From the NCBI GenBank assembly GCA_012513005.1, contig JAAZCZ010000109.1:1-37770 (forward strand): a DNA stretch of 37,770 nt. The letters are read 5' to 3'. Position 1 is the stretch's first letter. Each line of letters starts with the position of its first letter. The notes under the pieces were generated by a model. That model did no database searches. It worked only from the letters and a program-made list of their open reading frames with translations, and was not told the origin of the DNA. The stretch is from Oscillospiraceae bacterium (GTDB lineage Bacteria > Bacillota > Clostridia > Oscillospirales > Oscillospiraceae). Shown in pieces: positions 1-37,770 of this stretch. Both the position numbers and the translations under genes were made by a program.

Positions 1-1
1 A

Positions 2-541
2 CTCTACGGCGGCCAGTCGACACACCTTCCCATGAAGGTAAATATGTCAGGCGTTTTGCCGGTAATCTTTGCTCAGTCAATAGCCTCGATTCCGGCCACA
101 GTATGCGCCTTTGTGCCCCGTTGGGCAGACGGTTGGCTAATGAAGAACATCTTCAATACCAACACAATCCCATACGCAATACTCTACTTCATACTGATTA
201 TCTTCTTCAGCTATTTCTACTCAACAATCCAGTTTAACCCCGTTGAGATTTCAAACAACCTAAAAAAGAACGGCGGCTTTATCCCCGGCTTCAGAGCCGG
301 TAAACCGACAAGTGAGTTTATCGCAAAGGTTCTTAATAAAATCACACTCTTCGGCGCCATTTACCTCGGCATAGTCGCAGTAACTCCCGTAGCTGTGGGC
401 GGACTTTCAAACGCCCCTGCTCTGAGCGGAATTTCGCTCGGCGGCACCTCAATCATAATAGTTGTCGGTGTTGCGATAGAAACCGTACGCGCAATCGAAG
501 CACAAATGCTTATGCGTAATTACAAGGGATTTCTTGATTAA
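2..541 (+). CDS. secY: Preprotein translocase subunit SecY, C-terminal part (5' truncated by window edge)
   Basis: Frame is open from base 2 (LYGGQSTHLPMKVNMSGVLPVIFAQSI...), characteristic SecY YGGQSTHLPMKVN segment and C-terminal TMs; followed by adk and map as in the spc operon. Confidence 0.96.
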   Translation, partial: LYGGQSTHLPMKVNMSGVLPVIFAQSIASIPATVCAFVPRWADGWLMKNIFNTNTIPYAILYFILIIFFSYFYSTIQFNPVEISNNLKKNGGFIPGFRAGKPTSEFIAKVLNKITLFGAIYLGIVAVTPVAVGGLSNAPALSGISLGGTSIIIVVGVAIETVRAIEAQMLMRNYKGFLD

Positions 542-550
542 GGAAGGATT

Positions 551-1192
551 ATGATGAAGCTTATCTTACTAGGAGCTCCGGGTGCCGGAAAAGGCACGCA
601 GGCTGCGATAATAAGCAAGAGCCTCGGAATACCCACAATCTCAACAGGTGAAATTCTAAGAGCAGCAATGAAAAACGGCACTCCCGTCGGGCTCAAAGCC
701 AAGGAGTATGTCGAATCAGGAAGGCTGGTTCCCGATGAAGTCATAATCGGCATCGTCAAAGAGCGCCTTTCAGAGGAAGACTGCGCAAACGGCTACATAC
801 TCGACGGTATGCCAAGGACAATCCCGCAGGCAGAGGCACTTGAAGCCTGCGGAATAGATGTCGACACAGCAATTTCAATCGAAATTTCAGACGACATCAT
901 TTTCGACAGAATTACCGGTAGGCGTCTTTGCACGACCTGCGGAGCTATGTACCACGTAAGGTCCGTTCCCCCTATTAAAGAGGGAATCTGCGACACCTGC
1001 GGTGCTGCACTCACAAGGCGCAAGGACGATCAGCCGGAAACCGTAATGGTTCGCCTCGAGGTCTTCCACAGAGACACCGAGAGACTAAAAAAATTCTACG
1101 AAACAAGAGGCAAGCTTGTTGTTGTAAATAACCAAGGCTCAATCGAGGCAACAACGGCACTCATTTCCGAAGCGTTGGGCGTTAATCTATGA
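551..1192 (+). CDS. adk: Adenylate kinase (zinc-binding lid type)
   Basis: MKLILLGAPGAGKGTQ P-loop; LID with CTTC...CDTC four-Cys zinc site; DGMPRT motif. Confidence 0.97.
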   Translation: MMKLILLGAPGAGKGTQAAIISKSLGIPTISTGEILRAAMKNGTPVGLKAKEYVESGRLVPDEVIIGIVKERLSEEDCANGYILDGMPRTIPQAEALEACGIDVDTAISIEISDDIIFDRITGRRLCTTCGAMYHVRSVPPIKEGICDTCGAALTRRKDDQPETVMVRLEVFHRDTERLKKFYETRGKLVVVNNQGSIEATTALISEALGVNL

Positions 1193-1953
1193 TAATCATA
1201 AAATCCCCACGCGAAATCGAACTAATGCGCAGGGCAGGCAAAGTAGCAGCAAGGGCAAGAGCCTTAGCAGCAGAAATGGTAGCACCCGGTGTAAAAACAG
1301 CCCAAATTGACCGCGAGGTCAAACGGTTCATCGAATCCTGCGGAGCTGTACCGACCTTCTTAGGTTACGGGGGTTTTCCTGCCAGCACATGCATCTCAGT
1401 CAACGAGGTCGTTATTCACGGAATACCAGGGAATAAAGTCCTCAAAGACGGAGACATTGTCAGTATAGATGTAGGTGCCACCTTAGGTGGATACGTAGGG
1501 GACTGTGCAACAACAGTCCCATGCGGAAAAATCTCAGAGGAAGCAGCGCATCTTATTGAAGTAACCCGGGAATCCTTCTTTAATTGCCTATCGGTGGTAA
1601 AAGAGGGTTACAGGGTGTCTGATATCGGAAAATCAATTTCAGAGTATGTAGAAAAGCAAGGCTTTTCGGTAGTAAGGGACTATGTGGGTCACGGCATAGG
1701 AAGATCAATGCACGAAGCCCCCGAGGTACCTAACTACTACACAAAACGCCACAGCCAAAGACTTCAAAGCGGAATGACACTTGCAATCGAACCCATGATA
1801 AGTGCGGGCGACTACAAGGTGAGGGTTTTAGCGGACAAGTGGACTGTGGTAACAGCAGACGGAAGCTTGTCGGCACACTATGAGAACACAGTAGCGATAA
1901 CAGACAGTGAAGCTGAAATACTGACTGTGTCAGAGAACACAAATGGGCTGTAG
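1189..1953 (+). CDS. map: Methionine aminopeptidase type I
   Basis: [36 protein letters not shown] motifs; ATGA overlap with adk. Confidence 0.96.
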
Positions 1954-1976
1954 CCTATAACGGGGAGGTTATCAAT

Positions 1977-2195
1977 TTGGCAAAAGACGATGTAATCGAG
2001 CTGGAGGGCACGGTTGTCGAATCCCTGCCCAACACAATGTTTAATGTAGATATCGGCGGCGGTCATATAATACTGGCGCATATATCAGGCAAACTAAGAA
2101 TGAACTTCATAAGAATACTGCCCGGCGACAAGGTTACGGTTCAGATGAGCCCCTACGACCTTACAAGAGGCAGAATAACCTGGAGGAGCAAATAG
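1977..2195 (+). CDS. infA: Translation initiation factor IF-1 (TTG start)
   Basis: [67 protein letters not shown] is canonical IF-1. Confidence 0.96.
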
Positions 2196-2227
2196 CGACG
2201 GCGCAGGCCGAAAAAGGAGGAACCCTC

Positions 2228-2341
2228 ATGAAAGTAAGACCTTCAGTAAAGCCAATATGCGAGAAATGCAAAATTATCAAGCGTCATGGCAGAGTAATGG
2301 TCATTTGCGTAAACCCCAAGCACAAACAGCGTCAAGGCTGA
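2228..2341 (+). CDS. rpmJ: 50S ribosomal protein L36 (37 aa, below the ORF-track cutoff)
   Basis: Manual translation [37 protein letters not shown]; zinc-binding CxxC...CxxxxH; ggaggaa RBS upstream. Confidence 0.97.
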
Positions 2342-2440
2342 TAAATTATTATTTTTCTGTGAGAAACTAAGTCTCCCTCCGGCGGGACCAAGGCTTATTT
2401 CTAAAAACGCAGAAAATCATTGAAAGGATGATAGCATAAG

Positions 2441-2809
2441 ATGGCACGTATAGCCGGCGTAGACCTGCCCAAAGACAAGAGGATTGAGCTGGGACTCACC
2501 TATGTCTACGGAATCGGCAGGACGAGCGCAAAAAAAATTCTCGAACTAACAGGAATTGACCCTAACATACGCGTAAAGGATCTCTCAGACGAAGACGAGG
2601 CCAAAATCCGCGAGTGTATCGAGCACAACTACTTAGTTGAGGGAGATCGCCGCAGAATTGCCGCTCTCGACATCAAGCGTCTCACAGAGATTGGCTGCTA
2701 TCGCGGCTTAAGACACAGAAGAGGCCTCCCCGTTCGCGGACAGAGGAGCAAAACCAATGCCCGTACACGCAAGGGACCTGCACGTACAATAGCAAACAAA
2801 AAGAAGTAA
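2441..2809 (+). CDS. rpsM: 30S ribosomal protein S13
   Basis: [26 protein letters not shown]...[20 protein letters not shown]. Confidence 0.98.
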
Positions 2810-2822
2810 GGAGGGATATTAA

Positions 2823-3218
2823 ATGGCAGCACCTAAGAAAAGAGTTAGATCACACCGCAGAGAACGCAAGAACATTGAAAAGGGCCAGGTACATATCCGC
2901 TCCTCTTTCAACAATACAATGGTAACCATTACAGACACAAAAGGAAACGCCATTTCATGGGCATCTTCCGGCGGTCTGGGATTTCGCGGAAGCAAGAAGA
3001 GCACACCCTTCGCATCTCAGACAGCAGCCGAGACGGCTGCAAAGGCTGCAATGGAGCACGGACTTAAATCCGTTGAAGTCTTTGTTAAAGGCCCCGGCTC
3101 GGGGCGTGAGGCTGCAATCAGGGCACTGCAAACAGCAGGTCTTGAGGTCACAATGATTAAGGATGTCACGCCGATACCCCACAACGGCTGCCGTCCTCCG
3201 AAACGCCGTCGCGTCTAA
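2823..3218 (+). CDS. rpsK: 30S ribosomal protein S11
   Basis: [27 protein letters not shown]...[13 protein letters not shown]. Confidence 0.98.
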
Positions 3219-3241
3219 GAGATATAGGAGGTAAAATTTAA

Positions 3242-3874
3242 ATGGCAAGATATACAAATGCAGTTTGCCGCCAATGCCGCAGGGAAGCTCAGAAACTGTT
3301 TCTGAAGGGTGACAAATGCTTCACCCCCAAGTGCCCGATGGAGAAGGATGGCAGAGATGTACCTCCCGGACAGCACGGAAGAGGTCGCGGAAAGACCTCA
3401 GAGTACGGTCTGCAGCTTCGTGAAAAGCAGAAGGCACGTCGTTACTACGGAATACTGGAGAGCCAGTTCCGCACATATTTCAAAATTGCAAACCGTCGTC
3501 CCGGTATGGCTGGTGAAAACCTGCTTTCAATCTGCGAGAGCAGACTGGACAACACAGTCTACAGACTGGGTTTTGCAATGAGTCGTGCAGAGGCACGCCA
3601 GCTTGTTAACCACGGTCACTTCACAGTGAACGGATGCAAGGTAAATATACCCAGCTTCCAGGTTAAGCCCGGCATGGTAATTGCACTGCGCGAAAAGAGC
3701 CGCAATCTTGAAAAAATAAAGGCAAATGTTGAAGCTAATGCTTTCCGTCAGCCTCCCAAGTGGCTTGAGTATGATGCTTCAAACCTGATTGCTAAGGTTG
3801 TCGCAGCCCCGGCAAGGGAAGACATTGATCTACCCATACAGGAGCATCTAATTATCGAGTTGTATTCTAAATAA
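3242..3874 (+). CDS. rpsD: 30S ribosomal protein S4, zinc-binding (C+) form
   Basis: N-terminal [24 protein letters not shown] four-Cys motif, [31 protein letters not shown]4 RNA-binding domain. Confidence 0.97.
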
Positions 3875-3951
3875 TTAGCAAACCCTCGAACAGATTGCAA
3901 AATGACACGCGCGCAGATATGCGCTATATTTTAGAAGGAGGGTTATTTCGC

Positions 3952-4908
3952 ATGATGGAAATTAGATTTGATATGCCAAGCTTTGAGTGTGTTGAAACAC
4001 CTACTGATGAGTCATACGGAAAGTATATAATTATGCCGCTCGAGCGCGGATACGGCACAACACTCGGAAACTCACTGAGGAGGGTATTGCTCTCTTCACT
4101 ACCCGGCACAGCAGTCACAGCTGTCAGGATAGCGGGAGTATCACACGAGTTTTCAACCGTACCCGGAGTCAAGGAAGATGTCACAGAGATAGTATTAAAT
4201 CTCAAAGGACTTATTGCAAAATTACATTGCGACGAGTCAAAGACAGTCTATCTGGAAGGCAGCGGTGAATGCGAGCTTACAGCAGCGGACATCAAACCCG
4301 ACGGCGAAGTTGAGATACTCAATCCGGAAATGCACATTGCCAGCTTAGAGCCCGGCGCCTCTCTTTCTATGGAGATAGTAATCGGGCACGGCACAGGCTA
4401 TGTAACTGCCGACAAAAACAAGGGTCAGCAGAACATTATAGGCACAATCCCGGTCGACTCGATTTACTCCCCGGTACTCAAAGTCAACTACGCAGTGGAA
4501 AACACCCGCGTAGGTAACAGAACCGACTTCGACAAGCTCACAATAGAGGTGTGGACAGACAAAACAATGGCACCCCGTGACGCAGTCTCACTCGGCGCAA
4601 AGGTGCTGGTAGATCACTTCACACTGTTTACGCAGATGTCCGATGCAGTCACAAGCACATCAACTGTTGTTGACCTGCCGGAGCCGGAGGGCAACAAGGT
4701 TCTTGAAATGACTATCGAGGAGCTCGATCTCTCTGTCAGAAGCTTTAACTGCCTCAAGCGTGCAAAGATAAACACAGTTGAGGATCTCGTCAATAAGACT
4801 CAGAGCGATATGATGAAGGTCAGAAACCTCGGACGCAAGTCACTTGAAGAGGTTGAACAGAAACTCAGCAACTTGGGTCTCGCCTTAGCCAAGGAAGAGA
4901 ACCAATAG
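3952..4908 (+). CDS. rpoA: DNA-directed RNA polymerase subunit alpha
   Basis: [26 protein letters not shown]-terminal CTD helix-hairpin-helix. ATG at 3952 follows agaaggagg RBS, so preferred over ORF-track start 3895. Confidence 0.97.
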
Positions 4909-4941
4909 TCGGGCACATCCCGCATATTAGGAGGAAAAACT

Positions 4942-5283
4942 ATGTTCGGAACAAGGAAACTCGGCAAGCCGACAGCAGCGCGTAAGGCAATGCTCCGTCA
5001 GCAGGTAACGGATCTCTTGGCAAACGGCCGTTTAGAGTCCACATTTACCCGTTGCAAGGAAATACAGCCGCTCGCCGAGAAGATGATAACCTTAGCAAAA
5101 GCTAAGGATATGGCATCCTACAGACAGGCTCTTGCATTCATCACCCGTGAGGATGTAGCCAAGAAGGCATTTGACGAACTCTCTGTTAAGTATCAGGATA
5201 GAAACGGTGGCTATACACGCATTACCCGTATAGGACCCCGCCGTGGCGATGCTGCAGAGATGGCAGTTATTGAGCTTGTATAA
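4942..5283 (+). CDS. rplQ: 50S ribosomal protein L17
   Basis: [40 protein letters not shown]...[22 protein letters not shown]. Confidence 0.97.
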
Positions 5284-5314
5284 CAAATAAAATTGGCATT
5301 TAGCCAGATATAAA

Positions 5315-5350
5315 AACGACCGAAGAGAGATGATTTCTTCGGTCGTTCTT
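5315..5350 (+). terminator. Rho-independent terminator after rplQ
   Basis: AACGACCGAAGA-N9-TCTTCGGTCGTT perfect stem followed by a short T-rich tail. Confidence 0.85.
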
Positions 5351-5508
5351 TCATATATATTTAAGCTGCAATGATTTTAAAATAAAACAAATTTGAACAA
5401 AATGTAAATTTATATCCACCCGGGGGGCTTGTATGCCACAAAAAATGGGTATACTATCAAGGTTGTAAGCAAAACATAAATCACAAAAAATTTCAAGGAG
5501 GAGAGACT

Positions 5509-5913
5509 ATGGCATGTTTTTTAGTACCTGTGGGTGAAGCGGTCTTAGTAACTGCCGCAGCATACGCCCTTAAAGCCAAACAGAAGAATGAACTTGGCGG
5601 AAACACCGAAGAAACAAAATCCGATAAGAGTGCAATTCCTTTTTTCAAAAAACTGTTTTGGCTTGCTAATCTGCTTTGGGGAGGGGCTTTCCTGCTTTGC
5701 TTCGAGCACATTTGGCACGGTGAAGTTGTCCCATGGTTCCCATTCTTAACAGCGGCAGCAGACCCGGAGGAAGCGGTTACCATGCTTTCTGAAATGCAGA
5801 GTGTCGGAGGCGCTATGGCACTGCTCATTACCGGTGTCTGGATACTGATGCTAATTGCAGTTTCGGTAACTCTAAAAAGAAAAACTACTGCAGCAGAGGA
5901 GAGTGCGGCATGA
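5509..5913 (+). CDS. Uncharacterised membrane protein (MACFLVP.. N-terminus, FEHIWHGEVVPWFPFLTA core)
   Basis: aaggaggag RBS; 134 aa, three hydrophobic segments; translationally coupled to next gene. Confidence 0.85.
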   Translation: MACFLVPVGEAVLVTAAAYALKAKQKNELGGNTEETKSDKSAIPFFKKLFWLANLLWGGAFLLCFEHIWHGEVVPWFPFLTAAADPEEAVTMLSEMQSVGGAMALLITGVWILMLIAVSVTLKRKTTAAEESAA

Positions 5914-6221
5914 CACTATTAATCACATGTTTTGCAGCTATTGTAAGCACAATAATCTGGTATAAAAACGCACCTGCTAACCCCATGAAGGTCAGCATAC
6001 TATGTTACATTTTCTGGGGCTCTGCCTTAATGTGGCTTGTTGATGCAGTGTTTGAGTATGCTGAACTCGGAGCTGAATTCTTCACTCCGGCAGCAGCAGA
6101 CATGCTAAACGATGCCTATTTAGGGCTTTCAGCAGTAGCCCTCGGCATGATACTTTGGCTTTTAATTTTAATAATAAAAGATCCCAAGGGCGTAGTAAGA
6201 GCTTCACTTCTTAAAAAATAG
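5910..6221 (+). CDS. Uncharacterised small membrane protein, partner of preceding gene
   Basis: ATGA overlap with the upstream stop; 103 aa with hydrophobic helices. Confidence 0.82.
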   Translation: MTLLITCFAAIVSTIIWYKNAPANPMKVSILCYIFWGSALMWLVDAVFEYAELGAEFFTPAAADMLNDAYLGLSAVALGMILWLLILIIKDPKGVVRASLLKK

Positions 6222-6242
6222 AATTAAAAACAACACAAAGAA

Positions 6243-6275
6243 CAAAACCGCCGATTTTTCGGCGGTTTTGTAATT
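6243..6275. terminator. Bidirectional terminator between convergent genes
   Basis: CAAAACCGCCGA-TTTT-TCGGCGGTTTTG stem with flanking A/T runs. Confidence 0.85.
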
Positions 6276-6288
6276 TTCATATTATATA

Positions 6289-7665
6289 TTATTTTATCTC
6301 AGGCAACTTAGAAAAACTCAAATCCAAAATCTCTTCAGGCAAATCATAGTCAACCATCACACCGTCGTGCATCTTGCCGTACGAAGCCATATCAAAATAT
6401 CCGGTGCCGGTCAGACAGAAGAGTATAGTTTTCTCCTCGCCGGTTTCCTTGCATTTCTTAGCTTCCTCTAAAGCTGCCCAAATAGCGTGGCTGCTCTCCG
6501 GAGCCGGCAGTATTCCCTCAACTCTGGCAAATTCCTCCGCAGCTTTAAATATCTGTGTCTGTGTAGCAGTTTTTGCCTCTATATAGCCGTCTGCATAAAG
6601 CTGACTGAGTATGGGGCTCATACCGTGGTATCTAAGCCCGCCCGCGTGACCGGGAGGCGGCATAAAGCTTGAGCCCAATGTGTACATTTTAGCCAAGGGG
6701 CAGACCTTGCCCGTGTCGCAGTAGTCATAGGCAAATTTGCCTCTTGTAAAGCTGGGGCAGGATGCAGGCTCAACTGCCAAAAATCTGTAATCAGCCTCGC
6801 CTCGTAACTTTTCACCCATAAATGGGGCAATAAGCCCGGCAAGGTTAGAGCCGCCGCCGGCGCAGCCTATTATAATGTCGGGAGTTATGCCGTATTTATC
6901 CATAGCAGACTTAGTTTCAAGACCTATTATAGACTGGTGTAGGGAAACCTGATTTAACACGCTGCCCAAGACATATCTAAAACCCTCGCTGCTAAGAGCA
7001 GTCTCAACAGCTTCAGAAATAGCGCAGCCTAAGCTGCCGTCAGTGTCGGGAAACTCGGCTAAGATTCTTCTGCCGACTTCTGTTGTATCGGAGGGGGAGG
7101 GTGTAACAGTAGCCCCGTATGTCTTCATTACCTCTCGCCTATAGGGCTTTTGCTCATATGAGCATTTGACCATAAAAACCTTGCATTCAAGCTCCAAGTA
7201 CGAGCATGCCATTGAAAGAGCAGTGCCCCACTGCCCGGCACCTGTCTCGGTAGTAACACCCTTTAGCCCCTGCTTTTTGGCAAAAAACGCCTGAGCAATT
7301 GCGGAATTTAGCTTGTGACTGCCGCTTGTGTTATTGCCCTCAAATTTATAATATATTTTAGCGGGTGTGCCGAGCTTCTCTTCAAGGCAGTATGCCCTAA
7401 TCAGAGGCGCCGGTCTGTACATCTTGTAAAAATCTAAAATATCCTGAGGAATGGGAATATCACGGTCATAGTCGTTTAGCTCTTGCTTTGCAAGCTCGTC
7501 ACAGAAAACACTGCTTAAAGCCTCAAAGCTCATAACCTCACCGGTACCAGGGTCAAGCAGGGGAGCCGGCTTTTTTTTCATATCGGCACGAACATTGTAC
7601 CAAGAGCGTGGCAGCTCATCCTCCGCTAAATATATTTTGTAAGGTATTTTGTTCTCAAATGTCAT
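6289..7665 (-). CDS. trpB: Tryptophan synthase beta-like PLP enzyme (TrpB2 type)
   Basis: KFEGNNTSGSHKLNSAIAQAFF (PLP Lys), TETGAGQWGTALS, GCAGGGSNLAG, N-terminal extension typical of TrpB2. Start MTFENKIPYKIYL at 7665 with AGGAGGC RBS; the ORF-track start lies within the T-box leader. Confidence 0.93.
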   Translation of the reverse strand: MTFENKIPYKIYLAEDELPRSWYNVRADMKKKPAPLLDPGTGEVMSFEALSSVFCDELAKQELNDYDRDIPIPQDILDFYKMYRPAPLIRAYCLEEKLGTPAKIYYKFEGNNTSGSHKLNSAIAQAFFAKKQGLKGVTTETGAGQWGTALSMACSYLELECKVFMVKCSYEQKPYRREVMKTYGATVTPSPSDTTEVGRRILAEFPDTDGSLGCAISEAVETALSSEGFRYVLGSVLNQVSLHQSIIGLETKSAMDKYGITPDIIIGCAGGGSNLAGLIAPFMGEKLRGEADYRFLAVEPASCPSFTRGKFAYDYCDTGKVCPLAKMYTLGSSFMPPPGHAGGLRYHGMSPILSQLYADGYIEAKTATQTQIFKAAEEFARVEGILPAPESSHAIWAALEEAKKCKETGEEKTILFCLTGTGYFDMASYGKMHDGVMVDYDLPEEILDLSFSKLPEIK

Positions 7666-7689
7666 TTTTATTTGCCTCCTTAAAATAAT

Positions 7690-7940
7690 AAAACAAAATC
7701 CCATGCTCTTAAAGATAAGAACATGGGACAGAAAAATAATCTGCGGTACCACCCAAATTGGCGAAAATCGCCCACTTATGCTGCACAATCATGCAGCGGC
7801 GCTATAACGGGCACTCCCGTGAGCTATTAGCTCCCCTCATAAGTCCATTCACCGCAAGGCTCGCTATGGCGCTTCCACCTAATCGCCACTCTCTTAAAAC
7901 ACTGCCAAGGGCTACTAATCTTAATCTCAGGTTTATTCAC
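7690..7940 (-). promoter_or_regulatory. T-box riboswitch (tRNA-Trp sensing) upstream of trpB2
   Basis: Minus strand carries TGGGTGGTACCGCAG (canonical T-box, + strand 7741-7755), a stem I region with AGAGAG and GGTGGAAGCGCC, specifier context GAA-TGG-A-CTTATGAGGGG (TGG = Trp; + strand CCA 7845-7847), and a terminator TCCCATG...CATGGGA-TTTTGTTTT at 7690-7728. Confidence 0.94.
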
Positions 7941-7942
7941 TG

Positions 7943-7970
7943 AGTATATCACATATTTTCACATTGTAAA
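7943..7970 (-). promoter_or_regulatory. Sigma-A-like promoter for T-box/trpB2
   Basis: Minus strand TTTACA - 16 nt - TATACT immediately upstream of the T-box leader. Confidence 0.6.
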
Positions 7971-7998
7971 GTACTAAAACGAATAATCAAAAATCTGA

Positions 7999-8559
7999 CT
8001 ATTTTCGTAGGTAAAAGCCGAGAAACGCTCCGCAAAGTCCGCCAATTATATGAGTCAGCTGAGAAATATTATCCTTAACAGTGACACCGCTCACAAGCTC
8101 CCCGCCTAAATATAATATTAATACAAGCAGGAGAGTGAGAGGAATCTCACCGTTTTTCATGCCCGAGAGCGAGGATAATACAATAAGCATAAACACAATA
8201 CCGGAAGCGCCGAGTACACCCGAGCCGGGGAAGAATATCCACTGCACAACACCGGTAATAAAGGCGGTTATTATAATCGCAGTAGTAAGTGACCTGCTGC
8301 CGTACTTCTCCTCCATAGGCGGACCGATTACAAGCAGCATCAGCATGTTGTTGATATAATGCGCCCAGCTGCTGTGCCCTAATATATGCAGGAAAAACCG
8401 CGGATAGGTAAAAGGGTCTAATAGTGAAGAGTGATAGACAGAAAAGAACATTCTGTTACTTATGCCGCCTGTCACAAAAGATAGCAGCAGTGCAGCTAAA
8501 GACAGCACAGCAAAAGATAATATTACAGGTGAATTATAAGTAATCCCGCGAAACTTCAT
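7999..8559 (-). CDS. Rhomboid-family intramembrane serine protease
   Basis: GASG (LGASGIVFM) serine motif, HYINNM, and downstream His in THIIGG; multi-TM. Confidence 0.85.
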   Translation of the reverse strand: MKFRGITYNSPVILSFAVLSLAALLLSFVTGGISNRMFFSVYHSSLLDPFTYPRFFLHILGHSSWAHYINNMLMLLVIGPPMEEKYGSRSLTTAIIITAFITGVVQWIFFPGSGVLGASGIVFMLIVLSSLSGMKNGEIPLTLLLVLILYLGGELVSGVTVKDNISQLTHIIGGLCGAFLGFYLRK

Positions 8560-8579
8560 TTATACGCCTCCAAAAATGT

Positions 8580-9086
8580 TTATGCCATAGCCTCGTCATA
8601 AGCCTTTTTTGTCTTTTCATCAAAACAGACCATTCTGACACGTGTGGGCAAGCCGTTTTCTGATAAAAACTTTTTAATCTCAAAAACTGCAATTTTAGCT
8701 GCCTCATTTACAGGAAAGCTGTAAACACCTGTACTAATAGAGGGAAAATCAACTGTTTCGCAGCCGTTTTCCTTGGCAAGCTTAAGGCAGGAGCGGTAAC
8801 AGGAAGCTAATAGCTCAGCCTCTTTATTTTCGCCGCCGCGCCAAACAGGTCCCGGAGTGTGTATGACATATTTAGCAGGCAAGAGGTAGCCCTTTGTTAT
8901 CTTAGCCTCGCCGGTGTGGCAGCCGCCGAGTGTCCTGCATTCAGCCAGAAGCTCAGGACCTGCTGCTCTGTGAATAGCTCCGTCAACGCCGCCACCGCCC
9001 AAAAGCGAGGTGTTAGCGGCATTAACAATAGCATCAGCATCAGACTTTGTGATATCACCTAGTATAATTTCAAGTTTACCCGCCAT
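8580..9086 (-). CDS. Macrodomain protein (O-acetyl-ADP-ribose deacetylase-like)
   Basis: [34 protein letters not shown]...[12 protein letters not shown]. Confidence 0.94.
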
Positions 9087-9110
9087 GACGGCACCTCCAA
9101 ATAATATTAT

Positions 9111-10145
9111 TTATAAGCTTTTAATATACGCAATAAGTTCATCTACATGCTCGGGGTTTGTTGCCCAGCTTGTGCAGAAGCGAACAGCGGTCTTATCGGG
9201 TGAAACCTTCTCCCAATGTGAAAAACCGTATTTTTCAGATAATTTAGACAGCAAATTATCCGGTATAATGGGAAACTGCTGATTGGTGGGGGAGTCAAAT
9301 AAAAGCTCCCAGCCATTATCTTCAAACGCGCGCCTGAGTTTTTGAGCGAGCATAACCTCATGCTTAGCTATGTCAAAATATAGCCCGTTTTCAAAAAGTG
9401 TCTTAAACTGCACGCCCAAAAGCCTGCCCTTAGCCAACATGCCTCCGCGCTGTTTAATAATATATCTAAAATCCTTTTTAATATTAGAATCAATAACAAC
9501 TACAGCCTCACCGAATAGTGCGCCCAGCTTAGTGCCGCCTATAGTAAAAGCTGAGGAATATTTAGCTAAATCAGGCAGAGTAATATCTGTCACATCGCAG
9601 ACCAAGGCAGTTCCCAACCTCGCACCGTCAACATAGAGCAGCAGGTCAAACTGCCTGCATACATCAAAAATCTCACGAAGCTCAGAAAGAGTATATACCG
9701 TGCCGCACTCAGTAGGCAAGGTGAGATACACCATAGCGGGCTTTGCCATATGCTCATGTGTCACATCGCTGTGATGAGCATTGCAGACCTCAAAAATCTG
9801 CTTTGCTGTCATCTTACCGTCAGTAGAGGGCAATTCAATAACCTTATGCCCGGTTGCCTCAATAGCTCCCGATTCATGCACAGAAATATGCCCGCTCACA
9901 GGTGCAATAACGGCATGATGCGGTCTTAGCGCTGCTGCCATAACAGTCAGGTTAGCGCCCGTTCCGCCAATTAAGAAATGCACATCGGCATCTTCATTTT
10001 TACAGAGCTTTCTAATAATCTCGGCTGCCTCAAGGCAATAATTATCCTCACCATAGCCGACAGACTGCTCAAAATTGGTTTCGAGCAGTCTGTTTAATAT
10101 TTCAGGGTGAGCGCCTTCAAGGTAGTCGCTTCCAAAGTTAATCAC
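9111..10145 (-). CDS. Low-specificity threonine aldolase / beta-eliminating lyase family, PLP-dependent
   Basis: INFGSDYLEGAHPEIL, HISVHESGAIEATGHKV, LYVDGARLGTAL, TIGGTKLGALFGEAVV (PLP Lys). Confidence 0.88.
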   Translation of the reverse strand: MINFGSDYLEGAHPEILNRLLETNFEQSVGYGEDNYCLEAAEIIRKLCKNEDADVHFLIGGTGANLTVMAAALRPHHAVIAPVSGHISVHESGAIEATGHKVIELPSTDGKMTAKQIFEVCNAHHSDVTHEHMAKPAMVYLTLPTECGTVYTLSELREIFDVCRQFDLLLYVDGARLGTALVCDVTDITLPDLAKYSSAFTIGGTKLGALFGEAVVVIDSNIKKDFRYIIKQRGGMLAKGRLLGVQFKTLFENGLYFDIAKHEVMLAQKLRRAFEDNGWELLFDSPTNQQFPIIPDNLLSKLSEKYGFSHWEKVSPDKTAVRFCTSWATNPEHVDELIAYIKSL

Positions 10146-10149
10146 AAAT

Positions 10150-12465
10150 TCACTTCGCCTTCACTATTATTTTCTCATCCTTAGATGTCAGACTAATTGA
10201 TTTTACCATACCTTGCATCTCATCTACAATAACAGATGCGATTTGGTCCTCAATTTCTTTCTGAATTGTGCGGCGAAGGTTGCGCGCACCATATGTAAGG
10301 CTAAAGCTTTTCTTCACCAGATAGTCAATAACAGACTTATCCCAGCTAAGCTTCATATCCTTTTCAGCCATTAAAGCCTTGACCTCATTTAGCATAAGCT
10401 CGGCAATTTTAGAGAAGCTCTCCTCATCTAACTTATTAAAGCAGATAATTTCATCTACCCTGTTAATAAATTCAGGTCTTAAAAACTCATTTAGAGCCTT
10501 CATAGCCTTTTCACGGCTCTGGTCAGATACAGTGCCGCCAAAGCCCACAGCACCGGATTTCGTGTTGCTGCCTGCGTTTGTGGTCATAATGATTACGGCA
10601 TTTTCAAAGTTTATACTTCTGCCTTGGGCATCTGTAATTCTGCCGTCATCAAGAATTTGCAGCAGTATATTCATAACATCCGGATGCGCTTTTTCAATCT
10701 CATCAAATAAGACAACAGAATAGGGCTTTCTTCTGATTTTCTCTGTGAGCTGCCCTGCCTCGTCATAGCCGACATAGCCGGGAGGCGAGCCTATCAGTCT
10801 TGACACAGAGAACTTCTCCATAAATTCAGACATATCGAGCCTGACTAAGCTCTCGGGGCTGTTAAATAAATCCTCAGCCAAACGCTTAACCAGCTCAGTC
10901 TTACCGACACCGGTGCCGCCCACGAAAATAAAGCTCACGGGCTTGCGCTTAGCCTGAAGTCCGACACGACTTCTCTTGATTGCCGCACACACAGCGGAAA
11001 TTGCCTCATCTTGGCCGACAATATGCTCCTTCAAGCGGTCATTTAATCTAGATAGCTGATCAAACTCACTCTCGGTTATTGTAGTTGCAGGTATCTTGGT
11101 CCAAAGCTCAATAACGCGTGCCAAGGCAGCCTTAGTGAGAATGGGGGGAGAGGCTTTTAGCACATCAAGCTCATCTGTAAGCTGCATAATTGCAGTTCTG
11201 ATTACCGCAAGTCTCTCATAGTGCTCACCCTCAGTGTCAGCAAGTAGCATCTCGCGCTCCTTGTTATAGTCGTCAATCTCTTTTTGAACCTCGGCAGTGC
11301 GAGTTATCTTTTCATCCTTGAGGTTAATATCCGAGCAAGCTTCATCAATAAGGTCAATTGCCTTGTCCGGCAGATATCTGTCTGTGATGTACCGCTCAGA
11401 CATCAAAACGGCAGCCTCCGCCATTTCTGGGGGTATAGAGACACCGTGGCAATCCTCATAGTAGTGAGCTATGCCCTTAATAATATTAATACTGTCCTCA
11501 ATGGAGGGCTCAGCAACAGTAACCGGCTGGAACCTGCGCTCTAATGCCGCATCCTTTTCAATGTGCTTTCTGTATTCGGTGAATGTAGTAGCGCCTATAA
11601 CCTGAATTTCACCTCTGGATAAGGCAGGCTTCAGGATATTAGCAGCGTTCATGCTGCCCTCGGCATCACCGGCACCGACTATATTATGCACCTCGTCAAT
11701 GACAAGGATAATATTTCCGGCTTTTCGAATTTCATCAATAAGCCCCTTCATACGAGACTCAAACTGACCTCTAAACTGGGTTCCCGCCACAAGGGAAGTT
11801 AAGTCCAAAAGATGAACTTCCTTGCTGCGTAGCTTATAGGGCACATTCCCCGAAGCGATGCTAGAAGCTAAGCCCTCTGCAATGGCAGTTTTGCCGACAC
11901 CGGGCTCACCGATTAAACAGGGGTTATTCTTCTGTCTGCGGTTTAGTATCTGAATAACGCGCTCAAGCTCTTCATGTCGCCCGATTAAAGCGTCGAGCTT
12001 ACCGTCACGAGCCCTCTCGGTTAAATCAATGCAGTAGCTGTCTAAGAACCTGCGCTTATTTTGCTTGGGCTTAGCATCGCCGGTCTTTTCATCCTCAGAA
12101 ACAGAAGGTACCTCGGCGCTCAGCTCCTTGCCGCCTTCCTCGCTCATGTTGTTAAAAATACGGTTCATAAGAGGGAAGGTCGCGGTTTTTCCGTCGTCAT
12201 CTAAATCATCATCGCCAATACCGGGCTCACCAAACTTGGACATACCGTCAAAGCTGTTCATAGCCGTCAGCATTTCAGCAGACAGATCATCAAGCTCGTC
12301 ATCAGATAAACCCAGCTTCTGTATAAGCTCATTTACCGGCTGAATATTGAGTTCCTTAGCGCAGCGCAGGCAGATGCCCTCATTCTTTGGAGCTCCGCCC
12401 TCTAATTTTGTAATAAATATCACTGCAATATTTTTATTACAGCGTGAACAAATTGCAGTCTTCAT
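10150..12465 (-). CDS. Clp/Hsp100 ATPase, ClpE-like (N-terminal CxxC...CxxC zinc finger, no Clp_N repeats)
   Basis: [15 protein letters not shown]...[10 protein letters not shown] zinc finger; two AAA+ modules ([30 protein letters not shown]); start preferred at 12465 with RBS. Confidence 0.88.
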
Positions 12466-12501
12466 ATAATATCTCCTTATAAAACGCCGTAAAAACGGCA
12501 A

Positions 12502-12528
12502 TTAGCACTCGTTCTATCTGAGTGCTAA
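12502..12528 (-). promoter_or_regulatory. CIRCE operator (HrcA-binding) upstream of clpE-like gene
   Basis: TTAGCACTC-N9-GAGTGCTAA, exact consensus arms and spacing. Confidence 0.97.
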
Positions 12529-12555
12529 TTTACCATTTATTTTGATTTCTGTCAA
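12527..12555 (-). promoter_or_regulatory. Sigma-A promoter overlapping CIRCE
   Basis: Minus strand TTGACA - 17 nt - TAAATT; -10 overlaps the CIRCE left arm by 2 nt. Confidence 0.85.
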
Positions 12556-12600
12556 TACTTATATATATTTATTGACACATTGTTCACATCATAAGAATAA

Positions 12601-13317
12601 TTATATACCAATGCCCTTTGTGAGGAAATTAATAGCAATGAAAAATCTTCCGAGTATCGAGTTTTGCAGCGTATCCGGGCCGATTAAAAGCCCCAAGAAC
12701 CTAAGCAGCCAGCAAATAAGCACACAGTAGGTAACACCCAAAACAAGACCCATAAAAGCCCCGCCCCAATAGTCGAGCCTCTCCATATTAGGCAGCCTAA
12801 ACGAGAGATTTGTGAGATTTCCAAGAGCGGTAAGCCCGATTAGTATAATACAGAAGAATAGAGTAATACCGGCAATATAAGCAATTCTCTTGCAGAGTAT
12901 CTCAACAACACTGCTTGTGATATCTGTCTTGTTGTCGTCAGCGTACTTTTCAGCCTCTTTTGCCATTTGCTCAGCTGCACTGCTGTGTATGCCTAAAATC
13001 TTATACGACTCATAGCAAAAAGCATGTCTGAGCGTAGGGTCATTAGTCAAAACGTCTTCATAGGAGAGCTGAGTATCGGCTAAATCGAGCTTTTTTAATA
13101 CAGTGGTCTTCATATGCTTTTCAACATAACCGTCAGCAAACGGGCGCAAAGCCGGCACAGCCTCGTAAGAAAAAGCAGTAGACAGCAAGGTAGCGGCGTA
13201 AAGGGAGACAATAACAACAATCATGCCGCCGATGCCCATTATAAGACCTCGCTTATATCCAATCCAGACACAGCTCAGTACTATAAGTAGCAGTATTAAA
13301 TCAAGTGCTAATTTCAT
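12601..13317 (-). CDS. CvpA-family membrane protein
   Basis: Multi-TM with LDLILLLIVLSCVWIGYKRGLI N-terminus and WGGAFMGLVLGVTYCVLICWLL C-terminal segment typical of CvpA. Confidence 0.75.
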   Translation of the reverse strand: MKLALDLILLLIVLSCVWIGYKRGLIMGIGGMIVVIVSLYAATLLSTAFSYEAVPALRPFADGYVEKHMKTTVLKKLDLADTQLSYEDVLTNDPTLRHAFCYESYKILGIHSSAAEQMAKEAEKYADDNKTDITSSVVEILCKRIAYIAGITLFFCIILIGLTALGNLTNLSFRLPNMERLDYWGGAFMGLVLGVTYCVLICWLLRFLGLLIGPDTLQNSILGRFFIAINFLTKGIGI

Positions 13318-13354
13318 TAATTGTTCCTCCGTTTAGGATCAAATAGTGTTAATA

Positions 13355-14446
13355 TCACAAACCAATGCGATAAATGCCGCCCCCGGCATATGTAACAATC
13401 GCGTCTAAGCTTCCGCCAATTTGTGCCCGGGCAATTTCTCGCTCGGGTTTATTCTCTTTAACAAGGGATAAGTTGCGATTATATAACATAAGCTTTTCGC
13501 TGTCAGCCACAAGTATATATGAGCTTTTTGCGCTAAGTGAATTGATGGGAGCAGTATAAGTAAGGCTGCCTAAGACATTTGCTCCTGTGCCTAGGGAGTA
13601 AAGATAATGCGAATTATCGTCACTAAGCAAAATGCAAACAAAGCCGTCGTCACTTCCGCAGTATTTATCCAGCTTCTTATCATTAAAAGCGTAGCTTGCA
13701 AGAACATTGCCGCCAAGGTCAATAAAAGTAGCTTCATTCTCCGATATGCAGCAGAGCTCATTGTTTCCGATAAAGAAAACATCTCTTATTACAGCTTCAG
13801 AAAGAGAATATACCCCAAGCGGCTCTTCGCTGTCAAGTGAGAAGAGATGCACAGCACTATTGCTGTCTGAAACTGTAACAGCTGCAAAAACCTTGCCGTT
13901 ATGAGATACCTTAGCACAAAGCGGAAAGCCCTTTGCCGATAAAAAGGTATAAACAGGGGAGAGATTCGTATCGTAAATTGTAACAGCGCCTCTGTAACCT
14001 GTCTCCGAGGAGGTGACGGCAAGCATGCCGTTTGCTGAAATACTGATGTCGCTTATCCGCCCTTTAACGCTCAGCTGCAAAGACTCTCCCGAGGAGACCT
14101 TTAGTAAATACCGCTCACCGACGCTGTAAGCAACGGCGAAATTGTCATTGCAGACCAAAGCGGGAAAGGCAAGCGGAACTTTAAGCTCAGAAACAGTTTT
14201 GCCGGAAAAATTTTTTAGCATTAAACCGAAAGAATCAGCAATTGCTATCTTATCTCCGCAAGCTGTGATAACACTGTTTTCATAGAGAACAGGCAGGCTC
14301 AAAGGCTCAGAGCCGGTCTTTCCGCCGAAGCGGATTTTATCTCGCATCAGAAAAAGAGACAGAGCAAGAGCAAGAAGAACTGCGGGTATGATTATTATTA
14401 AAACTCTCCTGCGCAGCAGGAGCTTATCTGCACGCTGCTGTTTCAT
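13355..14446 (-). CDS. Membrane-anchored WD40/beta-propeller-like protein (DUF5711-like)
   Basis: Single N-terminal TM then repeated beta-propeller-like strands; adjacent to CvpA. Confidence 0.6.
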   Translation of the reverse strand: MKQQRADKLLLRRRVLIIIIPAVLLALALSLFLMRDKIRFGGKTGSEPLSLPVLYENSVITACGDKIAIADSFGLMLKNFSGKTVSELKVPLAFPALVCNDNFAVAYSVGERYLLKVSSGESLQLSVKGRISDISISANGMLAVTSSETGYRGAVTIYDTNLSPVYTFLSAKGFPLCAKVSHNGKVFAAVTVSDSNSAVHLFSLDSEEPLGVYSLSEAVIRDVFFIGNNELCCISENEATFIDLGGNVLASYAFNDKKLDKYCGSDDGFVCILLSDDNSHYLYSLGTGANVLGSLTYTAPINSLSAKSSYILVADSEKLMLYNRNLSLVKENKPEREIARAQIGGSLDAIVTYAGGGIYRIGL

Positions 14447-14511
14447 GTGCCCTCCTCCAAAACTGCGATGAGGCTATTATAACCCGAAATCGCCAAATTT
14501 TCACGATTTTT

Positions 14512-15294
14512 TTATATCCCGTAGCAAATGGGCATGTCCATCATTTCACCGACGACACCATCATACCAGAGCTTAGAGAGATAAAGCCCCTGCGGCGGCA
14601 TTGTAGGTCCGGTAAGTCGCCTGTCTTTTTTTAATAATAGTTCAGGAATATCAGAGGGCTCTAATTTGCCCAAGCCGGCATACACAATAGTGCCGACAAT
14701 AGCCCTTGCCATATTATACAAAAAGCCATTTGCACAAACCGAAATCTCAATAGAAGGCTCATTAATATTAATATCGCAGCTGTAAACTGTTCTCACAGTA
14801 GTTTTAGTAGCGGTGCCAACACTTCTCACCGCTGCAAAATCGTGTGTGCCCACAAAGCTGGAACAGGCTAAAATCATCCTATCATAATTAAGGGGCGCCG
14901 GATAAAAACAGACACGGTTTTGTAAAAACGGATCCCTGATTCTGGAATTTTGTATCTTGTAAACATACTCTTTTTTCAGGCAGCTGCCGATAGCGTTAAA
15001 ATCATCTTCTGCCACTGCTGCTGATAATACCGCAATGTCAGACGGAAGCCTGGTGTTAACAGCAAGCGGAATTCTGTCTGTCGGAATTGTGCTGTTAGTT
15101 CTGAAATTAGCGCAGTAATTTATCGCATGAACACCGGCATCGGTTCTGCCGCAGCCAATCACATTAATTTTCTCACCGCAAATTTTGGAAACAGCGGCGT
15201 TTACAGTAGCTGCTACGGAAATATCTTTTTTTTGTACCTGCCAGCCATGATAGGCGCTGCCGTCATAGCGCAACCTTAATGCAATATTTCTCAT
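14512..15294 (-). CDS. truA: tRNA pseudouridine(38-40) synthase
   Basis: RLRYDGSAYHGWQVQ, GCGRTDAGVHA, NGFLYNMARAIVGT. Confidence 0.96.
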   Translation of the reverse strand: MRNIALRLRYDGSAYHGWQVQKKDISVAATVNAAVSKICGEKINVIGCGRTDAGVHAINYCANFRTNSTIPTDRIPLAVNTRLPSDIAVLSAAVAEDDFNAIGSCLKKEYVYKIQNSRIRDPFLQNRVCFYPAPLNYDRMILACSSFVGTHDFAAVRSVGTATKTTVRTVYSCDININEPSIEISVCANGFLYNMARAIVGTIVYAGLGKLEPSDIPELLLKKDRRLTGPTMPPQGLYLSKLWYDGVVGEMMDMPICYGI

Positions 15295-16094
15295 AGCCCG
15301 AAATAAGCAAGGGCAATAACGCCAAACATCATAATAAAGCCGAGTGTAAAGGCAAGATAGTCAATGCTCCCCATTTTAAGCCTTTTCATGGCAGTTCTGC
15401 CACTGCCGCCGTGATAACAGCGACTTTCCATAGCAACGGCAAGCTCATCAGCGCGGCGGAAAGAGGAGACAAAGAGCGGCACAAGCAAGGGCAGAAGAGC
15501 CTTTGCCCTCTGCGCTAAGCTTCCGGTCTCAAAGTCAGCTCCGCGAGCTTTTTGAGCAGACATAATTTTGTCTGTCTCCTCAATTAAGGTCGGAATAAAT
15601 CTAAGCGCCATGCTCATCATCATGCTCATCTCATGCACAGGTACTTTTATTTTAGAAAGCGGCTTTAATAAACGCTCTAAGCCCGAAGTTAAGGCAACAG
15701 GGCTTGTTGTATAGGTAAGAAGAAAAGTTCCGCATATAAGCAGAATAATTCTGCTTGTCATAAATAGTGCCCGTTTTAGCCCCTGCTTTGTAATTGTGAT
15801 AACCCAAAAGCTAATGAGAACATCACCCTGGGTGTAAAATAGGTTTAATAAGCCTGTCAGAATAATAATAACAACAAGCGGCTTTAAGCCTTTAGTAATA
15901 GTTTTTATGCTGATTTTAGATATTGCTATGCAGGCTATGGTAACTGCCAGCATAATGCCGTAGGAAATCCAGTTAACAGCCGAAAACAGGGCAATAATAA
16001 ATATTAAAACACCTACTAGCTTTGTGCGCGGGTCAAGGCGGTGAGCGGCGGTGTCGCCGGGGAAATACTGACCTAAGGTAACATCTTTAAGCAT
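15291..16094 (-). CDS. ecfT: ECF transporter transmembrane component
   Basis: MLKDVTLGQYFPGDTAAHRLDPRTKL start; ARGAD and ESRCYHGGSGRT motifs; adjacent ecfA1/ecfA2. Confidence 0.93.
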   Translation of the reverse strand: MLKDVTLGQYFPGDTAAHRLDPRTKLVGVLIFIIALFSAVNWISYGIMLAVTIACIAISKISIKTITKGLKPLVVIIILTGLLNLFYTQGDVLISFWVITITKQGLKRALFMTSRIILLICGTFLLTYTTSPVALTSGLERLLKPLSKIKVPVHEMSMMMSMALRFIPTLIEETDKIMSAQKARGADFETGSLAQRAKALLPLLVPLFVSSFRRADELAVAMESRCYHGGSGRTAMKRLKMGSIDYLAFTLGFIMMFGVIALAYFGL

Positions 16095-16959
16095 TAGTAC
16101 ACCCGCCTTTTTTAATGCTAAGCACAGCATCCTTAAGATGCTCACTTGTGTAAATACCTTCAGGAACAGGAAGCCCGAGCTTGCGGAGCTTTTCTGCAAT
16201 TGCAGTAGGAGCGGGTATATCAAGCCCTATTCTCAAAATATCCTCGGTTCTGGAAAACACCTCGTGCGGGCTGCCGTCCATAAAAATTCCGCCCTCAGAA
16301 AAAACAATAAGCCTGTCGGCAATTCTCGCAGCATCGTCCATACTGTGCGTAACTAAAATAACAGTAGAGCCGCTCTGTTTTCGGTATTCCAAGATATTAT
16401 TAATAATCTCATCGCAACCCTTGGGGTCAAGCCCGGCAGTCGGCTCATCTAAAACTAAAACCTCGGGGCGCATGGCAATAACACCTGCAATAGCAACACG
16501 CCTTTTCTGCCCGCCTGATAGCTCCAAGGGAGATTTTTCAAAAAGCTCCTCACCGACACCAACAAAGCGTGCAGCCTCACGAACACAGTCATCAATTTCG
16601 GCATCGGAAAGCTTCATGTTCTTTGGACCAAAGGCAATATCCTTATAAACAGTCTCCTCAAAGAGCTGATATTCAGGATACTGAAAAACAAGCCCGACCT
16701 TGTATCTGATATTATGTGTGGTTTTCTTATCGGCAAAAATATCAGTGCCGTTATATAAAACCTGCCCCGATGTCGGCTTTAAAAGGCCGTTTAAGTGCTG
16801 AACAAAGGTAGACTTGCCCGAACCCGTGTGCCCTATAAGCGCAACTAATTCACCCTTATTAATTCTGACATCAACACAGCCGATGGCAGTCTTTTCAAAG
16901 GGAGTTCCGGCACTGTATACATGCCTTAGTGCAATTGTTTCTAAAATAGCAGTCTCCAT
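16087..16959 (-). CDS. ecfA2: ECF transporter ATPase EcfA2
   Basis: ALIGHTGSGKST, LSGGQKRRVAIAGVIAMRPEVLVLDEPTAGLDPKG, VTHSMDD. Confidence 0.94.
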   Translation of the reverse strand: METAILETIALRHVYSAGTPFEKTAIGCVDVRINKGELVALIGHTGSGKSTFVQHLNGLLKPTSGQVLYNGTDIFADKKTTHNIRYKVGLVFQYPEYQLFEETVYKDIAFGPKNMKLSDAEIDDCVREAARFVGVGEELFEKSPLELSGGQKRRVAIAGVIAMRPEVLVLDEPTAGLDPKGCDEIINNILEYRKQSGSTVILVTHSMDDAARIADRLIVFSEGGIFMDGSPHEVFSRTEDILRIGLDIPAPTAIAEKLRKLGLPVPEGIYTSEHLKDAVLSIKKGGCTNA

Positions 16960-17802
16960 TTATTTCACCAAATTAAGGGCATTAACGACTGCAGTAGCGC
17001 AGTCATCTGTCTTTATTGCAGTAAGCGGAACGTTGATACCGCTTTTATTAAGTTCATAAAGCAATTTTGTAGTAGCGGGTACAGAAAGTCCCTCAGACCA
17101 TAAAAGATCAGCATCGGCGAAAACATCGCTAGGTACGCCGTCTGCCACCACCTTGCCCTCAGATAAAACTATAAGTCTGTCTGCATCAACACACTCGGAC
17201 ATATGATGTGTAATAAGCAAAACAGTTATACCCTTTTCCCTGCAAAGCCGAGATACAGTCGAAACAACTTCACGCCTGCCTATGGGGTCTAACATAGCAG
17301 TAGGCTCATCTAAAACAATGCAGTCAGGCTGCATGGCAAGAATACCTGCAATTGCAACCCTCTGCTTTTGCCCGCCGGAGAGCAGGTGAGGGGCGTGCAT
17401 ACGATACTCATACATGCCGACAGTTTTTAGTGCATCGTCAACTCTGCGCCTTATTTCTTCAGGCTCAACACCTAAATTCTCGGGAGCAAAGGCAACATCA
17501 TCCTCAACAAGATTTGCAACTATCTGGTTATCGGGATTTTGAAAGACAAGTCCGACAGTGCGCCTAAGTTCAAGTGTGCGCTCTTTGTCTGCGGTGTCAA
17601 TTCCTGAGACAGTGACTTTTCCGTCACTGGGGAGCAGTATGGCGTTTAAAAGCTTTGCCAAGGTAGACTTCCCGGAGCCGTTATGCCCCAAAACAGCAAC
17701 AAAGCTGCCGCGTTCTATTTCAAGGTCAATGCCGCAGAGTGTGGGAATCTCATCTCCGGGATATGTAAAATGTAGATTTTCTATTTTAATTATCTTATCC
17801 AT
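16960..17802 (-). CDS. ecfA1: ECF transporter ATPase EcfA1
   Basis: AVLGHNGSGKSTLAKLLN, LSGGQKQRVAIAGILAMQPDCIVLDEPTAMLDPIGR. Confidence 0.94.
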   Translation of the reverse strand: MDKIIKIENLHFTYPGDEIPTLCGIDLEIERGSFVAVLGHNGSGKSTLAKLLNAILLPSDGKVTVSGIDTADKERTLELRRTVGLVFQNPDNQIVANLVEDDVAFAPENLGVEPEEIRRRVDDALKTVGMYEYRMHAPHLLSGGQKQRVAIAGILAMQPDCIVLDEPTAMLDPIGRREVVSTVSRLCREKGITVLLITHHMSECVDADRLIVLSEGKVVADGVPSDVFADADLLWSEGLSVPATTKLLYELNKSGINVPLTAIKTDDCATAVVNALNLVK

Positions 17803-18650
17803 CGCATACTGGCTCCACATGGTAATATAAGGCCGCTACTAGTGCAGGTTAGCCCCAATTCGCGGCTTTCGGATCTGCCTCCAAAACGCTTAATAAATAT
17901 GCTGTCGCTTATATATGTAAGAGTACTCGGGGATAGCCCGGTGGTGTAGGAATTAATAAGCACAAAAAGAGGATCATCCGACAAAAGCTGTGCACAGAGT
18001 GAAACAAAGCCCCAAAGATTATCCTCCAAACGCCAAACCTCACCCGAAGGTCCGCGCCCGTAGCTGGGCGGGTCCATAATTATTGCATCGTATTTATTGC
18101 CGCGTCTTATTTCTCGCTCAACAAACTTAATACAGTCATCAACAATCCACCTGACAGGCATCTCGGCAACACCGCTCGATGCGGCATTCTCCTTTGCCCA
18201 GTTAACCATACCCTTAGCAGCGTCCACGTGGCAGACAAAAGCCCCGGCAGACAACGCCGCAACAGTAGCGGCACCCGTGTATGCAAAGAGATTTAAAACC
18301 TTTATTTCTCGTTTAGCAGAGCTAATCGTGCGCCTTATAAAATCCCAGTTAACAGCCTGCTCAGGAAAAAGACCCGTGTGCTTAAAGTTCATAGGCTTAA
18401 CATTAAAACTAAGTTTGTCATAGGAAATCTTCCAAGATTTGGGAAGATCCTTCTTAACCCAAGCGCCGCCGCCCTTGTCACTGCGTGAATATGCAGCATC
18501 ATAGCTCTTCCAGCGTTTGTCTTTTTTTTCGGTATTCCAAATGACCTGAGGATCCGGACGCACAAGTATCTGACTGCCCCAGCGCTCGAGTCTCTCGCCG
18601 CCGCTGCAATCTATAAGCTCATAATCCTGCCATTTATCCGAAATCCACAT
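17790..18650 (-). CDS. Class I SAM-dependent methyltransferase (RlmI/COG1092-like)
   Basis: VLNLFAYTGAATVAAL SAM motif and IIMDPPSYGRG catalytic motif; overlaps ecfA1 start. Confidence 0.85.
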   Translation of the reverse strand: MWISDKWQDYELIDCSGGERLERWGSQILVRPDPQVIWNTEKKDKRWKSYDAAYSRSDKGGGAWVKKDLPKSWKISYDKLSFNVKPMNFKHTGLFPEQAVNWDFIRRTISSAKREIKVLNLFAYTGAATVAALSAGAFVCHVDAAKGMVNWAKENAASSGVAEMPVRWIVDDCIKFVEREIRRGNKYDAIIMDPPSYGRGPSGEVWRLEDNLWGFVSLCAQLLSDDPLFVLINSYTTGLSPSTLTYISDSIFIKRFGGRSESRELGLTCTSSGLILPCGASMRWIR

Positions 18651-18676
18651 GATTTATCTCCAAATAATTTAAATTA

Positions 18677-19489
18677 TTACTTTGCAAAGTGCCAGAGCGC
18701 AGACTTATAAACCAGTATGCAGTCAACCTTTGCCGTGTCAAGTGACTGAAAACACGCTCTTGCACCGCCCTGCATTCGCTGTATGGCACCCAGCCTGTCT
18801 CTTAAATCCTCGTCTGCATTAATAATATCAAGAAAATACTGACCGGAGTCCATAGCAAGGGTTGCGCCCTTCAATTTCCTAACAGAACGGAACCTATTAT
18901 CATCCCGCACAACCAAAACCAAGCCCTGCTCCATATAGGGGAAAACGGTGGTGTATTGTTTAGAACCGATATCAAGCGCCAAACCGCCCCAAGCAACATC
19001 AATATTGCCGGAGGAAAGCTCAACATAGGCGTTTTCAGCCTTAATGGGAATAAACTCAATCTTCCATCCGAGTCTGTAACAGACATCTCGAGCAAGGTCA
19101 ACATCAAAGCCTCTAAACTGATCTCTTTCCTTGTATGCCATAGGAAATGCGTCAATATCAACGCCGACTATCAAAGTGCGTTTAGGCACGGTTTTAATCT
19201 TCGCCATAGCCTCTTTATCAGCGGGTATAGAAACAGGGTCATGCCCAAACCAGTGCAGGGCATTATTATGCACTGTGCCGTCAGCTGCCGATGCCTGCAA
19301 AGCCGCCATAACATAATAGCGGACGATATCATCGTTTCTAAAACCTATGGCAAGCTGCTTTGTCTCATAGGATTTTAGTATTCTAAACCTGCCGTGTCTC
19401 TCCCCGGCGCTGCACGCAGTAAGAGAAAAAAGCAGTATAGTAACGAGAAATATGCAAATAGCCTTGCTTAGCCTATTCAAGTGTTTCAC
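18677..19489 (-). CDS. Lipoprotein with amino-acid-type periplasmic-binding (SBP_bac_3) domain in apparent circularly permuted order
   Basis: GTG start with RBS ttgggag; signal peptide with lipobox LTACSAG; C-terminal-type SBP segment (YETKQLAIGFRND..AALQASAADGTVHNNALHWFG) precedes the N-terminal-type lobe (RTLIVGVDIDAFPMAYKE..FRGFDVDLARDVCYRLG..). Confidence 0.88.
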   Translation of the reverse strand: MKHLNRLSKAICIFLVTILLFSLTACSAGERHGRFRILKSYETKQLAIGFRNDDIVRYYVMAALQASAADGTVHNNALHWFGHDPVSIPADKEAMAKIKTVPKRTLIVGVDIDAFPMAYKERDQFRGFDVDLARDVCYRLGWKIEFIPIKAENAYVELSSGNIDVAWGGLALDIGSKQYTTVFPYMEQGLVLVVRDDNRFRSVRKLKGATLAMDSGQYFLDIINADEDLRDRLGAIQRMQGGARACFQSLDTAKVDCILVYKSALWHFAK

Positions 19490-19587
19490 TCCCAAGTAAT
19501 AAACAGTTAGCGTTGCGCTAATATTATATAATAAAGTATATATACATACAGTGCAAGTCAAATTTGTAAATATTAATCATAAGCATA

Positions 19588-19617
19588 AAAAAAGCACGCT
19601 GCATTTTAGCAGCGTGC
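19588..19617 (-). terminator. Rho-independent terminator downstream of NSS transporter
   Basis: GCACGCTGC-N6-GCAGCGTGC stem; minus-strand U-run (AAAAAAA on +) follows. Confidence 0.85.
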
Positions 19618-19630
19618 CAAAGTATTATTC

Positions 19631-21076
19631 TTAGAAGAAGAAGTCTTTAACCTGACCCCAGAGAACAAAGAGCATTGCAACCGGAACAACAAACTTAAAG
19701 CAGAGTGTGAAGAAAAGCTTTCCTCTAAACTTATTGCCGTTTTGCTCGCACTCATCAAAGACTGTAGAAGGCTTATACTTCCAACCGATAAGAAAGCTCA
19801 TGAACAGCGCACCGAGAGGCATTAAGACACCCTCAGAAAAGGCGTCATAAAGATCCAGCCAGCAGTCGTTCCAAACCCTGAATCCTGCGGCAACGTCGCC
19901 TGCGGTGATTCCGAGGATCTCGTAAGGAGCCTTAATGGCAGATCCGCCGCTACCCAGAGCGTCAAGAGCTACGGGAAGACCGACTATGAATATAATAGCG
20001 CCGTAAATAAAGGTAATTTTTTTCCTGTTGGGCTCTTTGCCTTTAGCAATTGCCTTATCAACACGGTTTGCAGTGCAGACCTCAAGCAGTGAGATAGAAG
20101 AGGTTACAGCCGCAATAAAGACCAGGAAGTAAAAGAGGAAACCGACGAATGCGCCGAAGTTGCCCATTTTTTCAAAAACAGTGTGCATTGAAACAAAGAG
20201 CAGTCCCGGACCCCCACCGTAATCAACGCCGAATGCGGCGCAAGCCGGCATAACTGCAAAGCCTGCCAAAACTGCAATAAGAGTGTCAGCAAAGGGAATA
20301 ATAAGAGCGTTGCGCTGAAGGTTTTCCTTTTTGGATAGGTAGGAGCCGTATGTAATCATAGCGCCCATGCCGAGTGAAAGCGAGAAGAACATCTGGCCGG
20401 CTGCTGCCTTTAAAACTCCCAAAAATCCAATTTCAGGATTGGAAAACACATCAAGGTTGGGTTTGAGCATAAACTTGTAGCCCTCGATTGCGCCTGGCTG
20501 GAAAGCCACGAACACAACAACAAAGAGCAAAATAACGAAGAGTGCGGGCATACCGACCATAGAAAATCTCTCAATACCCTTTTGAACACCGCCAGCGACT
20601 ATGAGCATGTTGATAATCATGAACAGCCCAAAGAAGAAGAGCATCCCACCGTGGTCATATAGTAAAAATCCGAAAAATCCGCTGCCCTGACCGACAAAGC
20701 TGTCAAGCCCGAGAATCTGAAGCAGGAAGCCCATCATATAGCGCATAACCATTCCGCCGAGCACGCAGTAAAAAGCGAGAATGACGAATGCCGAAATAAC
20801 TCCAAGATATCCTACCCACTTGTGCTTTTTAGAAAACTCTCCGTAAGCGCCGACTGCGGCCAGACCGGTTTTTCTGCCGAGTGCAAGCTCACCCAACATT
20901 ATAGCAATACCGACGAATACAACCAGCAGGAGATAAATAATGAGAAAAGCAAACCCACCATTTTTGCCCATTTTGTAAGGAAATCCCCAAATGTTTCCAA
21001 GACCTACAGCCGAGCCGATTGCTGCCATTAGAAAGCCAAAGTTACTACCCCAGCTACCGCGTTTGTTTTCTTGCAT
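19631..21076 (-). CDS. Neurotransmitter:sodium symporter (NSS/SNF) family transporter
   Basis: GSNFGFLMAAIGSAVGLGNIWGFPYKMGKNGGFAFLI N-terminus, multi-TM NSS pattern. Confidence 0.95.
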   Translation of the reverse strand: MQENKRGSWGSNFGFLMAAIGSAVGLGNIWGFPYKMGKNGGFAFLIIYLLLVVFVGIAIMLGELALGRKTGLAAVGAYGEFSKKHKWVGYLGVISAFVILAFYCVLGGMVMRYMMGFLLQILGLDSFVGQGSGFFGFLLYDHGGMLFFFGLFMIINMLIVAGGVQKGIERFSMVGMPALFVILLFVVVFVAFQPGAIEGYKFMLKPNLDVFSNPEIGFLGVLKAAAGQMFFSLSLGMGAMITYGSYLSKKENLQRNALIIPFADTLIAVLAGFAVMPACAAFGVDYGGGPGLLFVSMHTVFEKMGNFGAFVGFLFYFLVFIAAVTSSISLLEVCTANRVDKAIAKGKEPNRKKITFIYGAIIFIVGLPVALDALGSGGSAIKAPYEILGITAGDVAAGFRVWNDCWLDLYDAFSEGVLMPLGALFMSFLIGWKYKPSTVFDECEQNGNKFRGKLFFTLCFKFVVPVAMLFVLWGQVKDFFF

Positions 21077-21343
21077 TTTTCTCCCTCCATAAATGCTATT
21101 CCCGGTATCATATAAATTTGATTCACGGGTATATAAAATAATTATGACTAAATTTATACTAAACTGTGAATAAATGCAAGCGAAAAGATGAATAAACGCT
21201 GCCCCTTTAGCACTTTTAATAACTAAACTGATTTTGACCTAATAATCAATTAGGTTTTTGTGCATATTAACAACAAGATTTCGGCAAAACCACGGATATT
21301 TGTTAATTTCTTAACCAAAATAACATAATTTTTGGGTAATGTA

Positions 21344-21373
21344 TTGCAAGTTATCATGCAATTTGTTTATAAT
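21344..21373 (+). promoter_or_regulatory. Sigma-A-like promoter for phosphoribosyltransferase gene
   Basis: TTGCAA - 18 nt - TATAAT. Confidence 0.6.
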
Positions 21374-21417
21374 AATAAGGTGAGCAAGCAAATATTAGCT
21401 GTCGGGAGGCTATTAAA

Positions 21418-21969
21418 TTGAACTACGAAATTGATTTAGCGGGATTAAAAAGAGAGCTACCACTGTGCAAAGTAACAGATGACCTTTACATAGGGGCATT
21501 TGTAATGTTCGGGGATGTAGAGCTAACAGTTCACTGCGCCAAGATGCTCTTAGAAAAAGCGCCGGAATACGATTATCTGATAGCACCGGAAGCCAAGGCA
21601 ATTCCGCTTGTGTACGAAATGGCAAGGCAGTCCGGGGCTGAAAAATATTTCATAGCCCGCAAAGGTGCCAAGGCGTATATGCAGGGAGTCTTTGAGGTTG
21701 AGGTAAGGTCAATTACAACTATGCATATTCAAAAGCTTGTGATAGACGAGGCTGATGCAAGGTTTATAAACGGCAAAAGAATGCTAATTATAGACGATGT
21801 AATATCAACAGGAGAATCACTAAATGCAATGGAAACTCTGGTAAAAAAAGCAGGCGGCACCGTAGCCGGCAAAATGGCAGTATTAGCCGAGGGAGATGCA
21901 AAAAACAGAGACGACATAATAACCTTAGCACACCTGCCCGTATTTAATAAGGACGGCAGCGTAATTTAA
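21418..21969 (+). CDS. Adenine-type phosphoribosyltransferase family protein (TTG start)
   Basis: PRPP-binding motif MLIIDDVISTGESLNAM; gggagg RBS. Confidence 0.82.
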   Translation: MNYEIDLAGLKRELPLCKVTDDLYIGAFVMFGDVELTVHCAKMLLEKAPEYDYLIAPEAKAIPLVYEMARQSGAEKYFIARKGAKAYMQGVFEVEVRSITTMHIQKLVIDEADARFINGKRMLIIDDVISTGESLNAMETLVKKAGGTVAGKMAVLAEGDAKNRDDIITLAHLPVFNKDGSVI

Positions 21970-21994
21970 TCAATATAATTTTATATCTAAACAC

Positions 21995-22030
21995 AAAACC
22001 GAAATGCTCTGAGCATTTCGGTTTTACTAA
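21995..22030. terminator. Bidirectional terminator between convergent genes
   Basis: AAAACCGAAATGCTC-T-GAGCATTTCGGTTTT, 15-bp perfect inverted repeat. Confidence 0.88.
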
Positions 22031-22064
22031 TATTGGATATTAATATGTTTTTATATTTGAAGTT

Positions 22065-22559
22065 TTAGCGTTTTTTATCCCGCAGCTTATTAAAAAACTC
22101 AGAAAGAAGCTTTGCAGACTCCTTCGCCAAAACACCGCCGTAAATTTTGGGTTTGTGCCCGAAATTCTCTTCAAAGAGATTAATCACAGAGCCGCAGGCG
22201 CCGGAATAAGACTCCTTTGCCCCGTAAACAAGCCTGCTTATGCGAGAATTTATTATAGCACCTGCGCACATGCAGCAGGGCTCTAATGTAACAAACATAG
22301 TGCAGCCGGATAAATCCCAACTGCCCCGATAGGCGCAGGCATTTCTAATAGCCTCAATTTCGGCATGGGCGCAGGCATCAGGTATTTCCTCCCTGCGGTT
22401 TCGCCCTTCACCGATTATTGCACCATTTTCATCGCAGATTACGCAGCCGACGGGAACTTCCCCGGCGGCAGCAGCCTCACCTGCCAAAGCCAAGGCAGAT
22501 TTCATATAATCTTCAAAGCAAAGCGGCAAGCTGCCGCTATTTTCAGTGATGTGAGTCAT
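22065..22559 (-). CDS. tadA: tRNA-specific adenosine deaminase
   Basis: HAEIEAI, TLEPCCMCAGAI catalytic motifs, SRLVYGAK. Confidence 0.93.
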   Translation of the reverse strand: MTHITENSGSLPLCFEDYMKSALALAGEAAAAGEVPVGCVICDENGAIIGEGRNRREEIPDACAHAEIEAIRNACAYRGSWDLSGCTMFVTLEPCCMCAGAIINSRISRLVYGAKESYSGACGSVINLFEENFGHKPKIYGGVLAKESAKLLSEFFNKLRDKKR

Positions 22560-23364
22560 TTTTCAAAATATTAACATCCATATGCGGATAGGCAAATGAA
22601 AGCTCTGAATTTTCAATCCTGTTTAGAAGACTCTCGTTAAGTGCAAAATATGCATCCCAGTAATCAGCAGGGCGAACCCATGCTCTGAGGCAATATTTAA
22701 CAGAGCTGTCTAAAAACTCTGTGATAAGCACAACGGGGGGCTTAGAATCAGAAAGCAGTTTTTCAGAAGCAGCAGCGTCAAGCAAAACCTCTCGCACACG
22801 CTCGGGTTTACAGCCATATTCTAGTGTAAGAGCAATATCAATCCTACGCAGATGCTCTGCTGAAAAGTTAATTACATTTGATGAGCAAACCGAGGCGTTG
22901 GGGATATTAATTTTCTTATTGTCAGGGGTCAAGAGTGTGGTATAAAAAAAGCCGATTGTTGTAACAGAACCGGATGTGCCGGCTATTTCTACATAATCAC
23001 CTGAAATAAAGGGCTTTGTCATCAGAATAGTAAAGCCTGAAAACACATTCGAGAGTATATTCTGCATAGAAAGTGAAAGTGCAAGACCTACAACAGAAAG
23101 GGAAGCAACAAGAGTAGCCGAGGGTATGCCCAGCGTGTCAGTTAGAATAAGCAGAACGATAACCCACAAAAATACCTTGACTCCGGAATACGCAAAGCCC
23201 TGAATAACCGAGTCAAATTTCGACTTTTTCAAAGTAGCCTTAATAAATTTCAGCAAAAAGTGAATAACAATAACACTAACAACAAGTGTCAGCAAAGCAG
23301 AAAGCAGAGTCTCAACCTTAAAATTGCCGGCCGAGGTATTCATTAGCTCCTTAATCTTTTCCAT
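22543..23364 (-). CDS. MscS-family small-conductance mechanosensitive channel
   Basis: SLSVVGLALSLSMQNILSNVFSGFTILMTKPFISGDYVEI TM3/beta-domain signature. Confidence 0.95.
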   Translation of the reverse strand: MEKIKELMNTSAGNFKVETLLSALLTLVVSVIVIHFLLKFIKATLKKSKFDSVIQGFAYSGVKVFLWVIVLLILTDTLGIPSATLVASLSVVGLALSLSMQNILSNVFSGFTILMTKPFISGDYVEIAGTSGSVTTIGFFYTTLLTPDNKKINIPNASVCSSNVINFSAEHLRRIDIALTLEYGCKPERVREVLLDAAASEKLLSDSKPPVVLITEFLDSSVKYCLRAWVRPADYWDAYFALNESLLNRIENSELSFAYPHMDVNILKNDSHH

Positions 23365-23461
23365 ACAAAACTCCTATACTGTGATGTGAGCAGTAATCAT
23401 TATAACACAAAGAGTAATTTTTTTGTCTATATTCACATATATGTTACAATTCTTTTGCTTA

Positions 23462-23496
23462 TGTCAATTGACAAAAATCATATTAAATAATACTAT
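23462..23496 (+). promoter_or_regulatory. Promoter of alpha/beta hydrolase gene; -35 part of a palindrome
   Basis: TTGACA (23468-23473) - 17 nt - TACTAT (23491-23496). Confidence 0.75.
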
Positions 23497-23532
23497 GATT
23501 TTAGTTATATTGTAAAAATATGGAGGTGTGAA

Positions 23533-24345
23533 GTGAGAAGCTACGACGAAATGATGCAGTCATTTGATGGCACAAAGCTCTATCTGAAAGCCGAGTTGCC
23601 GGAAAAAATGAAGGCAGTTTGTGTTTTTGTTCACGGACTCTGTGAACATCAGGGCAGATACGACTATGTGGCTGAAAAGTTTTATGAGGCAAAAATCGGA
23701 ACCTACAGATTCGATCACAGAGGTCACGGAAAAAGCGAGGGCGAAGAGAGCCACTATTCCGATTACAACGAAATGCTAAAAGACACAGATGAAGTTGTGA
23801 ATAAGGCAATGGCAGAAAACCCGGAGATTCCGATTTTTCTCTTGGGGCACAGCATGGGTGGCTTTTGCGTAGCCCTATACGGAGCAAAGTATCCCGAAAA
23901 AGAGATAAGCGGTATTATTACGAGCGGAGCGTTAACCCGCGACAACGCAAAAATAATTCTTGGAATACAGAAGGGAATGGATGTACATACACGCATACCC
24001 AACGCCCTTGCAGAGGGAGTTTGCAGTGTAATAGGGATAATCGAGTGCTACAAAACAGACCCTCTTGTCAGAAAATCATTCACAGCAGGTCTCTGCTATG
24101 CAATAGCAGACGGGCTTAAGTGGTATGAAAAGAATGTAGGCACATTCTCATTTCCTATTCTAATGATGCACGGTGAAAAAGACGGGCTTGTGTCTGTCCA
24201 AGATACCTACGATTTTTTCACACTTGTTTCCTCGGAAGACAGGCAGATGAAAATCTACGGCGGGCTTCTGCACGAAATTCTAAACGAGTTTTGCAGGGGA
24301 GAGGTAATAGCAGATACAGTAGCATGGATAGAGCGGAGAGCCTAA
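23533..24345 (+). CDS. Alpha/beta hydrolase (monoacylglycerol lipase/lysophospholipase-like; GTG start)
   Basis: VFVHGLCEHQGRYDYVAEKF, RFDHRGHGKSEG, LLGHSMGGFCVALY (GHSMGG nucleophile elbow), HGEKDGLV. Confidence 0.93.
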   Translation: MRSYDEMMQSFDGTKLYLKAELPEKMKAVCVFVHGLCEHQGRYDYVAEKFYEAKIGTYRFDHRGHGKSEGEESHYSDYNEMLKDTDEVVNKAMAENPEIPIFLLGHSMGGFCVALYGAKYPEKEISGIITSGALTRDNAKIILGIQKGMDVHTRIPNALAEGVCSVIGIIECYKTDPLVRKSFTAGLCYAIADGLKWYEKNVGTFSFPILMMHGEKDGLVSVQDTYDFFTLVSSEDRQMKIYGGLLHEILNEFCRGEVIADTVAWIERRA

Positions 24346-24376
24346 GGGCTATTATTATAAGAAAGAGAGAAGAAAA

Positions 24377-24928
24377 ATAAAAAAGATTTTAGCAATACTT
24401 CTAATCAGCGTTCTAATCTTAAGCCTATGCGCCTGCGGGGCAAAGCCGGCAGAAACTAAGCCGGAAACAAAACCTGCAGAGGGCGGCACAGCAGCTCCCG
24501 CAGAAGGCGGAGAGAAACCAGTTGGCAGTGTGTTTGTAGGTAAGGGCTACACAATTGCATACCCCGAAACGGTAGAAGAAGTAACCGATTCATTGGGAAA
24601 CAAGGTACTCGAAGACAAGGCGGGCGTGTGGTCTGCAAATACTTCTCTAAGTGACGACTATGCGTATGACGAAACAGTAGCAAAATTTAGCAAAAACCTT
24701 CAAAACTCTGAGGGCTTCAAATCAGAAAATTTGACAATAGGTGACATGGAAGCTGTGAAGCTCACTTATGTCGACAGCATTGGTTCAAATGTCCTGTATC
24801 TGATCAAGCTAAACGACAATGCGGCAGTATTCTTAAACTTTTCCGCCCAAAAATCTGCAACAACGGTAGAGCAGCTTGAAACAAATGCCGACCTTGTGGC
24901 AACGGCAAGCGGAGTTAAGGCAGGCTGA
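24377..24928 (+). CDS. Small lipoprotein; apparent non-canonical start (ATA at 24377)
   Basis: In-frame upstream of the ORF-track GTG (24530): (I)KKILAILLISVLILSLCACGAKPAETKPETKPAEGG..., signal peptide + lipobox; purine-rich RBS-like gaaagagagaag. No ATG/GTG/TTG between in-frame stop at 24329 and the lipobox. Confidence 0.75.
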   Translation: MKKILAILLISVLILSLCACGAKPAETKPETKPAEGGTAAPAEGGEKPVGSVFVGKGYTIAYPETVEEVTDSLGNKVLEDKAGVWSANTSLSDDYAYDETVAKFSKNLQNSEGFKSENLTIGDMEAVKLTYVDSIGSNVLYLIKLNDNAAVFLNFSAQKSATTVEQLETNADLVATASGVKAG

Positions 24929-24953
24929 CAAAACTAATAATCTAATAGCAAAT

Positions 24954-24987
24954 TCGGGGCTGCATAATGCAGCCCCGAATTTTTACG
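24954..24987. terminator. Bidirectional terminator
   Basis: ATTCGGGGCTGCA-TAA-TGCAGCCCCGAAT-TTTT. Confidence 0.87.
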
Positions 24988-25010
24988 CTTTTAAGCTAAA
25001 ATATTAGATA

Positions 25011-25535
25011 TTATTTTTCTTCTTCTGCTTTAGGCTCTTCGGCTGTTTCAACTATCTCGACCTCAATGTCGGGATGTATTTCCTCGGCCGGTTTTTCCTC
25101 AGGCGCTACAAAGGTAGCGTCGTTTTCTGTCTTATCCACAACAGTTTCAAAATTCTCCTCGCTACCGGTGGAGGTTAAAGCCTCTCCGATTGAAGCTTTA
25201 AGCTCAGACAGCTCATCTTCAATCTGCTTTGTTCTCTCGTCGGCAAGGCGAACAGCCTCAAAAAGCTGCTCATAAATTTCGCCGGGATTGTCCTTGTTAG
25301 ACTCATAATAATAAAGCCCCAGAGCTGCATATGCCTTGTTTAAGCTGTCTTTTTGGTTGTTTAAGTCAAGAGAGAGAGTAGCTAAACGGTTAAGTGCCTT
25401 AGCCTTAACACCTGCATCACGGGTTATTTCCTTTGCCTTAGCACCGGTAATCATTGCAAGGTCTCTTGCAGCCTCAGAAAAACTCTTAAATGCGGACATA
25501 AACTTTTCTTTGTAATCGTTATTGTTGTTGTTCAT
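25011..25535 (-). CDS. Hypothetical coiled-coil protein with acidic C-terminal tail
   Basis: 174 aa, heptad-like helical region, Glu-rich low-complexity C-terminus; RBS ggaggtt. Confidence 0.78.
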   Translation of the reverse strand: MNNNNNDYKEKFMSAFKSFSEAARDLAMITGAKAKEITRDAGVKAKALNRLATLSLDLNNQKDSLNKAYAALGLYYYESNKDNPGEIYEQLFEAVRLADERTKQIEDELSELKASIGEALTSTGSEENFETVVDKTENDATFVAPEEKPAEEIHPDIEVEIVETAEEPKAEEEK

Positions 25536-25577
25536 AATTAACCTCCAATTTTATTTACACAATTATTGTATTACTAA

Positions 25578-26459
25578 TCACTCTGCTGTTGCGGTCGTAA
25601 CTTCCGCAGCACTTTCATTTTTTATACGGTTAACATACATTTCGGGGTGCTTTCTTTTTGAATTATAAATAAGCAGGGCAACTGAAATTACCAGGGATAA
25701 TATGCCGACAAGCTGAGATGTGCGTATGCCGGTGCCTAAGAAATAGAGGCTGTCTGTGCGCAGACCTTCAATCATGGCACGGGCTGCACCATACCAGCCG
25801 ACATACATAATAAATGCCTGACCGTCGTATTTGCGTTTGCCCTTATTAATCCAAACATAAAGCAGTATAAAGCCCAAAAGGCTCCAGAGACTTTCATAAA
25901 GGAATGTGGGATGCACATAAACAGTCTGCGCTCCGGGCTTGGTAAGTCCCATGCGGCAGAATATTTCAGTCTCATAGCCGAAGGCTTCGCGGTTAATAAA
26001 GTTAGCCCAGCGACCGATGACCTGACCCAAAATTAAACTCGTACCCAAGTTATCTAAAGCAGCACCGAATGGGATTTTCTTCACTTTACACCAGATAACG
26101 GCAGTAAGTGAGCCGGCAATTATGCCGCCGTACATACCGATGCCGCCTTCCCAAATTTTCACAATGTCAATCAGATTATCTTTATATCTGTCCCATTCAC
26201 AGGCAACGTAATAAATGCGGCAGCCTATTATTGCAATGGGCAAAATCCATAGAGCAAGCTCATAAAGCTCATCTGCCGTCAGACCAAAACGGGGAGCTCT
26301 CTTAGCAGCAAAAATAACAGCAAGCAAAACAGCAAGAGCGGTTATAACTCCGTAATAATAAATAGTTCTGCCAAAAAGTGTAAAGCCGGCAGGCGGGTTA
26401 ATTGCTAAGTCTCCCAGCATCGGAAAGCTTATCACAGCATCGCGCATCATAGTATCCAT
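25578..26459 (-). CDS. lgt: Prolipoprotein diacylglyceryl transferase
   Basis: IYYYGVITALAVLLAV, GGIGMYGGIIAG, GQVIGRWANFINREAFG, PTFLYESLW. Confidence 0.96.
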   Translation of the reverse strand: MDTMMRDAVISFPMLGDLAINPPAGFTLFGRTIYYYGVITALAVLLAVIFAAKRAPRFGLTADELYELALWILPIAIIGCRIYYVACEWDRYKDNLIDIVKIWEGGIGMYGGIIAGSLTAVIWCKVKKIPFGAALDNLGTSLILGQVIGRWANFINREAFGYETEIFCRMGLTKPGAQTVYVHPTFLYESLWSLLGFILLYVWINKGKRKYDGQAFIMYVGWYGAARAMIEGLRTDSLYFLGTGIRTSQLVGILSLVISVALLIYNSKRKHPEMYVNRIKNESAAEVTTATAE

Positions 26460-26472
26460 AAAATAAACCCCT

Positions 26473-27747
26473 TCAATTTGATTTCGGCATTAAAACCGAC
26501 ACCGCAAGATTATCACTTAATATATTGTCGCAAATAAATCTGCTGCACTCATCTGAATCAATAGAGTCAAAAAGTGCAAACTCAGATAAAGGCTCATATC
26601 CGCAAAAAGCAGCATCAGCAAGGTCATAGCAGATAGAATCAAAGGATTCCAGAGAGCGGAGCTTATATCCGTAGGTTGCGGCTTTAACTCTAAGTAAATC
26701 CCTCTTGTCAATACCGTTTTCCCTAATATTCTGCAAAGTCTGTGCAAAACTCTCCAAAACTCTGTCGGGCTCGGGGCTTTCACAGCCGGCTAAAAACATT
26801 CCGGTGCCGGGCAGATAATCGATATAAGAAGAAAAGCCCACTCGAATCATTCCGCTTTTATAAAGCGTTGTGTAAAACGGTGAGGATTTTCCAAAAACAG
26901 CTCCGAGCGCAATTTCAGAGACAAGCGAAGCGCGCAAAAGTGCAGAGCCCTCTTTTGGCATGACCTTGCAGCCGAAAACAAGCTGGGGAGCCGAAACATC
27001 GGCATCCTTTGTAACCCTACTTTTTATAGGTGCCAAGACCTCGGGGTGCCCGTAATCAGGCAGAGCTTTTTCTGCAAAGCCGGCAGGAGTAAGGGCGCGC
27101 GCAGCATCGAAAACAGCCTGCGGGTCAACATCTCCTGCAACAGTTAATGCCATGTTAGAGGGATTATAAAAAGCCGAATGGCAGGTATATAGCGTGTCTG
27201 CCGTAATCTCAGAAATACTCTGCTTTGTCCCCAAAATTGGGGTAGCAACCGGGTGATTTTCATACATGCAGGAATATAAATTGCTCAGATTAACGCTGCT
27301 CATTCGCCCTTCCCACATTCTGATTTCCTGCTCTATTATTCCTCTTTCCTTCGCCACGGATTCCTCCGTAAAATAGGGAGTCATAACAAATGAGAGCAGA
27401 GTGCTGAGATTAGCATCAAAGTTGTCGGTGCAGTCAAAGTGATATGCTGTCATATCATATGAAGTAAAGGCGTTAGGGGAGGCACCGTTTAATGCAAAGG
27501 CTCCGTCAACGCTGCCGTCGGGGTTATCAAAGAGCTTATGCTCAAGAAAATGGGCAACACCGGCAGGCGACTTAATAAGTTTTTCGCCCAATGTAAAATT
27601 TTGCATAACCGAGCCGTAGTTGACGGCAAAAAAAGCGGTTTTAGAATTAAATCCGGGTTTAACGGAAACTAATATTTTAAGACCGTTATCCAGAGTTTCT
27701 ATATATAAGCTCTCACCTAAGCTTCGGTATTCCTTAATCATTATCAT
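26473..27747 (-). CDS. M16-family zinc peptidase (YfmH-like, active HxxEH)
   Basis: GVAHFLEHKLFDNPDGS zinc-binding motif; M16 C-terminal domain. Confidence 0.92.
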   Translation of the reverse strand: MIMIKEYRSLGESLYIETLDNGLKILVSVKPGFNSKTAFFAVNYGSVMQNFTLGEKLIKSPAGVAHFLEHKLFDNPDGSVDGAFALNGASPNAFTSYDMTAYHFDCTDNFDANLSTLLSFVMTPYFTEESVAKERGIIEQEIRMWEGRMSSVNLSNLYSCMYENHPVATPILGTKQSISEITADTLYTCHSAFYNPSNMALTVAGDVDPQAVFDAARALTPAGFAEKALPDYGHPEVLAPIKSRVTKDADVSAPQLVFGCKVMPKEGSALLRASLVSEIALGAVFGKSSPFYTTLYKSGMIRVGFSSYIDYLPGTGMFLAGCESPEPDRVLESFAQTLQNIRENGIDKRDLLRVKAATYGYKLRSLESFDSICYDLADAAFCGYEPLSEFALFDSIDSDECSRFICDNILSDNLAVSVLMPKSN

Positions 27748-29047
27748 CAGTATCCTTTGCGTTTTCGGAAGTTTTATTGTCCCTCATAAGATAAACAGTA
27801 TCGAGCACAACACTATCGGCAATTCCAGCTAAATCAGCGGGTGTAACCCTCATACAGAGCTCAGAAAGCTCCAAGGGCAGCATAAACTGGGATGATGCCA
27901 ACTGGTTGAGAATAAAAGACTGCATAGAATAGGCGCTGTCGGCAACAGAGCGATAACTGCTCACACAGCTTTGAATAGCTGCGGACATTTCAAACTCTGA
28001 GATTTCTCCCCTTCTAATGGCATCAAGCTGATTAAATATTTCGCTAAGAGCAGCATCATAGTCATCCTCAGATATACCGCAGGAGGCAAATAATACTCCC
28101 TTAAAACGGTCAACAAACGAGCTTATATTATAGCAGAGCGACATTTTTTCTCTAACATTGACAAAAAGCTTAGAACTCATATCTCCACCAAACACAGAGT
28201 TAAAAACCATGAGTGACGCCAAATCCGGGTTTTTCATATAATCTCCGAGTCTCCACCCGACTATAAGCTTTTCCTGCTCTGTATCCTCATCCTCAAAAAC
28301 AGTTCGGGGCACAAAATCCTCGCTTGGAAATTTAATTTCTGTTTCCGGCAGATTTTTAATAACAGTTCTGGGCAACACGGCAAGCTCCTCGGTCAAAACA
28401 GATAAAAGGTCATCAATAGGCATGGAGCCGCAGTAAATAATATCAATGGGTGCTGTCTGAATAAGCTCCCGGTATATTTTAGTGAGTTTTAAGTAATTAA
28501 TGGACTTAGCTTCGGGCGCAGTTCCCATGGCACTAATTGCATACGCTTCGCCCTCAAACATCTTGTCTAAAAGCCTAATCTGAGCATAGGCACCCTTATC
28601 GTTCTTAAGTGACAATATTTGCTCAATATGCTTATCTCTCTCACTGTTTACATACTCCTGCAATAATAGCCCGCCGTGCGTGTTTGGTCTCAGCAGCAAA
28701 TCAAACAAGAGAGAAATAACAGGAGCGGCTACCTTAGTGCCCTCCGGTAAAAACTTGTCATCAGGGAAAGAGCTTAAAAAGCCGACATACTGAGTCTCGC
28801 CGATTTTTCTGTTAATGGGAGAAATTGAAGAGCCGTACATTTCCTCAAGTGCGGCTGAAATCTGCTCCATGTCGGGAAGTGACTTGCTGCCCCGCAGCAG
28901 CACATGGGGAATAACAGCGTGTGCAGCTGCCGTATTTGAATCTAAGGCAGATTTAATCCAAACGGAAAAAACTCCCGTCTTAAATTTGTCGGTATTAACA
29001 TATATAAGGCGCACACCCGGCAAAAGGTCTCGCTTGTCAATTAACAT
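27734..29047 (-). CDS. M16-family peptidase-like protein (YfmF-like, HxxEH lost)
   Basis: AAAHAVIPHVLLRGSKSLPDMEQISAALEEMYGSS M16 fold without HxxEH; adjacent to active partner. Confidence 0.88.
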   Translation of the reverse strand: MLIDKRDLLPGVRLIYVNTDKFKTGVFSVWIKSALDSNTAAAHAVIPHVLLRGSKSLPDMEQISAALEEMYGSSISPINRKIGETQYVGFLSSFPDDKFLPEGTKVAAPVISLLFDLLLRPNTHGGLLLQEYVNSERDKHIEQILSLKNDKGAYAQIRLLDKMFEGEAYAISAMGTAPEAKSINYLKLTKIYRELIQTAPIDIIYCGSMPIDDLLSVLTEELAVLPRTVIKNLPETEIKFPSEDFVPRTVFEDEDTEQEKLIVGWRLGDYMKNPDLASLMVFNSVFGGDMSSKLFVNVREKMSLCYNISSFVDRFKGVLFASCGISEDDYDAALSEIFNQLDAIRRGEISEFEMSAAIQSCVSSYRSVADSAYSMQSFILNQLASSQFMLPLELSELCMRVTPADLAGIADSVVLDTVYLMRDNKTSENAKDTDDND

Positions 29048-29182
29048 TTTATGCCTCCATAGAGCTTTATCAAATTATTATACCATATTGACTAAGCTCA
29101 ATACAGTAAAATATTTATTAATTTATCCAATAAAGCGGCGAAATAAAGCATAATAAATGTAAGAGCTGTTAAGTAAAAAGAC

Positions 29183-29211
29183 TTGACAGCAATATAAGCT
29201 GCATGTATAAT
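29183..29211 (+). promoter_or_regulatory. Consensus sigma-A promoter for ylxM-ffh-rpsP operon
   Basis: TTGACA - 17 nt - TATAAT exact consensus. Confidence 0.9.
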
Positions 29212-29248
29212 TCATAGCGTCAGTAAAACAGCAGAAGGAGGGCTATAA

Positions 29249-29593
29249 GTGGAAGATAAAATATATACGTCAAGACTGTCCGACTTTTATAAAGACCTCC
29301 TCACAGAAAAGCAGCGCGAGTATTTCCTATCCTATGTAAACGACGACCTCTCGCTCTCAGAAATTGCAGATATAAGCGGCATAAGCAGGCAGGGTGTTTG
29401 GGATACTATTAAAAAAGCAAGCAAAATGCTAAACGACTTTGAAAGCAAAGTGGGATATATGCAGTACTACGACAAGGTGAGTAGTGCTTTAGATGCAGCC
29501 CAGGCTCATCTTACTGAGCTTTCAGAGCATAAAGACAGCAGTGTAAGTGAGTGTGCCAAAAGGGCAATAGATGCCCTTAGCAGCATCAGGTGA
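29249..29593 (+). CDS. ylxM: YlxM/UPF0122 putative HTH protein, SRP-associated
   Basis: LLTEKQREYFLSYVNDDLSLSEIADISGISRQGVWDTIKKASKMLNDFE; located directly before ffh. Confidence 0.92.
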   Translation: MEDKIYTSRLSDFYKDLLTEKQREYFLSYVNDDLSLSEIADISGISRQGVWDTIKKASKMLNDFESKVGYMQYYDKVSSALDAAQAHLTELSEHKDSSVSECAKRAIDALSSIR

Positions 29594-29611
29594 TTAATAT
29601 CGGAGGTTATT

Positions 29612-30961
29612 ATGGCATTTGAAAGCCTGTCAGATAAGCTAAACGAAACCTTCTCACGCCTTAAAGGCAAGGGTCGTTTAACCGAAATGGACATAAACGA
29701 AGCCATGCGAGATGTGCGACTTGCACTCTTAGAGGCCGATGTGAGCTTTAAGCTTGTTAAAGACTTTATAGCAAAAGTCAGCGAAAGAGCCAAGAACAAA
29801 GAGGTCCTAGAGAGTCTCTCGCCGGCTCAAATGGTAATTAAAATAGTAAACGATGAGCTTTGCACTCTAATGGGCAGCGAAAACCGCAAGCTAAACATGT
29901 CCTCAAAACCGCCAACGGTAGTTATGATGGTAGGGCTTCAGGGAGCAGGTAAAACAACAAACGCAGCCAAGCTTGCAGGCATGTTTAAAAGGCAGAATAA
30001 AAGGCCGCTACTTGTCGCCTGCGACGTATACAGACCGGCTGCAATACAGCAGCTTGAAACAGTCGGCAAGCAGCTCGATATACCTGTGTTCCAGCAGGGG
30101 CAGGGAAATCCTGTAGAAATTGCACAAGCCGGCATAGAAAACGCAAAACGCTACGGTAACGACTTAGTGTTCTTAGACACTGCAGGTCGCTTGCACATAG
30201 ACGAAGAATTGATGAACGAGCTTTCAGCAATAAAAAAAGCAGTTAACCCCGCGGAAATTATGCTCGTTGTAGATTCCATGACAGGTCAGGATGCGGTAAA
30301 CGCAGCCACAGCATTTGACGAGGCTCTGGAAATTACCGGAATACTCATGACAAAGCTCGACGGTGACGCCAGGGGCGGCGCCGCTCTCTCAATCAGCGCA
30401 GCAACAGGAAAGCCTATCAAATTTGTCGGCACGGGCGAAAAACTCGATAAAATCGAAGCCTTCTACCCGGACAGAATGGCAGGCAGGATTTTAGGCATGG
30501 GCGACGTGCTCACCCTTATAGAAAAAGCAGAGCACAGCTTTGACGAAAAAAAGACTCTGGAAATGGCAGAGCGCCTAAAACAAAATAAGTTCACACTCAC
30601 AGACTACTACGAGCAGCTCACATCGCTCAAAAAAATGGGCTCACTCGACGATATAATGGGAATGATACCCGGCATGAATTCAAAAAAGCTCCAAGGAGTA
30701 AAGCCGGACGAAAAGGCCCTTTCAACAACAGAAGCAATAATACTCTCAATGACACCCAAGGAGCGGGATAACCCTGCTATCTTAGGCAGCTCAAGAAAAA
30801 AGCGAATAGCGGCAGGAAGCGGAACCTCGGTAGTCGAGGTAAACAGGCTCATAAAGCAGTTTGAAATGATGCAGAGTATGATAAAGCAGTTTTCCGGGAA
30901 CAGCAGAAAACTCAAAAAACTCGGAAAATTCGGCGGCATGGGCGGTCTGCCCGGTTTTTAA
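29612..30961 (+). CDS. ffh: Signal recognition particle protein Ffh
   Basis: GLQGAGKTTNAAKLA, DVYRPAAIQQL, DTAGRL, TKLDGDARGGAALS, Met-rich M domain. Confidence 0.97.
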   Translation: MAFESLSDKLNETFSRLKGKGRLTEMDINEAMRDVRLALLEADVSFKLVKDFIAKVSERAKNKEVLESLSPAQMVIKIVNDELCTLMGSENRKLNMSSKPPTVVMMVGLQGAGKTTNAAKLAGMFKRQNKRPLLVACDVYRPAAIQQLETVGKQLDIPVFQQGQGNPVEIAQAGIENAKRYGNDLVFLDTAGRLHIDEELMNELSAIKKAVNPAEIMLVVDSMTGQDAVNAATAFDEALEITGILMTKLDGDARGGAALSISAATGKPIKFVGTGEKLDKIEAFYPDRMAGRILGMGDVLTLIEKAEHSFDEKKTLEMAERLKQNKFTLTDYYEQLTSLKKMGSLDDIMGMIPGMNSKKLQGVKPDEKALSTTEAIILSMTPKERDNPAILGSSRKKRIAAGSGTSVVEVNRLIKQFEMMQSMIKQFSGNSRKLKKLGKFGGMGGLPGF

Positions 30962-31018
30962 TGCGGCATAGCGCGACTGCGCTTTGCATATAGAGATACT
31001 AATTTGGAGGTGAAATAC

Positions 31019-31255
31019 ATGGTAAAAATCAGACTTCGCAGAATGGGAGCAAAGAAAGCCCCTTTCTACAGAATTGTGGTTGCAGACTCTCGCGCTCCTC
31101 GTGACGGAAGATTCATTGAGGAACTGGGAACATATGATCCTACAGCCGAAAGCAACAAGCTCAAGGTAAACCTCGAGCGTGCAAAATACTGGGTATCCCA
31201 AGGAGCCCAGCCTACCGAGACTGTCAGGGTCCTGCTCAAGAAAGCAGAAGCGTAG
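31019..31255 (+). CDS. rpsP: 30S ribosomal protein S16
   Basis: [41 protein letters not shown]. Confidence 0.97.
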
Positions 31256-31270
31256 GCCAAAGGAGTAGTA

Positions 31271-31501
31271 ATGAAAGAGCTATTGACCTATATTATTCAG
31301 AGCCTCGTTGACAATCCAAACGAGGTTTCGGTGACCGAGCGCAATGTCTCCGGCGACATCATTTTTGAGGTCAGGGTCGAAGACTCGGATATGGGCAAGG
31401 TCATAGGCCGTCAAGGCAGGATAGTTAAAGAAATTCGCGTTCTGATGAAGGCGGTTGCCCAAAGAAAGGGCAAGAGAGTGTCTGTGGAAATCATGGACTA
31501 G
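31271..31501 (+). CDS. khpA: KH-domain RNA-binding protein KhpA
   Basis: MKELLTYIIQSLVDNPNEV...GKVIGRQGRIVKEIR (GxxG KH loop). Confidence 0.94.
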   Translation: MKELLTYIIQSLVDNPNEVSVTERNVSGDIIFEVRVEDSDMGKVIGRQGRIVKEIRVLMKAVAQRKGKRVSVEIMD

Positions 31502-31504
31502 TCA

Positions 31505-31535
31505 AAAGGGGGCGGTATTATGCCCCCTTTAGGTT
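31505..31535 (+). terminator. Intra-operon hairpin (attenuator or processing site) between khpA and rimM
   Basis: AAAGGGGGC-N8-GCCCCCTTT 9-bp stem; U-tract weak. Confidence 0.55.
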
Positions 31536-31553
31536 TATAAACGGAGAATTAAT

Positions 31554-32039
31554 TTGAGTATAAAGCTTATCAAAGTAGGAGAAATAGCAGGTGCACACGG
31601 TGTGCAGGGAGAGGTAAAAATATTCCCGCACTGCGACTCGGTAGAGTTTTTGCAGGGCTTTAAAGAATTTTATATAGACGAAAAAAAGTATGCAGTGTCC
31701 GCTTCACGCAGGCACAAGGGCATGCTTTTGGCATTTTTAGAAGGAATAAACAGCAGAGACGATGTTGTTGCCATTTTAGGCAAAAGCGTGTTTATTAACA
31801 GGGCGGATGCCGACTTACCCGAGGGCAGCTTCTTTATTGAAGAAATAATAGGGGCTTCGGTAGTAGAAGAAAACGGCAATAAAATCGGCACACTAAAAGA
31901 AGTGATAGACGGAGTTTCGGGCTTTATATATGTAGTTAAAGGAAAAAAAGAGCACTTAATTCCGGCTGTACCGGAATTTGTTTTAAGCACGGATGCCAAG
32001 GAAAAGATCATAACAGTCAGGCTGATTGAAGGCATGTGA
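31554..32039 (+). CDS. rimM: Ribosome maturation factor RimM (TTG start)
   Basis: IKVGEIAGAHGVQGEVKIFPHCD; PRC-barrel region. Confidence 0.94.
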   Translation: MSIKLIKVGEIAGAHGVQGEVKIFPHCDSVEFLQGFKEFYIDEKKYAVSASRRHKGMLLAFLEGINSRDDVVAILGKSVFINRADADLPEGSFFIEEIIGASVVEENGNKIGTLKEVIDGVSGFIYVVKGKKEHLIPAVPEFVLSTDAKEKIITVRLIEGM

Positions 32040-32061
32040 ACAAAGACCAAAGAGGATTAAT

Positions 32062-33345
32062 ATGAAATACAGAGTAGACTTTTTAACGCTCTTTCCGAGC
32101 AGCATAGAGGCGATGATGGGCAAGAGCATAATAGGCAGGGCTGCAGAAGCCGGAACAATAGAGCTTGGCTACACTCAAATAAGAGATTATAGCGAGAATA
32201 AACAGATGCAGGTAGACGACTACCCCTATGGGGGCGGTTGGGGGCTTGTTATGAATGCACAGCCCTTAAAATCAGCATTGGACAGCATAAAAAATATAAG
32301 CACAAACAGAAAAACAAGAGTAATTTACCTCTCGCCCTGCGGCAGTGTTTTTAATCAGCAGCACGCGAAGAGGCTAAAAAATGACTATGATCACCTTGTT
32401 TTAATATGTGGTCATTACGAGGGCATAGACGAACGCTTTATTAATGCTTGTGTTGACGAGGAAATAAGCCTCGGAGACTTTGTATTAACCGGCGGCGAAA
32501 TTGCCGCAATGGCAGTTGCCGACAGTGTTTTGCGCCTTGTAGACGGAGTCTTGGCAGATGAGGAATGTTACACAGGAGAGAGCCATTGGGACGGGCTTTT
32601 GGAATATCCTCAGTACACCAGACCCGAGGTCTGGGAGGGCAGGCAAGTGCCGCCTGTGCTGCTCGGTGGAAATCATGAAAAAATATGCAAATGGCGCACC
32701 TTGCAGCAGATACATAGAACAAAAACAAGAAGAGCGGATATGTTCGCAAAATTCAAAGCTTCGGATGAATTCCAAAAAAATGCAGTAGAAAAGCTTTCAG
32801 GTAAAAAGCCCAAAAGACCTGAATTTATATGCCGAAGGGCAGAAAAATCCGACTTAGACGCAATAATGAATATAAAAAACCAGGCAAGCGAGCGACTAAA
32901 AGAAGCGGGCGTTATGCAGTGGCAAAACGGCACCCCGACAAAAGAGCTTTTTATTGAAGATATAGACACGGGCAGCGGCTGGATATTTGAAGAAAACGGC
33001 AACCCTGCCGGATATTTAAGTGTAAAAACAGATAAGGACACAGACTACGAAAAATATAGCAGCATTTGGCCCGGAGTAGAAGGTAGCTATATCGCCGTTC
33101 ACAGGATTATGACATCAAATGATTATGTAAACCTAGGCCTAGCCTCGGAGATGCTGGAATTTGCTGAGGATATCTGCCGTGGGATGGGCAGAGGGAGTGT
33201 GAGAATAGACACACACAGAGATAATAAGGCGATGCTTGCACTACTAAACAAAAATGATTATGTAAACTGCGGCTCAATAGAGCTTGACATACCGGAAAAA
33301 AACGACAGGATGAGGGAGGCGTTTTGCAAGCTGCTATGGAGCTGA
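32062..33345 (+). CDS. trmD: TrmD tRNA (guanine-N1-)-methyltransferase fused to C-terminal GNAT acetyltransferase domain
   Basis: TrmD: VDFLTLFPSSIEAMMGKSIIGRA, SPCGSVFNQQHAKRL, ICGHYEGIDERF, SLGDFVLTGGE; GNAT: FICRRAEKSDLDAIMNIKNQA..HRIMTSNDYVNLGLASEMLEFAEDICR..SVRIDTHRDNKAMLALLNKNDYVNCG, one uninterrupted frame. Confidence 0.92.
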   Translation: MKYRVDFLTLFPSSIEAMMGKSIIGRAAEAGTIELGYTQIRDYSENKQMQVDDYPYGGGWGLVMNAQPLKSALDSIKNISTNRKTRVIYLSPCGSVFNQQHAKRLKNDYDHLVLICGHYEGIDERFINACVDEEISLGDFVLTGGEIAAMAVADSVLRLVDGVLADEECYTGESHWDGLLEYPQYTRPEVWEGRQVPPVLLGGNHEKICKWRTLQQIHRTKTRRADMFAKFKASDEFQKNAVEKLSGKKPKRPEFICRRAEKSDLDAIMNIKNQASERLKEAGVMQWQNGTPTKELFIEDIDTGSGWIFEENGNPAGYLSVKTDKDTDYEKYSSIWPGVEGSYIAVHRIMTSNDYVNLGLASEMLEFAEDICRGMGRGSVRIDTHRDNKAMLALLNKNDYVNCGSIELDIPEKNDRMREAFCKLLWS

Positions 33346-34211
33346 CTGATATTAATGTAATAAAAATGCTCGGGAAAAAATACGGCTTTAAGTTTTCTAA
33401 ATCAATGGGGCAAAATTTCTTAACGGAGTCTTGGGTGCCCGAGCAGATTGCAGCCTCAATTGAGGATATAGAAAATAAAACCGTGTTTGAAATAGGTCCC
33501 GGCATAGGCTGCCTTACAAAAGAGCTTTTAATACGGGCGCAAAAGGTAGTGACAATAGAGCTGGATAAGAGCTTAGAACCTCTGCTGAAAGAAACGTTGG
33601 GAGCATACGATAATCTGAAAGTAATATACGCAGATGCTATGAAGCAGGATTTTACTAAGCTTGTTTCAGATAACGCAGAGGGAAGAGAAGCAGCCTTTTG
33701 TGCAAACCTGCCCTATAACATAACAAGTCCGATTTTAACAAAGCTAATAGATGCACAGGTTTTTAGCAGCATTACAATAATGATACAAAAGGAAGTAGCA
33801 GACAGAATTTGTGCTGCGCCGGGAACATCAGACTACGGGGCATTCACAGCGTATATTAACTGGCGATGCTCGGCAGAAAAGCGCTTTGATGTACAGCCCG
33901 ATGCCTTTTTCCCCATGCCCAAGGTGACATCGAGCGTAATATGCTTAAAACCGCTAAGAAAAGCACCCGCCGAGGTAAAAGAACAAAAGCTAATGCAAAG
34001 AATAATAAAAGCAGCATTTTCTCAAAGACGGAAAACCCTGCTAAACGCACTTTCGGCAGGGCTTAGCGAGTATAATAAGGCAGATATTGCCAAGGCAATT
34101 ATCAGTATCGGCATGGGAGAAAAGGTCAGAGGCGAGCAGCTGCATGTGACAGATTTTGCAAAGCTTTCGGATTTGCTCTCGGAAAAGCAAAAAATCAGCA
34201 AAATTGATTAG
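33324..34211 (+). CDS. rsmA: 16S rRNA dimethyladenosine transferase
   Basis: KSMGQNFLTESWVPEQI, VFEIGPGIGCLTKELL, CANLPYNITSPIL. TTG 33324 or ATG 33336 start. Confidence 0.95.
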   Translation: MQAAMELTDINVIKMLGKKYGFKFSKSMGQNFLTESWVPEQIAASIEDIENKTVFEIGPGIGCLTKELLIRAQKVVTIELDKSLEPLLKETLGAYDNLKVIYADAMKQDFTKLVSDNAEGREAAFCANLPYNITSPILTKLIDAQVFSSITIMIQKEVADRICAAPGTSDYGAFTAYINWRCSAEKRFDVQPDAFFPMPKVTSSVICLKPLRKAPAEVKEQKLMQRIIKAAFSQRRKTLLNALSAGLSEYNKADIAKAIISIGMGEKVRGEQLHVTDFAKLSDLLSEKQKISKID

Positions 34212-34396
34212 TTAACAAAAACAGAAATAATCATATTTTGTGAGATTTATAACACAAAAATTTACAAAAAGGGCTTTAATTTTTCTGAAAATTCATTATA
34301 CTGTATCTTGTGTGCATTAATTTATATATAAATGCCACAGCTAATATATCAGCAAACTTATTTTTAAGTATTCACCATAAGGAAAGGAAGTATTTT

Positions 34397-37036
34397 ATGA
34401 GCACTAAGTACGTTTACCTGTTTTCTGAAGGCAACGCCTCAATGAAAAACCTCTTAGGAGGTAAGGGAGCAAACCTTGCAGAGATGACACATATCGGCAT
34501 GCCGGTACCGCAGGGCTTTACAATCAGCACAGAAGCCTGCACCAAATACTACGAAGACGGAGAGAAAATTTCTCCAGCTATAGAAGCCGAAATTTTTGAA
34601 AATCTCGAAAAAATGCAGACACTTGTCGGCAAGAGATTCGGAGACGCCGAAAACCCACTTTTAGTTTCGGTTCGCTCAGGCGCCCGCGCATCAATGCCCG
34701 GAATGATGGACACAATCCTAAACCTCGGAATAAATGATGTCGTTGCAGCCCGCATGGCAGAAAAGAGCCAAAACCCCAGATGGGCATACGACAGCTATCG
34801 CCGCTTTATAGTCATGTTTGCCGATGTCGCAATGGGCTATGAGCGCAAAAAGTTTGATGCCGTTATGAACGAGCTCAAAAAAGAGCGTGGAGTCACAGGT
34901 GATAACGAGCTCACAGCAGACGACATGGTTGAGCTTTCAAATCGTTTCAAGGCTCTCTACAAGGAGATTTCCGGAACTGATTTCCCGCAGGAGCCCGAGG
35001 TTCAGCTTATGGCTGCAATTCGCGCAGTATTCGGCTCTTGGATGAACGAGCGTGCAATAATCTATCGCAGACTTAATAACATTCCCAGCTCATGGGGCAC
35101 AGCTGTCAACGTTCAGATGATGGTATTCGGCAACATGGGCGAAGATTGCGGCACAGGCGTTGCATTCTCCAGAGACCCGGCAAACGGCGAGAACAAGCTC
35201 TATGGTGAGTATCTCATGAACGCACAGGGCGAGGATGTTGTTGCAGGAATCAGAACACCCGAGTCCATTGAGCAGCTCAAATTCAAAAACAGCGAAGCCT
35301 ATGAGCAGTTTGCAGAGGCAGCTAAGAAATTAGAGCGCCACTATCAGGATGTTCAGGATATGGAGTTTACAATCGAGCAGGGCAAACTCTATATGCTTCA
35401 GACAAGAAACGGCAAGCGTACAGCTCATGCAGCACTTAAAATAGCAGTTGACCTAGTTGCAGAGGGAATAACAAGCAGGGAAGAGGCACTATTAAAAATA
35501 GACCCCAACCAGCTAAACACCCTTCTTCACCCGAGATTTGATGAAAAAGCTCTCAAAGAGACAAAGCCCATAGCAAACGGTCTTGCAGCCTCTCCCGGAG
35601 CTGCCTGCGGTGCTGTGTACTTCACTGCAGCAGAAGCAAAAGCCGGCGCAGAAAAGGGTCCGGTTATCCTTGTCCGCAACGAAACAAACCCCGAGGATAT
35701 CGAGGGAATGGTAGCAGCCAGAGGAATACTCACAGCCACAGGCGGCAGAACATCTCACGCAGCTGTTGTTGCAAGAGGAATGGGAACCTGCTGTGTAGCA
35801 GGCTGCGGCGCTCTTCGTATTCACGAGGATGCCAAGTACTTCACAGTTGACGATGTCAGAATAAACGAAGGCGACACAATCAGCTTAGACGGCTCAACAG
35901 GCAATGTCTATGTCGGTGCTCTGCCCTTAGTTGACGCCACAGTATCCGGCGACTTTGCAACAGTCATGGGCTGGGCAGACGAAATCAGATGCATGAAGGT
36001 AAGAACCAACGCCGACACACCGCGTGACGCTAAAAACGCAATCAACCTTGGCGCAGAGGGCATCGGTCTCACAAGAACAGAGCATATGTTCTTTGAGGTA
36101 GACAGAATCCCCGCCATGCGTGAAATGATACTCTCAGACACACTAGAGCAGCGCCGCCGCGCACTTGCTAAGCTTCTTCCGATGCAAAGAGGCGACTTCG
36201 AGGGGATTTTCGAGGTCATGGGCGAGCGCCCTGTCACTATCCGTCTGTTAGATCCTCCTCTGCACGAGTTCTTACCCACAGAGGAAAAGGATATCCGCGC
36301 ACTTGCAGAGGATATGGAGATAGACTTTGAGGCACTCAAGGGCACAATCCGCAGCATGCACGAAGCAAACCCGATGATGGGCTTCCGTGGCTGCCGTCTC
36401 CCGGTCAAGTACCCTGAGATAGCCGAAATGCAGACAAGAGCAATAATCGAAGCTGCAATTAATGTCAAAAAGAACTTCGGCTACAACCTTGTTCCCGAAA
36501 TAATGATTCCCTTGACCTGCGAGTTTAAGGAGCTTAAATATGTTTCCGACATAGTCCGTGAAACTGCCGACTTAGTAATAAAAGAGTCCGGAATCAGCCT
36601 TGACTATCTTGTTGGAACCATGATAGAAATCCCGCGCGCTGCCTTAACAGCCGATACAATAGCAGAGGATGCTGAGTTCTTCTCCTTCGGAACAAATGAC
36701 CTAACTCAGATGACCTTCGGTTTCTCAAGAGACGATGCTGCTAAATTCCTGCCCTCCTACTACGACAAGAACCTCCTAGAGAATGACCCCTTTGAGAGAC
36801 TAGACCAAGTAGGAGTCGGCAAACTCGTTGAGATGTCCTGCGTACTCGGCAGAAAGACACGCCCCGATCTTCACCTCGGAATCTGCGGTGAGCACGGCGG
36901 CGAGCCCAGCTCAGTAGAGTTCTGCCACAGATGCGGTCTTGACTATGTTTCCTGCAGCCCATTCCGCGTTCCTATAGCAAGATTGGCAGCAGCACAGGCT
37001 CAAATCAAGACCCCGCGTGAAAAGCACCACGCATAA
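34397..37036 (+). CDS. ppdK: Pyruvate, phosphate dikinase
   Basis: YLFSEGNASMKNLLGGKGANLAEMT, GGRTSHAAVVARGMGTCCVAGC (phospho-His), C-terminal PEP-utilizing TIM barrel; start at 34397 with aggaaag RBS. Confidence 0.97.
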   Translation: MSTKYVYLFSEGNASMKNLLGGKGANLAEMTHIGMPVPQGFTISTEACTKYYEDGEKISPAIEAEIFENLEKMQTLVGKRFGDAENPLLVSVRSGARASMPGMMDTILNLGINDVVAARMAEKSQNPRWAYDSYRRFIVMFADVAMGYERKKFDAVMNELKKERGVTGDNELTADDMVELSNRFKALYKEISGTDFPQEPEVQLMAAIRAVFGSWMNERAIIYRRLNNIPSSWGTAVNVQMMVFGNMGEDCGTGVAFSRDPANGENKLYGEYLMNAQGEDVVAGIRTPESIEQLKFKNSEAYEQFAEAAKKLERHYQDVQDMEFTIEQGKLYMLQTRNGKRTAHAALKIAVDLVAEGITSREEALLKIDPNQLNTLLHPRFDEKALKETKPIANGLAASPGAACGAVYFTAAEAKAGAEKGPVILVRNETNPEDIEGMVAARGILTATGGRTSHAAVVARGMGTCCVAGCGALRIHEDAKYFTVDDVRINEGDTISLDGSTGNVYVGALPLVDATVSGDFATVMGWADEIRCMKVRTNADTPRDAKNAINLGAEGIGLTRTEHMFFEVDRIPAMREMILSDTLEQRRRALAKLLPMQRGDFEGIFEVMGERPVTIRLLDPPLHEFLPTEEKDIRALAEDMEIDFEALKGTIRSMHEANPMMGFRGCRLPVKYPEIAEMQTRAIIEAAINVKKNFGYNLVPEIMIPLTCEFKELKYVSDIVRETADLVIKESGISLDYLVGTMIEIPRAALTADTIAEDAEFFSFGTNDLTQMTFGFSRDDAAKFLPSYYDKNLLENDPFERLDQVGVGKLVEMSCVLGRKTRPDLHLGICGEHGGEPSSVEFCHRCGLDYVSCSPFRVPIARLAAAQAQIKTPREKHHA

Positions 37037-37065
37037 AATTAAGCTATAAGAGCAAAACAATATAG

Positions 37066-37106
37066 AAATACCCCTGATGTGATAATTTACATCAGGGGTA
37101 TTTTTT
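37066..37106. terminator. Bidirectional terminator between ppdK and fbp
   Basis: AATACCCCTGATGT...ACATCAGGGGTATT with T-run. Confidence 0.87.
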
Positions 37107-37122
37107 ATTGCATTGTTTTAAA

Positions 37123-37770
37123 TCAGCTCTCTGCTAATTCTCCCAAACGGTACTTTCCGAGCAGATATTTAAGTGCGGAAATTCTCTCATTCAGACCGGC
37201 AGCCTTATCAGTGTCAGCTATATACCGCCTTTTTGAGAAGCTCAAAACAGGCACAGACTCAGATTCCATGTCAACATTGTCGGATAAAACCTTTGTAACG
37301 CCCTCAAACGGTCTGTGGGATTTAAGCCTCAGCCCGTGGGAGCTGTATATAAGCGTGTAGCCTGCAATTCCTGTTGTTGACTGATACGCTTTGCAAAAAC
37401 CGCCGTCAATAATAAAGAGCTTGCCACCCGCCTTAACGGGGCTCTCTCCCTTTTTAGCCTTAACGGGTGTGTGCCCGTTTATAATATGACCCTCTTTGGG
37501 GCAAAGTCCGAATTCGACTAATATATCAGAGATTACTTCGCTATTTTCCCAATAATCGAAATAGGGATTTTTAGGTTCAACCCAGGTGCTCCTATCGTCA
37601 ATCATAGCCCGTTCAAATGTGTGGAAGCTTCTGCCGGAAAAAGGACTGTTCTTGCCGCACCAAAGATACCACATAAGATCAAGAAAACTCTCCTCACCCA
37701 GATTCCATGCACTTCTCACAACACTGTCGGCAAAATCCATCAGCGCCTTGCCTGAGTATTTCTTGCCCTC
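37123..37770 (-). CDS. fbp: Fructose-1,6-bisphosphatase class III, C-terminal part (truncated by window edge)
   Basis: LMWYLWCGKNSPFSGRSFHTFERAMIDD, IINGHTPVKAKKGESPVKAGGKLFIIDGGFCKAYQSTTGIAGYTL; frame remains open to 37770. Confidence 0.94.
   Translation of the reverse strand, partial: EGKKYSGKALMDFADSVVRSAWNLGEESFLDLMWYLWCGKNSPFSGRSFHTFERAMIDDRSTWVEPKNPYFDYWENSEVISDILVEFGLCPKEGHIINGHTPVKAKKGESPVKAGGKLFIIDGGFCKAYQSTTGIAGYTLIYSSHGLRLKSHRPFEGVTKVLSDNVDMESESVPVLSFSKRRYIADTDKAAGLNERISALKYLLGKYRLGELAES

Follow-up and report, generated by a model that had tools for sequence, protein, structure and literature searches.

The lipoprotein gene at positions 18677-19480 (-) of the window, by which we mean the whole 37,770-nucleotide stretch of Oscillospiraceae DNA analyzed here (GCA_012513005.1, contig JAAZCZ010000109.1, positions 1 to 37,770), almost certainly encodes a naturally circularly permuted SBP_bac_3 lipoprotein (amino-acid class, type-II SBP). 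A preliminary description of this DNA had proposed such a permutation, and the proposal is borne out by swapped versus rotated profile matches and by AlphaFold modeling. Judged from sequence comparison, the C-terminal segment (~50 residues, from just before hinge 2) is relocated ahead of the N-terminus, and the lipid anchor sits on the new N-terminus, directly before the last strand of lobe 2. We consider an account that joins permutation to an origin by duplication and to an accessory role highly likely to be the best overall explanation.

Translation confirmed the open reading frame (267 aa, TTG start, lipobox LTAC); an alternative GTG start at 19489, the one taken in the preliminary description, would give 270 aa. 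The signal peptide and lipobox (19415..19480, (-)) run from the TTG start through MNRLSKAICIFLVTILLFSLTA to the Cys, and a lipobox is also present in all homologs. Immediately behind the Cys comes RFRILKSYETKQLAIGFRNDD...DGTVHNNALHWFGHD, followed by a linker and by KTVPKRTLIVGVDIDAFPMAYKE...; the last residues are TAKVDCILVYKSALWHFAK. The displaced C-terminal module (mature residues 9-59; 19238..19390, (-)), delimited by a C-terminal profile match and by AlphaFold elements, contains the last strand of lobe 2, hinge strand 2 and two C-terminal SBP helices. A short linker between the former C- and N-termini, as had been described, follows as a gap between two HMM domains (~17 residues, about mature 60-77; 19184..19237, (-)); its sole secondary structure in the AlphaFold model is a short helical turn at 70-72. 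The canonical N-terminal part (start of lobe 1, hinge 1 and lobe 2; 18680..19183, (-)) corresponds to positions 2-160 of the 231 in the native-order profile and stops at the point where ordinary SBPs run on into hinge 2. After the stop codon (18677..18679, (-)), a SAM-dependent methyltransferase gene (Pfam Methyltrans_SAM; 17790..18650, (-)), which neighbors the permuted SBP in many genomes, adjoins with its ATG at a distance of 26 bp rather than the 27 bp first given. Elsewhere in the window, positions 32026-33345 encode a TrmD-type tRNA methyltransferase fused to a GNAT acetyltransferase domain.

The N-terminal segment (RFRILKSYETKQLAIGFRNDD...ALHWFGHD) of the window protein is homologous to the segment with which ordinary SBPs end. 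In a phmmer comparison with 3hv1, the best match among solved structures, residues 100-257 aligned with chain positions 20-181 and residues 37-82 with positions 205-251, i.e., in swapped order, the latter piece being weak taken alone. Pfam SBP_bac_3 (PF00497, which in its present release is a shortened model of 132 positions) gave one match of 68.2 bits against a gathering threshold of 26.4, covering model positions 1-98 within the canonical N-terminal part. Twelve ordinary SBPs from related genomes were aligned, the alignment was divided at the position that corresponds to the ends of the window protein, and four HMMs were made from it: native-order, rotated, A-part and B-part (C-terminal). 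E-values refer to a set of 30 sequences. The native-order profile gave two swapped domains, and the rotated profile a single collinear domain, in 17 of 17 sequences of the first homolog set, with ordinary SBPs showing exactly the reverse behavior. The window protein itself gave no collinear N-to-C match to the full-length profile; its match to the rotated profile was a single domain (137 bits, E = 9e-43), in agreement with the earlier observation that the chain ends where other SBPs would continue and that rejoining its termini restores a standard SBP. The resemblance of the post-lipobox region to the end of amino-acid SBPs was likewise recovered, as the B-part profile alone matched the N-terminus of the window protein (mature residues 21-59, E = 1.4e-6) and of the homolog L017 (E = 1.7e-25). 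None of the listed PDB chains matched the permuted profile in one stretch from the N-terminal part onward.

AlphaFold, run on a 17-sequence homolog alignment, yielded a model that is confident throughout (pLDDT 92.4, pTM 0.88). This extends to the moved segment (block means 91-98 over residues 11-60), which shows the hinge strand (E10-21) and two helices (H31-44, H47-56) expected of an SBP C-terminus; a single-sequence run was useless (pLDDT 36). All modules are present, in rotated order, within one confident fold. Neither of the two outcomes that the preliminary description would have counted as a refutation was obtained. Top matches in Foldseek, which is sequential only, were all amino-acid SBPs, with ~165 collinear residues of 245 and a TMq of ~0.5, a partial alignment of the kind that a permuted order predicts. 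We infer that the protein keeps a Venus flytrap fold that would be tethered to the membrane via lobe 2 instead of lobe 1. That the gene instead encodes a truncated or chimeric SBP, with an unrelated domain or assembly artifact in the N-terminal 60 residues and the true C-terminus missing, is extremely improbable. Such a reading could draw on the weak phmmer piece and on the genomes involved being mostly MAGs, but it is already refuted by the C-terminal profile, which alone matches the N-terminus of every homolog (E 1e-6 to 1e-25), and by the repetition of the order in many independent assemblies, on contigs of several hundred kb. The frame is, moreover, under selection (dN/dS), and AlphaFold is confident through the disputed segment.

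Distribution, operon context and a second breakpoint

A scan of genome contigs with the single window sequence returned no matches; a profile scan returned 548 relatives, the best 80 of which include Candidatus Scatomorpha and many uncultured Oscillospiraceae, many of them from ruminant, chicken and other guts. The permuted order also occurs in full-length homologs from 10 congeneric genomes (42-48% identity), from a further five genera within the family, and from one more family belonging to the order. A homolog search for a conserved family recovered the permuted full-length order in at least 74 of 301 family genomes (profile search; tandem fusion excluded). The excluded protein (G148, L085) had been classed as permuted by the profile search and is actually a tandem fusion, and a long ORF suspected to be a tandem SBP (G015, L052; 491 aa) is actually a native SBP with an upstream frame extension. 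Among ~400 genomes across the phylum, the hits outside the order at E ≤ 1e-48 comprised native SBPs and one tandem fusion; weaker or type II permutants could escape this threshold.

Permuted genes recur in an operon of the form SBP1-permease-ATPase-SBP2, often followed by methyltransferase and ECF genes as in the window. The SBP2 is type I permuted in every case, and the SBP1 position is occupied by a native, type I or type II protein, or by the tandem fusion in G148. Beyond this family but within the order, complete ABC operons have no SBP other than the permuted one, whose gene lies directly before the permease and ATPase (L244-L254, L260). The window protein falls inside the SBP2 clade in trees. 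Most of its genus relatives are encoded downstream of a permease and ATPase; the window gene is preceded by a sodium:neurotransmitter-type symporter gene and then by a terminator-like hairpin (19593..19618, (-); 10-bp stem and T tract, consensus match only), which suggests that the permuted SBP gene may form a separate transcription unit. It does not adjoin an amino-acid ABC operon, and the ABC genes downstream are ECF (vitamin-type) ATPases. A first census detected no ABC gene directly upstream of 28 of 73 SBP2-type genes, some of which lie near contig ends. Within the sequences compared, the permuted order is conserved in the genus and family of the window and the gene is under purifying selection (dN/dS 0.15-0.30 in close SBP2 pairs); hence, the SBP2 gene is functional. 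Two irregular loci were also observed. At L113 (3928-4833), the gene for a type I permuted SBP that precedes a permease is split into two ORFs, as a pseudogene or through a sequencing error, and a contig of the window's genome (G000:C20, 22820 bases) carries the same native SBP match inverted at both ends (222-875 and 21946-22599), probably an assembly effect.

A second breakpoint was found in 12 unique proteins (e.g., L029/L051, L086-L094, L126 and L128; type II permutation, as in L051 5734-6573), which start after hinge 1 and end with hinge 1. All 12 are encoded by the first gene of an ABC operon, before a permease. In types I and II alike, the new N-terminus and with it the lipid anchor have passed from lobe 1 to lobe 2. 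Permuted proteins also tend to have a shorter tether from the Cys to the profile match, mostly 0-19 residues versus 16-41 in ten sampled native proteins, and selection may act on re-anchoring or on a shorter tether.

Origin of the permuted order

Trees were built from rotated sequences in quick mode, with constraint groups set by topology and gene position rather than taken from the tree. The permease-associated type I proteins branched at several separate points within the native SBPs, and the type II proteins at two. Several permuted proteins share with native proteins 70-80% identity over the A part and 60-71% over the B part. The clearest cases are L260, L050 and the larger type II group, in which the A and B parts trace to one native lineage; for L138, L130 and L099, the B part is closest to a neighboring native lineage instead.

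Permutation by duplication predicts fused tandem copies (PMC3320104). Three SBP-SBP fusions were found: L085 (3413-5092, 560 aa), L225 (1309-2892, 528 aa) and L257 (595-2955, 787 aa, including a permease domain). In the tree, ten permuted proteins form a clade whose sister is L225 (98*), and several other permuted proteins have L257 as their best match. A likely route to the rearrangement is tandem duplication followed by trimming, in which in-frame duplication of an SBP gene would give A-B-A-B and loss of the first A and last B would leave the permuted B-A order.

A history with only one permutation event, in which the mix of native and permuted proteins reflects later reversals or paralog sorting, would accommodate the SBP2 proteins, which form one group (support 94-95), and also the parsimony result, since the nine native/permuted switches are counted without direction. 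We regard it as improbable: a single clade was rejected by the AU test for all type I proteins (p = 3e-39), for permease-associated type I proteins (3e-69) and for type II proteins (9e-6), and permuted proteins such as L260 are nested inside native clades (A part 74-75% and B part 64-70% identical to one and the same native lineage). Since reversals would need the same duplication-deletion process, switching was recurrent in either case. There is similarly little to recommend fission and fusion, rather than tandem duplication and trimming, as the source of the new order. SBP lobes are compact and halves of binding proteins can fold alone (cf. PMC9815098), but no split SBP halves were seen except in the frame-broken L113, and the tandem fusions occur in three separate lineages. 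Taken together, circular permutation has probably arisen independently several times within one order, at two classes of breakpoint that both take the anchor out of lobe 1 and into lobe 2, with tandem intermediates still extant, and was possibly selected for re-anchoring.

Ligand pocket of the window copy

Pocket columns were assigned from the ligand-contact positions of GlnBP. In the 24 permuted SBPs with a permease next to them, the equivalents of D10, F50 (W here), G68, K115 (Q here) and D157 are invariant, R75 is R or K, and T70 is T or S; these proteins, among them sole SBPs of complete operons, thus retain the amino-acid ligands. Among the 132 SBP2 proteins, R75 is mostly E, D or S, and T70, F13 and F50 are replaced. 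The window protein carries F13A, F50A, T70A, R75S and D157Y and therefore lacks the Arg/Thr carboxylate and Asp ammonium residues of an alpha-amino-acid receptor. By this residue comparison, the window copy has lost the positions that hold the alpha-carboxylate and alpha-ammonium groups of an amino acid, which makes an accessory or re-purposed binder, not an ordinary receptor, most likely. The chance that it serves as an accessory protein binding some other ligand, or partners an amino-acid importer without delivering substrate to it, is about even; its position apart from any ABC operon, with the symporter gene and terminator upstream, leaves the link to an importer indirect. An ordinary amino-acid receptor with unusual pocket chemistry is unlikely, although the Asp10 and Gly68 equivalents are kept and Asp157 is retained in 103 of 132 SBP2 proteins, since the window protein is without the Arg, Thr, aromatic and Asp157 positions and since, within the genus, few columns vary more than those of R75, T70 and K115 (percentile 0.86-0.98).

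Relation to known permuted binding proteins

Permuted SBPs are already known. The preliminary description knew of no described example; in other families, examples include TpMglB-2 and betaine-binding proteins. Our literature search, which covered few subscription papers, returned no account of a permuted protein in SBP_bac_3, of a second breakpoint or of recurrent permutation, and CIRPIN (PMC12667903) makes no mention of such SBPs. Natural circular permutation is usually inferred from distant pairs, whereas here native, tandem and permuted receptors coexist at 60-77% identity and share one operon type, with repeated, convergent switches. The model of permutation by duplication is therefore directly testable in this group, and recurrent permutation, if true, would amount to a naturally replicated experiment in protein topology. 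The results also raise the question of whether ABC import depends on which lobe of the SBP bears the anchor. Pfam, Foldseek and other sequential models and searches cover permuted receptors in part only.

The Treponema glucose-binding lipoprotein TpMglB-2 (Tp0684), classified as "Type Ic / Cluster Bc", is a naturally permuted SBP (PMC4990184). It resembles the window family in being a permuted, lipid-anchored ABC-importer SBP with homologs in Gram-positive gut bacteria, and its ligand binding and closure are retained (PMC4990184). Unlike the window family, it has a Type I (sugar, cluster B) fold in which the first three N-lobe strands have moved to the C-terminus, and it was described as one topological class and not as a repeated event. 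The window protein does not belong to this class, as all of its structure and sequence matches are to SBP_bac_3 amino-acid SBPs. A circular permutation relationship also exists among SBPs that include the glycine-betaine-binding proteins ProX/OpuAC and molybdate-binding proteins (CPSARST, PMC2395249). As in the window family, this permutation lies within a two-domain, molybdate-binding-like fold, but it is ancient and recognizable from structure only, at <24% identity versus the 60-77% between native and permuted forms here. GlnPQ-type transporters, with tandem SBDs fused to a permease, are similar to L257 in combining two SBPs and a permease in one chain, and represent the duplicated state, not the permuted one. 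Canonical SBP_bac_3 proteins (GlnBP, ArtJ, HisJ, 3hv1 and AncQR) have the same predicted fold, sequence modules and ABC operon partners as the window family and differ from it in the order of the modules.
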